Below are positions 1-64,000 of a DNA stretch of 64,000 nt, piece by piece (position 1 is the first letter of the stretch; each line of letters starts with the position of its first letter). Both the position numbers and the translations under genes were made by a program. A model generated the notes under the pieces. It ran no database searches, was not told the origin of the DNA, and worked only from the letters and a program-made list of their open reading frames with translations. This DNA is from Roseobacter insulae (GTDB taxonomy: Bacteria; Pseudomonadota; Alphaproteobacteria; Rhodobacterales; Rhodobacteraceae), in the NCBI RefSeq assembly GCF_019375555.1, contig NZ_JAHXDN010000003.1, positions 62,001 to 126,000 of the forward strand. The letters run 5' to 3'.

Positions 1-1
1 C

Positions 2-583
2 GAAGAAGGTGGCGGTGAGGAAGGGCAGGACCCGACGCGGCGCTGGATCGTGGACCCGCTGGATGGCACCACCAACTTTCTGCATGGTCTGCCGCATTGG
101 GCGGTATCCATCGCGCTGGAGCATAAGGGACAGATCGTGGCAGGCGTGATCTTTGACCCGGCCAAGGACGAGATGTTCTTTGCTGAAAAGGGCGCCGGCG
201 CGTGGATGAACGAAAGTCGGCTGCGGGTTTCCGGGCGCAGCAAAATGATTGAAAGCCTGTTTTCGACCGGGCTGCCATTCGGGGGCCGGCCCGATCTGCC
301 CGACACGCTCAAGGAGATTGCCCGCGTGGCACCGGTATGTTCCGGCGTTCGTCGCTGGGGGGCCGCGGCGCTGGACATCGCATACGTGGCCGCAGGCCGG
401 TACGACGGCTTTTGGGAACGGCGCCTCAACGCATGGGATCTGGCGGCAGGGTTGATCATCGTCCGGGAGGCAGGCGGCCTGGCCGAGGCAATCGATACCG
501 CGGGCGATATCATCGCTGATGGCACGATCATCTGCGCAAATGAGGCGCTTTTCTCGCCCCTTGCGAAACTGGTGCGCAGCTAG
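2..583 (+). CDS. suhB: Inositol monophosphatase family protein (5' end missing)
   Basis: This is the C-terminal part of an inositol-1-monophosphatase (SuhB/IMPase family), a Mg-dependent cytoplasmic phosphomonoesterase. The reading frame is open from base 2, so the start codon lies left of the window. The fragment opens with the acidic EEGG region, followed by the metal-binding motif WIVDPLDGTTNF. Near the C-terminus is the second family signature, NAWDLAAGLIIVREAGG. About 194 residues are visible of the usual 260 or so. In proteobacteria SuhB can also act in rRNA transcription antitermination; nothing here tests that. The family call is secure, the exact substrate is not. Confidence 0.93.
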   Translation, partial: EEGGGEEGQDPTRRWIVDPLDGTTNFLHGLPHWAVSIALEHKGQIVAGVIFDPAKDEMFFAEKGAGAWMNESRLRVSGRSKMIESLFSTGLPFGGRPDLPDTLKEIARVAPVCSGVRRWGAAALDIAYVAAGRYDGFWERRLNAWDLAAGLIIVREAGGLAEAIDTAGDIIADGTIICANEALFSPLAKLVRS

Positions 584-599
584 AGCGGCCCTCGGCCCA

Positions 600-1361
600 T
601 TACGTCCAGGGGCCGCGCTTGCGCCGCGAGACCTTGGGAATGCGGCTCGTGGTAACGGTATAAAGCACTTCGGGATGGGGCGGATGCCCTTTGGTGCGGC
701 GCCAGTATCCCGGCCCGCCGCGTTTCAGCCAGACAGGGGTCGCCAGCGCCAGACCGGCGAGAAATCCGCCTGCATGGGCCCAGTAGGCAATGCCGCCGGT
801 ATCCGGGTCGGAGGCGACGCCGCCGGCAAACTGCATCGCAAACCAGACAGCCAGAATGATCCAGGCCGGAATCGGGAAGATGCGGAAAAAGACGATGAAG
901 ATGATCAGGATATCGACCTTGGCTTTCGGGTAGAACAGCAAATACGCCCCCATGACACCGGCAATTGCCCCGGAGGCACCGACGGTCGGAACATTTGAAA
1001 CCGGGGCCGAGACATATTGCGCAAGGCCCGCGATAACGCCCGTGGCGACATAGAACAGCAGGTATCCCAGATGCCCCATTTCATCTTCCACGTTGTCGCC
1101 GAAGATGAACAGAAACAGCATGTTCCCGGCAAGGTGCATCCAGCCACCGTGCAGGAACATCGACGACACCAGCGTATATGTTCCCTGACCGTGGTCGAGA
1201 CGCGCGGGGATCAGCGCCCAGTCCATCCAGAAGGCATTGATCTGGCGTGCATCTTCCATAATGCCGAAGTAGCTGAGGAAGATGCCGATGTTGGCCGCCA
1301 TCAGGATGTAGGTGACATATGGGGTGCCCCCCGAGGGGTTGTGGTCGCGTATTGGAAACAT
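600..1361 (-). CDS. Rhomboid family intramembrane serine protease
   Basis: This is a polytopic membrane protein of about 253 residues with the rhomboid catalytic features: GASG with the nucleophile Ser130, the second-helix motif H71-x4-H76-x3-N80, and the catalytic His196 in AYWAHAGG. Rhomboids cleave transmembrane substrates within the inner membrane; the substrate here is unknown. I chose ATG at 1361 (MFPIRDHNPSG, the common N-terminus of this subfamily). Starting further upstream at 1493 would add 44 low-complexity residues and run into the end of putA. It lies 70 bp after putA on the same strand and could be co-transcribed. It is convergent with suhB. Confidence 0.93.
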   Translation of the reverse strand: MFPIRDHNPSGGTPYVTYILMAANIGIFLSYFGIMEDARQINAFWMDWALIPARLDHGQGTYTLVSSMFLHGGWMHLAGNMLFLFIFGDNVEDEMGHLGYLLFYVATGVIAGLAQYVSAPVSNVPTVGASGAIAGVMGAYLLFYPKAKVDILIIFIVFFRIFPIPAWIILAVWFAMQFAGGVASDPDTGGIAYWAHAGGFLAGLALATPVWLKRGGPGYWRRTKGHPPHPEVLYTVTTSRIPKVSRRKRGPWT

Positions 1362-1431
1362 GGCGTTACGCTGAGCGATCGGGCGGGTGGCGTCAAGGCA
1401 CCCCGGCACCACAGGCGCCGGGGGCAGGCGG

Positions 1432-4400
1432 TCAGGTGACCGCGCCCAGAAGCGCCGCGTTGCCGCCCGATGCCGTGGTGTCAACGCACACATGGCGTTC
1501 CGACCGCACCCGGGCGGTATCGGGAAGACCGGGGATCAGCGGGATAATCGGCCCGTCGCGCTTTGCCAGTGCCGTCTCAATCGCGCGCCCGGTGTCTGCA
1601 TCGCCCCACCACAGCACACCGCCATAAGCGGGTCCCTCGGTGAGCTTCGCAGGATCGATGGCGCCGGTCGCCAGAACCGCCACGCCGCCCAGGGCTTCGA
1701 CCGCGCGGGCCTGCGCCATCGCCGCATCCGATCCCGGCCCCATGCACAGGAGCGCCGGGCGTGGCAGGGTGCTCAGCCGGTTGGACTCGCCCGTCGGTCC
1801 CGGCAGGCTGTGAGTCGACAGCGGGGTGGGAAGGCACGGCGGCAGCACCGGAAGGTCTTGCAGGGGTGTGTCCCAGGTGCCGTCTCGGGTTTCACGATCC
1901 GGTTCCGCGAAACGTGGCAGGTAGTTCGGGCCACCCGCCTTCGGTCCGGTGCCCGACAGACCCTCGCCACCGAAGGGCTGGCTGCCGACAATCGCACCGA
2001 TCTGGTTGCGGTTCACGTAGATGTTGCCCGCCTCAATACGTTCGGAAATATGCTGAACCCGGTCATCGATGCGGGTGTGCAGGCCGAATGTCAGCCCGTA
2101 GCCGGTGCCATTGATCGTGTCGATGACCCTGTCCAGTTCGTGCGACTTGAAGGTTGCCAGATGCAGCACCGGCCCGAATATCTCGCGCTGCAGATCCGTG
2201 ATGCTGTCGACCCTTATCAGGGTGGGCGCGACGAAGGTCCCCGTGGTCGGGGCCGTCAACTCGGCCAGAATGCGGCCATCGGCGCGGGCCTGTTCCACGT
2301 CGTCGGCGATCCCCTTGCGGGCGGTGTCGTCGATGACCGGGCCGACATCTGTCGAGAGGTGCCAAGGCGCACCCATGCGCAACGTGTTCATGGCGCCGAT
2401 CAGCATCTCGGTGAAGCTTTCGGCGATGTCTTCCTGTACGTAGAGACAGCGCAGCGCCGAACACCTTTGACCCGCAGACTGAAACGCGCTTTCAATTATC
2501 GATTGCACGGCCTGTTCCGGAAGGGCGGTGCTGTCAACGATCATCGCGTTCAGGCCACCGGTCTCGGCGATCAGCGGCGTGCCGGGCGCGCAATGTGCCG
2601 CCATGGCCGCGCGGATGCGCAGGGCTGTCGCCGTTGAACCGGTGAAGGCGACCCCGCCGACGCGTGGGTCGGACGTCACCATGGCCCCCACATCACCGCC
2701 GCCGGGAAGCAGTTGCAAGGCAGTGCGCGGCACCCCTGCCTCATGCAGAATGGAGACGGCAAGAAAGGCTGTCAGCGGTGTCTGCTCCGCCGGTTTTGCC
2801 AAGACGGCATTTCCCGCGGCGAGGGCTGCTGTGACCTGCCCGCAGAAAATCGCCAAGGGGAAATTCCACGGAGAAATACAGCTGAAAATCCCGGCGGGCG
2901 GGGTGTTCGTGGCTTGTGCCGCATAGTAGCGCAGAAAATCCACGGCTTCCCGCAGTTCTGCGACGCAGTCGGGCAAGCCCTTGCCTGCCTCGCGCGCCAG
3001 AACCGCAAAAATCTCCCCATAGCGGTTTTCCATCTGATCGGCCGCGCGCAAAAGAACCGCGCGCCGCGTTGCCAGCGGCTCGGACCACGTGGCGGCCTGA
3101 CCGAAAGCGGTTGCGACGTCTGCGGCCGTGGCGGCTTGAACCGTTCCCGGCGTGTCCTCCGGGTCGGCCGGGTTGCTGACATCGGTTGTCGGGCCAGCGG
3201 CATCGACCTCTGCGGCCAGCAGGGGTGTGGCGATCCAGCGGTGCGCCGCAAAGGGGGTGCGGGCCGCCTCGATGGCGTCCAGTGTTTGGCTGTGCGTCAG
3301 ATCGAACCCTTTGGCATTTGCGCGCAGCGGCAGGAAAATCTCCGGCCCGCGGGGGATCTGTGATGGCGGTGAGGATTGCAGGACATCAAACGGGTCAGCC
3401 GCCACCACTTCGGGTGGCACATGTTCATCGACGATCTGGTTGACGAAGCTTGAATTGGCGCCGTTTTCCAGCAAGCGCCGGACAAGGTAGGCCAGCAGGT
3501 CGCGGTGCGCGCCGACAGGTGCATAAATGCGGCAGTGCGTGCCATTTTGCTGCATGATCAGGTTGTGCAGGGTTTCTCCCATGCCATGCAGGCGCTGGAA
3601 CTCGTACAACTCCGGATCGGCGGCCATCTGCAGGATCGCGACCACCGTATGCGCGTTATGTGTGGCAAATTGCGGATAGATACGATCCGTCAGTCCCAAC
3701 AGCTTTTTCGCGTTGCAGATGTAGGAGACATCCGTGGCGGCCTTTTGCGTGAAAACCGGAAAGCCATCGATGCCTTCGACCTGCGCGCGTTTGATCTCGG
3801 TGTCCCAATAGGCGCCCTTGACGAGACGCACCATGATTCTGCGGTCGTGCCGCTTTGCCATATCGTACACTGCCTCGATCACCGTGCCGGCCCGGGGTCC
3901 GAAAGCCTGCACCACGATGCCGAAGCCGTCCCAGCCTGCCAGTGCCGGTTCCGCCATCACCCGGTCGATGACTTCCAGCGATAACGCGAGCCGGTCCGCT
4001 TCTTCGGCGTCGACGTTCAAGCCCATGCCCGCGGATTTCGCCAGCAGCGCCAAAGCCCGCAGGCGCGGCACGAGGTCCGTCATCACCGCCGTTTCCTGCG
4101 CCACTTCGTAACGCGGATGCAACGCCGACAGCTTGACCGAGATACCGGGGTTGAGGCGGATGTCGGAGGACCGGCAGGCCGTCGCGATGGCGGAAATCGC
4201 GCGCGAATAGCTCAGGTGATACCGTTTTGCGTCCGCCTCGGTTCGGGCCGCTTCGCCTAACATGTCATAGGAGTAGGTGTAGCCTTTTTTCTCCATACCT
4301 GCGGCACGTTGCATGGCGGCGTTAATGTCCTCACCCAACACGAACTGACGCCCCATTTCCTTCATCGCACGGCTGACGGCGGTGCGAATGACAGGCTCTC

Positions 4401-4857
4401 CCAGACGTTTGATTGCCGCCCGCAGATGGCGCACTGGCCCGGGTTGCTCATCGTCGAGAACCCGGCCGGTAAGCATGAGCGCCCATGTCGAGGCATTGAC
4501 CAGGCTTGACGTGGAGTGCCCAAGGTGACGGCCCCAGTCGGACGGGGCGATTTTGTCTTCGATCAGCGCGTCGATGGTATCGGCATCGGGGACACGCAAC
4601 AGGGCCTCGGCAAGACACATGAGGGCTACGCCTTCATCGGTCGATAACCCGTATTCCGCCAGGAAAACCTCCATCAGGCCCGGTGCGCTGGTGTCGCGAA
4701 TATCGCGTACCAACTGTGCCGCCGATTTGCTGATGGCCGCGCGCGACTTATCTGACAGATCCGCCGTCCGGATCAGATCACTCAGAACGACGTCCTGATC
4801 CACGTAGGTGCCAGAATCGATCTGATGGCGCAGGGAGAGAGATGTGTCACGAACCAT
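1432..4857 (-). CDS. putA: Bifunctional proline dehydrogenase / L-glutamate-gamma-semialdehyde dehydrogenase
   Basis: PutA oxidises proline to glutamate in two steps: FAD-dependent proline dehydrogenase, then NAD-dependent aldehyde dehydrogenase. The 1141 residues show the PRODH barrel at roughly 150-475 (KGAYWDTEIKRAQ at 347; RRLLENGANSSFVN at 460). The ALDH domain runs from about 560 to 1000, with SPWNFPLAI at 662, catalytic Glu765 (AETGG) and nucleophile Cys799 (SAGQRC). A C-terminal extension follows. There is no N-terminal ribbon-helix-helix DNA-binding domain, so this PutA should not self-repress. That fits the divergent Lrp-type putR next door, an arrangement known from Rhodobacter, where PutR activates putA with proline as co-inducer. 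Confidence 0.97.
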   Translation of the reverse strand: MVRDTSLSLRHQIDSGTYVDQDVVLSDLIRTADLSDKSRAAISKSAAQLVRDIRDTSAPGLMEVFLAEYGLSTDEGVALMCLAEALLRVPDADTIDALIEDKIAPSDWGRHLGHSTSSLVNASTWALMLTGRVLDDEQPGPVRHLRAAIKRLGEPVIRTAVSRAMKEMGRQFVLGEDINAAMQRAAGMEKKGYTYSYDMLGEAARTEADAKRYHLSYSRAISAIATACRSSDIRLNPGISVKLSALHPRYEVAQETAVMTDLVPRLRALALLAKSAGMGLNVDAEEADRLALSLEVIDRVMAEPALAGWDGFGIVVQAFGPRAGTVIEAVYDMAKRHDRRIMVRLVKGAYWDTEIKRAQVEGIDGFPVFTQKAATDVSYICNAKKLLGLTDRIYPQFATHNAHTVVAILQMAADPELYEFQRLHGMGETLHNLIMQQNGTHCRIYAPVGAHRDLLAYLVRRLLENGANSSFVNQIVDEHVPPEVVAADPFDVLQSSPPSQIPRGPEIFLPLRANAKGFDLTHSQTLDAIEAARTPFAAHRWIATPLLAAEVDAAGPTTDVSNPADPEDTPGTVQAATAADVATAFGQAATWSEPLATRRAVLLRAADQMENRYGEIFAVLAREAGKGLPDCVAELREAVDFLRYYAAQATNTPPAGIFSCISPWNFPLAIFCGQVTAALAAGNAVLAKPAEQTPLTAFLAVSILHEAGVPRTALQLLPGGGDVGAMVTSDPRVGGVAFTGSTATALRIRAAMAAHCAPGTPLIAETGGLNAMIVDSTALPEQAVQSIIESAFQSAGQRCSALRCLYVQEDIAESFTEMLIGAMNTLRMGAPWHLSTDVGPVIDDTARKGIADDVEQARADGRILAELTAPTTGTFVAPTLIRVDSITDLQREIFGPVLHLATFKSHELDRVIDTINGTGYGLTFGLHTRIDDRVQHISERIEAGNIYVNRNQIGAIVGSQPFGGEGLSGTGPKAGGPNYLPRFAEPDRETRDGTWDTPLQDLPVLPPCLPTPLSTHSLPGPTGESNRLSTLPRPALLCMGPGSDAAMAQARAVEALGGVAVLATGAIDPAKLTEGPAYGGVLWWGDADTGRAIETALAKRDGPIIPLIPGLPDTARVRSERHVCVDTTASGGNAALLGAVT

Positions 4858-4904
4858 TTCGCAAACTCCAATGAAAACTTTGTATAGGATATATCAGAGT
4901 TCGA

Positions 4905-4917
4905 AGTCATAATGACT
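4905..4917. promoter_or_regulatory. Candidate PutR operator (13-bp palindrome) between putA and putR
   Basis: The 85-bp gap between the divergent putA and putR starts is AT-rich. It contains AGTCAT-A-ATGACT, a perfect 6-bp inverted repeat with a one-base centre. Lrp/AsnC proteins bind short imperfect palindromes, so this is a natural candidate for PutR binding. It lies 25 bp upstream of the preferred putR start, in the shared control region. It is inferred from position and symmetry only. Confidence 0.4.
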
Positions 4918-4942
4918 GAAGATGGCAAGGGAGCAGGGCGAA

Positions 4943-5443
4943 ATGATTAAATTATCAAACAAGAATGACCAGAATGAACAGTTAAGCCTCGATCGGTTTG
5001 ACCGGGCGATTCTGTCCGTTCTCGCAGAAGACGGGCGCATCAGCATCACCGATCTGGCCAAGCGGATCGGACTGTCGAAATCCCCGACACAGGCCCGCCT
5101 GCGGCGGCTTGAACAAAGCGGTGTGATCATCGGCTATCGCGCGCTGCTGGACCCGATACAATTGGGGCTGGACCACGTCGCCTTTGTCGAAGTGCGGCTC
5201 AGCGATACGCGGGAAAAGGCGCTGTCAGCCTTCAACGTGGCAGTGGTCCGGGTTCCCGAGATTGAGCAGGCGCATATGATTGCCGGCAGTTTCGACTACC
5301 TGCTGAAGGTGCGCACCAGCGACATGTCGCAATACCGTCAGTTTCTCGGCGACACGATCTCGACCTTGCCGCATGTGGCGGGCACGTCGACCTATGTGGC
5401 GATGGAGGCGGTCAAGGAGACGATGTTGGCGGATACCGCTTGA
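4943..5443 (+). CDS. putR: Lrp/AsnC family transcriptional regulator, proline-responsive
   Basis: This is a regulator of about 166 residues with an N-terminal winged helix-turn-helix (LDRFDRAILSVLAEDGRIS, then DLAKRIGLSKSPTQARLRRL) and a C-terminal RAM ligand-binding domain. Divergence from putA identifies it as PutR, the proline-dependent activator known in Rhodobacter and Agrobacterium. I prefer ATG 4943 because AAGGGAG lies about 10 bases upstream. The in-frame ATG at 4922 has no visible ribosome binding site and would add seven residues. It probably autoregulates through the shared intergenic region. Confidence 0.9.
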   Translation: MIKLSNKNDQNEQLSLDRFDRAILSVLAEDGRISITDLAKRIGLSKSPTQARLRRLEQSGVIIGYRALLDPIQLGLDHVAFVEVRLSDTREKALSAFNVAVVRVPEIEQAHMIAGSFDYLLKVRTSDMSQYRQFLGDTISTLPHVAGTSTYVAMEAVKETMLADTA

Positions 5444-5474
5444 CGCATCCGGTTGTTGCGCCAAACTTAGGGTC

Positions 5475-6029
5475 ATGAAGAGAACACTACTTGCCGCCAT
5501 CCTCAGCGCAGGGCCGGTTTTTGCGGAATGCCCGGCCCCTGGTGATTTTACCGCAGAGCTCGAAGGGTTGTTCGAAGAGGCGCGTGCCGCTGCGAATGAT
5601 CAGGCCGGGCGCGCAGTGTCGGACAGGATGTGGCAGGTGTGGTTGCGAGCCCCGAACGAGGCGGCACAGGAAGTGCTCAACAACGGGCTTCGGCGGCGTG
5701 ACAGCTACGATTTTGCCGGCGCGCTGAGAGAGTTCGACCGGTTGGCGGAATATTGTCCGCTTTATGCAGAGGGTTTCAACCAGCGGGCCTATATTCATTT
5801 CCTTCGGGAAGACTACGCCGAGGCATTGCTGGATCTGGACAAGGCGCTGATGCTGTCGCCCCTGCATGTGCCTGCGCAATCAGGGCGCGCGCTGACGTTG
5901 ATGAACCTTGGCCGCATTGATGAAGCCCGCGCCCAGCTGTTGGTCGCGCTGGAGAATAATCCGTGGTTGTCAGAGCGATTCCTGATGGCGGAAGGGGGTC
6001 CCCTCGCGCCAGCGGGAAAAGATATCTGA
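5475..6029 (+). CDS. Periplasmic tetratricopeptide repeat protein
   Basis: This is a protein of about 184 residues that starts with a signal peptide (MKRTLLAAILSAGPVFA, cleavage likely before ECPAP). Two to three TPR units follow from about residue 75, for example YDFAGALREFDRLAEYCP, YAEALLDLDKALMLSPLH and GRIDEARAQLLVALENNP. TPRs mediate protein contacts and no enzymatic motif is visible. It follows putR after a 31-bp gap and precedes a tRNA gene. Its role is unknown. The start at 5475 is set by the signal peptide; an upstream in-frame extension to 5373 is arginine-rich and overlaps putR, so I rejected it. Confidence 0.85.
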   Translation: MKRTLLAAILSAGPVFAECPAPGDFTAELEGLFEEARAAANDQAGRAVSDRMWQVWLRAPNEAAQEVLNNGLRRRDSYDFAGALREFDRLAEYCPLYAEGFNQRAYIHFLREDYAEALLDLDKALMLSPLHVPAQSGRALTLMNLGRIDEARAQLLVALENNPWLSERFLMAEGGPLAPAGKDI

Positions 6030-6070
6030 CCCGTTTACACTGCCCGTCGCTGCGCTATGGTGCGCCGCGT

Positions 6071-6156
6071 GCCCGCGTGGTGGAATGGTAGACACAGGGG
6101 ACTTAAAATCCCCAGGCAGGAATGCCGTGCCGGTTCGAGTCCGGCCGCGGGTACCA
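6071..6156 (+). tRNA. tRNA-Leu (anticodon UAA)
   Basis: The acceptor strands GCCCGCG and CGCGGGT pair with a terminal G-U. The D-arm is GTGGTGGAATGGTAGAC. The anticodon loop is CTTAAAA with TAA at 6104-6106, flanked by a GGGGA/TCCCC-type stem. A long class II variable arm follows, then the T-arm GGTTCGAGTCC. CCA is encoded at 6154-6156. The long variable arm and TAA anticodon make leucine certain. No integrase or repeated tRNA end was seen downstream. Confidence 0.97.
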
Positions 6157-6239
6157 CCTCAGGTCGCTGGTCTTTGTCGACTTTTTTGAAAATCCCATGT
6201 GATTGATCCGTGCCAAAACCACCGCAAAACGGTGACGTG

Positions 6240-6254
6240 TTAAGCGCTCTGTAA
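6240..6254. promoter_or_regulatory. CtrA-like box upstream of the chemoreceptor
   Basis: TTAA-GCGCTCT-GTAA differs from the alphaproteobacterial CtrA consensus TTAA-N7-TTAA at one position. It lies about 90 bp before the preferred start of the methyl-accepting chemotaxis gene. CtrA commonly controls motility and chemotaxis genes in roseobacters. This is a single near-match in DNA of ordinary composition, so treat it as a candidate. Confidence 0.35.
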
Positions 6255-6344
6255 GACCTCGCTTGTAAACAGCCCGGAGGTTTGCCTGCCGATGCAGTCG
6301 ATGGGTCAGGTATGTCGTCCAGTTTACACGCAAAGGGTCACTTG

Positions 6345-8924
6345 ATGCCGCTTCCCAAAAGTTCCCGCAGTCACAGCAATATCTTCAACAGCCTGTTCGC
6401 CAAATGCCTGGCGATGGTGGTGATCTGCGTGGTCTCGGTCGTGTCGGCCGTCTCTTATCTGGAGCACCGAATGGTCAAGCAGATCACTTATGACGGGCTT
6501 GGCACGCGCGCCGGTGAAGTGACCGGCCTGATGGCGATGCAGATGGGGGGCGCGATCCAGTTTGGCAATGCCAATGCGGTCGGCGACCTGGTCAGCGGTG
6601 TTCTGAAGGCGGCACAGCCCGATGCCGCGGGGGCCCTGGTGGTCAGATCGAACGGTACGGTTCTTTTCTCTGAAGACAGCGGCGCCTTCGATGAGGCCGC
6701 CGCGACCGAGCTTGCGCAAGAAGTACTGGAGACGGGCCAGATCGCAGTGTCAGACAACGGGTTGATCACGGCGCATCCAGCCACCTTTGGCGATGCCGGA
6801 GACGTTGTTGGTGTTGTAGTGACGGGCTGGTCGACCGAAAACCAGATCGCGATCGTGACGGAGATGGAGAAGAAGGCACTGGGCGCCGGATTGGCGGTCA
6901 TGATCGTGGCGGTTGCCCTTTTCACCTATTTCCTGCGCAATCAACTGTCCCAGCCCTTGAAACGGATCAATGGCGCGATGCATGCGATTGCGGATCGCGA
7001 CTACGACACCGAGGTGCCGTTCACCGGGCGTGGGGATGAAGTCGGGCAGATGGCGCGTAGTCTGGACATGTTCCGTGAAGCGTTGGCCGTTGCCAAGAAA
7101 GCGGAACGCGAAAGCGCGTTCAAAAGTGCGGCGTTTGTTGGCTCGACCGCGCCCATGATGATGGTTGACGAAGAGCTGACCGTGCTGTTCATGAACCCGG
7201 CCTGCGATGCGCTGCTGAACGATCTGATGGCCGACCTGACAGGTGACTGGCCGGATCTGGCCGCCCGCGGTGCGCTTGGCTCTGATCTTTCGAACTTCGG
7301 CGAGCTCCGCGCGTTGTGTGGAAAGATCAGGGATGAGGGTCTGCAGGTTCTGCCGCTGTCGCATAATGCAAAAATCGGCGATGCGCTGATCGAGATCAAC
7401 TTCAACGCGGCGCTGGATGACGACGGGAAAATGATCGGGGCGGTGATCGAATGGGCAGATCAATCCGAGGCGATGCGCAATGCCGCGGTCTTGAACACCA
7501 TTGACGAAAATCAGTTGCGGATTGAATTCAACAGCGCAGGCAACGTCGTCGACGCCAACGGCAACATGAAAAAGGTTCTGGCGCTGCAGGCGATCGAGGG
7601 AGCCGGTCTCGGGTTAAGCGATCTGTTCAAAGGGGCGACTGACGGATCGAAAAGCGACGGTGACCTGCGGTCAGAGGTTCTGCGCGGAGAGCCGGTATTC
7701 GGGCGCTTCGACGTGGAAGCGCCCTCCGGTGCAGGGCGGCTGGTCGTGGAGGGTAGCTTCTCATCCGTCATGTCGCCGAAAGGCGAGGTTGAAAGCGTGA
7801 TCTTCCTTGGGTCGGACGTCACAAGTGCGGCGGAAGCCGAACTCCGGGCGGAACAGGAACGGGCGCGGATCACAGCAGAACAGCGCAGCGTTGTCGATGC
7901 ACTTGGCATCGGTCTGCAAAAGCTCTCCGAAGGGGATCTGACAAGCGACATCACCACCGCCTTCCCGGACGATTACGAAAAACTGCGCGCGGATTTCAAT
8001 GCGGCGGTCGCCGCGCTGAAGGATGCTGTTTCGGCGGTGATGCATAACTCCGATTCCATCCGGAATGAAACCAGTGAGATCACCTCCGCCGCGGATGACC
8101 TGTCCCGCAGAACCGAAAAACAGGCGGCCACGCTGGAAGAAACCGCCGCGGCCCTGGATGAGTTGACCAGCTCTGTCAGGTCAGCCGCGGAAGGGGCCGA
8201 CGAGGCCTCCTCCATGTCTACGGATGCGCAATCCAACGCGGAAAAAGGCGGGGAGGTGGCGCGCCAGGCGGTAGAGGCGATGGACGCCATCAAGACCTCT
8301 TCGCAGGAAATCTCGAAAATCACCACGGTCATCGACGACATTGCCTTCCAGACCAATCTTTTGGCGCTGAACGCAGGTGTCGAAGCCGCGCGTGCGGGGG
8401 AAGCCGGGCGCGGTTTTGCCGTCGTGGCAACGGAAGTGCGCGCTTTGGCCCAACGGTCTTCCGATGCGGCCCGCGAGATCAACGTGCTCATCTCCAGCTC
8501 GGGAGATCAGGTTGCGAAGGGCGTCGACCTCGTCGACAAGACAGGAAGTGCGCTGGATGCCATCGTGACTTCGGTGTCCGAGATTTCGAAGCGGGTGTCG
8601 AACATCGCGGCCTCGGCCCGTGAACAGTCCGCAGGGCTGAACGAGATCAATACCGCGGTGAATGAGCTCGACCACGTCACGCAACAAAACGCCGCGATGT
8701 TCGAGGAAACGACGGCCGCAAGTCATGCGTTGACATCGGAAGCCGATGCGCTGGCCGCGGCAGTTGCCCGCTTCCGCCTTGATCATAGCGCGGCGGCCGC
8801 CCCGGTAGCCGTGGATGCAGAGCGTCCGGAACCGGCTGCTGCGCGGCAGCCACTGTCAGCGGGGAACGCGGCGATCAAGGTCGAAGAAGACGTCGATCTG
8901 GACTCCGGCTGGGAGGAGTTTTAA
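6345..8924 (+). CDS. Methyl-accepting chemotaxis protein
   Basis: This is a chemoreceptor of about 859 residues. TM1 spans about 13-39, a short periplasmic region about 40-177 and TM2 about 178-197. A HAMP domain follows ([18 protein letters not shown]). Next is a long cytoplasmic stretch resembling PAS repeats, including [20 protein letters not shown], and then a second HAMP-like element. The signalling hairpin has the conserved tip [20 protein letters not shown]. The C-terminus lacks a CheR-binding pentapeptide of the NWETF type and ends WEEF, which resembles one loosely. I chose ATG 6345 because AAAGGG lies 7 bases upstream; ATG 6312 and TTG 6282 are alternatives. No che genes are nearby. 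The extra PAS-like section suggests it also senses a cytoplasmic signal. Confidence 0.92.
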
Positions 8925-8998
8925 CACGCGCAAGCCCCTATCTGCGCAAGCGGCGTAGCTGAGGGCGCGCCCTGCAACACGAATCAGACATCCAGTCG

Positions 8999-10720
8999 TC
9001 AGTCAGACCGTTGGCCGGAAAATTTCGACTGCCAGTCGGCACATTGATCGTCTGTGATTTTTGCAAACAGGACTTCCGGCACCTCGAACGCATGCCCTGG
9101 GGGCAGGGTATTCAGGAAGTCCGCGATGTTGTCCGGCCAAGCGCTGTCGTGCATCTTGAGACTGGACAGGATCGTCTCGCTGGCATCGGGCAGAAACGGC
9201 GCGGACAACACGGCATAGAGATGCGCAAGGTTGAGGCCCATTCTGGTCTGGACGGCAGCCTTTTCAGGGTCCGTTTTGAATGTCGTCCAGGGCGCCACGG
9301 TCTGCAGGTATTCGTTCCCGCTGGCCCAAATGGCCCTAAGTTCCTGCGCGGATTTTCGAACTTCCATGGCCTCCATCAGCGCGGCGTATCGTCGGACACG
9401 GCCCGTCAGGTCGCCGATAAGCGCGATTTCCGCATCGCTGTAAGCGCCCGATTCCGGCACCGCTTCACCGAATTTCGACCGGCAGAATTTGGTGATCCGG
9501 CTGACAAAATTTCCCAGAACGTCGGCCAGATCCTTATTGACCGAGCTCTGAAAGTTTTCCCAGGTGAATTCAGCATCACTGCTTTCGGGGGCATGGCTCA
9601 GCAACCACCATCGCCAATAGTCAGCCGGCAGAAGGTCGAGCGCCTGATCCATGAAAATGCCACGGCCTTGCGACGTGGAAAACTGGCCGCCATCATAGTT
9701 CAGGTAGTTAAACGACTTCAGATGGTCGACCATCTTCCAGGGTTCACCCGACCCGATAAGAGTCGCCGGGAAACTGAGGGTGTGAAACGGCACGTTGTCC
9801 TTGCCCATGAACTGGGTATAGCGCACGTCTTCCGCGCCCTTGTCGGTGCGCCACCACCGCTCCCAGTCGGCGGCTTGCAGCCCGTTGGCCTCAGCCCACT
9901 CGCCCGCGCAGGCAATGTATTCGATGGGCGCATCGAACCAGACATAAAAAACCTTGCCTTCCATGCCGGGCCAGTCTTCGGTGCCCTTGCGCACAGGAAT
10001 ACCCCAATCGAGATCGCGGGTAATGCCGCGGTCGCGCAACCCGTCGCCGTCGTGCAGCCATTTCTTCGCGATCGACGTGGTCAGAACCGGCCATTCCACT
10101 TTTGAATCGATCCAGGCGTCCAGATCGTCCTTGAGCTTGGACTGTCGCAGGTAAAGATGCTTGGTTTCCCGGACTTCCAGGTCGGTTGATCCGGAAATCG
10201 CCGACCGGGCGTCGATCAGGTCTGTCGGGTCAAGCTGTTTTGTGCAGTTTTCACACTGGTCTCCGCGGGCTTTGTCATATCCGCAGTTCGGACAGGTGCC
10301 TTCGATGTAGCGGTCGGGCAAAAAGCGGCCGTCCGCATGGGAATAGACCTGTTTCTCGCTGACCTCCCGGATCAGGCCGGCCTCCGCCAACCGCCCCGCG
10401 AAATGTTGGGTCAACGCGTGGTTCTGCGGGCTGGAGGAGCGCCCGAAATGGTCGAAGGACAGCCGAAAACCCTTTGCGATGTCGGACTGGATGGCATGCA
10501 TTTCGGCGCAGTATTCCGCCACGGGTTTGCCCGCCTTGGCGGCGGCCAGCTCGGCCGGGGTGCCATGTTCGTCGGTGGCGCACAGAAACAGGACCTCATG
10601 CCCGCGCGCGCGCATGTAGCGCGCGAAAAGATCTGCGGGCAACTGGCTGCCGATCAGATTGCCAAGGTGCTTGATCCCGTTGATGTAGGGAATGGCGGAG
10701 GTGATGAGGTGGCGTGCCAT
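8999..10720 (-). CDS. metG: Methionine--tRNA ligase
   Basis: MetRS charges tRNA-Met. The class I signature is present as KHLGN (residues 17-21, HIGH-like). The zinc-binding knuckle carries CPNC and CENC. The KMSKS loop is the variant FSTSQG, typical of this MetRS subgroup. With 573 residues it lacks the C-terminal tRNA-binding EMAP domain found in some MetRS, as is usual in alphaproteobacteria. I chose ATG 10720 ([12 protein letters not shown]); an in-frame start 11 codons upstream (10753) adds unconserved residues. It is convergent with the chemoreceptor gene. Confidence 0.97.
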
Positions 10721-10809
10721 GGCAAGGCCTTTTGTTTTACGCGGATTTGTCACCCTCTACCTGAGCTTTGCGCCGAGGACCAGATTTGTTGAAGCCGCCT
10801 GCGACGGAG

Positions 10810-12039
10810 TCAGCCCTTCGGCTCCGACCGGCTGCGCCGGGTGAGCCGCCCGATGATAAAGGAGGTTCTTGGCGCATAGGTGAACCGGGTGCGATCTGCG
10901 GGCGCGGGACGCGCGCGCATCCGGGTCAATCCGAATACCACCAGCACCACGTGGCCCGCGGCGATCAGAATAAAGAGCGCCTTTGGTCCGAAGATGTCGA
11001 TCAGGAGCGAGGCGATATAGGGCGCGGCGATGGCCCCCAGGGCGTAGTAGAACATCAGCGCCGCCGAGAGCTCGACACGTTCCGCGTCGCTGGCGAAGTC
11101 GTGGGCATGCGATGCCGCGACCGAATAGATCGGGAAGGTGGTCAGCCCAAAGAGGCCGGCGGTCAGCATCACGCCCGCGGTGCCCAAGCCGGAGGCAAAG
11201 ATGGTGATCGCGGAACTGATCACCGCGGCGATTGACAGCCAGATCAACACCCGGCGGCGGTCAAATCGGTCCGCGAGCCATCCGACCGGGTATTGAGCGA
11301 TGGCGCCGCCCAACACGAAAGAGGCCATGAAATAGGCAATCTGGTCGATGCTGAGGCCGACTTCCTGCCCGTAGACCGGACCAACCATCCGGAAGGACGC
11401 CGATGAAAGGGCGGCCGCGAGCACGCCGGCGGCGGCAAGGGGCGAGCGCTCGTAGGCCAGACGGGGCCGCAGGCGCGGGGAGGCGGGGGTTTCCGGCTGG
11501 CGCACGGTGGTCAGGGTCAAGGGCAGCAGGGCTGCACAGCATACGATGGCCAGCAGGTTGTAAGAGACATAGCTGGCAGGGTCCAGGACCCCGATGATCA
11601 GCTGCGCGGCCATGGATCCCGTCATGTCCACAACGCGGTAGACACCCATCGTGCGCCCCCGCGTCTGGTTCGTGACCTTGGCCTGCAGCCAGGCTTCGAT
11701 GACCGTGTAACAGCCCGCCACGCACATGCCCGAGGCGACGCGCATCAAGGCCCAGGCGTAGGGATCAATGATCAGCATGTGGCTCATCAGGCCAATCGCG
11801 CCAGCGGCCGTGAACGCGGCGAAAGCCCGCGAATGCCCAACACTTCCCATCAGGCGCGGAGCCCACCAGCACCCGATGAAGAAGCCCGTGAAATGGGCTG
11901 ACCCCAACAGGCCGATCTCCTGCCGGGAAAATCCCAGTGCCAAGCCCGACAAGGCGTCCAGCGGCCCGACGCCTCCGGAGGATAATTGCAGGAGCAGCAC
12001 AGACAGAAAGAGGGCGGCAAAGGAGATCAGAAGGCGCAT
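10810..12039 (-). CDS. Major facilitator superfamily transporter
   Basis: This 409-residue inner-membrane protein has about 12 hydrophobic segments and an MFS-type loop (GWLADRFDRRRVLIWLS) between the sixth and eighth segments. The N-terminal half has SRQEIGLLGSAHFTGFFIGCWW, resembling the YcaD-type group of putative sugar or drug transporters. No neighbour gives a substrate: metG is downstream and a YceI gene lies 64 bp upstream on the same strand. The substrate is unknown. Confidence 0.88.
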   Translation of the reverse strand: MRLLISFAALFLSVLLLQLSSGGVGPLDALSGLALGFSRQEIGLLGSAHFTGFFIGCWWAPRLMGSVGHSRAFAAFTAAGAIGLMSHMLIIDPYAWALMRVASGMCVAGCYTVIEAWLQAKVTNQTRGRTMGVYRVVDMTGSMAAQLIIGVLDPASYVSYNLLAIVCCAALLPLTLTTVRQPETPASPRLRPRLAYERSPLAAAGVLAAALSSASFRMVGPVYGQEVGLSIDQIAYFMASFVLGGAIAQYPVGWLADRFDRRRVLIWLSIAAVISSAITIFASGLGTAGVMLTAGLFGLTTFPIYSVAASHAHDFASDAERVELSAALMFYYALGAIAAPYIASLLIDIFGPKALFILIAAGHVVLVVFGLTRMRARPAPADRTRFTYAPRTSFIIGRLTRRSRSEPKG

Positions 12040-12103
12040 ATTGCCTCACCCTGACCGGAATGCCCCTGCGGCCCTATCGGTTATTCGACAAAGGGGGTCG
12101 TTT

Positions 12104-12700
12104 TCAGCCCTGCGCCCGAATTTCTGCGTTGATGTCGAGAGCAACCGTGTCATCGACCAGGTTTGGATATCCGGTTGCGCCGAAATCCCGCCGGCTCAGG
12201 GTACCGTTCAGCCGGATATTCAGAACAGAAAGGTCATCCGGCGCGGACCCGGGTGGTCGCGTCAGCGTCGCGGCAAGTTGCAGCGGCCGCGTCGCCCCGC
12301 GCAATGTCAGCTGACCCTCGATTTTCGCACCCTCCGAGATGCGCCCGGATCTGCCAAGAATGATCCGGGTCGAGGTGTATCGCACGAGGGGGTGATTGGC
12401 CGCGTCCAGCACCGATGCGCCGAGCAGAGCCTGCGTGACAAACAGCATGCCGGTCTTGGCGCGGCGGATGTCCGCCGTGACGTCCGCGCTGGAGGCTGCG
12501 AGATTGCGCGGGTCGACGCGTATGTCGGCGGTGCTGACGGGAACGGTGCCGGTTTGCGCCGCGCCGTTTACCTTGAAGAGGAAGGCCACCCGGGACCGCT
12601 CTTTCACCAGGTCGTAGCGCTGCGGCGCTGCAAGCCCCGTCGTGGCCCATGTCGCCAGTCCCGAAGCGATCAGCAGGCGGCGTGATAGTTGCAAAGACAT
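12104..12700 (-). CDS. YceI family periplasmic protein
   Basis: This 198-residue protein has a signal peptide (RRLLIASGLATWATTGLAAP; two Arg, but not a full Tat motif) and the YceI beta-barrel pattern. Matching stretches are QRYDLVKERSRVAFLFKV, DIRVDPRNLAASSADV, NHPLVRYTSTRI and EGQLTLRGATRPLQL. YceI proteins bind polyprenoid or other amphiphilic ligands in the periplasm, and some are tied to acid or osmotic stress or quinone carriage. There is no cytochrome b561 gene beside it, which would be the common partner. Confidence 0.9.
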   Translation of the reverse strand: MSLQLSRRLLIASGLATWATTGLAAPQRYDLVKERSRVAFLFKVNGAAQTGTVPVSTADIRVDPRNLAASSADVTADIRRAKTGMLFVTQALLGASVLDAANHPLVRYTSTRIILGRSGRISEGAKIEGQLTLRGATRPLQLAATLTRPPGSAPDDLSVLNIRLNGTLSRRDFGATGYPNLVDDTVALDINAEIRAQG

Positions 12701-12761
12701 GGCGAGAAATCCCCTGTGACCAATTCTCTAGATAAGCCTTTTGTACGGCTTGCCAATGCCG

Positions 12762-13379
12762 TCACGCCGACTTGATCTGAAGCGCCTGCGTGGTCTTGGA
12801 GCGATGAACCTCCCACCCCTGTTGCGGTGCGGTCCGGGCGCGCAATCTCTCCAGCCGCCAGGTCTCCGGCCCTTTCGTGTGTGCGGGGGAAAGATGCCAG
12901 CGTGTTTCCACCCCGGCCGCCCCGCCAGCACCGGGGGTGAGCAGCAGGCCCAGGGGAGCATATTGCCCCTCGGCTGCCCCGGTTTCCGCAGCCAGATGCA
13001 TGCGACGCACCTGTGTCAGCCCCGGTAAACCGGGCAGATCCGCCACCGCCAGAGCCACGGCACCCGACCGTAAAATCTCCTCCATTGTCCAAAGCACATC
13101 GTCAGGGCGACGCGGGTGGATGAATATCAGCCGCGCAGGGTCGATCCATGCCGTGACCCCATCGCAATGCAACTGTTCCTGTGTCCAGGATGGCGCGATC
13201 CACATCACCGGGCCCTGGGTCTGTGCGGCCAGCCACAGGGCCAATGTACGCCGGGCGAGACCGCAGGCCTCGTGCACACGCGCCTGCGCCAGATGCAATT
13301 CCGGTGCCGTGGCTAAAAGCGGAAGCGTCGGACCCGCCTTTGCAGAGCGCCGGGACAACAGGGGATGCGAAACAGACAT
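12762..13379 (-). CDS. ImuA-like protein
   Basis: This protein of about 205 residues has the pattern of ImuA: a hydrophobic beta-strand GPVMWIAPSW, then ARLIFIHPRRPDDVLWTMEEILRSGAVALAV split over two strands, then QVRRMHLAAETG. ImuA is a RecA-fold partner of ImuB and DnaE2 in translesion mutagenesis. Here no Walker A motif is visible, and no imuB or dnaE2 lies downstream, because the next genes are yceI and the MFS transporter. I chose ATG 13379 (MSVSHPLLS); a TTG at 13388 is possible. It may be a solitary ImuA relative with another role. Confidence 0.65.
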   Translation of the reverse strand: MSVSHPLLSRRSAKAGPTLPLLATAPELHLAQARVHEACGLARRTLALWLAAQTQGPVMWIAPSWTQEQLHCDGVTAWIDPARLIFIHPRRPDDVLWTMEEILRSGAVALAVADLPGLPGLTQVRRMHLAAETGAAEGQYAPLGLLLTPGAGGAAGVETRWHLSPAHTKGPETWRLERLRARTAPQQGWEVHRSKTTQALQIKSA

Positions 13380-13519
13380 ACAAGGCAATATAGTGTGTTC
13401 TTATTTTGTTCTCAATCCTTCGTTGCCGCGCAAGGCCTGTTTTTTGCTGGTGCCAAAGCTGCTTGCAGTGACCAGAGGAGAGGCTAGAGTTGCGCCACAT
13501 CAAAAAGGACACTGCCGCG

Positions 13520-14563
13520 ATGAAGATGAACCGACTGGGCCGCTCGAACATCGACGTTTCCGAATTCTGCCTGGGGTCGATGACGTGGGGCACCCAGAAC
13601 ACGGCCGAAGAAGGCCACGCCCAGATCGACAGGGCGCTGGACGCGGGCATCAATTTCATCGACACCGCCGAAATGTATCCGGTAAACCCGGTCAGCGCCG
13701 AGACCATCGGGCGCACCGAGCGGATCATCGGCCTTTGGTTCGAACGCGACATGCGTCGCAGCGACGTGGTTCTGGCAACAAAACATTCCGGGGAGGGGCT
13801 CGCCATTGTTCGCGATGGTGCACCGATCACCTCGCAGACAATTCCCGAGGCGATCGAGGGATCCCTGCGGCGTCTCAAGACAGATTACATCGACCTCTAT
13901 CAGTTCCACTGGCCGAACCGGGGCAGCTACATGTTCCGCAAGAACTGGACCTATGATCCCTCCGGGCAGCTTATGCTCGATACCCAAAACCATATGGAGG
14001 ATGCATTGGGTGCGCTGCAGGATCAGGTCAAACGGGGGACGATCCGCGCCTTCGGTCTCAGCAATGAAAGCGCGTGGGGAACCACCAAGTGGCTCGAAGC
14101 CGCGGCACGCACCGGTGGCCCGCGCGTGGCATCGGTACAGAATGAATACTCCTTGCTTTGCCGGCTTTACGACACCGACATGGCCGAGATGAGTGTGCAG
14201 GAAGACGTCCCGCTCCTGGCCTTTTCGCCGCTGGCCGCAGGCTTGTTGACAGGCAAGTACCAGGGGGGTGCCGTGCCTGAGAAGTCGCGCATGTCGCTCA
14301 GCGAGGACCTTGGCGGGCGCAAAACCGCGCGTGCCTTTGATGCTATCGGCGCTTACACCGCGATCGCGGAACGTCATGGGCTGGACCCGACCCAGATGGC
14401 GCTTGCCTGGTGCAAGACCCGGCCCTTCATGGGGTCGATCATTTTTGGGGCGACGACACCGGCGCAGCTTGAGAATAGTCTCGGCGCGATTGAGCTCACG
14501 CTGGATGAGGCGGTTCTGGCAGAGATCGACGCGGCGCACCGACAACATCCTATGCCGTATTGA
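13520..14563 (+). CDS. Aldo/keto reductase (Tas-like)
   Basis: This is an NADPH-dependent aldo/keto reductase of 347 residues, longer than the 280-residue AKRs and like E. coli Tas. The start is MKMNRLGRSNIDVSEFCLG. The catalytic Asp and Tyr are in FIDTAEMYPVNP, the Lys in VVLATKHSG, and the usual His in LYQFHWPNRG. The C-terminal cofactor region is SIIFGATTPAQLENSL. The substrate is unknown. ATG 13520 was chosen over a TTG at 13490. Its 3' end overlaps the convergent regulator gene by 14 bp. Confidence 0.9.
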   Translation: MKMNRLGRSNIDVSEFCLGSMTWGTQNTAEEGHAQIDRALDAGINFIDTAEMYPVNPVSAETIGRTERIIGLWFERDMRRSDVVLATKHSGEGLAIVRDGAPITSQTIPEAIEGSLRRLKTDYIDLYQFHWPNRGSYMFRKNWTYDPSGQLMLDTQNHMEDALGALQDQVKRGTIRAFGLSNESAWGTTKWLEAAARTGGPRVASVQNEYSLLCRLYDTDMAEMSVQEDVPLLAFSPLAAGLLTGKYQGGAVPEKSRMSLSEDLGGRKTARAFDAIGAYTAIAERHGLDPTQMALAWCKTRPFMGSIIFGATTPAQLENSLGAIELTLDEAVLAEIDAAHRQHPMPY

Positions 14564-15512
14564 CCCGGATCTGATCGGCCCGCCGCTTGCGTGCCGAGCT
14601 GCCGAAACGCCGCGTGTAGGCCCGCGCGAAGCTCGATTGCGAGGCAAAGCCGGTGCTTAAGGCCACGTCGTGAAGGGCGGCGCCGGTTTCTGTGACCAAC
14701 CTGTCGGCCTCGCTCAACCGCAGGTCCAGATAGTGAGCTTGCGGGGTGATCCCGAGCCGGGTCTGAAAATGCATCTGCAGGGCCCGCTGGCTGATGCCCA
14801 GGGTGCGGGCAAGATCGCGAATGCTGACCGGGTCTTCGAGGTGCGCCTGCATGATCGCATCAACCCGCGCGGTGATCGGCGAATGCTGAACCCGCAGTTT
14901 CCTGCGGCTCTGCGGGCGGGCAGGGACGGTATTCGCATCATAGATGAAACTGCCCGCCACCCGGTCCGACAGGCCGGGGCCAAACAGGTCCGATATCAGG
15001 TGCAGCATCATGTCGATGGCCGGTGCGGCACCGCCACTGGTCAAGCGGTTGCCGCTGTCGACAAAACGGGCGTCCGACGTGATCACGTTCGGAAAAGTCG
15101 TGGCAAAAGCGCCGAGATCTTCCCAATGCGTCGTCGCGCGATACCCGTCAAGCAGACCTGCGCGCGCCATGATCCAGGGGCCACCATCGATACCTGCCAC
15201 GAAACGTGCCGTGGCCGCCAGGCGGCGCAGGCTGGCGCGCAGGGCCGGTGTCGCCTGAACCTCCAGCGAAAACCCGGCGACGATGATCAGCAGATCACAT
15301 GCGGCGGTCAGGTGCAGCGGAGATGCGGGCACTGACAACCCGCTGGTCAGGGTGACGTCGGCGGCGCCGGGCGTGGCGAAACGCCAGTCGAACACGCTGC
15401 GTCCGGCGTGCCGGTTGGCCGCGCGCATCGGGTCAACGGCGGCGGCAAACGACAGGGTATTGGTATCCTCCAGAACCAACAGGGTCGTTCGCAGGATATT
15501 TTCGGTTTGCAT
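14550..15512 (-). CDS. GlxA-type AraC family regulator, probable carnitine-operon activator
   Basis: This 320-residue protein has an N-terminal DJ-1/PfpI-like (class I glutamine amidotransferase fold) domain at about 1-190 and a C-terminal AraC DNA-binding domain. The latter includes DLARTLGISQRALQMHFQ and LHDVALSTGFASQSSFARAY. It is divergent from the carnitine degradation operon across 78 bp. That is the position of CdhR, the GATase-type AraC regulator that activates carnitine catabolism in Pseudomonas. I infer the same job here. ATG 15512 (MQTENILRTTLLVLED) is preferred to a TTG at 15536. Confidence 0.82.
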   Translation of the reverse strand: MQTENILRTTLLVLEDTNTLSFAAAVDPMRAANRHAGRSVFDWRFATPGAADVTLTSGLSVPASPLHLTAACDLLIIVAGFSLEVQATPALRASLRRLAATARFVAGIDGGPWIMARAGLLDGYRATTHWEDLGAFATTFPNVITSDARFVDSGNRLTSGGAAPAIDMMLHLISDLFGPGLSDRVAGSFIYDANTVPARPQSRRKLRVQHSPITARVDAIMQAHLEDPVSIRDLARTLGISQRALQMHFQTRLGITPQAHYLDLRLSEADRLVTETGAALHDVALSTGFASQSSFARAYTRRFGSSARKRRADQIRVNTA

Positions 15513-15590
15513 CAAGTGTTCTTCGTATTTTGACAAGTGCTATGCGAATTTCTGCGTCATCCTCCGCCCGAACACAAGGGAGAGCACGCC
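15513..15590. promoter_or_regulatory. Divergent control region of the carnitine operon
   Basis: This 78-bp gap separates the regulator and cdhC-type gene starts and must hold both promoters. Its regulator-proximal half is AT-rich, with TTCGTATTTTGACAAG followed by TATGCGAA, an imperfect inverted pair that could be an activator site. AAGGGAG before 15591 is the ribosome binding site of the first operon gene. Exact promoter elements cannot be assigned by eye. Confidence 0.4.
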
Positions 15591-16505
15591 ATGCCGCTGA
15601 CAATGAACACCGAGGTTTTCATCACCTGCGCCGTCACCGGCTCGGGGGCCACGCAGGACCGCAGCCCGCATGTACCGCGCTCGCCGCAACAGATTGCCGA
15701 AAGCGCCATTGCCGCTGCAAAGGCCGGTGCCGCAATCGTGCATTGTCATGTCCGCGATCCGGAGACGGGGGCTCCGAGTCGCAAACTCGACTACTATCGC
15801 GAGGTCACAGACCGCATTCGGGATGCCGATGTCGATGTCGTGCTGAACCTGACTGCGGGCATGGGCGGCGATATGATCTTCGGCGATGTCGAGGAGCCTC
15901 TGCCGCTGAACCCGCAGGGCACGGATATGATCGGTGCCAGCGCCCGCGTGGCGCATGTGGCCGAATGCCTGCCGGAGATCTGCACCCTCGATTGTGGCAC
16001 GATGAACTTCGCGGAAGCCGATTATGTCATGACCAATACGCCGGGCATGCTGACGGCGATGGGGCGCATGATGACCGATCTGGGCGTGAAGCCGGAAATC
16101 GAAGCCTTTGATACGGGCCACTTGTGGTATGCCAAGCAGCTGGTGGCGGATGGTGTCTTGCAAGCGCCGGCGCTGGTACAGCTGTGCATGGGAGTGCCCT
16201 GGGGCGCGCCCAACGACCTCAACACCTTTATGGCGATGGTGAACAACGTGCCGCAGGACTGGACGTTTTCGGCTTTCTCTCTCGGGCGCACTCAAATGGC
16301 GTATGTCGCCGCCGCCGTCCTGGCCGGAGGGCACGTGCGTGTCGGGCTGGAGGACAATCTGTGGCTGGACAAGGGTGTTCTGGCCGAGAACTGGCACCTG
16401 GTGGAGCGCGCCGCAACCATTGTCGAAAACATGGGCGCAAAGGTCATCGGCCCGGCGCAGGTGCGCGAGAAACTTGGGCTGGTCAAACGGGCACCCAAGC
16501 GATGA
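15591..16505 (+). CDS. cdhC: 3-dehydrocarnitine cleavage enzyme (BKACE / KCE family)
   Basis: This 304-residue protein belongs to the beta-keto acid cleavage enzyme family (DUF849), Zn-dependent enzymes that react a beta-keto acid with acetyl-CoA. The metal-binding HCHVRDP is at residues 51-57, and GLEDNLWL near the C-terminus matches the family. Beside a carnitine dehydrogenase, the expected reaction is 3-dehydrocarnitine plus acetyl-CoA to betainyl-CoA plus acetoacetate. It is the first gene of a four-gene operon in which each junction overlaps by four bases (ATGA or GTGA). ATG 15591 has a good AAGGGAG ribosome site. The family is certain; the substrate is inferred from context. Confidence 0.9.
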   Translation: MPLTMNTEVFITCAVTGSGATQDRSPHVPRSPQQIAESAIAAAKAGAAIVHCHVRDPETGAPSRKLDYYREVTDRIRDADVDVVLNLTAGMGGDMIFGDVEEPLPLNPQGTDMIGASARVAHVAECLPEICTLDCGTMNFAEADYVMTNTPGMLTAMGRMMTDLGVKPEIEAFDTGHLWYAKQLVADGVLQAPALVQLCMGVPWGAPNDLNTFMAMVNNVPQDWTFSAFSLGRTQMAYVAAAVLAGGHVRVGLEDNLWLDKGVLAENWHLVERAATIVENMGAKVIGPAQVREKLGLVKRAPKR

Positions 16506-17062
16506 CAGGGCAGGCGGCTTGCCCGGCCCCGGTGTCAGGATCAGTTGCATCCGGGTCCGCGACGCTCAGGGCCGCCGCGTGGCCGGTGATGATCAGCCTT
16601 GCCGTGGCGGGCTGCGTGCCTTTCGGGCCATCGGGTCCGGACAGCTACAGGGATACCGACGCGCCGATTGGCGCGACGACGCGCTTCGACGCTGCCGATT
16701 TTGCCGGCGACTGGGTTCTGGTCGCTAGTTTTGACCCGATACGGCAGGGCGTCGTAGCCTTCCGCCATGATGCTGACAGGCAAACCCTGACATTGACGAG
16801 CGACGTGATCGCCGAGCGCGCCGGTGTTTACGACATCTCGCGCGCGGGGGTGCTGCGCGATCCTGCCGACCCGGAAGGCACGTTGGTGGTCATGTGGGTG
16901 GACGAGGCGTTTCGCACAGCCGCGCTTGGCACGGTGGCCGGTGATTTCGGCGTGGTGCTCAACCGCGGCAACGACACCCCCGGCGACCGCGCGGCGGCGG
17001 CCCGCGAGGTTCTCGCATTTTACGGCTGGGATATCAGCCGGTTGAAGAGGACGTTCCCATGA
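16502..17062 (+). CDS. Lipocalin-like lipoprotein within the carnitine operon
   Basis: This 186-residue protein has a hydrophobic N-terminal stretch ending in the lipobox LAVAGC (Cys at about 38), so it should be a lipid-anchored periplasmic or outer-membrane protein. After it comes a lipocalin-type beta domain beginning FDAADFAGDWVLVASFDP, with repeated strands. The C-terminus reads REVLAFYGWDISRLKRTFP. It is translationally coupled at both ends (4-bp overlaps with the genes before and after), so it belongs to the carnitine pathway unit. Possible roles are periplasmic ligand binding or uptake of carnitine derivatives; none is established. The N-terminal 20 residues before the hydrophobic stretch are unusually long for a lipoprotein signal. 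Confidence 0.75.
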   Translation: MTGQAACPAPVSGSVASGSATLRAAAWPVMISLAVAGCVPFGPSGPDSYRDTDAPIGATTRFDAADFAGDWVLVASFDPIRQGVVAFRHDADRQTLTLTSDVIAERAGVYDISRAGVLRDPADPEGTLVVMWVDEAFRTAALGTVAGDFGVVLNRGNDTPGDRAAAAREVLAFYGWDISRLKRTFP

Positions 17063-18534
17063 CGCAAACGGCGGCAATCATTGGCGGCGGCGTGATCGGC
17101 GGCGGTTGGGCGGCGCGCTTTTTGTTGAATGGCTGGGACGTGCAGGTCTTTGACCCGGACCCTGATGCCGCCCGAAAGGTCGACGAAGTGCTGGCAAACG
17201 CCCGCAGGTCGCTTCCGGGCCTGCTGGATGTCGCCCTGCCGGATGAGGGCAGGCTCTCGTGTCACGGGTCGATTGCCGCGGCGGTCGACGGGGCCAGCTG
17301 GATACAGGAAAGCGTGCCCGAACGGCTGGACATCAAACATGCAACCTTCGCTGAGATCCAGAAGACCTGTCTGCCGCAGGCGGTTATAGGTTCGTCCACG
17401 TCGGGGTTCAAACCGTCGCAGCTGCAACAAGGCGCTGCGGCCCCGGGGCAGATCATGGTCTGCCATCCGTTCAATCCGGTCTACCTGCTGCCACTGGTGG
17501 AGGTTGTCACAACCGCTGAAACCGATGCCGCCGTGGTCAAGAGCGTCAAGAGACTACTGACAGGCATCGGGATGTATCCGTTGCATCTGAAGAAAGAGAT
17601 CGACGCCCATGTCGCCGACCGCTTTCTCGAGGCCGTGTGGCGCGAAGCGCTCTGGCTGGTCAAGGATGGTATCGCCACGACCGAAGAAATCGATGACGCC
17701 ATCCGCTACGGGTTCGGTATCAGATGGGCGCAAATGGGTCTGTTCGAGACCTACCGCGTTGCGGGCGGCGAAGCCGGGATGAAGCATTTCATGGCGCAGT
17801 TCGGCCCGGCGCTGAAATGGCCCTGGACCAAGCTGATGGACGTGCCCGAGTTCACCGACGATCTGGTCGACCTGATTGCCGGGCAGTCTGATGCGCAGTC
17901 GGGGCATCATTCGATCCGCGCGCTTGAACGCATTCGGGACAACAATCTGGTCGCCATGATGCGCGCCCTGAAGGCGCAGAACTGGGGCGCGGGTGCGCTC
18001 TTGCAGGCACAGGAGACGGATATTCGCGCCCGGTCGGTTCTGGGTCAGAGGGCGGATGACATTGCCGACCCCTCCCAGCCGGTTCTGACGATTCACCGCG
18101 CCGTTCCGCTCGACTGGACCGACTACAACGGGCACATGAACGAAGCGAAATACCTGCAGGCATTCGGCGACGCGACGGATCGCTTCATGGAACTGATTGG
18201 GTGCGATGCAGCCTATATCGCGTCGGGCGGCAGCTATTTTACCGCGGAAACCCATATCCGGCACGTCGATGAAGTCCACGCCGGTGCGATCATCGACGTG
18301 CGTACCCGGGTGTTGGGAGGCGGTGGCAAGAAGATGCACCTCTGGCACGAGATGTACGAAGGCGACCGGCTTCTGGCGACGGGGGAACACTTTCTGCTGC
18401 ACGTCAGTCTCGAAACACGCCGCCCGTCCGATGCAGGCCCGCAGGTCGATGCGGCGCTGCGCCGTTTTGCAAAAGCGCAGGCGGATCATCCCAAACCCGA
18501 AGGGGCAGGCCGGTACGTCGGGGCGCCGCGGTGA
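17059..18534 (+). CDS. cdhA: L-carnitine dehydrogenase fused to betainyl-CoA thioesterase
   Basis: This 491-residue protein combines two activities of carnitine breakdown. Residues 1 to about 320 form a 3-hydroxyacyl-CoA-dehydrogenase-like NAD enzyme: Rossmann motif GGGVIGGGW at 9-17, the catalytic motif HPFNP at about 136, and CdhA-specific IRYGFGIRWAQMG. Residues from about 345 form a hot-dog thioesterase with DWTDYNGHMNEAKYLQAFGD. Fused CdhA-CdhB proteins are known in Rhizobiales and roseobacters. Together with cdhC this converts carnitine to dehydrocarnitine, then betainyl-CoA, then glycine betaine. It overlaps both neighbours by four bases. Confidence 0.93.
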   Translation: MTQTAAIIGGGVIGGGWAARFLLNGWDVQVFDPDPDAARKVDEVLANARRSLPGLLDVALPDEGRLSCHGSIAAAVDGASWIQESVPERLDIKHATFAEIQKTCLPQAVIGSSTSGFKPSQLQQGAAAPGQIMVCHPFNPVYLLPLVEVVTTAETDAAVVKSVKRLLTGIGMYPLHLKKEIDAHVADRFLEAVWREALWLVKDGIATTEEIDDAIRYGFGIRWAQMGLFETYRVAGGEAGMKHFMAQFGPALKWPWTKLMDVPEFTDDLVDLIAGQSDAQSGHHSIRALERIRDNNLVAMMRALKAQNWGAGALLQAQETDIRARSVLGQRADDIADPSQPVLTIHRAVPLDWTDYNGHMNEAKYLQAFGDATDRFMELIGCDAAYIASGGSYFTAETHIRHVDEVHAGAIIDVRTRVLGGGGKKMHLWHEMYEGDRLLATGEHFLLHVSLETRRPSDAGPQVDAALRRFAKAQADHPKPEGAGRYVGAPR

Positions 18535-19277
18535 AGCAGGTACTGATCACGGCCGGTGCGTCGGGCATTGGCCGCGCCATGGGGGCGGCGTTCGAGGCGG
18601 CGGGATATGGCGTCTGGATAACGGATATCGACCAAAAGGCGCTGGCCGATTGCCCATACGGATGGCAGCGCTGCACCGCTGATGCAACCGACGAGGCCGC
18701 CATTCAGGAGCTGATCACCCGGATGCCGCACATCGACGTGTTGTGCGCGAATGCAGGGATCGCCGGCCCCACCGCACCGGTCGAGGAGGTCGCCTTGGAG
18801 GACTGGCGCGCCTGCATGGCGGTAAATGTGGAAGGCGCCTTTCTGGCCGCCAAACACGCCGCACCCGGCATGAAGGCGCGGGGCACGGGGGCGGTGATCC
18901 TCACATCATCGACGGCGGGAATATATGGATATCCCAATCGCGCCCCATACGCGGCCGCGAAATGGGCGGTGATCGGGCTGATGAAAACCCTCGCGATGGA
19001 ATTGGGCCCGCATGGTATCCGGGCAAACGCCATTTGCCCCGGGGCCGTGGAAGGGGACCGGATGGAGGGCGTTCTTGAACGCGAAGCGGTGGCCAAGGGC
19101 ATGACCCGTGACGCGGTTTACGCGGGCTACGCCGGGGGGACATCGATGCAGCGGTTCGTCGAGGCACGCGACATCGCGAATATGGCGGTGTTTCTGGCCT
19201 CCGAGGGTGCACGTCTCGTTTCTGGCCAGGTGATCGCTGTGGATGGGCACACCGAAAACCCGGACCCGAAGCTCTGA
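18531..19277 (+). CDS. Short-chain dehydrogenase/reductase, last gene of carnitine operon
   Basis: This 248-residue classical SDR has the cofactor motif TAGASGIG near residue 7, CANAG in place of NNAG, the catalytic Ser in LTSSTAG, and YAAAK for YxxxK. It starts with GTG at 18531, overlapping the stop codon of the fused carnitine dehydrogenase, so it is translated in the same unit. The reaction is not known. Candidates are reduction or oxidation of acetoacetate/3-hydroxybutyrate released by the cleavage enzyme, or use of D-carnitine. The family is certain, the role is inferred. Confidence 0.85.
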   Translation: MKQVLITAGASGIGRAMGAAFEAAGYGVWITDIDQKALADCPYGWQRCTADATDEAAIQELITRMPHIDVLCANAGIAGPTAPVEEVALEDWRACMAVNVEGAFLAAKHAAPGMKARGTGAVILTSSTAGIYGYPNRAPYAAAKWAVIGLMKTLAMELGPHGIRANAICPGAVEGDRMEGVLEREAVAKGMTRDAVYAGYAGGTSMQRFVEARDIANMAVFLASEGARLVSGQVIAVDGHTENPDPKL

Positions 19278-19323
19278 GGCGGACACCTCTGGCGGACGGG
19301 CGAAATCTGCGCCATGAGGAGGC

Positions 19324-20241
19324 ATGACTTTCCTGTCTCCCGATCTGTGGGTCGCGGTCACCTTCGCCGCAGCCGTGTTCCAGACCTTGCGGTTCATGCT
19401 GCAAAAAGTGCTGGCGACCGCAACGTTGTCGCCGACCGGGGCGACTTTCGCGCGGTTTTTCTACTCGGCGCCGCTTGTGGCGGTTCTGGTGGCTGTCTAC
19501 CTTACAAACACAGGGCACCCCCTGCCGGCACTGACCGGCGCGTTCTGGGCCTTTGCGATGAGCGGCGCCCTCGCACAGATCATCGCGACGGTCTGCGTCG
19601 TCACCCTGTTCAAGTCACGCAACTTTGCCGTCGGTGTGACCTTGATGAAAACCGAGGTGATCCTGTCGGTCATTATTGGCCTGATCCTGCTCGGGGAAGG
19701 GGTCAGCTGGCCCGCCTTTGCGGCCATCGCTTTGGGATTGGTCGGCGTCCTGCTGCTCTCCACACCGCCTGGCGTCAAGGGGTGGGGATGGTCGGCGATG
19801 TGGAACCGCGGCGTAGCACTGGGGCTGTCATCGGGCGTTTTGTTCGCGATTTCAGCGGTGTGTTACCGCGGGGCGTCCTTGCAGATTGACGTGGCGGACC
19901 CTTTCGTGCGCGCCGGTGTCACGTTGTCCGCTGTCACCGCCGCCCAGATGATCGGGATGGCGCTGTGGCTGATGCTGCGCGACCCGCCCCAGATTGCGGC
20001 AGTATGGCGCGCGCGCCGGGTCGCCGGGTGGATCGGGGTGATGTCCATGGGCGGCTCGCTCGGCTGGTTCATCGCCTTCACGCTGCAAACCGCCGCATAT
20101 GTCAAGGCCGTCGGTCAGGTGGAGCTTGTCCTGAGCCTTCTGGCGTCGGTCCTGTTTTTCAGGGAAAAACCGAGCATGCGTGAACTTGCGGGTATGGCGG
20201 TTCTTTGCGTGTCGATCCTCGCGCTGGTTCTGGTGATCTGA
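19324..20241 (+). CDS. EamA/DMT family transporter
   Basis: This 305-residue inner-membrane protein has about ten hydrophobic helices in two EamA repeats, the drug/metabolite exporter fold. The start has a strong GAGGAGG site four bases before ATG 19324. It lies 46 bp after the carnitine operon and may be part of it, but it is an exporter-type family rather than a known carnitine importer. Its substrate is unknown. No ABC or BCCT carnitine uptake system is in the window. Confidence 0.87.
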   Translation: MTFLSPDLWVAVTFAAAVFQTLRFMLQKVLATATLSPTGATFARFFYSAPLVAVLVAVYLTNTGHPLPALTGAFWAFAMSGALAQIIATVCVVTLFKSRNFAVGVTLMKTEVILSVIIGLILLGEGVSWPAFAAIALGLVGVLLLSTPPGVKGWGWSAMWNRGVALGLSSGVLFAISAVCYRGASLQIDVADPFVRAGVTLSAVTAAQMIGMALWLMLRDPPQIAAVWRARRVAGWIGVMSMGGSLGWFIAFTLQTAAYVKAVGQVELVLSLLASVLFFREKPSMRELAGMAVLCVSILALVLVI

Positions 20242-20268
20242 CGCGCTGCGCGGGCTGCGTGATCCCGC

Positions 20269-20284
20269 GAGGGGTCTGCCCCTC
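20269..20284. terminator. Hairpin between convergent genes
   Basis: GAGGGG-TCTG-CCCCTC forms a 6-bp GC-rich stem with a 4-base loop, 28 bp after the EamA transporter stop and 30 bp before the Nudix gene end. No T-tract follows on either strand, so termination efficiency is uncertain. Confidence 0.4.
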
Positions 20285-20314
20285 AGCGCCGCCGGGCAAC
20301 CGGAGAGGCCGGGG

Positions 20315-21022
20315 TCACGACGGCATGGGCCTTCCGCGCAACCGCAGAAACAGGCTTTCTTCATCATTGTTTTTGAAAAAGGGCACGCTTGTGGGAGGTG
20401 TGGTCTGACCGGTGCGTGCTTCGATTTCCGAAAGGACAACCTCCGTGATGAAGGGCATGTCGAAGGATCTGGCCCTGCGCAACGGCACCCATTGCAGGTG
20501 CGACAGCTCGTCCGAGGCCGCCGAGAAATCATCGAGATCGCCGATCAGGGCGTCGGCATCGACCAGAAAGAACCGCGCATCAAAGCGCCGCGGTCTGCCG
20601 GGTGGGGTCAACGCCCTGAAAACAAACTGGAGCGCCGCAGCCGTGGGCACATGGCCGGTTGCGGCAAACCCCTGCCAGTCGGTGGGGATCGGATCGGCCC
20701 AGTTGCCCGATCGGCCAAGCACGAGGCCGGTTTCCTCCCAAAGTTCCCGGATGGCGGCGACGCATAGGGCGTGGGCAATCTCTTCCTCGGTATCCTCGTT
20801 CAGCCGGTCGCGGCACATATCGGATACCGGCCCCGAGAGGGGCACATGCGCGTCGCCAGGATCGACAGCGCCGCCTGGAAAGACGAATTTATTGGGCATG
20901 AACGCCGCTTTTGCGCCCCGCTGCCCCATCAAGATGCTGGGGTCATCATGGCGGTCGCGCAGCGCAATGACGGTCGCGGCATTGCGCACGGTCGTTTTGT
21001 CTGGCGTCTTTTGATCCGTCAT
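20315..21022 (-). CDS. Nudix hydrolase
   Basis: This is a Nudix-fold pyrophosphohydrolase of 235 residues. FVFPGGAVDPGD at 47-58 starts the Nudix region. The core REXXEEXG appears as RELWEETG at 92-99, a spacing longer than in short Nudix proteins, and AFMPNKFVFPGG suits the NUDT7/RppH-unlike CoA-type subgroup loosely. The substrate is unknown. ATG 21022 (MTDQKTPDK) was chosen because the frame upstream runs into DUF983. It lies 29 bp after the DUF983 gene, likely co-transcribed. Confidence 0.88.
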   Translation of the reverse strand: MTDQKTPDKTTVRNAATVIALRDRHDDPSILMGQRGAKAAFMPNKFVFPGGAVDPGDAHVPLSGPVSDMCRDRLNEDTEEEIAHALCVAAIRELWEETGLVLGRSGNWADPIPTDWQGFAATGHVPTAAALQFVFRALTPPGRPRRFDARFFLVDADALIGDLDDFSAASDELSHLQWVPLRRARSFDMPFITEVVLSEIEARTGQTTPPTSVPFFKNNDEESLFLRLRGRPMPS

Positions 21023-21051
21023 GTTTCCACCCGTCGCCACCGGGCGTCGCA

Positions 21052-21483
21052 TCAGGCGGCTTTGCCGAAACCGCCCATGGCGCGTGCCCACTGATAGCCA
21101 ACAATGGCCCCCTTCAGTCTCGGCAGAAGGTAGAGCGATAGACCCACGCAGCCAACCGCAAAAATGGTGAACAGTGTCAGGGGTTCCGGCCGCCATTTCA
21201 CAAAGGCGAAATGCAGCAGCGGCGCCATAAGGTGGCCCACGATGAAGATGGTAAGATATGCAGGCCCGTCGTCCGCGCGATGATGGAACAGCTCCTCGCG
21301 GCACACCGAGCAGGTATCATTCACCTTGAGATAGGACTTCAACAGAGGCCCGCTGCCGCAGTTAGGGCACTTGCGCCGCCAGCCCCGCAGCAGCGACCGC
21401 TTGGTGTCACGGCTGTCCGCATCACGTGCGGGGGTCATCGGTGCGCGGGTCAGCCCGGAGGCGGCTTGTGAGGTATCTGTCAT
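21052..21483 (-). CDS. DUF983 family membrane protein
   Basis: This 143-residue protein carries two CxxC pairs typical of DUF983: CPNCGSG and CSVCREELFHHRADDGPAY. Two transmembrane helices follow, around LTIFIVGHLMAPLLHFAFV and LFTIFAVGCVGLSLYLLP. The cysteines probably bind zinc on the cytoplasmic side. The molecular function is not known. It heads a probable two-gene unit with the Nudix hydrolase. ATG 21483 is used; an upstream extension lacks conservation. Confidence 0.88.
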   Translation of the reverse strand: MTDTSQAASGLTRAPMTPARDADSRDTKRSLLRGWRRKCPNCGSGPLLKSYLKVNDTCSVCREELFHHRADDGPAYLTIFIVGHLMAPLLHFAFVKWRPEPLTLFTIFAVGCVGLSLYLLPRLKGAIVGYQWARAMGGFGKAA

Positions 21484-21676
21484 GGGCCTGTCCTTTGAGG
21501 TTCTTCCTACATGCGCTTTTGCCGCCAAACTTGAAAGGTGCCGAAGGGCCGCTGCGGCGGGATGTCGCGAACGCATCAGATTTTGTGCGACGGAAAGTAC
21601 GCGCAGCCGCGTTGAAGGAATGTGCGGCCCGGAAAGGAAGGGTCACCCACGGGACATAACAATCAGGAGTAGTACC

Positions 21677-22132
21677 ATGAAGACCACAGTGTTTATTGCA
21701 ATGATCGCGGCCACATCGATTATCGTAGCCGGCGGATCGGCCTATGCGAGAGGGGACCGTCACGGCGCTCCTGTCGATTTCGAGACATTGGATACCGATG
21801 GCGACGGCAAAATCACCCTTGAGGAAATGCAGGCGCGCGGCGCGGCCCGCATCGCCAAGGTTGACACGGATGGAGACGGGTTCCTGACCCTGCCCGAAAT
21901 CGAAGCCGAAGCCAGTGCCCGGGCCAAGCAGGTCGCCAGCCGGATGCTGGACCGGCTGGACGCCGATGACGATGGCAGGCTGTCTGCCGAAGAACTGGAG
22001 AGACCGGGCCGCGCGGACCGCCGGTTTCGGCGTGCGGATCAGGACGGCGACGGCGCGGTGACGAAGGCGGAGTTCGAGGCAGCGATTGCAAAAATGCAGG
22101 ACCGTCGCCGGGGCGGTGGCTGGGCTGAGTAA
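21677..22132 (+). CDS. Secreted four-EF-hand calcium-binding protein
   Basis: This 151-residue protein starts with a signal peptide (about 1-25, ending SAYA). Four complete 12-residue EF loops follow: DTDGDGKITLEE at 39, DTDGDGFLTLPE at 63, DADDDGRLSAEE at 95 and DQDGDGAVTKAE at 121. Every loop keeps Asp at 1, 3 and 5, Gly at 6 and Glu at 12, so calcium binding is expected. AGGAG lies 9 bases before ATG 21677. It sits 59 bp ahead of an ECF sigma gene, which suggests a link to cell-envelope sensing. Confidence 0.92.
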   Translation: MKTTVFIAMIAATSIIVAGGSAYARGDRHGAPVDFETLDTDGDGKITLEEMQARGAARIAKVDTDGDGFLTLPEIEAEASARAKQVASRMLDRLDADDDGRLSAEELERPGRADRRFRRADQDGDGAVTKAEFEAAIAKMQDRRRGGGWAE

Positions 22133-22191
22133 GCGCGGGGCGCAATATGTCGGGCGGCGCGGCTTGATTGGCGCGCCGTTGGCTCTTATCG

Positions 22192-22791
22192 ATGCTCGGG
22201 ATGGATATGCCGCCGGATGCCCTTTCGACCGTGACGGACGATGCGCTGTTGGTACTTTACGCGAACGGGGACCCGAGTGCCGCGCGCGTGCTGACCACCC
22301 GCCTGTTGCCGCGCGTCTTTGCTCAGGCGCGGCGTATGCTGGGCGACGACAGCGAGGCGGAGGATGTCGCGCAGGAATCGATGCTGCGGTTGTGGCGGAT
22401 CGCGCCGGAGTGGCGTCAGGGAGAGGCGCAGGTGACGACGTGGCTCTACAAAGTATGCGCCAACCTGTGTACGGACCGGTTGCGCAAAAGGCGCGGCGTG
22501 GCGCTCGAGGAGGTGTCCGAACCTGCAGACCCGGCACCAACCGCGGTGCAGCGGATGCAGGACCGGTCGCGCAGCGATGCGTTGCAGACCGCCCTGAACG
22601 CGCTGCCGGATCGCCAGAGACAGGCGGTGGTGCTGCGGCACATAGAGGGGCTCGCAAACCCGGAGATTGCGGCGGTGATGGACATCAGCCCGCGCGCGGT
22701 GGAAAGCCTGACCGCGCGGGGCAAACGAGCGTTGGCGGCCTTACTGGCCGGGCGGCGTGCAGAATTGGGATATGAAGATGACACCCCATGA
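22192..22791 (+). CDS. ECF-type RNA polymerase sigma factor
   Basis: This is a sigma-70 family extracytoplasmic function factor of about 199 residues. Region 2 contains RRMLGDDSEAEDVAQESMLR followed by LWRIAPEW; region 4 contains ALPDRQRQAVVLRHIEGL and the HTH PEIAAVMDISPRAVESLTAR. The next gene overlaps its end and encodes a small single-pass membrane protein, as expected for an anti-sigma partner. The start is uncertain: ATG 22192, 22201 or 22207 are all possible and none has a strong ribosome site. Confidence 0.88.
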   Translation: MLGMDMPPDALSTVTDDALLVLYANGDPSAARVLTTRLLPRVFAQARRMLGDDSEAEDVAQESMLRLWRIAPEWRQGEAQVTTWLYKVCANLCTDRLRKRRGVALEEVSEPADPAPTAVQRMQDRSRSDALQTALNALPDRQRQAVVLRHIEGLANPEIAAVMDISPRAVESLTARGKRALAALLAGRRAELGYEDDTP

Positions 22792-23146
22792 CGACGAAGA
22801 TATGACCGCGACCGACCGGATGTTGGAGGCGGCCCGCCGGACGCCGCCGGATGTACCCGCGCGGCTGATGGCGCGGGTGCTCGAGGACGCAGATGCCCTG
22901 CAGCCCGCAATTGCCCCCGCGATGGCACCGCATCCGGCGCTCTGGCGCAGGATCGCGGCGGGCATCGGTGGCTGGCAGGGTGTGGGCGGGCTGGTCGCTG
23001 CCACCTGCGCCGGCATCTGGATCGGGGTGAGCCCACCGGCGGCGATCCCGGACGCCGGTGCGTACCTGCTGGGGTATGAGATGGGTGCGACAGCAAGCTC
23101 GACAGCGGAACTGACGAGCTTTGGCTGGGATCTGGACGAGGGGTAA
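22772..23146 (+). CDS. Probable membrane anti-sigma factor
   Basis: This protein of about 124 residues has a hydrophilic N-terminus of about 65 residues with RRTPPDVPARLMARVLEDAD, one transmembrane segment (GVGGLVAATCAGIWIGV), and a short C-terminal tail. It overlaps the ECF sigma gene by 20 bp, the usual position for an anti-sigma factor held in the membrane. No zinc-binding HxxxCxxC motif is present, so it is not of the ChrR type. The role is inferred from context and topology. Starts at 22772, 22778 or 22802 are possible. Confidence 0.65.
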   Translation: MKMTPHDDEDMTATDRMLEAARRTPPDVPARLMARVLEDADALQPAIAPAMAPHPALWRRIAAGIGGWQGVGGLVAATCAGIWIGVSPPAAIPDAGAYLLGYEMGATASSTAELTSFGWDLDEG

Positions 23147-23149
23147 GCC

Positions 23150-23644
23150 ATGCAGACCGATACAGACCGCAAACCGGGGGCGTCACGCCGTTTCAAAATC
23201 CTCTTGGGGGTTTCGCTGGCGCTTAATCTGGCCGTGGCCGGTTTGATCGTGGGCACGATGATCCGTCACGGCGAGGCCGGGCGTGCCGGGTTCCGCACTG
23301 CGGGTCTGGGGGCCTATGGGTTGCCGTATATGATCGCGCTGCCGAACCGGGAAAAACGGGCTGTTATCCGGGCGGTACGCCAGAACGGCGCGACCGGTGT
23401 GCCGGATCGCGCAACGCGCCGCGCGCTTTACTCGGATGTTTTGACCGCGCTGAGGGCCTCGCCATTTAACCCCGAGCAACTCTCTGCGGCAGTCACCCGC
23501 CAGGCGACGACAAGCATCGCCGTTCAGAAGAGCGCGTTGGAGGCGTGGCTGCGTGTGGTTGGTCAGATGACGGACGCGGAACGCGCGGCCTACGCGCGTG
23601 ACGTCCAGGACGTTCTTCGGCGTGGTCCAAGGCGTCGAAACTAG
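23150..23644 (+). CDS. Periplasmic heavy-metal sensor (CnrX-like)
   Basis: This 164-residue protein has an N-terminal membrane anchor (ILLGVSLALNLAVAGLIVGT). A helical periplasmic domain follows, rich in Arg and Ala, with RATRRALYSDVLTALRASPF and a C-terminal RAAYARDVQDVLRRG. This matches the helical-hairpin layout of CnrX/CpxP-type heavy-metal sensors. It begins three bases after the probable anti-sigma gene. In the CnrYXH system of Cupriavidus the sensor, anti-sigma and sigma are likewise adjacent. The metal, if any, is unknown; few His or Met residues are present. Confidence 0.72.
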   Translation: MQTDTDRKPGASRRFKILLGVSLALNLAVAGLIVGTMIRHGEAGRAGFRTAGLGAYGLPYMIALPNREKRAVIRAVRQNGATGVPDRATRRALYSDVLTALRASPFNPEQLSAAVTRQATTSIAVQKSALEAWLRVVGQMTDAERAAYARDVQDVLRRGPRRRN

Positions 23645-23681
23645 ATGAGAAAACCTTCGTAAGTATTTGAAAATATGAAAA

Positions 23682-25085
23682 CTATGCAGCAGGGCGGTTC
23701 AGGTTGATCTGGTTTCGCCCTTGCATCTTGGCCGAATAGAGCGCCTTGTCCGCCGCATCGAGCAGCACATTTGCATCGACGTTTTCCACGGTGTCCTGCT
23801 TGGACCGCAACCCCCCCATGGTCACGCCAATGGACACGGTGACCTTGATGGGCTCATCCGCACCGGGAACCACAAAACCGCGCCCGCCGATCTTGCGACA
23901 CAGACGGCTTGCGGCCACCCGGGCTTCGGTGAGGGGGGTGGCCGGCATGACGATCAGGAATTCCTCGCCGCCGATCCGGGCGACGAGATCGACACCGCGC
24001 AGGTTGTCCCGCAGCCGCCGGGCCGCCTCGACCAGCACAGCATCGCCCGAGGCATGCCCGTAAAGGTCGTTGATTTGCTTGAAGTGGTCGAGGTCGGCGA
24101 CCATGACGGCAAAGCTGCGCCCGGTTGCGGCGGAATGCTCGGCCACGCGGGCCAGGTGGGGCATCGCGTAGCGACGATTATGCAACCCGGTCAGCGGGTC
24201 AGAAACAGCGGCCTTGAGGCCCGTGCGTACGGTTGCGCGCAACTGGTCCGCGATGCGTTTGCGCCGCAGCATGGCCTTGACGCGCAGCGTCAGCTCGGCC
24301 ACGTCGAAGCCGTCCGTCATCAGATCATCAGCGCCGAGGTCCAGCGCATAGGCCCCCAGGCCGGGATCCTGCCGCGACTGCAATACCAGAATGCCCGCAT
24401 GCCGCGTGATTGCCGTGGCACGAATGGCCGCCAGCAGACGCAGGATTTCGCTGTTGTTGCTGTCATCGGTCGCCAGCGACAGGATAAAGACATCCGGCAC
24501 CTTGCCCGGCGACAAGTCGCGCAGCGCGGTTTCCGGGGCCGAGAACTGCAGGCTTGTCCTCAGGTTGGGGCGCAATTGCGTAATCCAGTTATGCGCGGCA
24601 TGCGCGTCGGAACCCACGAGAACCGCCCGCCCCGGGGGTCCGAAATCGGTTACATCCTCGGCAAATCCCAAGGCTCTGGAGGTATCGTCGCGCATTTGCC
24701 ATTCCGCCGCGGAGTTATGGGCGCGAATGAGACTGCGAACGCGCGCAAGAAGAAGTGTATCGTCGATGGGTTTCAACATGACGTCCTGAACGCCGGCTTC
24801 GAGCGCTTTCAGGCGCGAATCCGCGTTGGGACGGCATCCCACGACCATGATGGGAATCGCCCGGGTCTGCGGGCTGCGGTGCAGCCGGCGGCATAATTCA
24901 GCGGCATCGCAATCCGGCAGGGCCATCGCAGATATGATAAGATCGGGATCGTGACGCAACGCGGCAACGCAGGCTTCATCCGCCGTCGCGGCCTGCACGA
25001 CCTCGTAAAACGCCGAGGCGAGCTTGACCTTCAGAACGATGCGATTTGTGGAGATCGCGTCTACGATAAGAATTTTGCCCTGCAC
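23682..25085 (-). CDS. PleD-like diguanylate cyclase with degenerate receiver domains
   Basis: This 467-residue protein has the PleD layout of two receiver domains (about 1-120 and 150-275) and a GGDEF domain (about 290-460). The catalytic GGEEF is at 372-376. The inhibitory site RGVD is at 363-366, exactly five residues upstream, so cyclic-di-GMP synthesis and feedback inhibition look intact. The first receiver lacks the phospho-acceptor: Caulobacter PleD has Asp53 in DVMMPG, here residue 53 is Ala (SAMALPD). The acidic pair DD at 9-10 is DA, while Lys105 (KPID) is kept. The second receiver also lacks the Asp. Control by phosphorylation therefore seems lost. Confidence 0.93.
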   Translation of the reverse strand: MQGKILIVDAISTNRIVLKVKLASAFYEVVQAATADEACVAALRHDPDLIISAMALPDCDAAELCRRLHRSPQTRAIPIMVVGCRPNADSRLKALEAGVQDVMLKPIDDTLLLARVRSLIRAHNSAAEWQMRDDTSRALGFAEDVTDFGPPGRAVLVGSDAHAAHNWITQLRPNLRTSLQFSAPETALRDLSPGKVPDVFILSLATDDSNNSEILRLLAAIRATAITRHAGILVLQSRQDPGLGAYALDLGADDLMTDGFDVAELTLRVKAMLRRKRIADQLRATVRTGLKAAVSDPLTGLHNRRYAMPHLARVAEHSAATGRSFAVMVADLDHFKQINDLYGHASGDAVLVEAARRLRDNLRGVDLVARIGGEEFLIVMPATPLTEARVAASRLCRKIGGRGFVVPGADEPIKVTVSIGVTMGGLRSKQDTVENVDANVLLDAADKALYSAKMQGRNQINLNRPAA

Positions 25086-25184
25086 GCTCTTCGCGTCCTT
25101 TCAAGGGTGATGAACCGCTGTTCGACATTGCGCGCAATTTGGTTAACAAAGGGTTTCGAAAGTGACGCGAATTGCAGGTAGATC

Positions 25185-25469
25185 ATGATGTACACGCGGG
25201 AATCCGCCGAGGTGCTGGCGCTTCAGGTTTTGGGGTGGCTGGCCGGAAATGAAGAGTTGTTGCCGGTATTTCTGGGTGCCTCAGGGGCCTCTGAAACCGA
25301 CCTCAGGGCAGGGGCGGCAGACCCGGTTTTCCTGGGCTCCGTTCTTGATTTCATCATGATGGATGATTCCTGGGTGGTGCAGGTCTGCGATGCGGTTGGT
25401 GCCAGGTATGACAGCCTCATGACCGCGCGGCAGGCTCTGCCGGGCGGCGCGCAGGTGAACTGGACATGA
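25185..25469 (+). CDS. DUF3572 family protein
   Basis: This 94-residue cytoplasmic protein matches DUF3572, with ALQVLGWLAGNEELLPVFL, then ASETDLRAGAADPVFLGSVL and FIMMDDSWVVQVCDAVG. The family is small, helical, found in alphaproteobacteria and has no known function. It is divergent from the PleD-like gene across 99 bp and overlaps the HAD gene by four bases. AGGTAGA precedes ATG 25185; the next codon is also ATG. Confidence 0.85.
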   Translation: MMYTRESAEVLALQVLGWLAGNEELLPVFLGASGASETDLRAGAADPVFLGSVLDFIMMDDSWVVQVCDAVGARYDSLMTARQALPGGAQVNWT

Positions 25470-26161
25470 CGACGATCAGGGGCGTTCTCTTCGACAAGGA
25501 CGGCACACTCTTCGACTTTGCGACGACATGGGAAGCCTGGGCCGTGGGTTTCCTGAACAGGATGACGCGCAGCCCGGAAGACGCGGCGAATCTGGGGGCG
25601 CAGATCGGCTTTGACTACAAGGCGCAGCGGTTTTTGCCTGACAGCCTCGTGATCGCGGGCACACCGGGTGAGGTGGCGCAGGCGCTGTTGCCCTATATGC
25701 CCGGTGCGACCCTTCAGGATGTGATTGGCATTCTCAATGAGGAGGCCGAAACCGCGCCGCAGATCGAGGCCGTGCCGCTGGTCCCCTTTCTGACGGATCT
25801 GCGGTCGCAAGGCTTGCGCCTGGGGGTGGCGACGAACGATGCCGAAGCACCGGCCCGGGCCCATCTTGCCGCCGCAAAGGTCACGGATCTCTTTGATTTC
25901 ATTGCCGGGTTCGACAGCGGGCACGGGGCGAAGCCGCAGGCGGGTCAATTGCTGGCCTTTGCCAAAGAAACCGGCTTGGCACCCGAAACGGTCGCCATGG
26001 TCGGCGACAGCACGCATGACCTGATCGCGGGGCGCGCTGCAGGCATGCGCTGTGTTGGCGTGCTGACCGGCATGGCGGAACACGCGGTGCTGGCGCCCCA
26101 CGCGGACGTTGTGCTGGAAAATATTGGCGCTCTGCCAGACTGGATCGCGCAGCAGACCTGA
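25466..26161 (+). CDS. HAD family hydrolase (phosphoglycolate phosphatase-like)
   Basis: This 231-residue HAD-superfamily phosphatase has motif I FDKDGTLFDF (nucleophile Asp at 10, second Asp at 12), motif II VATND, and motif IV VGDSTHDLIAGRAAGM. The helical cap between motifs I and II fits the phosphoglycolate phosphatase subgroup. The substrate is unknown. It overlaps DUF3572 by four bases (ATGA) and so is translationally coupled to it. Confidence 0.9.
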   Translation: MTTIRGVLFDKDGTLFDFATTWEAWAVGFLNRMTRSPEDAANLGAQIGFDYKAQRFLPDSLVIAGTPGEVAQALLPYMPGATLQDVIGILNEEAETAPQIEAVPLVPFLTDLRSQGLRLGVATNDAEAPARAHLAAAKVTDLFDFIAGFDSGHGAKPQAGQLLAFAKETGLAPETVAMVGDSTHDLIAGRAAGMRCVGVLTGMAEHAVLAPHADVVLENIGALPDWIAQQT

Positions 26162-26286
26162 CCCACCGCCGCCGCCCTCCAACGCCCGCGCGAACTCCCA
26201 AAAACGACCCATCCGGTCGCAATTGAGACGGCTGATCCCGCGACGCTCTGTCCTACTCGGGGACAACGGACCGCAGGGAGCGAAAC

Positions 26287-27849
26287 ATGGCCAGATCATC
26301 CGGTAACCGCAGATCACGCAGCGGGGGGCGTGCAGGGGCGGCCAGCAGGCGGGGGACGGCGGTGATCGAGCAAATGCCGTGGAACCCGCCGGTCAATACC
26401 GACCTGCCAACCGAACCGCTGACCCCGGAGGGCGTGCAGGCCATCCACGATGGCGCGATGCGGATCCTCGAAGAGATCGGCGTTGAGTTCCTCAACCAAG
26501 AAGCCGTGGATATCCTGCGCAGGGCGGGCTGCACGGTGGACGGCGAAAACGTCCGGATGGGGCGCGATTTCGTGATGGAGTGGATTGGCAAGGCACCCTC
26601 GGAATTCACGCTGACACCGCGCAATCCGGATCGGAAAATCACCGTGGGGGGCAAAAACCTACTGTTTGGCAACGTGTCGTCACCACCCAACTACTGGGAT
26701 ATGGAACTGGGCACCAAGGTCCCGGGCACGCGCGACATGTGCCGCAACCTGCTCAAGCTCACGCAATACTTCAACTGCATCCACTTTGCCGGCGGCTACC
26801 CGGTGGAACCGGTCGATTTGCACGCCTCGATCCGTCATCTGGATGTGCTTTACGACAAACTTACCCTGACCGACAAAGTCATGCATGCTTATTCTCTGGG
26901 TAAGGAACGCGTCGAAGACGTGATGGAAATGGTCCGGATCGCCGGTGGCCTGTCACATGAGGAATTCGATGCAAGCCCCCGAATGTACACGAATATCAAC
27001 TCCACCTCACCGCTCAAGCACGACTTCCCGATGCTGGATGGATGGATGCGCATGGCCCGTCGGGGACAGGGCCTCGTGGTCACGCCGTTCACGCTGGCAG
27101 GCGCGATGGCCCCGGTCACCATGGCGGGTGCGGTTGCCCAGTCCCTCGCGGAGGCGCTTTGCGCAGTGGTTCTGGCGCAGATCATCAACCCCGGGTGCCC
27201 GGTCGCTGTGGGCACTTTCACCTCAAACGTGGACATGAAATCCGGCGCGCCCGCCTTCGGAACGCCCGAGTACATGCGCGCCACCCAGATGACCGGCCAG
27301 TTGTGCCGCTTTTACGGCCTGCCGATGCGGTCCAGCGGCGTCTGTGCGGCCAATGTGCCGGACGGTCAGGCGATGTGGGAAACCTCCAACAGCCTTTGGG
27401 CCGCCGTGCAATCGGGGACGAACATGGTCTATCACGCGGCTGGCTGGCTGGAGGGGGGGCTGATCGCGAGCCCGGAGAAATTCATCATGGATTGTGAAAT
27501 TCTGCAACAGATACAAAGGTATATGGATCCGCAAATTGTGGCGACCGGACCCGATGAAATAGCATTGGATGCGATCAAATCGGTGGGCAATGCCGGCCAT
27601 TTCTTTGGCATCCAGCATACGCAGGATCGCTATACCACCGCGTTCTACCAGCCGTTTCTCAGCGACTGGAAGAACTACGAAGGCTGGGAAGTCGCCGGCG
27701 CGGTATGGACCCCGGAACGCGCGCATCTGATGTTCAAGGAGATCATCGGCAGCTTCGAAGCGCCGCCCCTCGATGAGGCCATCCGCGAAGAGCTGGCTGA
27801 CTTCGTGGCGCGCCGGAAATCAGAAGGCGGCGCCCCCACCGATTTCTGA
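26287..27849 (+). CDS. MttB/MtgB-family corrinoid-dependent methyltransferase, non-pyrrolysine
   Basis: This 520-residue protein belongs to the trimethylamine methyltransferase (MttB) superfamily, with LTPEGVQAIHDGAMRILEEI near the N-terminus and a TIM-barrel core. The frame runs through with no in-frame TAG, so it is the non-pyrrolysine kind; characterised members such as MtgB move a methyl group from glycine betaine to a corrinoid protein. No corrinoid protein (MttC/MtgC type) or reactivase is adjacent. The N-terminus has an Arg-rich stretch (RRSRSGGRAG) that is probably disordered. Carnitine degradation in this window yields glycine betaine, so betaine is a plausible substrate, but this is inference. 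Confidence 0.88.
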   Translation: MARSSGNRRSRSGGRAGAASRRGTAVIEQMPWNPPVNTDLPTEPLTPEGVQAIHDGAMRILEEIGVEFLNQEAVDILRRAGCTVDGENVRMGRDFVMEWIGKAPSEFTLTPRNPDRKITVGGKNLLFGNVSSPPNYWDMELGTKVPGTRDMCRNLLKLTQYFNCIHFAGGYPVEPVDLHASIRHLDVLYDKLTLTDKVMHAYSLGKERVEDVMEMVRIAGGLSHEEFDASPRMYTNINSTSPLKHDFPMLDGWMRMARRGQGLVVTPFTLAGAMAPVTMAGAVAQSLAEALCAVVLAQIINPGCPVAVGTFTSNVDMKSGAPAFGTPEYMRATQMTGQLCRFYGLPMRSSGVCAANVPDGQAMWETSNSLWAAVQSGTNMVYHAAGWLEGGLIASPEKFIMDCEILQQIQRYMDPQIVATGPDEIALDAIKSVGNAGHFFGIQHTQDRYTTAFYQPFLSDWKNYEGWEVAGAVWTPERAHLMFKEIIGSFEAPPLDEAIREELADFVARRKSEGGAPTDF

Positions 27850-27940
27850 CCCCGCGCAGCAGGCCCGGTTTGGCCCATGTTGGGCATTTGTTAACGCATC
27901 GCCTGCATAGTTCGCGTGAGGGAACGGGAATGAGGCCAAT

Positions 27941-28528
27941 ATGCACGGGCTTGTGAATCGGGCGATTCAACGCTTTGTCATCGACTCCTATGGCGCGGCT
28001 CAATGGTCGGCGTCCGCGCAGCGCGCGAATCTGAATTTTGTCGATTTCGAAGCCATGTGGTTCTACGACGATGAGATCACTCCCCGGCTGCTTGCGGCGG
28101 TCTGCGACGTGCTCGACCGGCCCTATGATGAATTGATGGAGGATATCGGCACCTATCTCGTATCCCATCCAAACGTCGAAGCCCTGCGGCGGCTCCTGCG
28201 TTTCGGCGGGGTGAATTTTGTCGAATTTCTGCACTCGCTTGACGATTTGCCCGACCGTGCCCGGCTCGCCGTACCCGATCTCACGCTGCCCTCCCTCGAA
28301 CTGCGGGAGCATTCGGCCAACACCTACAGCCTCTGTTGCAGGAGCGAGCTTCCCGGTGGCGGGCATCTGTTCACCGGCGTGTTGCGGGCCATGGCGGACG
28401 ACTATGGCGCCTTGGTGTTTCTGGAGCATCAGGGAACCGACGATGGCGTTGAGACCGTATCGATTTCCCTCCTCGAAACGGATTTCGCGGAAGGGCGCGG
28501 GTTTGACTTGGGAGTACGGTCGGAATGA
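27941..28528 (+). CDS. H-NOX-like protein with missing heme-binding residues
   Basis: This 195-residue protein matches the heme NO/O2-binding (H-NOX) fold, from MHGLVNRAIQRFVIDSYGAA to the C-terminal sheet. In bacterial H-NOX the proximal heme His lies in an FLxxxDxxH-type helix. Here the helix reads EFLHSLDDLPDRARLAVP, putting Pro104 at that position. The heme-propionate motif YxSxR reads CRSEL, so Tyr is Cys133 and Arg is Leu137, with only Ser135 kept. His98, six residues earlier, is the only nearby histidine. It may not bind heme in the normal way. It overlaps the following GGDEF gene by four bases, the usual H-NOX/cyclase partnership. Confidence 0.87.
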   Translation: MHGLVNRAIQRFVIDSYGAAQWSASAQRANLNFVDFEAMWFYDDEITPRLLAAVCDVLDRPYDELMEDIGTYLVSHPNVEALRRLLRFGGVNFVEFLHSLDDLPDRARLAVPDLTLPSLELREHSANTYSLCCRSELPGGGHLFTGVLRAMADDYGALVFLEHQGTDDGVETVSISLLETDFAEGRGFDLGVRSE

Positions 28529-29565
28529 GTGGCGGAACCCCCTGTTACAAGATGCTGGACGTGTTGTGCCCCATGCATGTCGTGCTCGACCAGAGCGGCA
28601 AAATCGGCTTTGCCGGACCCACCGCAAAAAAGCTGCTGCCGGGGCGCTCCTTGGTAGGTCTGGGCTTTCTCGACATCTTCGAGATCAAGCGCCCGCATGC
28701 TATCGAAACATTTGAGGCCCTGCGTCAGAAGACCGGAATGAAACTGCATCTGCGGTTTCGCGACCCGCCGCACCGGGAACTGAAGGGCGTGCTGATGGAG
28801 GGGCCGGAAACTGGTCAGGTTATCGTGAACCTGTCTTTCGGCATCTCCGTGGCCGACGCGGTGCGGGACTACAAACTGACCTCTGCGGATTTTGCAGCGA
28901 CGGATCTGACGATCGAGATGCTATACCTTGTCGAAGCGAAATCCGCCGCCATGGAAGCGTCCCGGCAATTGAACGTGAGGCTGCAAGGCGCCCGCGTGGA
29001 GGCGGAGGCACAGGCGCTCACCGATACGTTGACCGGATTGAAAAACCGCAGGGCGATGGATCAGGCGCTGGAAGGGTTGGTCGCGTCGGGGGAAAGCTTT
29101 GCCGCCATGCTGATTGATCTGGACTACTTCAAGGCGGTGAACGACACCCTTGGCCATGCTGCGGGTGATTTCGTTCTGGGTCAGGTGGCGTCGATCATGC
29201 TGCGCGAAACCCGCACCCGGGATACCGTGGCCCGCGTTGGGGGTGATGAGTTCGTGTTGCTGCTGCGCGAGATTGACGATGCATCACAGGCCGAACGTAT
29301 TGCCAGACGGATCATCAACCTGCTGTCCGAACCGATGATTTTCGAAGGCGCGCGGTGCAAGATATCCGCGAGTGCGGGCACCGCCATGTCCCGGGACTAC
29401 AAGATTGTTTCCGCAGACCAGATGCTGGTGGATGCGGATCTGGCGCTTTATCAGTCCAAGAAAAATGGACGTGGCAGACATACATTTTACGCCGCCGATC
29501 TGCTCCAGCCGCCAGCGGAGGAACCAGCCCCGGAGATCGGCGCGCCGGCGTCGAAACAGGCGTAA
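28525..29565 (+). CDS. Diguanylate cyclase with HNOBA-like N-terminus
   Basis: This 346-residue protein has a PAS-like N-terminal domain (about 10-115) of the HNOBA kind found in guanylate cyclases and H-NOX partners. A signalling helix or coiled coil follows (about 118-165, including TDLTIEMLYLVEAKSAAMEA), then a GGDEF domain. GGDEF is at 239-243 and the inhibitory-site RTRD at 230-233 has the correct five-residue spacing, so synthesis and product inhibition look intact. It is translationally coupled to the H-NOX-like gene, which probably controls it by direct contact. The C-terminal 20 residues are Pro/Ala-rich. Confidence 0.92.
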   Translation: MSGGTPCYKMLDVLCPMHVVLDQSGKIGFAGPTAKKLLPGRSLVGLGFLDIFEIKRPHAIETFEALRQKTGMKLHLRFRDPPHRELKGVLMEGPETGQVIVNLSFGISVADAVRDYKLTSADFAATDLTIEMLYLVEAKSAAMEASRQLNVRLQGARVEAEAQALTDTLTGLKNRRAMDQALEGLVASGESFAAMLIDLDYFKAVNDTLGHAAGDFVLGQVASIMLRETRTRDTVARVGGDEFVLLLREIDDASQAERIARRIINLLSEPMIFEGARCKISASAGTAMSRDYKIVSADQMLVDADLALYQSKKNGRGRHTFYAADLLQPPAEEPAPEIGAPASKQA

Positions 29566-29753
29566 CCTCTAATCCGTTCCGGCGCCCTTGCCTGACGCGA
29601 TACTGAAGCTGAGCCCGCGCGCTCCCGCCACACTTCGATCACAGGGCGACGAGGGCACGCATGCGAGCACTTGCGAACCACCGTGCTGACAATTCGCCAG
29701 GGCAACCGGCTGCCGAGGGGCAGGGCCATAGTGCTGGTCTGATCAGGGAGAAG

Positions 29754-29828
29754 TGGCAGCCCGTAGGGGAATCGAACCCCTCTTTCCAGGTTGAAAACCT
29801 GGCGTCCTAACCGATAGACGAACGGGCC
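29754..29828 (-). tRNA. tRNA-Glu (anticodon UUC)
   Basis: On the minus strand the acceptor GGCCCGT pairs with ACGGGCT. The anticodon loop TTTTCAA carries TTC between CCAGG and CCTGG stems. The T-arm has GGTTCGATTCC. CCA is encoded at the 3' end (29754-29756). The 188 bp between the upstream cyclase stop and this tRNA hold no supported gene. The tRNA is followed on its left by no clear terminator. Confidence 0.97.
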
Positions 29829-29919
29829 ACTTGGTCGTGAGCGGTTGATTAGGCAATACATGCTGGCGGCGCAAGCGGAAATTTCACGTTACGTGAAGAA
29901 ACTTTGCCCCGATAGGCTG

Positions 29920-31659
29920 CTAGGCCGGGGCCGCATCTTCCAATCGTAACTGGACGGACTGGCGCCCCCGCCATGTGTTGATATCCAACCGACCGGCAAG
30001 GTGAAAACGCGCCCCGCCGTGATTTTCCAGGGCAGGGCCCAGGGGACCATCGTAAGCGCCAAAGCAAATGGCATCCAGGGTCGGCCCGCTGCCGTCACCG
30101 AATGTAACTTTCAGATGCGTCTCGCCGACGCGCCGGGCAAACCGTATCGCCATATCCGCAAACGCGTATCTCGGGGCAGGGGCACTGGCCCCGAACGGTC
30201 CGGCCTGTTCAACCTTCTCGGCGAGATCCACCGTGGCCGCGGCGGGCATCAGCAGGCCGTCCACTGTCAGATCCGCCGCACCAGCCAGATGCGCGCCTTG
30301 CTTTTCAAGCAATTCAGTCAGGCGTGCCATCGCGGCCTCGATCTTGTCTTCCGCCACGGTCAGGCCGGCAGCCATCTTGTGGCCGCCGCCTTTCTCAAGC
30401 AGCCCCTCAGCCGCGAGGCGTTGAATGGGCTGCCCCAGATCGATGCCCGAGATCGACCTGCCAGACCCCTTGCCAATTCCGTTTTCGACACCGATGACAA
30501 TGCTGGGACGGCCGGAGGCTTCCTTGAGGCGGGATGCGACGATACCGACTACACCCGGATGCCACCCCGCTCCCGCGGCCCAGACCAGCGCAGCATCCAG
30601 CCCCCGGGTTTCCGCCTGGCCGAGAGCCGAGGCGCGCACCGAGGCCTCAATATCGCGTCTTTCCGTATTCAGCGCGTCGAGCCGCGTGGCGAGGGCCTCT
30701 GCCTCGTGCGGGTCATCCGTGGACAGCAGCCGCGCGCCCAGATCCGCCGCGCCGATACGCCCCCCGGCATTAACCCGCGGGCCCAGGAGAAACCCAAGAT
30801 GGTAGGATGTGGGGGCTGTGTCCATCCGCGCGACGTCGGCCAAGGCGGCCAGACCCGGCCGCGCGCGCCGCGCCATCACCCGCAACCCCTGTCGCACAAA
30901 TGCCCGGTTCACCCCGACCAGCGGGGCGACATCGGCAACCGTGGCCAGCGCGACCAGATCGAGCATCGCCATCAGCTCGGGCCCGGCGGTGCCGGTCGTA
31001 CGCAACTGCCGCCCGGCCTCGACCAGCACAAGGAACACTACGGCAGCGGCGCACAGGTGGGACAACTCGCCTGTTTCGTCCTGGCGGTTCGGATTCACGA
31101 CCGCGTAGGCAACCGGCAGGGTTTCGGTGCCTAGGTGATGATCCAGCACAACCACATCCGTGCCGGCGGCGGCCGAAATCGGGCCATGCGACAGGGTACC
31201 GCAATCAACACAGATGATCAGATCATGGCCCGCCGCCAGTTGCGCCATGGCCTGTTCGTTTGGCCCGTAGCCTTCATCGATGCGGTCGGGGACATAGAGG
31301 GTCGCGCCATGCCCCATCTGGCGCAACCACGTCAGCAGCAGCGCGGCAGATGCCCCGCCATCCACATCGTAATCGGCAAAGATGGCGATGCGTTCCCGGT
31401 TGCGAAGCGCTGTCAGAAGCCGCTCCGTAGCCCGCGCCATGTCCTTGAGGACATGCGGATCGGGAAGCAGATCGCGCAGCGACGGCGCAAGGAAGCTTTC
31501 CGCCCCGGATGTCTCCACGCCGCGCCGCGCAAGGATCTGGGTCACCGCCCGCGGCAGTCCCGTGTGCTGGGCGATAGCTTCCGCCGCGCGGTCGATTTCA
31601 AGCGCCGGACCCACCCAGCGCCTGCCGGTCAGGCTCTCCTCGACACCCAGAAAACTCAC
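29920..31659 (-). CDS. recJ: Single-stranded-DNA-specific exonuclease RecJ
   Basis: RecJ is a 5'-3' single-strand DNA exonuclease of recombination and mismatch repair. The 579 residues include the DHH-superfamily motif I FADYDVDGGASAALLL (Asp96, Asp98, Asp100), the VVLDHHLG motif, and the DHHA1 motif GKGSGRSISGIDLG followed by GGGHKMAAGLT. The C-terminal OB fold follows. Length and motif order are normal. It is followed upstream by glpX and hom on the same strand, an order I recall from other Rhodobacteraceae. Confidence 0.96.
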   Translation of the reverse strand: MSFLGVEESLTGRRWVGPALEIDRAAEAIAQHTGLPRAVTQILARRGVETSGAESFLAPSLRDLLPDPHVLKDMARATERLLTALRNRERIAIFADYDVDGGASAALLLTWLRQMGHGATLYVPDRIDEGYGPNEQAMAQLAAGHDLIICVDCGTLSHGPISAAAGTDVVVLDHHLGTETLPVAYAVVNPNRQDETGELSHLCAAAVVFLVLVEAGRQLRTTGTAGPELMAMLDLVALATVADVAPLVGVNRAFVRQGLRVMARRARPGLAALADVARMDTAPTSYHLGFLLGPRVNAGGRIGAADLGARLLSTDDPHEAEALATRLDALNTERRDIEASVRASALGQAETRGLDAALVWAAGAGWHPGVVGIVASRLKEASGRPSIVIGVENGIGKGSGRSISGIDLGQPIQRLAAEGLLEKGGGHKMAAGLTVAEDKIEAAMARLTELLEKQGAHLAGAADLTVDGLLMPAAATVDLAEKVEQAGPFGASAPAPRYAFADMAIRFARRVGETHLKVTFGDGSGPTLDAICFGAYDGPLGPALENHGGARFHLAGRLDINTWRGRQSVQLRLEDAAPA

Positions 31660-31716
31660 CGGACCTCCCGGGCGCGTGGTTGAGCGCCAAACGCGCCAGC
31701 GCGATGCGGCGTCAGA

Positions 31717-32685
31717 TCAGGCTGCATGCACCGGGGTGCGATAGTTGATCCGGCGTACGGACCCGGTCTTGGACCGCATGATCAGGGTTTCCGTGGTCAT
31801 CCAGCCGGGTTCGCGTTTCACGGCGGGCAGGATGTTGCCATCGGTGACTCCGGTCGCGGCAAAGATCACATCCTCGGTCACCATGTCGTCGCGGCTGTAG
31901 ATGCGGTCGAAGTCAGTGATACCGGCCTTGCTGGCGCGGCCCTTTTCGTCGTCATTGCGAAAGAGCAGACGGCCGTACATCTGCCCACCCATGCATTTCA
32001 GCGCCGCCGCCGCAAGCACGCCTTCCGGCGCACCGCCCGCGCCCATATACATGTCGATCCCGGTATTGGGTTCGGCGCAATGCATCACCCCCGCCACATC
32101 GCCATCGGTGATCAGACGGATCGACGCGCCGGTCTTGCGCACTTCGGCAATCATTTCTTCGTGCCGCGGACGTTCCAGAATGCACAGCGTGATGTCGGAT
32201 GTGCTGCAGCCTTTGGCCTTGGCGAGTGCGGCGACCCGTTCAGCCGGGCTCATGTCCAGCGTGACCACATCCTTCGCGTAGCCGGGCCCGATGGCGAGCT
32301 TGTCCATGTAGACGTCCGGTGCGTGCAGCATGGAGCCACGTGGGCCCATGGCGATGACGGTAAGCGCATTGGGCATGTCCTTGGCGGTCAGCGTGGTGCC
32401 TTCCAGCGGGTCGAGCGCGATGTCTACGCCGGGGCCGTTGCCGGTGCCGACCTCTTCGCCGATGTAGAGCATCGGGGCCTCGTCCCGCTCGCCTTCACCG
32501 ATTACGACTACGCCCGCAATATCAAGCATGTTGAGCTGCTCGCGCATCGCGTTGACAGCGGCCTGATCGGCGGCTTTTTCATCGCCGTTGCCCACCAGCC
32601 GGGCAGAGGCCAAGGCAGCGGCTTCGGACACCCGGGCGAGTCCGAGAGAAAGCATACGGTCCTGAAATTGAGCATTGGCAGGCAT
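31717..32685 (-). CDS. glpX: Class II fructose-1,6-bisphosphatase
   Basis: GlpX hydrolyses fructose-1,6-bisphosphate in gluconeogenesis. The 322 residues carry the metal-binding sites GEGERDEAPM (63-72) and DPLEGTT (92-98). ATG 32685 (MPANAQFQDRM) fits the family N-terminus; an upstream in-frame extension to 32841 overlaps hom and is rejected. It lies between hom and recJ on the same strand. Confidence 0.95.
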   Translation of the reverse strand: MPANAQFQDRMLSLGLARVSEAAALASARLVGNGDEKAADQAAVNAMREQLNMLDIAGVVVIGEGERDEAPMLYIGEEVGTGNGPGVDIALDPLEGTTLTAKDMPNALTVIAMGPRGSMLHAPDVYMDKLAIGPGYAKDVVTLDMSPAERVAALAKAKGCSTSDITLCILERPRHEEMIAEVRKTGASIRLITDGDVAGVMHCAEPNTGIDMYMGAGGAPEGVLAAAALKCMGGQMYGRLLFRNDDEKGRASKAGITDFDRIYSRDDMVTEDVIFAATGVTDGNILPAVKREPGWMTTETLIMRSKTGSVRRINYRTPVHAA

Positions 32686-32755
32686 GAATTCGTCCTTATT
32701 GGCATTATTTACTGCGGTAGGTGTATCGGGAGGAGGCCTGTGAGACAACCGCGGC

Positions 32756-34042
32756 TCACACCGCCTCAATGCGCAGCGCAACGGGCGCGCCGGACAAAAC
32801 ATCGGTGCCGTCCATCGCCGCAAGGGCCGTGTCCAGTGCATCGCGGGTTGTCTTGTGGGTGACGATCAGTACCGGGGCGGAGGTGTCCTCATGCCCGTAT
32901 TGGCGCATCCGGTCAATGGACACGCCTGCTTCGCCCAGCACCTTGGCGACCTTCGCCAGCGCGCCCGGTTTGTCATCGAGAGACATGCGCAGGTAGTAGG
33001 GTGCAGGCAGTTGCGTGCGCGCCGGTGTAGAGCCGGTCAGTTGCGCGGACGGGATGCCGAAAACCGGGGTGCGCATCCCCTTGGCGATGTCGCAGACATC
33101 GGCCATGACCGCGCTGGCGGTAGGGCCTTCCCCGGCGCCCGGGCCGCGCAACACGATCTGGCCGACCGCGTCGCCTTCGAGCACCACCATGTTGGTGCCG
33201 CCCTCCAATTGACCCAAGGGAGAGCTGTCGGGAACAAGGCAGGGCTGCATGCGCTGTTCCAACCCGCGCCCGGTCTTCTGAGCAACGCCCAGCAGCTTGA
33301 TCTTATATCCCATGTCCGCGGCGGCCCGAATGTCCTCGATGCTGACCCGGTCGATACCTTCCAGCGTGATACCGTCAAAATCCACCCGGGTGCCAAAGGC
33401 CAGCGACGCGAGGATTGCCAGCTTGTGAGCCGCATCAATGCCGCCCACGTCCAGTTGCGGATCCGCCTCGAGATAGCCAAGGCCATCGGCTTCGGCAAAC
33501 ACCTCCTGGTAGCTCAACCCGGCTGTTTCCATCCGGGTCAGGATGTAATTGCACGACCCGTTCATGACTCCCATCACCCGAGTGATGTCATTGCCCGCAA
33601 GGCCTTCGGTCAGTGACTTGATGACAGGGATACCGCCCGCGACTGCCGCTTCGTATCTCAGGGCGCGGTCATGCGCTTCGGCGGTTTCGGCCAAAGCCTG
33701 GCCATGAATGGCCAAGAGGGCCTTGTTTGCCGTCACCACTTCCTTGCCAGCAGCGAGAGCCGCCTCAACAGCGTTTTTCGCGGGCCCTTCATCGCCACCG
33801 ATCAGTTCGACAAAAACATCGACATCGGCACGTGTTGCGAGGCTCACGGGATCATTCTCCCAGCTGTAGCCGCTCAGAGAAACGCCGCGATCCTTGGATT
33901 TGTCGCGGGCCGAGATGGCGGAGATGACGATCTCACGCCCCGTCCGGGCGGCCAGCAACGCCGCGTGTTGCCGGACGATCTTGACCACACCGATACCGAC
34001 TGTGCCCAATCCGGCGATTCCAAGGCGTAGGGGCTCAGACAT
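32756..34042 (-). CDS. hom: Homoserine dehydrogenase
   Basis: This enzyme reduces aspartate semialdehyde to homoserine for threonine and methionine synthesis. The 428 residues show the Rossmann motif GIAGLGTVGIG at 9-19, catalytic-domain stretches NGSCNYILTRME and LGYLEADPQLDVGGIDAAHK, and a C-terminal ACT domain (YYLRMSLDDKPGALAKVAKV) for feedback control. Length and layout are those of monofunctional proteobacterial enzymes. I see no riboswitch or attenuator in the 84 bp upstream. Confidence 0.97.
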   Translation of the reverse strand: MSEPLRLGIAGLGTVGIGVVKIVRQHAALLAARTGREIVISAISARDKSKDRGVSLSGYSWENDPVSLATRADVDVFVELIGGDEGPAKNAVEAALAAGKEVVTANKALLAIHGQALAETAEAHDRALRYEAAVAGGIPVIKSLTEGLAGNDITRVMGVMNGSCNYILTRMETAGLSYQEVFAEADGLGYLEADPQLDVGGIDAAHKLAILASLAFGTRVDFDGITLEGIDRVSIEDIRAAADMGYKIKLLGVAQKTGRGLEQRMQPCLVPDSSPLGQLEGGTNMVVLEGDAVGQIVLRGPGAGEGPTASAVMADVCDIAKGMRTPVFGIPSAQLTGSTPARTQLPAPYYLRMSLDDKPGALAKVAKVLGEAGVSIDRMRQYGHEDTSAPVLIVTHKTTRDALDTALAAMDGTDVLSGAPVALRIEAV

Positions 34043-34126
34043 GATGGCAATTCCTTTGAAAAGGGCGCGGGAGAGATGTTTCGCGCCATGTAGCCGGTTC
34101 GGCGCGCCCGTGCAACGCGCTTGGTG

Positions 34127-34414
34127 CTACTGCAGGCTTTCTTCCAGCCGCCTGCGGTCCGAGCTTCCCAGAACAGAACCGCGCAGGGCATTTGCACGGG
34201 CCTGCAGGCTCGCAACACGCGCTTCCAGTTGCGCCTCCGATTCCGGGATGTCCGTTTGCGTTGCCGCCACCTCGTCGATCAGCGGATCCAGGGGCACGAG
34301 ATCGGGGTAGGCGGCGACCTCGGCGCCGGGCGGGGTGGCGTTGTCGACTTCCGGAAACTGCGCGCATGCCGATGTAACAAGGGCCAGAACCACACAGGCT
34401 GAAATGCGCATCAC
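34127..34414 (-). CDS. Small lipoprotein
   Basis: This 95-residue protein has a type II signal (MRISACVVLALVTSACAQ; lipobox Cys at 17). The rest is an acidic linker and a C-terminal helix of about 45 residues rich in Glu, Ala and Arg (SEAQLEARVASLQARANALR) that could form a coiled coil. I do not recognise a named family. It lies 84 bp upstream of hom on the same strand and is divergent from the TetR gene. Confidence 0.78.
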   Translation of the reverse strand: MMRISACVVLALVTSACAQFPEVDNATPPGAEVAAYPDLVPLDPLIDEVAATQTDIPESEAQLEARVASLQARANALRGSVLGSSDRRRLEESLQ

Positions 34415-34507
34415 GCTAACTCCGAATAATTGGGTCTCCTTGTGCCCGATGGACCCATGTGGCGCAAGAAGGCTTGTTTTGAACGACTGTTCAGATAACG
34501 TGCTCCC

Positions 34508-35104
34508 ATGGCACGTACAGCAGGTTCACATTCCGATATCACCGGCCCCAAGGTGCGCGACGCGGCTCTGACGTTATTTGCGCGTCACGGGTTCGCCGCC
34601 GTCTCCATGCGCCAGATCGCGCGCGAGGTGGGGGTGCAGGTGGGCGCGCTCTATAACTACACGCCCGACAAGCAAACGCTGCTGTTCGACCTGATGCAAA
34701 GCCACATGGACGCCCTGCTGGAGGCTTTCTCAGACGATCCGGCGATGCCGCCCCGGGACAGGTTGCATAATTTCGTGCGGTTCCATATCCGCTTTCACCA
34801 TGACCGGCCGGATGCGGTTTTCATCGCGTATATGGAGTTGCGGAACCTGACACCGGAAAACTTCACAAACATCGAAGCGCTGCGAAAACGCTATGAAGAC
34901 AAGCTGGAGGCCATCCTGCGCGCGGGCGTGTCATCGGGCGTTTTCGACGTCGCGGATACAAAGATCGCGACGCTGGCCGTCATTGCGATGCTCACCGGTG
35001 TCAACACGTGGTTTCGGTCCGGCGGGCGGTTGTCCTTGCAGGATGTCGAGGATCAATACTGGCAGATGGTGCGCAAGGCCGTGTCTGCAGAGTCTCCGGC
35101 CTGA
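34508..35104 (+). CDS. TetR family transcriptional regulator
   Basis: This 198-residue protein has an N-terminal TetR helix-turn-helix: VRDAALTLFARHGFAAVSM, then RQIAREVGVQVGALYNYTPD. A helical ligand-binding domain follows. Its target is unknown. The neighbouring 122-bp gap contains GCGTGATGTAACTCATGC, an imperfect palindrome, and lies before the small membrane protein gene. No metabolic operon directly adjoins it except the convergent RdhA-like gene, so a regulatory tie is speculative. Confidence 0.9.
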   Translation: MARTAGSHSDITGPKVRDAALTLFARHGFAAVSMRQIAREVGVQVGALYNYTPDKQTLLFDLMQSHMDALLEAFSDDPAMPPRDRLHNFVRFHIRFHHDRPDAVFIAYMELRNLTPENFTNIEALRKRYEDKLEAILRAGVSSGVFDVADTKIATLAVIAMLTGVNTWFRSGGRLSLQDVEDQYWQMVRKAVSAESPA

Positions 35105-35226
35105 TTGCAAATATCATCATAATGCGTGATGTAACTCATGCTATATATTCGTTTTAAGAATTGATCGGTTATCCCTATATCGTGATGTGTCCCGATCTTC
35201 CGGACATTTCCTGAAAGGTGAAAGAG

Positions 35227-35451
35227 ATGATTTACGAAACGATCGTACATGAGAGAAGTGCCGCGCACCGGACCTTGGCCAACGTCGCTCAGGTTATCCT
35301 GCTGGTTGGTTTCGGCGTGCTGTTTGGGCTGATTCTGGCCGACGCGCCGGATGTGTCGCATGGTGCGGATGCGGTTAAGGCGCTTCAGGCGGGGCCGATT
35401 GAAGGTGAAGACTGGCACGGCAACGTGCGTCGTTCGGTGCCGGGACGCTGA
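35227..35451 (+). CDS. Small single-pass membrane protein
   Basis: This 74-residue protein has one transmembrane helix (VAQVILLVGFGVLFGLILA, about 22-40), a basic N-terminus and a polar C-terminal tail. AAAGGTGAAAGAG precedes ATG 35227. It ends four bases before the end of the convergent RdhA-like gene. I do not recognise the family. It is too short, with too few helices, to be a typical RdhB anchor. Confidence 0.65.
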   Translation: MIYETIVHERSAAHRTLANVAQVILLVGFGVLFGLILADAPDVSHGADAVKALQAGPIEGEDWHGNVRRSVPGR

Positions 35452-35454
35452 GCG

Positions 35455-36615
35455 CTAGTGCGCCCACCATGCGCTGGGCTTCTTGCGGCTGCCGCGCTGT
35501 CGATCCAGCCAGAGCGCGGCGCGCCGCAGGGGCGACAGCGCAAGGCGCAGCCAAAGCCGGTGACGCCATTGCGTGAAGTCGCGGTTGAAGGGACACACCC
35601 GCATGCAAATCGCGCAGTCAGAGGCCAGCTTGGACCAGAACCCAAAGCACTTTTCGGCATCAGAGGTCCATTTGCGCACGCCCTTGAGAGCAGAAACATT
35701 TGCGCCGCCGACCTCGGGGTCTCCGTAGGGCAGCGCCTTGACCGGGCAGGCATCCGCACATTTGGTGCAGATGTCGCAAAATGCCCGCACGCCGATCGGG
35801 CGCGGATCGTCATGGCTTAGCGGCAAAGATGTGAATATCTTGGAGAACCGCAGTCTTGGCCCGAATTCCGGCGTGATCACCATCTGGTTGCGGGCATATT
35901 CTCCCAACCCGGCTTTCAGGGCGTAGGGAATCACAAGCGCGGTGTCGTTCATCGATGGCACGGCTTCGTACCCCAGATTACGGATATAGGCGGCAGTCTG
36001 CATCACACAGGCGGCTTCCTGACTGTAGGCACGCCCTGTCGCCGCCCCGGCAAGCGCCGCCGGATAGGTATCGACGAGGTCTGCCGGCATCTCATGGCCC
36101 AGCACGATCACCGATGTAATGCCTTCCGGCAGGCTGTTGGGGGCGTCCGAAAGATCGCGGGTATCCACACGCGAGGCGTAATGCCATCGCGGGTCAAGCG
36201 CCGTGATGCCGCATAGGCTTGCTTTAAAGAAAGACGCCACTTTCTTGATTTCTTTTGACATTTCTTGGATGTCCGTCACGTCGACCTGCACCGGCGCCAC
36301 GGGTGTATCGGCGCTGATCGCGGCCTGAAATCCCTCGCGGCGGCCCTGATCGGCGAAACGATCCGTCATGATGTCCGAAATCAGCCAAGAGGCATTGCGC
36401 AGGGCGAAATCCCGCTGGCTGAAGCCATCGCCGCGCCGGGGCGTCGCCTCCATCCGGTAGGAGGCAAAAAACGCGTCAGTCTGCCGGGTGCGCACCGTGG
36501 GATCCCAGAAAGCGCGGGTAAAGATGTCATTGCGCTGCGCGAAGGGTTCGAAACCTTCGGTCACGTCGATCCCGGCCCGCGTGTCGGCGATATCAGCGCT
36601 TGATCCATCCTGCAT
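35455..36615 (-). CDS. Reductive dehalogenase-like (RdhA family) iron-sulfur protein, cytoplasmic
   Basis: This 386-residue protein aligns by eye with the C-terminal half of corrinoid-dependent reductive dehalogenases. Y197, N223 and R256 sit in AYSQEA, PSMNDTAL and TPEFGPRLRFSKIF. The spacings of 26 and 33 equal those I recall for the PceA residues Tyr246, Asn272 and Arg305. Two 4Fe-4S motifs follow: C280-x2-C-x2-C-x3-C290P, and C323 with C334-x2-C337-x3-C341P, flanked by RdhA-type GVRKW and KCFGFW. There is no Tat signal, no RdhB and no fused reductase domain. QueG is the nearest alternative, but its helical-repeat tail and context are absent. Whether it dehalogenates is unknown. Confidence 0.75.
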   Translation of the reverse strand: MQDGSSADIADTRAGIDVTEGFEPFAQRNDIFTRAFWDPTVRTRQTDAFFASYRMEATPRRGDGFSQRDFALRNASWLISDIMTDRFADQGRREGFQAAISADTPVAPVQVDVTDIQEMSKEIKKVASFFKASLCGITALDPRWHYASRVDTRDLSDAPNSLPEGITSVIVLGHEMPADLVDTYPAALAGAATGRAYSQEAACVMQTAAYIRNLGYEAVPSMNDTALVIPYALKAGLGEYARNQMVITPEFGPRLRFSKIFTSLPLSHDDPRPIGVRAFCDICTKCADACPVKALPYGDPEVGGANVSALKGVRKWTSDAEKCFGFWSKLASDCAICMRVCPFNRDFTQWRHRLWLRLALSPLRRAALWLDRQRGSRKKPSAWWAH

Positions 36616-36729
36616 GGGGCCAGCCTACGCAGTCGTTCTTTCCGGTCAATCGTAAAGGTCGCAAACAGACGCGACCGGGGGCATATCCCGCAGTCAACTC
36701 AGCGCCAACACAGAGCTCGGGAGCGACAT

Positions 36730-37674
36730 ATGAAAGTGGGATTCATCGGGTTGGGCAATGTCGGCGGCAAGCTGGCAGGATCGCTCATCCGTAACAAAAT
36801 CGACGTGCAGGTGCATGATTTAAATGCAGATTTCGTGTCAGCCAAGGTTGCGCAGGGCGCCAAGGACGGAAAAAGCCCGGCGCAAATGATGCAATCCTGC
36901 GACGCGGTGATCACCTGCTTGCCGACGCCAGACGCATCGGCCGCAGTGCTTGAGCAGATGTTGCCGCATGTCGCGCCCGGGAAGATCTGGATGGAGATGT
37001 CCACCACCGACGCGGGCGAAGTCAAACGTCTTGCGGAACTGGTCGCCGCGCAGGGCGGCGCCGCGGTCGATTGTCCGGTCTCGGGGGGGTGTCACCGCGC
37101 TGACACCGGAAACATCTCCATCTATGCGGGCTGTGATCGCGCCACGTTCGAGCGTGTTCTGCCCATACTCACCTGTATGGGACGGCGCATTCTGCATGTC
37201 GGAGAGGTTGGAAATTCCAGCATTCTCAAGGTCATGACCAATTATCTTGCCACGGCCAACCTGCTCACGCTCTGCGAGGCCCTGACGGTGATGAAGGCCG
37301 CGGGCATGGATTTGGGGATGACCTATGAAGCCATTGCCATGTCATCGGGAAATTCCTTCGTGCACGAGACGGAAAGCCAGTTGATCCTGTCGGGATCGCG
37401 GGACGTGAATTTCACCATGGATCTGGTGCAGAAAGACATCGGTTTGTTTCAGAAGCTGGCCGACACCTTTGATGTGCCGCTGGAAATCTCGCCCCTGATG
37501 ATCGAGATGATGTCAGATGGTCAACGCCGCTATGGCGCGCGCGCGCAATCCGACCGGATGATCGAGCGCCTGGAAGAGGCGACCGGTTTGAGCCTTCTTG
37601 CGCCGGGCTTTCCCCGGGAACTGGTGGATGATGAACCAGAGGAGCCGGGCTATGAGGTGGTGCCGAACCGTTAG
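36730..37674 (+). CDS. NAD(P)-dependent beta-hydroxyacid dehydrogenase family protein
   Basis: This 314-residue 3-hydroxyisobutyrate/6-phosphogluconate dehydrogenase relative has the N-terminal Rossmann motif [19 protein letters not shown] and the substrate motif [20 protein letters not shown]. The catalytic Lys lies in [15 protein letters not shown], and the dimerisation-helix region follows. The substrate is not apparent. It is divergent from the RdhA-like gene over 114 bp, with a 4-bp overlap at its end with the convergent serS. Confidence 0.88.
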
Positions 37675-38963
37675 GTCAGGGTGCCTTCCGACGACAGCAC
37701 TGTCTTGCCACCGAGGTAGGGCGCCAGAACCGCGGGCAGCGTGACCGAGCCGTCCGCCTGCTGCCCGTTTTCCAGAACCGCGATCAGACACCGGCCCACG
37801 GCGAGGCCCGAGCCGTTCAGCGTATGCACGAACCGAGGCTTGCCGCCATCCGCCGGTTTGAAACGGGCGTTCATGCGGCGGGCCTGAAAATCGCCCGTGG
37901 TGGATACGGAGGAGATTTCGCGGTAGGCGTTCTGACCGGGCAGCCACGCCTCGATGTCATAGGTCCGCCGGGCGCCGAATCCCATGTCACCGGTGCACAG
38001 GATCACCGTGCGATAGGGAACGCCCAACCGTTCAAGCAGGTCTTCGGCACATCGCAACATGCGTTTCTGTTCGGCATCGGAGGCATCGGGATGAGTGATG
38101 GATACCATCTCGACCTTCTCGAACTGGTGCTGTCGCAGCATGCCGGCGGTGTCGCGGCCCGCCGATCCAGCTTCGGAGCGGAAGCACAGGGTATGCGCGG
38201 TCATTCGGCGTGGCAGATCAGGTTCCTCCAGCACATCGCCGGCAACAGAATAGGTCAGGGTCACCTCTGACGTGGGGATCAGCCACCAGCCATTTGTCGT
38301 CTGGTAGCTGTCATCGCCGAATTTCGGCAGTTTGTCGGTGCCGTACATGGCCTCGTCCCGCACCAGCACGGGCGTTTGATGTTCGATCAGCCCGTTTTCA
38401 TCGACATGCGTGTCGATCATGAACTGCGCCAGCGCCCGGTGAATGCGGGCGACAGCACCTTTCAGCATGACGAACCGCGCGCCGGAGACCTTGGCCGCTG
38501 TCTCGAAATCCATCGAGGCAGCGACGCCGCCGATGTCGAAATGCTCCTTTGGGGCAAAGTCGAACTCCGGCAGATCGCCCCAGCGGGCAACCTCGACATT
38601 GTCGTTCTCATCGGCACCGTCCGGCACATCCCCTGCAGGCAGGTTCGCGATCCGGGCCAGCGTGTCGGTGAGCTGCGCATCAAGCTCCTTGGCCTCGGCC
38701 TGCATGGTGGCGACCTCGGCTTTCTTTTCGCCCACCAGCGCGCGCAGCCGCTCGAATTCCGCGTCATCCCCGGAAGCCTTTGCCGCGCCCACTTGCTTGG
38801 ACGCCCGGTTCTGTTCGGCCTGGGCGTTCTCAGCGGCGCTGATCTTGGCGCGGCGCGCTTCGTCCAGAGCCAGAATGTCAGACGACACGGGCGCATCGCC
38901 GCGCCGCGCCAGTGCGGCATCAAAGGCGTCGGGGGTGTCGCGGATCGCACGGATATCATGCAT
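37671..38963 (-). CDS. serS: Serine--tRNA ligase
   Basis: SerRS charges tRNA-Ser and tRNA-Sec. The 430 residues contain the N-terminal coiled-coil tRNA-binding arm (about 30-110). Class II motif 2 is present as [20 protein letters not shown] with QFEKVE, and motif 3 as [20 protein letters not shown] 38963 (MHDIRAIRD) matches the family start; an in-frame extension to 39188 overlaps the neighbouring protease gene on the same strand and is rejected. Confidence 0.97.
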
Positions 38964-39052
38964 GGCTGCTGTCCTTCGTCTGAGTCGTCGTTGCCAGAGC
39001 TTATGACCGATCTTTCCCCGGCGCGGAACCATGAGATTTGCGGGATGTATGA

Positions 39053-39805
39053 TCAGCCGGGGCGTCTTTGCTCGGCACGCACCAGTGCTGCGCGCCAATG
39101 CCGCAAAAGCCACTCGTCCACGGGCACCGCAAGCGCCAGCGGCGTTTCGCCCCCAACGCGTCCGGCAACCACTGCGACCAGCACCCATTCGTTGGTGACC
39201 CGGGCGAGAACCGGGCCACCGGAATTGCCATTGATCACCTCGCAGTCCAGGATCACCACAGGCTCGTTCCCGGAGGACAGGGTCATGCAGTCAAAGCGTC
39301 CGTTCAGCACGTTCGGGCTTTTGCGGTGGTAGCCAAGCACCGCAAGCTCTCCGAGGCGCAATGCGGCATTATCCGCGATGCGCAGTGGGGTCACCGCCGA
39401 GCCCGGAACAGGGGATTCCAGCTGGATCACGGCGACGTCGTATTTGAACTTGTGATTGCCCTTTGTTCTTTCGTATTCGGGATGAACGAAAATCTCCGCG
39501 GATCTGCTGGTGGCGATGAATCCGCCCTTGTCCCAGCCCGCGACGAAATGTCGGCGGCCCTTGAATTTATTGGTGCCGCCCGCGCAATGGGCCGCCGTGA
39601 CCACCAGATCAGGCGCGATCAGCGTGCCGCTGCAGGAGGCGTGACCGTGAATACCAGTGGCATTGACCCATCCGACGGCCTGCCATGCGAGGCGTTCTCT
39701 CTGGTCCAGCGCGGGCAGCAACTCGCTGTGGAGCGGCCCTGCAAGAAGCGCCCACGCCAAGGGCAGCCAGCCCAGCACCATCGTTATGCTATTCCGTCGC
39801 GTCAC
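39053..39805 (-). CDS. Trypsin-like serine protease
   Basis: This 250-residue secreted protease has a signal peptide (about 1-27) and an intact chymotrypsin-fold triad: His73 in VTAAHC, Asp123 in YDVAVIQL and Ser195 in GNSGGPV. Cys58-Cys74 and Cys173-Cys188 can form the conserved disulfides. No PDZ domain is present, so it is not DegP. It lies 89 bp upstream of serS on the same strand and is divergent from yajC over 208 bp. The substrate is unknown. Confidence 0.9.
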
Positions 39806-40013
39806 GACCCCTCCGAAGCAGGCGATCCGGGATCAGGATGCACTTAATTTGCGGGCAGGCCAAGTGGCGGGCATCGTCCGGCAAACCGCGGCACAGGGCT
39901 TTTGCATATCCTGCACGCCGTCCCTTGCAAAGCGGCGTCACAGACCATAGGTTCCGCCAAAATTTGGCATACTGCGTCCGCAGGGTGTCGATCTACCCAG
40001 AAGGACTATTTCC

Positions 40014-40292
40014 ATGGAAGCGTTCGCGCAATTTGTGCCCCTTATTCTGATCTTTGCGATCATGTATTTCCTGCTCATCCGGCCACAGCAGAAGAAGGTC
40101 AAGGAACATCAGGCCATGGTGTCGGCGCTGCGCCGCGGCGATCAGGTCGTCACGCAGGGCGGGATCGTGGGTAAGGTTGCCAAGGTCAAGGACGACGGTG
40201 AACTGGAGCTTGAAATTGCCGATGGGGTGAAGGTCCGCGTGATCCAGTCAACCATTGCAACCGTGCTTTCCAAGACTGAACCGGCAAAGTAA
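40014..40292 (+). CDS. yajC: Preprotein translocase subunit YajC
   Basis: This 92-residue single-pass inner-membrane protein associates with SecDF. Its transmembrane helix is FVPLILIFAIMYFLLIRPQQ, followed by KKVKEHQAMVSALRRGDQVV and GGIVGKVAKV, all family hallmarks. AGAAGGA precedes ATG 40014. It leads the yajC-secD-secF unit, which spans 40014-42957, and shares a 208-bp divergent promoter region with the protease gene. Confidence 0.97.
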   Translation: MEAFAQFVPLILIFAIMYFLLIRPQQKKVKEHQAMVSALRRGDQVVTQGGIVGKVAKVKDDGELELEIADGVKVRVIQSTIATVLSKTEPAK

Positions 40293-40325
40293 CTGCGCCC
40301 TTTAACGCTTTGAAAAGGCGTCTTT

Positions 40326-41987
40326 ATGCTCCAGATTGACCTTTGGAAACGGATCATGATTTGGCTGACCTGCGCAGTTGGATTGTGGCTGGCCATTCCG
40401 AACGCCTTTTACACCAACGTCGAAAAACACAATGATGCCGGTGCCGCCATCGAACTGGGCGGGACAACCGAGGAACTGGCGGCCGACCGCGCGCTCTGGC
40501 CGGAATGGATGCCCTCGGGGCTGGTCAATCTTGGCCTCGATCTGCGCGGCGGAGCGCATCTGCTGGCCGAGGTCAAGGTCGCGGACGTCTACGAGGCGCG
40601 GATGCAGGCGGCCTGGCCGGAAATTCGCGACGCGCTGCGGCCTGAGCGGGCAACGGTCGGGACAATTCGTCTGCAACCCTCAGCCGCCGACGAGGTACGC
40701 GTCCGCATCAGCCAGCCGGAAGGCATGGCCCGTGCGCTGGAAATCGTGCGCGGGCTGGCGCGCCCGGTGCAAACCCTGACAGGGGTTGGTGCCACCGACA
40801 TTGAAGTGCGCGCTGCGGATGACCTGCTGATTGTGACGCTATCAGAGGCGGAAAAGCTGGCGACGGACGAACGTACGGTCCAGCAAAGCCTTGAAATCAT
40901 TCGCCGCCGGATCGACGAGGTCGGCACCCGCGAGCCCACGATCCAGCGTCAGGGAGCGGACCGCATCCTTATTCAGGTGCCCGGCGTCGGATCAGCCAGC
41001 GAGTTGAAAGAAATCATCGGGACCACTGCCCAACTGACCTTCAATCCGGTCATCACCCGGGGCACCGATGCCAACGCGGCCCCCGGCATCGGCAACAGGA
41101 TCGTGCCGTCGCTGGACGAGCCGGGCAGCTATTACACCATCGAGGCAGCCCCCGTTGTGACCGGCGAAGAGCTGGTGGACGCACAACCCGCCTTTGACCA
41201 GAACGGTCGTCCGGCCGTCAATTTCCGGTTCAACACCTCTGGCGCGCGTAAATTCGGCGACTACACGGCAGAGAACATCGGCTCTCCCTTCGCCATTGTG
41301 CTGGACGACGAAGTGGTCAGCGCACCAACCATTCAAAGCCATATCCCCGGCGGCTCGGGCATCATCACCGGCCGTTTCACGGTCGAGGAATCGACGAACC
41401 TGGCCGTTCTGCTGCGGGCAGGGGCCTTGCCCGCCGGTCTGGAATTTCTCGAAGAGCGCACCATCGGCCCGGAGTTGGGTCAGGACAGTATCGACGCAGG
41501 CAAGGTCGCGACCCTTGTCGCCTTTTCTGCGGTACTGGTGTTCATGTTCCTCAGCTACGGGCTGTTCGGCTTCTTTGCCAATATCGCGCTGATCATCAAT
41601 ATCGGCCTGATCTTCGGCTTGCTCAGCCTGATCGGTGCGACGCTGACGCTGCCGGGCATTGCCGGGATCGTGCTGACGGTGGGGATGGCGGTGGATGCCA
41701 ACGTGCTGATATTCGAGCGTATCCGCGAGGAATTGAAGACCTCCAAGGGGCCGGCCCGCGCCATCGAATTGGGGTATGAAAAGGCGCTGAGCGCCATTCT
41801 GGATGCCAATATCACCACCTTCATCACGGCGGTGATCCTCTTTGCGATGGGGTCCGGCCCGGTGCGAGGTTTCGCGATCACTCTTGGCCTCGGCATCCTG
41901 ACATCCGTCTTCACGGCAATTTTCGTGACCCGGCTTTTCGTGGTCATGTGGTTCGAGCGCAAGCGCCCGAAAACAATCGAGGTCTGA
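40326..41987 (+). CDS. secD: Protein translocase subunit SecD
   Basis: SecD uses the proton gradient to pull exported proteins out of SecYEG on the periplasmic side. The 553 residues have TM1 near the N-terminus and the motif LGLDLRGGAHLL. A large periplasmic P1 domain follows, and the SecD/SecF C-terminal domain includes GIAGIVLTVGMAVDANVLIFERI. Length is normal for alphaproteobacteria. AAAAGG precedes ATG 40326. It is followed by secF after one base. Confidence 0.98.
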   Translation: MLQIDLWKRIMIWLTCAVGLWLAIPNAFYTNVEKHNDAGAAIELGGTTEELAADRALWPEWMPSGLVNLGLDLRGGAHLLAEVKVADVYEARMQAAWPEIRDALRPERATVGTIRLQPSAADEVRVRISQPEGMARALEIVRGLARPVQTLTGVGATDIEVRAADDLLIVTLSEAEKLATDERTVQQSLEIIRRRIDEVGTREPTIQRQGADRILIQVPGVGSASELKEIIGTTAQLTFNPVITRGTDANAAPGIGNRIVPSLDEPGSYYTIEAAPVVTGEELVDAQPAFDQNGRPAVNFRFNTSGARKFGDYTAENIGSPFAIVLDDEVVSAPTIQSHIPGGSGIITGRFTVEESTNLAVLLRAGALPAGLEFLEERTIGPELGQDSIDAGKVATLVAFSAVLVFMFLSYGLFGFFANIALIINIGLIFGLLSLIGATLTLPGIAGIVLTVGMAVDANVLIFERIREELKTSKGPARAIELGYEKALSAILDANITTFITAVILFAMGSGPVRGFAITLGLGILTSVFTAIFVTRLFVVMWFERKRPKTIEV

Positions 41988-41988
41988 T

Positions 41989-42957
41989 ATGCGTCTGAGA
42001 CTGGTCAAGCAGAACACGAACTTCGATTTCTTCAAGCGCTGGAAGATGTGGCTGGGCATATCGGCCCTGATGATGGTGGTGGCTTTCGCCTCCTTCATGA
42101 TCCAGGGGTTGAATTTCGGCATTGATTTCCGGGGCGGCACGACAATCCGGACGGAAAGCCCGCTGCCGGTGGATATCGGCGTTTACCGCGATGCCATCGC
42201 GACGCTGGATCTTGGGGATGTGTCGATCACCGAAGTCTTCGATCCGACATTTGAGGCGGATCAGAACGTTGCGATGATCCGCATTCAGGCGCAGGAGGGG
42301 CAGGAGGCGGTCACCGCAGATGTGATCGAGGCGGCGGAACAGGTGTTGAAGACCGTGCGCCCGGACATCAAGTTCGTCTCTGTGGAATCGGTTGGGCCGA
42401 AAGTGTCCGGCGAGTTGATCCAGACGGCGGCGATTGCGGTCGTGCTGGCGATTGGGGCGGTTCTCATCTACATCTGGCTGCGCTTTGAATGGCAGTTTGC
42501 GCTGGGGGCCGTGCTGGCGCTTGTGCATGACGTGATCCTGACCATCGGCGTGTTTTCCGAACTGCAGATCCGCTTTGATCTCGCGATTATCGCGGCGCTT
42601 CTGACCATCGTGGGCTATTCGCTGAATGACACGGTGGTGGTGTTCGACCGGGTCCGCGAGAATCTGCGCAAATACAAGAAACGCCCGCTCAACGAGGTGC
42701 TGAACATCTCGATCAACGAGACGCTCAGCCGGACCTTCATGACCTCTGTCACCACGCTGCTGGCGCTGCTGGCGCTTTTCGTACTGGGCGGCGACGTGAT
42801 CCGGGGATTCGTTTTTGCGATGATCTGGGGTGTGATCGTGGGCACATACAGCTCGATCTTCGTGGCATCCGCGGCTCTGCTGTACCTCGGTGTGAAACGC
42901 GACTGGTCCAAACCGGACGCAAACTCCGGCAATCAATACGCCAACATAGATGCTTGA
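41989..42957 (+). CDS. secF: Protein translocase subunit SecF
   Basis: SecF is the partner of SecD. The 322 residues include the N-terminal TM, the motif GLNFGIDFRGGTTI, and the conserved VGYSLNDTVVVFDRVRENLR with SRTFMTSVTTLLALLALF. About six transmembrane helices are visible. It overlaps the following TauE gene by eight bases, so that gene is probably co-translated. Confidence 0.98.
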   Translation: MRLRLVKQNTNFDFFKRWKMWLGISALMMVVAFASFMIQGLNFGIDFRGGTTIRTESPLPVDIGVYRDAIATLDLGDVSITEVFDPTFEADQNVAMIRIQAQEGQEAVTADVIEAAEQVLKTVRPDIKFVSVESVGPKVSGELIQTAAIAVVLAIGAVLIYIWLRFEWQFALGAVLALVHDVILTIGVFSELQIRFDLAIIAALLTIVGYSLNDTVVVFDRVRENLRKYKKRPLNEVLNISINETLSRTFMTSVTTLLALLALFVLGGDVIRGFVFAMIWGVIVGTYSSIFVASAALLYLGVKRDWSKPDANSGNQYANIDA

Positions 42958-43702
42958 GGCCCTTTCTGGTGTCGTCGACACCGGGGGCCTGATCTGGCTG
43001 ACGCTGGGGGTTGTTGCGGCCGGTCTCGTGCGGGGCTTCGCTGGGTTTGGCAGCGGCATGATTATCATGCCCGTGGCCTCCGCCGTCTTGCCGCCGGTCG
43101 CGGCGGTGACTTTCATGATGATGGCGGAACTGGTCGGGCCTTTGCCGAATCTGCCCGCGGCCTGGCGGGACGGCGCGCCGCGCGATGTCGGGCGGCTGAT
43201 GATCGGATGCGCGCTGGCGGTGCCTGTCGGAATCCTGTGCCTGTCCCACATGGACACGACCGTTTTCGGATGGGTGGTTTCCACCAGTGTGGCGATCCTG
43301 CTGGTGCTGCTGATGTCCGGGTGGCGCTACAAGGGCGTGCTGACACCGAAACTGACGGTAGGTACCGGGGCCCTGGGCGGGTTCATGGGCGGTTTCGCCG
43401 GGGTGCCGGGCCCGCCGGTGATCATGCTCTACATGTCCAGCAAGCTGCCGATCTCCGTGATACGTGCCAATTTCCTGCTCTACCTGCTCGCGTTTGACGT
43501 GGTCATGGTCGCGGTGTTTTTCATGCTGGATCTGTTCGTCTGGAAAATCGCCTTGCTGGGTCTTTTGGCGGGAGTGCCGAATTTGCTCGCGAATATGGTG
43601 GGCGCGCGGCTGTTTGACCCCGACGCCGAAGTACTTTTTCGCCGGGTGGCCTACCTTGTGATCGCCGCCTCGGCTATTCTGGGGCTGCCGATCTGGAGTT
43701 AG
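42950..43702 (+). CDS. Sulfite exporter TauE/SafE family protein
   Basis: This 250-residue membrane protein has about eight hydrophobic helices and the two TauE motifs GFAGFGSGMIIMPVASAVLP and GGFMGGFAGVPGPPVIMLYM. The family exports sulfite or other organic anions. It starts eight bases inside secF and precedes an Mth938-like gene, so it seems to travel with the Sec unit. The substrate here is unknown; the nearest sulfur-related gene in the window is dddP, 15 kb away. Confidence 0.9.
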   Translation: MLEALSGVVDTGGLIWLTLGVVAAGLVRGFAGFGSGMIIMPVASAVLPPVAAVTFMMMAELVGPLPNLPAAWRDGAPRDVGRLMIGCALAVPVGILCLSHMDTTVFGWVVSTSVAILLVLLMSGWRYKGVLTPKLTVGTGALGGFMGGFAGVPGPPVIMLYMSSKLPISVIRANFLLYLLAFDVVMVAVFFMLDLFVWKIALLGLLAGVPNLLANMVGARLFDPDAEVLFRRVAYLVIAASAILGLPIWS

Positions 43703-43711
43703 GAGAGCCAC

Positions 43712-44065
43712 ATGCGCCTGAACGAGATGACATTCACCGACGCCAAGCCTGTCGAAGGCTATGGCGCGGGCTTCTTTCGCATCGGCGGCGAGGTTTTTCA
43801 TGGGGCGGTTATCGCCGGACCGCATGGCACAGCGGCGTGGGGCGGGTACGATGACCGCGATCCGCTGCTGAAACTCGCCGGTGACATCGATGTCCTGTTT
43901 ATAGGCACCGGGCAGGAGACCGCGCATGTGCCGGCCGACCTGCGCACCGCGCTCGAAGACGCCGGTCTTGGCGTCGAGGTCATGGCAACCCCCGCGGCCT
44001 GCCGTACCTACAATGTCCTGCTCAGCGAAGGACGGCGCATCGCCCTTGCGCTGATCCCGGTCTAA
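43712..44065 (+). CDS. Mth938-like domain protein (DUF498)
   Basis: This 117-residue protein has the Mth938/NDUFAF3-like fold: IGGEVFHGAVIAGPHGTAAW, DVLFIGTGQETAHVPADLR, and GLGVEVMATPAACRTYNVLL. In eukaryotes the relative NDUFAF3 helps complex I assembly. In alphaproteobacteria this gene commonly lies between secF and ccmA, as here. The bacterial function is not established. Confidence 0.9.
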   Translation: MRLNEMTFTDAKPVEGYGAGFFRIGGEVFHGAVIAGPHGTAAWGGYDDRDPLLKLAGDIDVLFIGTGQETAHVPADLRTALEDAGLGVEVMATPAACRTYNVLLSEGRRIALALIPV

Positions 44066-44107
44066 TCGGGCTTTTGCGCGCGGCGGCAATCGGTTAACGC
44101 TGGTCGT

Positions 44108-44725
44108 ATGGGTTTGGAAGTACGTGATCTTTGCGTTGAACGGGGCGGTGTGCCGGTGCTTATGGGCGTGTCCTTCGATTTGCCGCCTGGCAAGGCGCTG
44201 ATCCTGCGCGGACCCAACGGTGCGGGCAAGACGACGCTCCTGCGGACATTGGCGGGGTTGCAGCCGGCGCTTTCGGGCGCGGTCACCGGTGGCGAGGACC
44301 TGATCGCCTATGCCAGCCACTCCGACGGTTTGAAGGCAATGCTGACCGTTTCGGAAAACCTGGCATTCTGGGCTGATGTCTTCGGCCAACGGGACGTGAC
44401 CACAGCTCTCCACGCGTTCTCTCTTGAACCGCTTCGGGATCGACTGGCCGGAACCCTCTCGGCCGGACAGAAACGCCGTCTCGGTCTGGCGCGCATGCTG
44501 GTGACCGGGCGGCCTGTCTGGATGCTGGATGAACCCACGGTATCGTTGGACAAGGACGCCGTGCGCCAGTTCGCCACCGTGGTTGCGGGACATCTGGCCT
44601 CGGGCGGGTCCGCGTTGATCGCGACCCACATCGATCTGGGGCTGGAGGCGGAGGTTCTGGACATCTCCCCCCTTCGCGCGCAACCCGACGCGCGGGCAGG
44701 CGCAAGTGATGAGGCCTTTTTGTGA
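44108..44725 (+). CDS. ccmA: Heme exporter ATP-binding protein CcmA
   Basis: This is the ATPase of the cytochrome c maturation ABC transporter CcmABCD, which releases holo-CcmE for heme delivery. The 205 residues have Walker [10 protein letters not shown] at about 35-43, signature [15 protein letters not shown], and Walker [12 protein letters not shown]. It overlaps ccmB by four bases. GTTAAC at 44093-44098 lies just before the start and is not assigned a role. Confidence 0.97.
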
Positions 44726-45378
44726 AGGCGCTGTTGATCCGGGATCTCACACTGGCCTTTCGTGCTGGCGGCGGTTTTGGGCTGGGGCTGGCGTTCTTTC
44801 TGATCGTGACCGTTCTGGTGCCTTTCGGCGTGGGACCGCACTCCGCGCTGCTGTCGCAGATCGCGCCCGGCATCCTCTGGCTGGGTGCCTTGCTGGCCTG
44901 CCTTCTGTCACTTGACCGCCTGCTGGCACTGGATTGGGAGGACGGCACGCTGGATCTGCTGGCGACCTCACCTCTGCCGCTCGAAGCCGCGCTGAGCGTC
45001 AAGGCGCTGGCGCATTGGCTTACGACAGGTTTGCCACTGGTGCTGGCCGCGCCGGTTCTGGGCATCCTTCTGGCCCTGCCAGCTCCGGGGTTTTTCTGGC
45101 TGGTGGTCTCGCTGGCGCTTGGCACCCCGGCGCTGTCGGTGATCGGTACTTTCGGCGCGGCGCTCACGGTTGGCGTGAAACGCGGGGGGTTACTGATGTC
45201 GCTGCTGGTGCTGCCGCTTTACGTGCCCACGTTGATTTTCGGCGCCGAGGCGGCCCGCCGGGGTGCCACCGGCATGGACCCTGCGACGCCTTTGCTGATG
45301 CTGGCGGGGATCACGGCGGGAACGATTGCCATTATGCCCTTTGCGTCGGCTGCCGCGTTGCGGGTGAACTTGCGGTGA
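44722..45378 (+). CDS. ccmB: Heme exporter membrane protein CcmB
   Basis: This is the permease partner of CcmA. The 218 residues have about six hydrophobic helices and the family stretches [17 protein letters not shown] and [20 protein letters not shown]. It starts with GTG at 44722, overlapping ccmA. ccmC follows after 52 bp. Confidence 0.96.
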
Positions 45379-45430
45379 TCGCGGCTATTTGTCCATTGAG
45401 CCGCGCTGGCCAAGCGATTAGGTAAGCGTC

Positions 45431-46159
45431 ATGTCATTGTGGGAATATGCAAATCCGGTCCGATTTCTCGCGCTCAGCAGCCGCGTGTTGCCGGTATTCT
45501 GGGGGCTTGCCGCCCTGTGTCTGGTCTCTGGACTGATCTGGGGCTTCTTCTTCACGCCGAACGCCGACAAGTTCGAATCGACGGTCAAGATCATCTACCT
45601 GCATGTGCCCTCTGCCATGATGGCGATCAACGTCTGGGTCATGATGCTGGTCGCCTCGCTGATCTGGCTTGTCCGCAGGCATCACGTCTCTGCGCTTGCG
45701 GCCAAGGCGGCCGCGCCCGTGGGCGTGGTGATGACGCTGATTGCGCTCTTTACTGGTGCGATCTGGGGCCAGCCCATGTGGGGCACGTGGTGGGCATGGG
45801 ATCCGCGCCTGACCTCCTTCCTGATCCTCTTCCTGTTCTACCTTGGATACATCGCGCTCTGGGAGGCCATTGAAGACCCGGATACCGCTGCCGATCTGAC
45901 CTCGGTGCTATGCCTTGTCGGATCGGTGTTTGCCGTGCTGTCGCGCTACGCGGTGAACTTCTGGAACCAGGGACTGCACCAGGGCGCCTCTCTCAGCCTA
46001 GATAAGGAGGAGAATGTGGCGGATGTTTACTATTTTCCGCTTCTCGTTTGCATCGCCGGGTTTGTTTTCCTGTTTCTGGCCCTTGTCCTTTACCGGACCG
46101 GCACCGAAATCCGCCTGCGCCGGACCCGCGCCCTGCAGGCCCGGGAGGTCCGCGCGTGA
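45431..46159 (+). CDS. ccmC: Heme-handling protein CcmC
   Basis: CcmC binds heme on the periplasmic face and loads it onto CcmE. The 242 residues carry the Trp-rich WWAWDPRLTS motif and heme-ligand histidines in IIYLHVPSAMMA and QGLHQGASL. About six helices are visible. It overlaps ccmD by one base (TGATG). Confidence 0.97.
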   Translation: MSLWEYANPVRFLALSSRVLPVFWGLAALCLVSGLIWGFFFTPNADKFESTVKIIYLHVPSAMMAINVWVMMLVASLIWLVRRHHVSALAAKAAAPVGVVMTLIALFTGAIWGQPMWGTWWAWDPRLTSFLILFLFYLGYIALWEAIEDPDTAADLTSVLCLVGSVFAVLSRYAVNFWNQGLHQGASLSLDKEENVADVYYFPLLVCIAGFVFLFLALVLYRTGTEIRLRRTRALQAREVRA

Positions 46160-46314
46160 TGCCCGACCTGGGGAAATACGCTGACGCCGTGCTGTCCGCA
46201 TACGGCGTGTCGTCGCTGCTGCTTCTTCTGCTGGTGGTTTTCACCCTGCGCAAGGGGCGTGCCGCGCGTGCCGCCCTTGAGGCCGTCGAGAAAAGGAAAA
46301 ATCCCAGTGGCTAA
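46159..46314 (+). CDS. ccmD: Heme exporter protein CcmD
   Basis: This 51-residue single-pass protein stabilises the CcmABC-CcmE complex. It has LGKYADAVLSAYGVSSLLLL and a basic tail (RKGRAARAAL), which is the normal CcmD pattern. ATG 46159 overlaps the ccmC stop, and its end overlaps the ccmG start by eight bases, which fixes the gene in the ccm operon. Confidence 0.93.
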   Translation: MPDLGKYADAVLSAYGVSSLLLLLLVVFTLRKGRAARAALEAVEKRKNPSG

Positions 46315-46846
46315 AATCTCGCCCCTGATGATTGCGCCGCCGCTGATCTTTGCCGGTTTCGTGATACTGGCGAGCATTGGAATGCTGCGCGACGATCCAA
46401 GCCGCTTGCCCTCCACCATGGTCGGGCAGAGTGCGCCCGCGATCACGCAGGACGCCTTGGGAGATTATCCACCCGTTACGCCCGAAGCGATGGCAACCGG
46501 CGAGGTGACGCTGGTCAACTTCTGGGCCAGCTGGTGCCCGCCGTGCCGGGCCGAGCACCCCAACCTGCTGCGGATGGCCGCTGACGGCATGCCGATCATC
46601 GGCGTGAACTTCAAGGACAAGGCCGGGCCCGCGACATCCTATCTGGACGACGATGGAAACCCCTTCGCCGCCGTGGCCTATGACCCGCAAGGACGCACCG
46701 CCATCGACTGGGGTGTGACCGCCCCGCCCGAGACCTTCATTCTGGATGCATCGGGCACGGTGCTGTTTCGTTTTGCCGGACCGCTGGTCGGCAGCGACTA
46801 TGAACAGCGGTTCCTGCCGGAACTGGAAAAGGCGCTGAACAACTGA
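46307..46846 (+). CDS. ccmG: Cytochrome c maturation thioredoxin CcmG/DsbE
   Basis: CcmG is a membrane-anchored periplasmic reductant that keeps the heme-binding cysteines of apocytochrome c reduced. The 179 residues have an N-terminal anchor (MIAPPLIFAGFVILASIGML) and the active site NFWASWCPPCRAEHP (Cys77, Cys80). GTG 46307 is preferred because AAAAGGAAAA lies just upstream; ATG 46328 would remove seven residues. ccmE, ccmF and ccmH are not in this window. Confidence 0.95.
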   Translation: MAKISPLMIAPPLIFAGFVILASIGMLRDDPSRLPSTMVGQSAPAITQDALGDYPPVTPEAMATGEVTLVNFWASWCPPCRAEHPNLLRMAADGMPIIGVNFKDKAGPATSYLDDDGNPFAAVAYDPQGRTAIDWGVTAPPETFILDASGTVLFRFAGPLVGSDYEQRFLPELEKALNN

Positions 46847-46852
46847 TCCCGG

Positions 46853-47554
46853 TTACAGCCGGTAGCCGCCGTTCACGTTGAGTATCTCGCCGGTGATGAA
46901 GCTGGCAGCATCCGAGGCCAGAAAGCGCACGGCAGCAGCAATGTCCTCGGGCTGGCCTATCCGGCCGAGAGCGGTCATCTCGACGAATTTCTCGATCAGC
47001 TCCTCCGGGCGCGGATTTTCCGGCCGCTCCGTCGCGCCGGGGGCCACCGCATTGACGCGAATGCCGCGTGGTCCCAGCTCCTTGGCCATGCCGCGGGTCC
47101 ATGTGTTCAAGGCCGCCTTGCTGGCGGAATAGGCCGACGCCCCCATGGCGGGCAATACCGCGTTGGTGGAGGAGATATTGATCACGCTGGCACTCGGGTT
47201 CAGGTAGGGCAGCGCGGCGGACAACAGCGCCATCGGGGCGATGACATTCACATCGAAGTTGAGCTTGTGGTCTGCAAAATCCGTCGCATCATGCGCCGTG
47301 GGGACAATTGCCCCGGCGTTGTTTACCAGCACATCCAGCCGCCCGAAGGTCGTGATTGTCCGCGTTATCACATCTGCGGCGGCCGCGGCCCCGGCCAGAT
47401 CTGCCTTGATGGGAAAGACGTCGGGCCGCTCTTTCAGAAGCGGCCCGGGATCCGTGGTGTTGTAGGTGATCGCGACATGATGGTCCGTCGCCAGATCCTG
47501 CGCTATTGCCCGGCCAAGGCCCCGCGCGGCACCGGTAATGAGTGCCACGCGCAT
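46853..47554 (-). CDS. Short-chain dehydrogenase/reductase
   Basis: This 233-residue SDR has the cofactor motif TGAARGLGRA near residue 7, NNAGA, ISSTNAVLP with the catalytic Ser, and YSASK as YxxxK. The C-terminus (GEILNVNGGYRL) matches FabG-like oxidoreductases. The substrate is unknown. It lies five bases after acnA, so the two are probably co-transcribed. Its end is six bases from the convergent ccmG end. Confidence 0.9.
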   Translation of the reverse strand: MRVALITGAARGLGRAIAQDLATDHHVAITYNTTDPGPLLKERPDVFPIKADLAGAAAAADVITRTITTFGRLDVLVNNAGAIVPTAHDATDFADHKLNFDVNVIAPMALLSAALPYLNPSASVINISSTNAVLPAMGASAYSASKAALNTWTRGMAKELGPRGIRVNAVAPGATERPENPRPEELIEKFVEMTALGRIGQPEDIAAAVRFLASDAASFITGEILNVNGGYRL

Positions 47555-47559
47555 GGGTT

Positions 47560-50247
<2,688 letters not shown>

Positions 50248-50438
50248 AAGAGGGTTCCTCTGGCTTGGGCTGGATCATCTTTGTGGATTGGCTGTTGAAT
50301 GCCCTATGGCGCGGGGCAGATCAACTCAATTCGGTGTCGATTCCCATAAATGTATACCATTGTGTACCGTTTTTGTGTTAAATCGCGCTGCAACTCTCAA
50401 GAAACCTTGATTGGTCATTACAGGGCGGAGAATCTACG

Positions 50439-50466
50439 CTACTGGAAAGGCCCTTTTGGCCAGTAG
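50439..50466 (+). promoter_or_regulatory. Hairpin abutting the DUF1223 ribosome binding site
   Basis: CTACTGG and CCAGTAG form a 7-bp stem around a 14-base loop that contains AAAGGCCCTTTT, which can fold further. The 3' arm ends at 50466 and shares two bases with the AGAGGA ribosome site of the gene starting at 50476. It could slow translation or stabilise the leader. No family match was recognised. Confidence 0.4.
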
Positions 50467-50475
50467 AGGAATCAC

Positions 50476-51171
50476 ATGAAACGACTGTTTCAAGGCATCG
50501 CCGCGCTCTGGCTCTTTGCCGTTCCCGGTTTTGCGCAAAACTCCCCGGTGGTTGTCGAGCTGTTCACCTCGCAGGGATGTTCCTCTTGCCCGCCGGCGGA
50601 TGAAATGCTGCATGCGCTTGCGGAACGCGACGATGTCATCGCCCTGGCGCTGCATGTGGACTACTGGGATTACATCGGATGGAAGGATGAATTCGCCGAC
50701 CCGCGCAACGCGGAGCGGCAGCGCGCCTATGCCACCGTGGCCGGTCGCCGGTCGATCTATACGCCGGAAATGATCGTGAACGGGCTTACCGATATTATCG
50801 GGGCGAAACCGATGGAGGTGTCGAAAGCCATCGCCCTTCACAAGGAATATCCGGCGGCCGTGAAGGTGGCGTTGAAACGCGTTGGTGACCGGGTTCAGAT
50901 CGATGCGGAGGTCTTGCGGCGCGGCACCGGCCCGATGGTGGTTCAGCTGCTGCGGTACAAGCCGAAGCGGGAAGCACGCATCACCCGGGGGGAGAATGCA
51001 GGCCGCACGATTTCCTACGCCAATGTCACGCAGGACTGGAAAGTCGTCCGGGAGTGGGACGGGCGCGAGCCCCTGTCGATGCAGGCCATGGCGCCCGGCG
51101 ATGCCCCGGCGGTTGTCCTTATCCAGGCCGAACGCATGGGGCCAATTCTGGCCGCTGCACGGGTCAGGTGA
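50476..51171 (+). CDS. DUF1223 secreted thioredoxin-like protein
   Basis: This 231-residue protein has a signal peptide (about 1-20, ending GFAQ). The DUF1223 start VVVELFTSQGCSSCPPADEM follows, with a CxxC pair (CSSC) in a thioredoxin-like fold. ALHVDYWDYIGWKDEFA and SIYTPEMIVNG are also family hallmarks. Its substrate is unknown; a periplasmic redox role is possible. It is divergent from acnA and convergent with fliG. Confidence 0.92.
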   Translation: MKRLFQGIAALWLFAVPGFAQNSPVVVELFTSQGCSSCPPADEMLHALAERDDVIALALHVDYWDYIGWKDEFADPRNAERQRAYATVAGRRSIYTPEMIVNGLTDIIGAKPMEVSKAIALHKEYPAAVKVALKRVGDRVQIDAEVLRRGTGPMVVQLLRYKPKREARITRGENAGRTISYANVTQDWKVVREWDGREPLSMQAMAPGDAPAVVLIQAERMGPILAAARVR

Positions 51172-51225
51172 GGCGGGTCTGACGCTCTCGGCTGATCATG
51201 CGCGCGATGAGATCGGGGGTAGTCG

Positions 51226-51249
51226 CGGGCCGCATCTGGTTGCGGCCCG
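51226..51249. terminator. Bidirectional hairpin between DUF1223 gene and fliG
   Basis: CGGGCCGCA-TCTGGT-TGCGGCCCG is a perfect 9-bp GC-rich stem with a 6-base loop, between two convergent stop codons (51171 and 51259). No T-run follows, so it may work only partly or with Rho. Position and symmetry suggest a shared terminator. Confidence 0.5.
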
Positions 51250-51258
51250 AAGCTGGCA

Positions 51259-52326
51259 TTACCCTTCGTCGCTTTCTTCCACAACTAAAAGCAATTCGCC
51301 GGCGGCTTCCATCTCGCGGATGCTGGCGACAATCGTGGCGGCGGCCTCTTCCATCTCCGAGGATTTGACCTTTTCCCGCTCTTCCATCTCTTCGCGCAGC
51401 TGATCGGCCATCCTGCCGGACATGTTTTCGAGGATGAAGTCGGCCGATGCTTTCATACCGGCGGCGTCGGCCCCGGCAAGCGCGGTCACGAGAACTTCCT
51501 GCTCCAGTTCGCGCACGACTCTGGGAATGTCGCGCGGGGCGATCCGTTTTGGGATGTTCGCGAAGGTGAAAATGGCCTTGCGGACCAGATCGGCGAAGCC
51601 CGCATCCGTTTCATCCAGCCCTTCAAGCACATCGTCCCGGGTGATTGAGGGCGCGGAATTTAGGATCGCGCCCACCCGTTCCACCGGACCGCTGTCGAAA
51701 GCCTTGAGCGGTTCTGCATCCAGTTGGGTGGCCAGTGAAAGCCCGATACGGTCCACGGCATCCGGTGTCACAGCACTGGTTTGCGACACCGCGTAGGTGA
51801 TGCGCCGGGCGCGCGGGCCGGGCAGCTTGCCCAGCAGCTCCGCCGCGCGCGCCACGTCGATCTTGGAGAGCAGGACTGCCGCCACCTCGATGCTTTCATT
51901 CTCCAGCACGGGCAGGAGCTTTTCTGCATTCAGATCCCGCAGGCGCGCCCAGGGGTCACCGTATTGGCGTACGCCCGCTTCTTTACGCAGACGCGCCGCG
52001 GTCTGTTTGGAAATGCGTCCGTCCAGCGATTCCAGCGCCCCCGCGATCCCGCCGGGGAAGGACAGCCCGATGCTTTCCAGCTCATCGGCGAATTCGGACA
52101 CCACGCTGGCCAATGTGTCGCGATCTACCAGCCGCATCGCACCCATCTGTTTTGTCAGCTGGGCCTGCATTTCATCGGGCAGATCCTCAAGCGGGATATC
52201 CGCCCCTTCATTGAGCAGCAGCCGCACGACGATCGCGGCCTTTGCCTTGCGGCTCAGCGTCACCGGTCTGCTGTTTTCCGCCCCCGGCAGTGCCGCGAGC
52301 GGAGTCATTGGAACCATGTCTGTCAT
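51259..52326 (-). CDS. fliG: Flagellar motor switch protein FliG (divergent)
   Basis: This 355-residue protein shows FliG middle and C-terminal architecture: LLPVLENESIEVAAVLLSKI where most FliG have NEHPQ, AAELLGKLPGPRARRITYAV, and the torque domain FTFANIPKRIAPRDIPRVVR with ENMSGRMADQLREEME. The loss of EHPQ and its acidic C-terminus make it divergent, as in roseobacter flagellar sets. No other flagellar gene is adjacent, which is unusual for fliG. The family call is good; motor function here is not proven. Confidence 0.85.
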   Translation of the reverse strand: MTDMVPMTPLAALPGAENSRPVTLSRKAKAAIVVRLLLNEGADIPLEDLPDEMQAQLTKQMGAMRLVDRDTLASVVSEFADELESIGLSFPGGIAGALESLDGRISKQTAARLRKEAGVRQYGDPWARLRDLNAEKLLPVLENESIEVAAVLLSKIDVARAAELLGKLPGPRARRITYAVSQTSAVTPDAVDRIGLSLATQLDAEPLKAFDSGPVERVGAILNSAPSITRDDVLEGLDETDAGFADLVRKAIFTFANIPKRIAPRDIPRVVRELEQEVLVTALAGADAAGMKASADFILENMSGRMADQLREEMEEREKVKSSEMEEAAATIVASIREMEAAGELLLVVEESDEG

Positions 52327-52388
52327 CTTTACCCGCCTCTTTGGGAGTCATCCCGCTTGTGGCAGATAAAGGTAAAGATTGGCTGAAA

Positions 52389-52910
52389 TCAGTAGTTGTA
52401 GGTCCTGCCGGTTTCGAGCGCTTTGCGCAGCGAGGTTTCCGACCATGTGCCTGCGCCGCCCTGTTCGCGGATCGCGCGCAATTGCACCATGGCGCCGGCC
52501 AAATCACCTTGCTCTACAAGACCTTGCCCCATGTAGGACCGTGCGAGAATATTTCCCGGGTCCTGCGCAATCGCCTTTTCGTAGAACACCATGCCCAGCT
52601 CGACATTGCCCAGTTTGCGATGCGTGAAACCCATGTAGGTCAACCGCCCGGGGTCATTCTCTGGCATCGCGTCCAGCACGGCCTGGGCATCGTGGTAGCG
52701 GCCTGCATAGGCAAGTTGGCGCACGGCGAGGTAAAGCTGCTCGGTTCCGAGACTGCTTTCCTGTGCGTTCACGCATTTCTTGGTTTTCTTGTCGTAGACC
52801 TGCGCGCCTTCGCAGGTCACGGCCGGTTTGGGGGGAGGGGCGTCATTATCGCCGCCATTGGCCAGAACCATCGTTGGAAACAAAAGGGCCGCACTCAAAA
52901 AAAGACGCAT
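52389..52910 (-). CDS. Periplasmic TPR protein with cysteine motif
   Basis: This 173-residue protein has a signal peptide (about 1-17) and a short Pro-rich linker. A cysteine motif C33-x5-YD-x5-C46-V follows, then two to three TPRs from about residue 57 (LGNVELGMVFYEKAIAQDPG; ARSYMGQGLVEQGDLAGAMV). The cysteine motif is the same as in the next upstream gene. It probably acts as a periplasmic interaction protein. The function is unknown. Confidence 0.82.
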   Translation of the reverse strand: MRLFLSAALLFPTMVLANGGDNDAPPPKPAVTCEGAQVYDKKTKKCVNAQESSLGTEQLYLAVRQLAYAGRYHDAQAVLDAMPENDPGRLTYMGFTHRKLGNVELGMVFYEKAIAQDPGNILARSYMGQGLVEQGDLAGAMVQLRAIREQGGAGTWSETSLRKALETGRTYNY

Positions 52911-52965
52911 GAAAAACTCCTGCTTGGTTTACTATTCATACGTTGTTTACGCGGCAGCCGATGGT

Positions 52966-52997
52966 TTTATGCGATCACAGGTCCGTGATCGCATAAA
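52966..52997 (-). terminator. Perfect 13-bp hairpin between the two cysteine-motif genes
   Basis: TTTATGCGATCAC-AGGTCC-GTGATCGCATAAA forms a perfect 13-bp stem with a 6-base loop. It begins eight bases past the stop of the 52-residue gene on the minus strand and lies 56 bp before the TPR gene start. No long T-run follows, so it may terminate partially, set the ratio of the two products, or bind a protein. Confidence 0.5.
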
Positions 52998-53005
52998 CCG
53001 GATGT

Positions 53006-53164
53006 TCAGGTGGTGGTGGCCACGCAGGAATTCGTGGCACTGTCATAGATCGTGCCTTCGGCGCAGGACATCGTTACTTTCTTGCCGTAGCTGCAACCTT
53101 CGGCATAGGCCAACATCGGTGCAACTGTCAGGGCCACCGCGGCGGCCAACGTCTTGATCGTCAT
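53006..53164 (-). CDS. Small secreted cysteine-motif protein
   Basis: This 52-residue precursor has a signal peptide ending near AYAEG, leaving about 30 mature residues with three Cys (24, 34, 47). C34-x5-YD-x5-C47-V resembles a short peritrophin-like chitin-binding motif and matches the TPR protein encoded just downstream. ATG 53164 is used, as the in-frame extension to 53212 has no signal-like sequence. It is probably a periplasmic or secreted disulfide-bonded peptide of unknown role. Confidence 0.7.
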   Translation of the reverse strand: MTIKTLAAAVALTVAPMLAYAEGCSYGKKVTMSCAEGTIYDSATNSCVATTT

Positions 53165-53259
53165 TGCGGGTCTCCTTGCTGTGTACCTGCCAAGGTAGCA
53201 GCCGGTGACCATGCGTCAACAAAAATGCCGTCCGCGGCGAGGCACGGCCCGGGCCATGC

Positions 53260-54564
53260 CTAGTCCTTGAACACACGCTTGAAGATCGTGTCGACATGTT
53301 TGGTGTGGTAACCGATGTCGAATTTCTCTTCGATCTCCTCGGCGCTCAGGGCGGCCAGAACCTCCGCATCCCCCAGCAATTCGGTTTTGAAATCCTTGCC
53401 TTCTTCCCAGACCTTCATCGCATTGCGCTGCACCAGCTTGTAGGCGTCCTCGCGGCTGACCCCGGCCTGGGTCAGCGCCAGCAGAACCCGCTGCGACATC
53501 ACCAATCCACGGAATTTGTTCATATTGGCCAGCATGTTGTCGGGGTAGATCACCAGCTTGTCGATGACGGTGGTCAGCCGGGCCAGGGCGAAATCCAGCG
53601 TGATCGTGGTGTCAGGGCCGATGTTACGCTCAACGGATGAGTGCGAAATGTCACGCTCGTGCCAGAGGGCGACATTCTCCATCGCGGGCACCACGGCCAT
53701 GCGGACGAGACGCGCGAGGCCGGTGAGGTTCTCGGTCAGCACCGGGTTGCGCTTGTGCGGCATCGCCGAAGAGCCTTTTTGCCCGGCAGAAAAGAATTCC
53801 TCGGCCTCCAGCACCTCGGTGCGCTGCATGTGGCGGATTTCGGTGGCGATGTTTTCAATGGAACTGCCAACGACACCAAGGGCGGCAAAGAAGGCTGCGT
53901 GCCGGTCGCGCGGGATGACCTGGGTGGAAATCGGTTCGGGTTCCAGGCCCAATTTGGCGCAGACGTGTTCTTCGACCGCCGGATCGATGTTGGCAAAGGT
54001 GCCGACCGCGCCAGAGATTGCACCCGTCGCAATCTCGTAGCGGGCTTTTTCAAGCCGGTTCAGGTTCCGGTCCATCTCTGCGTAAAAGCGCGCGAAGGTC
54101 AGACCCATGGTGGTGGGTTCTGCGTGAATGCCGTGGCTGCGCCCGATGCGCACAGTGTCTTTGTGCTCCAGCGCGCGGCGCTTCAGGGCGGCGAGCAACG
54201 CTTTCATATCCTCGATCAGGATGTCCGAAGCGCGTACCAGCTGGACGTTGAAACAGGTGTCGAGCACGTCCGAGGATGTCATGCCCTGATGCACGAAACG
54301 CGCCTCGTCGCTGCCCACATGTCCGGCCAGATGCGTCAGAAAGGCGATCACGTCGTGCTTGGTCACCGCCTCGATCTCGTCGATGCGGGCGACGTCGAAT
54401 TCCACGTCCCTCGCTTTCCAAACGGCGTCGGCGTTTGCACGCGGGATCACCCCCAGATCGGCCATCGCGTCACAGGCATGCGCTTCGATCTCGTACCAGA
54501 TGCGGAATTTCGTGGCCGGGGACCAGATTGCAACCATGTCGGGACGGGAATAGCGGGGGATCAT
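53260..54564 (-). CDS. purB: Adenylosuccinate lyase
   Basis: PurB acts twice in purine synthesis, cleaving SAICAR and adenylosuccinate to release fumarate. The 434 residues start MIPRYSRPDMVAIW and contain HDVIAFLTHLA, GMTSSDVLDTCFNVQL, RSHGIHAEPTTMGL with the catalytic His, and the fumarase/aspartase signature KGSSAMPHKRNPVLTENL. AAGGTGAG precedes ATG 54564. The in-frame extension to 54780 overlaps the divergent gene and is rejected. Confidence 0.97.
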   Translation of the reverse strand: MIPRYSRPDMVAIWSPATKFRIWYEIEAHACDAMADLGVIPRANADAVWKARDVEFDVARIDEIEAVTKHDVIAFLTHLAGHVGSDEARFVHQGMTSSDVLDTCFNVQLVRASDILIEDMKALLAALKRRALEHKDTVRIGRSHGIHAEPTTMGLTFARFYAEMDRNLNRLEKARYEIATGAISGAVGTFANIDPAVEEHVCAKLGLEPEPISTQVIPRDRHAAFFAALGVVGSSIENIATEIRHMQRTEVLEAEEFFSAGQKGSSAMPHKRNPVLTENLTGLARLVRMAVVPAMENVALWHERDISHSSVERNIGPDTTITLDFALARLTTVIDKLVIYPDNMLANMNKFRGLVMSQRVLLALTQAGVSREDAYKLVQRNAMKVWEEGKDFKTELLGDAEVLAALSAEEIEEKFDIGYHTKHVDTIFKRVFKD

Positions 54565-54647
54565 CAGCTCACCTTTTTGGCATTTGTCTTGGGCTTGCCG
54601 CGCTCTTAAACTGCGCGCGGGACAGCCACAAGCCGGGAGCCCGGGAA

Positions 54648-54980
54648 ATGAGAGCATTGATGACCGCAGCGCTGGCAATTTGTCCGTTTGTGGTGTCGGC
54701 GGATGCGTGGAAGCCGCTGACCGGCGAAGAGATCCGCAGCGCGTTGACCGACCGGAAATTGCAGTATGCCAATGCCTCACAGGATTTCCGCGCGTCGGGC
54801 CGCACGCTCTACAATGCGGGCGCTGACAGTTGGGGCAATTGGCGTGTCGCGGGCGACCAGTATTGCAGCCAATGGCCGCCGTCCGACCTCTGGGCCTGTT
54901 ACGACATGGCCCGCGCCGGCGACAGGCTGCGGTTCATCGGTCAGGGTGATGACATCACCGATGCTGTCTATGCAGACTGA
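54648..54980 (+). CDS. Small secreted protein of unknown function
   Basis: This 110-residue protein has a signal peptide (MRALMTAALAICPFVVSADA). The mature domain contains LTGEEIRSALTDRKLQYANA, SGRTLYNAGADSWGNWRV and DQYCSQWPPSDLWACYDM. It has two Cys in the mature part that could pair. I recall similar small secreted proteins in roseobacters but know no function. It is divergent from purB and overlaps the DUF6314 gene by 11 bp, so they are co-translated. Confidence 0.78.
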   Translation: MRALMTAALAICPFVVSADAWKPLTGEEIRSALTDRKLQYANASQDFRASGRTLYNAGADSWGNWRVAGDQYCSQWPPSDLWACYDMARAGDRLRFIGQGDDITDAVYAD

Positions 54981-55383
54981 TCCGGGCGCGCGGGTTCTGG
55001 CGGATTTCGAGGGGGCATGGGATCTGCACCGGCAGATCATCCATGCGGATGGGACGACCGCGATGTTTCAGGGGGTGGCTGTCTGGACACCGGAGGCGGA
55101 CGGGCTGATCTATCGCGAAACCGGCAGCCTGAAGATGCCGCAGGGTGCGGCGATGCAGTCGGAACGGCAGTATCGCTGGGCCGCGGGTCTGGACGTGTAT
55201 TTCGATGACGGGCGGTTCTTTCACGCGGTGCCCGCAAGGGGAGGGAAGGCCACACACTGGTGTGACCCGGACACCTACAGCGTGATCTACGACTTCGCGC
55301 GCTGGCCGGTCTTCACCGCCCTGTGGGAGGTCTCGGGGCCTCGAAAATCCTACTCTCTGCACAGTCATTACAGCCGCCGTTAG
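54970..55383 (+). CDS. DUF6314 family protein
   Basis: This 137-residue cytoplasmic protein matches DUF6314: VLADFEGAWDLHRQIIHADG, then WTPEADGLIYRETGSLKMPQ, YFDDGRFFHAV and TYSVIYDFARWPVFTALWEV. It looks like a small lipocalin-type beta barrel. The function is unknown. ATG 54970 is used; ATG 54961 in the same frame would add three residues. It overlaps the preceding gene and precedes bioY by 75 bp. Confidence 0.83.
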   Translation: MQTDPGARVLADFEGAWDLHRQIIHADGTTAMFQGVAVWTPEADGLIYRETGSLKMPQGAAMQSERQYRWAAGLDVYFDDGRFFHAVPARGGKATHWCDPDTYSVIYDFARWPVFTALWEVSGPRKSYSLHSHYSRR

Positions 55384-55458
55384 CGCAACAGGTCTTGCAC
55401 TGATGCTGCGGCTGCGGCATTCAGGGGGCAACATATTCTCAACAGGAGACAAACACCC

Positions 55459-56058
55459 ATGCAATTGTCCGCTTCTCATTCCGTCCTGGCAGAGGCCTTT
55501 GGCCCGACCGAGGGCGCGGCGCGGCGCGTCAAACAGGCTGTATTGGTCGTGCTTGGCATCGTCCTGCTGGCGCTCGCCGCCAAGATCAAAGTGCCGATGT
55601 GGCCGGTGCCCATGACCATGGGAACCTTCGCGGTGCTGACAATCGGGGCGGCTTATGGCGCGCGCCTCGGTCTGGTGACGATCCTTGGCTACATGATCAT
55701 CGGCGCCCTCGGCTTTGACGTCTTTGCAGGCTCCACCGCCGAGACGTTTGGACTGACCTACATGATGGGCGGCACCGGCGGCTATCTGCTGGGCTACGTG
55801 CTGGCGACCCTGATGCTGGGCGTTCTGGCGCAACGGGGCTGGGACCGTTCGGCGGTCTGGATGGCGGCTGCGATGCTGCTTGGCAATGTGCTGATCTACC
55901 TGCCGGGCCTTGCCTGGCTGGGCATTCTTTACGGCTGGGACAAGCCGATCCTCGAATGGGGTCTGACACCGTTCCTGACGGGCGATTTGCTGAAGCTGGC
56001 ACTGGCCGCTGCGCTGTTGCCTGCCCTGTGGAAGCTGGTTGGCAACGCCCGTGGCTGA
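55459..56058 (+). CDS. bioY: Biotin transporter BioY
   Basis: BioY is the substrate-binding membrane subunit of an energy-coupling-factor biotin transporter. The 199 residues have about six helices and the motifs LAAKIKVPMWPVPMTMGTF, AYGARLGLVTILGYMIIGAL and MGGTGGYLLGYVLAT. No BioM or BioN genes are adjacent; solitary BioY can work alone in some bacteria. I saw no clear BioR box upstream. A strong terminator follows. Confidence 0.95.
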   Translation: MQLSASHSVLAEAFGPTEGAARRVKQAVLVVLGIVLLALAAKIKVPMWPVPMTMGTFAVLTIGAAYGARLGLVTILGYMIIGALGFDVFAGSTAETFGLTYMMGGTGGYLLGYVLATLMLGVLAQRGWDRSAVWMAAAMLLGNVLIYLPGLAWLGILYGWDKPILEWGLTPFLTGDLLKLALAAALLPALWKLVGNARG

Positions 56059-56083
56059 CGCAAGCGCCCCAAAATCAAGATCG

Positions 56084-56113
56084 AAAAAGCCAGAGCAATC
56101 GCTCTGGCTTTTT
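56084..56113. terminator. Rho-independent bidirectional terminator after bioY
   Basis: AAAAAGCCAGAGC-AATC-GCTCTGGCTTTTT is a perfect 13-bp stem with a 4-base loop and T-runs on both strands. It lies 25 bp after bioY and 71 bp after the end of the convergent hydrolase gene, so it can stop transcription from both sides. It is the clearest intrinsic terminator in the window. Confidence 0.9.
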
Positions 56114-56184
56114 GCGTTTCCGGCATGTCCGGATCACCGGTTGCTTTGGTTTGGGGCAGGGCGCATGCACCTTCCGGCACCATG

Positions 56185-57405
56185 CTATTCTGCCTCGGCC
56201 AACTCCGTGATCACGGTTGAGCTGCGCTCCAGGGTGCGATGCACCGGGCATTTATCCGCAATCTCCAGCAATCTGGCACGTTGATCCGCATCCAGTTTCC
56301 CGGTGAGGGATATGCGCCGCCGCCACGTGTCGATTTTTTCGCCCACGGCTGTTTCCGCGTCCTGCGCATGTACCTTGTCATGGCTGACGTCGACAGACAC
56401 CTGGTTCAGGGGCCACCCCTTGCGGCGTGCATACATGCGGATCGTCATTGACGTGCACGCCCCCAGCCCGGCGGACAGCAGGCCATAGGGGGATAACCCC
56501 TTGTTGGTGCCGCCATAGGCCAGCGGCTCATCGGCCAGAACATGGTGCCCGTCGGAGGACGTGATGTCGGTCAGGTATCCCGCCGGATCGGCCTCGGAGA
56601 CCCGCAACACGCCTTCGGGCGCCCCCGGCGGCGGCGCGGGCTGCTTGAGGTGAATGTAGCGTTGCGCCCATGTCGCGATGACGTCGGCCGCGTATTCGGC
56701 ATCGTCCGCCCGGGAGATCAGATGGTCGGCGCTATCAAGGGTCACAAAGCTCTTGGGGTGTTTTGCAGCGAGGAAAATCTGGCTGGCATTGTCGATCGAC
56801 ACGATTTCATCGCGAGGCGCGTGCAGCACCAGTAGTGCGGCGTTCAGGGCACCGATAGACGGGGTCAGCTGCCCTTCGGCGACATCCTCGATGAATCTCT
56901 TGCCGATGCGAAACGGACGACCGCCCAAGGAGACCTCGGCAACCCCGTTCGACATGATCTCGGGCAGCGCGTCGGCAAAATTATGCGTCACATGCTCGGG
57001 GTCGAAGGGCGCTCCAAGCGTTGCGACGGCCTTGATGTTGTTTAACTGCGCGGCGGCCTTGAGCACGGCGGCGCCGCCCAGCGAATGGCCGATGATCAAC
57101 GCCGGTTCCATAGAGCGTGCCGTAAGATAGGCGTTCGCCGAGATCAGATCGTCGACGTTGGACGTAAAGGACGTGTTTGAAAATTCACCACCCGAATGCC
57201 CCAACCCGGTGAAATCAAAGCGCAGGACGGCAATGCCCAGCGACGACAGCCGCGCCGAAATACGCCGCGCCGCCGGGATGTCTTTGCCGCAGGTGAAGCA
57301 ATGCGCGAAAATGGCGGTTGCCAGATGCGGCCCGTTCGGCAGGTCGAGCCGGGCGGCAAGGTCCGAGCCGTCATGGCCCGTAAATTTGATGCGTTCAGTG
57401 GGCAT
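56185..57405 (-). CDS. Alpha/beta hydrolase-OsmC fusion protein
   Basis: This 406-residue protein joins an alpha/beta hydrolase (about 1-260) to an OsmC-type peroxiredoxin domain (about 270-406). The hydrolase has the nucleophile Ser108 in GHSLGG and a late His in DSADHLIS. The OsmC part has GACTSMTIRMYARRKGWPLN and CPVHRTL, keeping both redox cysteines. Such fusions are known in proteobacteria, but the physiological substrate is not. It probably detoxifies organic hydroperoxides or esters in the cytoplasm. ATG 57405 is chosen over an upstream in-frame ATG at 57507. Confidence 0.9.
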   Translation of the reverse strand: MPTERIKFTGHDGSDLAARLDLPNGPHLATAIFAHCFTCGKDIPAARRISARLSSLGIAVLRFDFTGLGHSGGEFSNTSFTSNVDDLISANAYLTARSMEPALIIGHSLGGAAVLKAAAQLNNIKAVATLGAPFDPEHVTHNFADALPEIMSNGVAEVSLGGRPFRIGKRFIEDVAEGQLTPSIGALNAALLVLHAPRDEIVSIDNASQIFLAAKHPKSFVTLDSADHLISRADDAEYAADVIATWAQRYIHLKQPAPPPGAPEGVLRVSEADPAGYLTDITSSDGHHVLADEPLAYGGTNKGLSPYGLLSAGLGACTSMTIRMYARRKGWPLNQVSVDVSHDKVHAQDAETAVGEKIDTWRRRISLTGKLDADQRARLLEIADKCPVHRTLERSSTVITELAEAE

Positions 57406-57558
57406 GACAGTGCTCCTTCGGGTCCCAGAGTGGGCATCATTGGAGCGCGAGGCAAGGTCTGTGTCAGCAACATCACGGGGAGGTGACGAAGCGTTCGTAC
57501 CCATCATCTGCCGGGACGAAAACGCGCCTCGAAAGGAGACGCGTTCTGACAGGTCGTG

Positions 57559-58242
57559 TTACGCCGTTTTGCGGGCCTTGCGGCGCGCCATGGCCCCGAA
57601 GCCACTCAATGCGCCAACCAGCAGCAGGGCCGAGGCGGGCAGTGGCACGGCAGGCACACCGTCGCCCATCACGTTCAGCACCGACGGGTTGCCGTTCGCG
57701 GCCGCGTAGACCAGCGTGAAGGCGCCGCCATCGAAAGCCCCGGTGCCCGTTGTGCGCACACCTGTCGGGTTCTCGAAGGACAGGATACGCGCGCCATCGT
57801 CGTAGATCGAAATGCCATCGTCGTGACGGGCGATGACATCAAACGCGTTCGCATAGACTTCCGTGAACGAAAACAGCGTTGTCAGATCGAACGTTGGCGT
57901 GCTCAGGCGCTTTGCGGCCACATCCGCGTCAAGGCCGCTCACGATACCGGACCCGGTAGACAGGAAATCGCCGATCGTTTCGAGATCGAGATCCTTCGGG
58001 TTGTTGTTGACCAGAAAGTCCAGTGATCCGCGATACATGAACTGATCGGCGAAACCAGTGCCGGCCGCCGCATAGCGCGCGTTGAAATTTTCCTGGTTGG
58101 CCTTTGCGTTGCGCCCTTTGCCACCGGCAGAGTAATTGACCACTTTGACCAGGAAATTGCCGCTCAGCGTTGCCGCATATGCGCTGCCGGTCAGGGTGCC
58201 AAGGGAAAGCGCGGCCGCCGCCGCAAGTGCAGTTAATTTCAT
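57559..58242 (-). CDS. VPLPA-CTERM sorting domain protein
   Basis: This 227-residue protein has an N-terminal signal peptide (about 1-23) and a beta-rich extracellular domain. At the C-terminus is the sorting signal VPLPASALLLVGALSGFGAM followed by basic ARRKARK. VPLPA-CTERM signals are processed by exosortases in Rhodobacterales and mark surface or matrix proteins. The exosortase gene is not in the window. The mature domain function is unknown. Confidence 0.9.
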   Translation of the reverse strand: MKLTALAAAAALSLGTLTGSAYAATLSGNFLVKVVNYSAGGKGRNAKANQENFNARYAAAGTGFADQFMYRGSLDFLVNNNPKDLDLETIGDFLSTGSGIVSGLDADVAAKRLSTPTFDLTTLFSFTEVYANAFDVIARHDDGISIYDDGARILSFENPTGVRTTGTGAFDGGAFTLVYAAANGNPSVLNVMGDGVPAVPLPASALLLVGALSGFGAMARRKARKTA

Positions 58243-58491
58243 CGTTTTTCCTCGTTAAACCGCGGGCATGAAATCTGCCCATGGTACTACTTGTTACTGG
58301 CGCAGGGGCCGCACTCCGGACCAATGCGGCCAGTCTTCAACCCAACTTGGCGCCGGTATATGCGCGGCATTTTCATAAATTAAGCGCGAAATGAGAACAG
58401 TCTTAACAGGCGCGGGTATCCTTGGGGACGACGTTGCGTCACCCTGACGATGTCGCGGTCTCCCGCCGGTAAATCGCCTGACTTGGGGCGG

Positions 58492-59832
58492 CTAGCGCCC
58501 CATCAACGCATCGTCAAACGGGTAGGTCGTCAGGTTTTCATAGCCGTCCTCGGTGATCAGCACCTGATCTTCCAGCTTGATCGAAAAATCGCCGCCCACG
58601 GTGGACACAAGCGCCTCGACACAGAGGGTCATGCCGGGCGCCAGCGGGTAGTCGTACGCCCCCTCGACCGCCTGGTCGGGGTAGGCTACCAACGGCCATT
58701 CATCGCACAGGCCGACGCCATGCATCAGGCAGCCGTATTTCTGTTTCTGGAATGGGTCGTCCAGCACATGCGTGCCCGCCGTCAGCTCCGGGATCATCAC
58801 ACCCGGCTTGAGCATCTGCATGTTCGTCATGATGTGCTCCACCCCGTGTTGCATGGCATAGATCATATCCGCACGGGGTTTCCGATCTCCGATCCACCAA
58901 CTGCGGGAGATGTCGGTACAGATGCCGTAGCTGCCCACGAGATCGGTGTCGAAGGAGATGATCTCGTTTTGCTGGCAGACCCGGGGACCGCATTCCTGGA
59001 ACCACGGGTTGGTGCGCGGCCCCGAAGAGAGCAGCCGCGTTTCGATCCACTCGCCGCCCCGGCGCACGTTTTCTGCGTGCAGTACAGCCCAGATATCGTC
59101 TTCGCAGGTTGTGCCGTCGCCGACATTTGCGCGGGCGAAGTCCTCCATCAGGCGCACGGCGGTTTCGCAGGCATGTGACGAGCAGCGCATTGCCTTGATC
59201 TCGTCCGGTCCCTTGATCGCGCGGGACTTTTCAGTGACCTCTTCGCCGTCCATCACCTCGAAACCCTGCGCTTCCAGCGCGCGCAGCCCGTGCAGCATCA
59301 CCTTGTCGGCGGCAAGGCGTCTGTGGCCGGGGGCGTGTTCGTCCAGCAGGACGCGCACTTCGTTGGCGAAGCTGTTGGCCGCCACATCCACCTTGTCACC
59401 CCGGTCAAAGTAGAAAAGGTCGGCGCCGGACCGCTGTTCGCGCACCAGCGGATTGAACTTGCTGAGAAAAGGAGAGTTCTTGTAGTCCCACATCACCATG
59501 TACCCATCGGCGCAAAGCAGCACCGCACGGAATGGGTTGTGGGTGTTCCAGAGCTGCATATTGGTGCTGTCGGTCGCGTAGCGGATGTTGAGCGGGTCGA
59601 ACATCAACAGGCCGGCATATCCGCGCGCCACAATATGGTCTGTCAGCCGTTTGTGACGGAAGGCGCGCATCGCGGCCAGGTCGGGCAGTTCCAGCCCTGC
59701 CGCCGCCCATTCCTCAAACGCCAGCCGGGTTGGCCCGATCTCGACGCGGTCCATATCGTTGGGGGTGCCATCGCCCAGCTTGTCGCCCCGGTTGGGGTCG
59801 ATCTTGCGGCTGTCGCGGTAGTGCTGGTTCAT
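58492..59832 (-). CDS. dddP: Dimethylsulfoniopropionate lyase DddP
   Basis: DddP cleaves DMSP to dimethyl sulfide and acrylate. This 446-residue protein has the M24 pita-bread fold. Every residue I recall for the metal site of the Ruegeria enzyme is at the same number here: Asp295 and Asp297 (FDTDL), Asp307 (CTDIS), His371 (MHGVG), Glu406 (CVEAL) and Glu421 (LEDQ). Tyr366 and Asp377, proposed catalytic residues, are also present. The N-terminus MNQHYRDSRKIDPNRGD is almost that of characterised DddP. ATG 59832 is chosen for this reason. No acrylate-catabolism gene is adjacent. Confidence 0.96.
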   Translation of the reverse strand: MNQHYRDSRKIDPNRGDKLGDGTPNDMDRVEIGPTRLAFEEWAAAGLELPDLAAMRAFRHKRLTDHIVARGYAGLLMFDPLNIRYATDSTNMQLWNTHNPFRAVLLCADGYMVMWDYKNSPFLSKFNPLVREQRSGADLFYFDRGDKVDVAANSFANEVRVLLDEHAPGHRRLAADKVMLHGLRALEAQGFEVMDGEEVTEKSRAIKGPDEIKAMRCSSHACETAVRLMEDFARANVGDGTTCEDDIWAVLHAENVRRGGEWIETRLLSSGPRTNPWFQECGPRVCQQNEIISFDTDLVGSYGICTDISRSWWIGDRKPRADMIYAMQHGVEHIMTNMQMLKPGVMIPELTAGTHVLDDPFQKQKYGCLMHGVGLCDEWPLVAYPDQAVEGAYDYPLAPGMTLCVEALVSTVGGDFSIKLEDQVLITEDGYENLTTYPFDDALMGR

Positions 59833-59950
59833 TCTCGCCTCGCTGGCACTGTCCTGCGCCAAGCTTGGGCGCAAAACGTGCGGCGGGTTTGTTTGATTGC
59901 GACACGTTTACAGGTCGTTTTTTGAAGACAACCGGCACTGGCGGCGCTAA

Positions 59951-60703
59951 ATGCCTGCCATGGCGGAGATTTTACAGAAAATGATCCCTTCCGACATGCT
60001 GGTCGACCGGGGCCTGCCGGGTGTCCAGCCCCTTGCAGCGGATGCATGGATTCGTGTGGATGAGGCTTATGCCGCGCAAATGGCGCATCGGCGGGACCTG
60101 ATCGCACGCAAACGTACCGCCGTGTTCTGGCAGGACCAAAGCGCGCGGGATGCGGCGGCCGAAGTCCTGCGCGAAGCACTCCGGCTGTTGCCCCGGCTGG
60201 GCTACGAGGTTTCTGCCGATCGGGTGCGCTGCCCCGATGGGGTCGTGATCGACCTTGCCGATGACACGCCGCTGGCCGTTCTGGGCCGGATCATTCAGGA
60301 AGACATCTGCATCCTGGACAAGCGCGGCGACGAACATGTGCTGGTCGCCGCGTGCTTGTGTTTTCCGGCCAGCTGGCGACTGAGCGAGAAGGTCGGGCGG
60401 CCGCTGGTCGGCATTCACGACACCGTCGCGGAATATGACGACGGCATCGCGAGACGCGTGCAGCGGCTGTTTGACGGGGTGCAGGTGGCGCGCCCGCTGT
60501 GGCGGTTCAACCGGTTGTGGTACGATGATCCGGAACTGTTTCAACCGCGGTCAGCCTCGGCACCACGCCGGATCGCTCCGGGCATGGGGGACGCGCGTTA
60601 TCAACGGGCAGAGCGGCAATGCATCCTGCGCCTGCCCGAGACGGGCGCTGTCGTCTTCTCGATCCACACCTATGTGGTCGCGCAGCCCGCATCCCCCGGT
60701 TAG
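59951..60703 (+). CDS. Heme-dependent oxidative N-demethylase-like protein (DUF3445)
   Basis: This 250-residue protein matches the DUF3445/HODM alpha-subunit family, with YAAQMAHRRDLIARKRTAVF, a central EVLREALRLLPRLGYEVSAD and IQEDICILDKRGDEHVLVAA. PASWRLSEKVGRPLVGIHD and the C-terminal FSIHTYVV complete the pattern. Studied members remove methyl groups from N-methyl amines using heme and a PAS-type sensor fold. Partner subunits are not seen nearby. It is divergent from dddP over 118 bp. Substrate and partners are unknown. Confidence 0.82.
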   Translation: MPAMAEILQKMIPSDMLVDRGLPGVQPLAADAWIRVDEAYAAQMAHRRDLIARKRTAVFWQDQSARDAAAEVLREALRLLPRLGYEVSADRVRCPDGVVIDLADDTPLAVLGRIIQEDICILDKRGDEHVLVAACLCFPASWRLSEKVGRPLVGIHDTVAEYDDGIARRVQRLFDGVQVARPLWRFNRLWYDDPELFQPRSASAPRRIAPGMGDARYQRAERQCILRLPETGAVVFSIHTYVVAQPASPG

Positions 60704-60709
60704 GGCGAT

Positions 60710-60743
60710 CCATGCGGGCATGTGCCTTTCTATGCCCGCATGG
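60710..60743. terminator. Perfect 12-bp hairpin between convergent genes
   Basis: CCATGCGGGCAT and ATGCCCGCATGG form a perfect 12-bp stem with a 10-base loop. It lies between the DUF3445 gene stop (60703) and the end of the convergent glyoxalase-type gene (60761). No strong T-run follows. It is a probable bidirectional terminator. Confidence 0.55.
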
Positions 60744-60760
60744 AATTGTGTGGCGTGGGA

Positions 60761-61204
60761 TCAAGCACCCGACCAATGGTCGTGCAGGATCATGTGCGGC
60801 AGGCCATCCGATGTCTTTTGCGCGCTGCGACCCGTGGCATCCACCACGCAGGTCACCTGTTGGCGCAACGCCGAAAACCGGGGCGACCTGACGACATCCA
60901 CAGGCGCGTCAAACCGCAGGGTCAGACCCCAGAAACCGCCACCGCGGGCATTGGCCGCTTTGACCTGGCCCGTGAAATCGCGCCCCAGGTAGCGCCCGGA
61001 CACCGGTTGTCCCGGATGGTAGACCGGCCGCGGAGTGTTTCGGGCCTGCGCACATAACGTGTTCCAGTCGCGCGCACCCCATTGGTGTGCAACCGCTTCC
61101 AGAGCCTGCGCATGGCTGATGTCATGACCGTTTAACGCAAGCCCGGTGCGCAAGCGTCTGGCCTGCGCCTTCAGCGCGTCTCGTGAGGGGAGGGATACAT
61201 CCAT
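60761..61204 (-). CDS. Glyoxalase-superfamily-associated small protein
   Basis: This 147-residue protein starts with a helical domain (DALKAQARRLRTGLALNGHD, then SHAQALEAVAHQWGARDWNT) found at the N-terminus of glyoxalase-superfamily proteins. A second half of about 80 residues contains PGQPVSGRYLGRDFTGQVKA and FSALRQQVTCVVDATG. No metal-binding glyoxalase site is obvious in this length. The function is unknown. The 193 bp between this gene and yigZ hold no supported gene. Confidence 0.72.
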   Translation of the reverse strand: MDVSLPSRDALKAQARRLRTGLALNGHDISHAQALEAVAHQWGARDWNTLCAQARNTPRPVYHPGQPVSGRYLGRDFTGQVKAANARGGGFWGLTLRFDAPVDVVRSPRFSALRQQVTCVVDATGRSAQKTSDGLPHMILHDHWSGA

Positions 61205-61397
61205 CTTCTTCTCCTGATGATCGCAAGAGAGGCGGAGGGGTTCGCGTTGCCATGCCCGAAGCGATCGTGATCAGATCAGAACAGGAGTATCATATCATGG
61301 CTTCACCAGAGTGCGAACGGCAGGCGCCATGGGCCCGGTCGCGTCATAGGCCGGTCTGGAGCACAAAGCAAGACGTCTGTTGTTTCAAGCAAACCGA

Positions 61398-61751
61398 TCA
61401 GGGGCCGATTTCTGCCAGGTAAATCCGCACCGCTTCCTGAATATGGCGAAACCGGTCACCCCCCAGATGCTTGCCGCCGAACCAACGGGTCACAACGATC
61501 AGGTGGTTGTTCAGGCCTTCGCGTTCCAGCATCCGCAGGATAACCATGCCGGCGCCGGCCTCGCCATCGTCATTCTTCACCGGGCCGGACGCGGTGAGAA
61601 CGGCCCAGCTGTTGTGGGTTGCCTTCGCAAACTTTTTCTTGCGCATCAAGGCTTTGATCAGAGTTTTTGCGTCGCTTTCCGACGTGCATAGCGCGCCGGA
61701 GACCGCGTATTTCGAGCCGCGGTCGCGGATGATGTTTTCGAAGGTACGCAT
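61398..61751 (-). CDS. YigZ/IMPACT family protein
   Basis: This 117-residue protein has the UPF0029 N-terminal fold of YigZ/IMPACT: KYAVSGALCTSESDAKTLIK, ATHNSWAVLTASGPVKNDDG with the conserved GEAGAGMVI, and VVTRWFGGKHLGGDRFRHIQ. It is shorter than E. coli YigZ (about 204 residues) because the C-terminal domain is absent. The role is unknown; IMPACT relatives act in translation stress. Confidence 0.88.
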   Translation of the reverse strand: MRTFENIIRDRGSKYAVSGALCTSESDAKTLIKALMRKKKFAKATHNSWAVLTASGPVKNDDGEAGAGMVILRMLEREGLNNHLIVVTRWFGGKHLGGDRFRHIQEAVRIYLAEIGP

Positions 61752-61830
61752 GGCGGCGGCTTACAGATGTGCGGTGCCGCAATCAAGCGCCACCGCGTTC
61801 TGCGCCACCTTTCCGCGCCCGAAGTCGCTG

Positions 61831-62694
61831 TTACTTCAAGACACTGGCGGCGGTGTGCAGCGCGCTTGCGATCTGGGGCTGGCCAATGATGCCGATGGCC
61901 AGAACTCCGACCATTGCTGCGCGAAGATGAGTGGCTTCGGACAGTCTGACCCGCGAGCGCAGGAGAGACTGGTGCACATTTGCCAACCACGAGTCCCTTT
62001 CCGGCACATTCGACCGGCTTTTTGCAAGCGCGCGCTGTGTCGCCAGCTGTGTGTTGCTCAGGTTGGTGAAGGCGGCGCGCAGGCTATCCGATTCGCGCCG
62101 CTTTCTCAGCTGTCCCTGCGCGCAGGGCCGCTTCGGGATCACTTTTGACCGGGAAGGCTGCGTCACATGGCCTTTGGCAAGGGTGGTCGCAGAGGGCGCG
62201 GGCCGTGGTGTGCGTGCGCTTGCGGAAATCCGGGGGCGTCGCACCTGCACCTTGTCGTCCGCATCTTCGGGAGCAAACATGCGGAGGAATGCTTCTTTCG
62301 TCAGACGGGTTTCTTCCGACAGCCATTGCACATGGATCGGGTCGGTCTTTTCTGTCAGATAATAAAGCAGGGCGGCGAGGATGGCGTCGTGTTCCGCAAG
62401 TGCTTCGCCATCCGGGCCGGTCACTTCAACGCGCAGTTCACGGTGGCCTTTGGCCATGCAAGGCAGGTCTTCGGTTTCGCTTTGGGGCGTCGCGGTGCCC
62501 GGAAACAGCAGCCCGATTTCCAGCAGCTTGCCGCGCAGTCTCGCCTCATTCTCGGCGACCGTCACGTCGCAGAAACTCTTTGCCCCGATTTCACTCATAA
62601 ACACGGACGTCAGGTGCTTGATCTCCGCAAGATCGACCGTTGTCTCGTCACTCAGTAACATCCCAGAATGATAACACGTGCCATTACATGACAT
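61831..62694 (-). CDS. Hypothetical protein with C-terminal hydrophobic segment
   Basis: I do not recognise this 287-residue protein. The first 145 residues are acidic and soluble-looking, with MSCNGTCYHSGM at the start and IHVQWLSEETRLTKEAFLRM. Residues about 150-235 are Arg/Lys/Ser/Pro-rich and likely disordered (RRPRISASARTPRPAPSATT). A single hydrophobic stretch lies near the C-terminus (RAAMVGVLAIGIIGQPQIAS). AGGAG precedes ATG 62694. It is convergent with nothing; glnA lies upstream on the same strand. It may be a tail-anchored membrane protein. Confidence 0.6.
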   Translation of the reverse strand: MSCNGTCYHSGMLLSDETTVDLAEIKHLTSVFMSEIGAKSFCDVTVAENEARLRGKLLEIGLLFPGTATPQSETEDLPCMAKGHRELRVEVTGPDGEALAEHDAILAALLYYLTEKTDPIHVQWLSEETRLTKEAFLRMFAPEDADDKVQVRRPRISASARTPRPAPSATTLAKGHVTQPSRSKVIPKRPCAQGQLRKRRESDSLRAAFTNLSNTQLATQRALAKSRSNVPERDSWLANVHQSLLRSRVRLSEATHLRAAMVGVLAIGIIGQPQIASALHTAASVLK

Positions 62695-62954
62695 GGTTTC
62701 TCTCCTGTATGTGTTCAACCTGAAGTTATCTGCGGAATATGGTGATCATTGGGTGAGACGGTGTAATTGAGAAGATTTTCCCGTTTTAGGGGAGCGTCGG
62801 TTTTGTTTAGTTGTTTCAGGGAAATAGACACCACAGACGGCGGCGCGCGGCCGGAATGCCACGGAATTGCCACAAATTCGCGGCAATTTTTGCGAAAATG
62901 CTCAGGAACGGCCGGGGCTTGATGTGACCGCGCACCGCGGAGTCGCGGACATTC
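62695..62954. other. Intergenic region between the unknown gene and glnA
   Basis: The 318 bp from 62695 to 63012 hold no supported gene. The AT-rich part at about 62720-62830 probably carries the promoter of the unknown gene ending at 61831, with AGGAG at about 62705 as its ribosome site. The glnA terminator is at the right end. Nothing else was recognised. Confidence 0.5.
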
Positions 62955-62987
62955 AAAGAAAAGAGGCGCCCAACCGGACGCCTCTTC
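62955..62987 (-). terminator. Rho-independent terminator of glnA
   Basis: On the minus strand AGAGGCGTCCGGTTGGGCGCC folds with a following CTCT into a GAGGCG...CGCCTC stem, then TTTTCTTT. It begins 26 bp after the glnA stop (63013). Stem plus T-run on the minus strand identify it as the intrinsic terminator of glutamine synthetase. Confidence 0.85.
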
Positions 62988-63012
62988 TGTCTTTGTCAGA
63001 AAGCTGAACTTC

Positions 63013-64000
63013 TCAGCAGCTGTAATACATCGCGAACTCAACCGGGTGCGGCGTGTGCTCGTACTGCTCGATCTCTTCCATTTTCAGGTCGATGTAGCCG
63101 TCGATCTGGTCTTTGGTGAAGACATCGCCCTTCAGCAGGAAGTCATGATCCGCCGTCAGCGCCTCGATGGCTTCGCGCAGCGATCCGCATACCGTCGGGA
63201 TGCCTGCGAGTTCTTCGGCGGGCAGATCGTAGAGGTTCTTGTCCATCGCCTCACCCGGATCGATCTTGTTCTCGATCCCGTCGATACCCGCCATCAGCAG
63301 GGCGGCAAAAGCGAGATAAGGGTTGGCGGACGGATCGGGGAAGCGGGCCTCGACGCGCTTGGCTTTCGGGCTTTCGGTCCACGGGATCCGCACACAGCCG
63401 GAGCGGTTGCGCGCGGAATAGGCGCGCAGCACGGGCGCTTCAAAGCCCGGGATCAGTCGCTTGTAGCTGTTGGTACCGGGGTTGGTGAAGGCGTTCAGCG
63501 TCTTGGCATGCTTAAGAATGCCGCCGATGTAGTAGAGCGCTTCCTGAGACAGATCCGCGTATTTGTCACCCGCGAAAACCGGCTTGCCGTCCTTCCAGAT
63601 CGACATGTTGACGTGCATGCCCGTGCCGTTGTCTCCGGCAATCGGCTTCGGCATGAAGGTCGCGGATTTGCCATAGGCGTGGGCCACGTTGTGGATCACG
63701 TATTTGTACTTCTGCAGCTCGTCGGCCTGTTTGGTCAGGCTGTCGAAGATCAGGCCCAGTTCGTGCTGGCAGGAGGCCACCTCGTGGTGATGCTTGTCCA
63801 CCTTCATGCCCAGACGCTTCATGGTCGAGAGCATCTCGGAGCGCAGATCCTGGCTTTCGTCGATCGGGTTTACCGGGAAATAGCCGCCCTTGACGCCGGG
63901 ACGGTGACCCATGTTGCCCATCTCGTATTCGGTATCGGTGTTCCAGGAACCGTCGGAGGCATCAACTTCGTACGATACCTTGTTGATCGTATTGGAATAT
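63013..64000 (-). CDS. glnA: Glutamine synthetase type I (5' end missing)
   Basis: GlnA makes glutamine from glutamate, ammonia and ATP. The C-terminal 328 or so residues are visible and the start lies beyond the right edge. Present are [35 protein letters not shown], the ATP/ammonium-site [16 protein letters not shown], and the loop [10 protein letters not shown]. The adenylylation-site tyrosine is in [10 protein letters not shown], so activity is likely set by GlnE and GlnB in the usual proteobacterial way. It ends EFAMYYSC. Confidence 0.97.

Follow-up and report, generated by a model that had tools for sequence, protein, structure and literature searches.

The rdhA locus of Roseobacter insulae

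The window, a stretch of 64,000 nucleotides from Roseobacter insulae, contains a gene (rdhA) predicted to code for a short reductive dehalogenase, in the vicinity of a regulatory gene, a dehydrogenase-like gene and two small open reading frames (Table 1). Its deduced product scored 165.8 bits (E 2e-48) with the RdhA profile TIGR02486, above the curated cut-off of 160.35, and matched PceA (4uqu) in phmmer with an E value of 6e-43; judged from its sequence, the gene is a member of the RdhA family, a kind of enzyme already characterised in print. The N-terminus of the protein is not hydrophobic and shows no RR within residues 1–60, and a TAT model that does match a Dehalococcoides control (L144) did not match it at E values up to 0.01. 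Likewise, a Pfam scan found no flavin or 2Fe-2S domain in the protein, which thus does not carry the FMN/2Fe-2S reductase domain typical of the fused enzymes BhbA and JtRdhA. In the predicted model, residues 9–386 align with residues 269–616 of NpRdhA, and the vestigial duplicated core of NpRdhA-type enzymes is absent.

Table 1. Genes, codons and motifs at the rdhA locus, with positions counted in the window
Feature	Position	Strand	Basis or remark
Predicted short cytoplasmic reductive dehalogenase gene (rdhA), Ros_A3X954 ortholog	35455..36615	-	ATG start, 386 aa
Tyr197 codon	36025..36027	-	Aligned with PceA Tyr246; putative proton donor in the Y-K/R dyad, judged from homology; computed from ORF start
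Asn223 codon	35947..35949	-	Aligned with PceA Asn272
Arg256 codon	35848..35850	-	Aligned with PceA Arg305; Lys in fused rows
First 4Fe-4S motif, CDICTKCADACP, residues 280-291	35743..35778	-	Identical letters in Ros_A3X954
Second 4Fe-4S motif, CAICMRVCP, residues 334-342	35590..35616	-	Cys323 upstream; identical letters in Ros_A3X954
TetR gene	34508..35104	+	Convergent with rdhA; Pfam
3-Hydroxyisobutyrate-dehydrogenase-like (HIBADH-like) gene	36730..37674	+	Divergent from rdhA; Pfam
121-aa ORF	35053..35418	-	Downstream, overlaps TetR gene; best 19-residue hydrophobicity mean 0.1, no Pfam match
77-aa ORF	35218..35451	+	Convergent with rdhA; one very hydrophobic stretch, 19-residue mean 2.6

No RdhB-like membrane gene adjoins rdhA, whose neighbours are the TetR and HIBADH-like genes and the 121-aa and 77-aa ORFs. 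The family and PceA matches, together with the missing Tat signal, bear out the first-pass annotation in its reading of a cytoplasmic RdhA-like protein, and the examination of the N-terminus, of the neighbours and of the Pfam domains agrees with its statement that a Tat signal, an RdhB and a reductase domain are lacking. Among the ten proteins scanned (the window protein and nine around it), none was recognised as a product of a phenol-degradation or electron-transfer gene; rdhA is thus on its own, and no redox partner was recognised beside it. Searches for regulatory signals retrieved no Rfam match to a cobalamin riboswitch at E values up to 1 in positions 34400–37800, no sigma-70-like promoter site in a scan where 0.7 were expected by chance, and two weak terminator-like sites, with 1.7 expected by chance. 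The 77-aa ORF has no Pfam or NCBIfam match; its homologs (36–58% identity) occur in eight of the 80 named loci described below, all eight titled Roseobacter, and in L167.

From 97 relatives, we took the best 80, all of them named loci with 61–86% identity to the query, for comparison with the window locus. Across these 81 loci, a TetR gene was found in 47, a HIBADH-like gene in 37 and a pirin gene in 36, one of which (in L046) was confirmed by Pfam. Within the genus, an ortholog of the HIBADH-like gene (E up to 1e-60) is present in nine of the ten genomes with the short rdhA and in eight of the nine without it, and we rejected this neighbour as a functional partner because it is similarly frequent in both groups. 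The TetR gene (E up to 1e-40), present in nine of ten and six of nine genomes, respectively, shows no clear link with rdhA. In three genomes without the short rdhA (G011, G017 and G018), the TetR and HIBADH genes adjoin, with 85 to 94 bases between them, whereas G005, G008 and G009, which likewise have no short rdhA, carry a pirin gene in that place; rdhA is therefore one removable piece of this region.

Catalytic residues and phylogenetic position

Residues 162–264 of the query and 211–313 of the PceA chain were aligned by phmmer without gaps and with an offset of 49, so that Tyr197, Asn223 and Arg256 correspond to Tyr246, Asn272 and Arg305 of the PceA chain, which we take to be the named catalytic residues of PceA. 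The spacings of 26 and 33 residues given for these positions in the first-pass annotation were thus correct, both by a position check and in this alignment, and the two RdhA-style 4Fe-4S motifs that it had described were also located, with the patterns C280-x2-C-x2-C-x3-C290P and C323-x10-C-x2-C-x3-C341P. The window protein hence combines, as RdhA enzymes do, two 4Fe-4S motifs and a Tyr with an Arg/Lys dyad; a Tyr paired with Lys or Arg is the published view of proton transfer (PMC10463259, PMC7565698). In the family alignment, 81 of 82 rows retain all eleven key residues; the exception (L019_4896_5963) keeps two of them and looks like an unrelated ORF.

Across the 60 rows used for the tree, the column of Tyr197 is invariably Tyr, including the three QueG rows. 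Position 223 is Asn in all 30 short rows, whereas it is Asp in all 21 fused rows and mixed in the five rows of respiratory length (D2, G1, N1, Q1), and Asn at this position is not a general trait of RDases. At position 256, 30/30 short and 5/5 respiratory-length rows have Arg, unlike the fused rows, where it is Lys in 21/21.

The tree, from which six fetched rows (L102, L114, L123, L126, L130 and L131) were left out, was a check that the first-pass annotation had itself suggested, and it placed the window protein outside QueG and beside the enzyme of Roseobacter sp. MED193. These two belong to a clade of 14 rows (support 100/99), nested in one of 18 rows (98/96); separate clades are formed by the three QueG rows (100/99) and by the 21 rows of the fused type, BhbA included (100/100). 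With QueG as the root, the rows of respiratory length group with the fused ones (95/92) and the short rows fall outside this group; PceA-like residues hence do not imply a PceA-like branch. The tree program warned that several long branches meet, among them short and fused rows, and because of these long branches neither the deep branching nor the grouping of all 30 short rows in one clade is certain.

The fused catabolic RdhA enzymes (BhbA, JtRdhA) and NpRdhA, for which halophenol substrates are in print, share with the window protein the core fold, the cysteines and the Tyr, but they differ in having a second, vestigial copy of the core and, in most cases, a reductase domain, which NpRdhA does not have (PMC10463259). 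The same source divides RDases into four subfamilies by domain organisation, of which the catabolic ones have a second core that is vestigial, and the short, single-core soluble form does not fit neatly among them as there described. The genome of R. insulae also encodes a fused reductive dehalogenase of 1069 aa with a reductase-like C-terminus (L002:295-3501; G000:C1 near 1097000); a Fer2 match was found in this protein and in BhbA, and a long rdhA frame (1073–1106 aa) is present in 19/19 genus genomes. T7RdhA, of Acidimicrobiaceae TMED77, belongs to a host from a phylum other than that of the window gene. It can be set beside the window protein, by description only, as a PceA-like RdhA from a marine metagenome, and after expression it was shown to contain a bound corrinoid and two clusters (PMC10008544).

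A characterised ortholog and the proposed reaction

The nearest characterised enzyme of the window protein, within the supported 14-row clade, is Ros_A3X954, a Tat-less reductive dehalogenase of Roseobacter sp. MED193 that was expressed in E. coli together with genes for B12 uptake (PMC13101508, 2026). It converts 2,6-dibromophenol to 2-bromophenol at 21.8 nmol per s per mg, with a kcat of 1.1 per s and a KM of 71 uM, in an assay with Ti(III) citrate and methyl viologen as artificial reductant; six organohalides were assayed, activity being reported for this one, and it was lost in oxygen (PMC13101508). The protein was found to contain about 8 Fe, 5.6 sulfide and 0.11 Co, and shows PF13486 at 174–269, CDICTKCADACP at 283–294 and CAICMRVCP at 337–345 (PMC13101508). 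In its available text, PMC13101508 terms the enzyme catabolic, gives no ortholog-group number and names no physiological electron donor.

MED193 contains three matches to the query: L046, a 1083-aa frame and a QueG-like frame. Read from its ATG, L046 codes for a protein of 395 aa that has the motifs at positions 283 and 337 and PF13486 at 174–269; since these positions agree and the other two matches differ in type, we conclude that L046 is the gene of Ros_A3X954. The window protein and L046 show 74.3% identity over 374 gapless residues, with both motifs identical letter for letter, and the identity rises to 140/161 over residues 185–345 and 68/73 over residues 190–262, around the active site. 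They are also alike in length class (386 and 395 aa) and in having neither a Tat signal nor a reductase domain, although their ends diverge and a pirin gene follows rdhA in MED193, with none at the window locus.

Taken together, these comparisons indicate that the product of the window gene is very probably a soluble reductive dehalogenase of the cytoplasm, dependent on B12 and built on a single core, with the debrominase Ros_A3X954 as its ortholog. Two clusters and a B12 pocket are predicted from homology and from the modelled fold, and a substrate of the bromophenol class is suggested by analogy with the ortholog. Base-off cobalamin would be reduced to Co(I) through the two [4Fe-4S] clusters and the halogen of an ortho-brominated (or iodinated) phenol would meet the cobalt; Tyr197, tuned by Arg256, would then donate a proton, as judged from PceA and NpRdhA, and the halide would depart, leaving the ring with a hydrogen. 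The electron donor is probably a ferredoxin or flavodoxin of general use in the cell, because no reductase domain or recognised partner gene lies alongside, and in the cell the enzyme probably detoxifies marine bromophenols or opens them for catabolism. The first-pass annotation had considered that such short forms in marine aerobes could dehalogenate natural halogenated compounds, with another corrinoid reaction as the alternative. The former is supported by the debromination of 2,6-dibromophenol by an ortholog of 74% identity (PMC13101508); nevertheless, 26% of the residues differ, and therefore the substrate preference could differ too. Several points count against this explanation, namely the oxygen sensitivity of Ros_A3X954, odd for an enzyme of an aerobe, its 0.11 Co per protein, the activity reported for one of six organohalides, the artificial reductant and the missing phenol-degradation or electron-transfer gene among those recognised beside the window gene.

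An enzyme with the same fold and B12 chemistry might instead act on a native substrate other than a simple bromophenol, for instance another halogenated natural product or a non-halogenated compound, with debromination as a side activity. This is quite improbable in our view, even if phenol-catabolic neighbours were not recognised, Ros_A3X954 was tested on just six compounds (PMC13101508) and distant short paralogs (41–52% identity) have CoA ligases close by. The kcat and KM of Ros_A3X954 were reached at 11% cobalt loading (PMC13101508), and the near-identity around the active site also counts against such a substrate. Besides, A0A2T7UTL8 from Pararhodobacter aggregans, 72.2% identical to Ros_A3X954, is reported to reductively dehalogenate 2,4,6-triiodophenol (Ng and Silver 2024, as cited by PMC13101508).

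The closest solved structures of the window protein, both by sequence and by fold, are respiratory RdhA enzymes, and PceA shares with it the single core and an equal Tyr-Asn-Arg spacing. Respiratory enzymes are Tat-exported and have a membrane partner. We rejected an energy-conserving organohalide reductase, which deserves hardly any credence, because the window protein has no Tat signal and an RdhB-like membrane partner was not found on the rdhA strand. Epoxyqueuosine reductase (QueG), or a QueG-like tRNA enzyme, has the B12 core, two 4Fe-4S clusters and all eight cysteine columns in common with the window protein, but this identity is close to refuted, as the protein scores 49 bits with TIGR00276 (cut-off 200), and falls outside the QueG branch in the tree, and the genome has its own separate QueG at 450 bits; the placement within QueG that the first-pass annotation had named as a refutation is thereby rejected.

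Distribution and distant relatives

Of the 19 genus genomes, 10 have the short form, and in the family it was found in 54 of 394 genomes at E <=1.5e-95 and at least 45% identity (hand count); of these 54 matches, five are partial and one of the five contains an internal stop. Any match at 1e-15 was seen in 178 of the 394 family genomes, and the numbers were 13/385 in the class at 1e-40 and 7/398 in the phylum sample at 1e-100 (hand count). By their titles (hand counts), 70 of the 80 named loci compared above come from Rhodobacteraceae, Paracoccaceae or genera belonging to them, and ten from another or merely broader group; Planktomarina appears in eight titles. Viral contigs yielded nine loci with weak partial matches (28–35% identity).

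The novelty of the window gene is low, because its enzyme class is already in print and characterised, and its significance is that a conserved gene of the Roseobacter group is now tied to a measured reaction, so that these aerobes may commonly be able to remove bromine from bromophenols, both natural and man-made. What is still of interest is its broad spread among them, the electron donor, the native substrate and the way in which an enzyme with an oxygen-sensitive ortholog works in an aerobe.

Among more distant short relatives, we fetched 19 loci (41–72% identity) and clustered their neighbours. No gene adjoins rdhA in all 19, so a conserved operon partner was rejected for this set. L163–L165 share neighbours, housekeeping genes as judged from the proteins of L164, and L157, L158 and L160 share a neighbour cluster (52), which in L157 is an AMP-binding enzyme. 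CoA ligases lie near rdhA in four of eight scanned loci (L156, L157, L161 and L162; 20 neighbour proteins scanned) and an AMP-binding CoA ligase also in L166, scanned for that one gene; these ligase-adjoined relatives show 41–52% identity to the window protein, and no CoA ligase lies beside the window gene. The ligases are a hint of other substrates in the wider family. It is conceivable, if rather unlikely, that the short form represents a widespread minimal catabolic branch in aerobic marine alphaproteobacteria, outside the four subfamilies of PMC10463259, which would work alone and draw its electrons either from a housekeeping ferredoxin or from a co-resident fused RdhA through its reductase, while the ligase-adjoined paralogs would act on halogenated aryl- or acyl-CoA.

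L162 also contains an acyl-CoA dehydrogenase and a second RdhA/QueG-like protein that scores below both cut-offs. In G893:C32:27788-28889 (L174), the match to a short rdhA copy is split into two parts, and the longer part has a single internal TGA. RdhA-like proteins of a third type, ca. 330 aa long, are represented at L126:1534-2523 (-), scoring 109.8 bits with TIGR02486, below the cut-off of 160, and the family search retrieved several further frames of this size.
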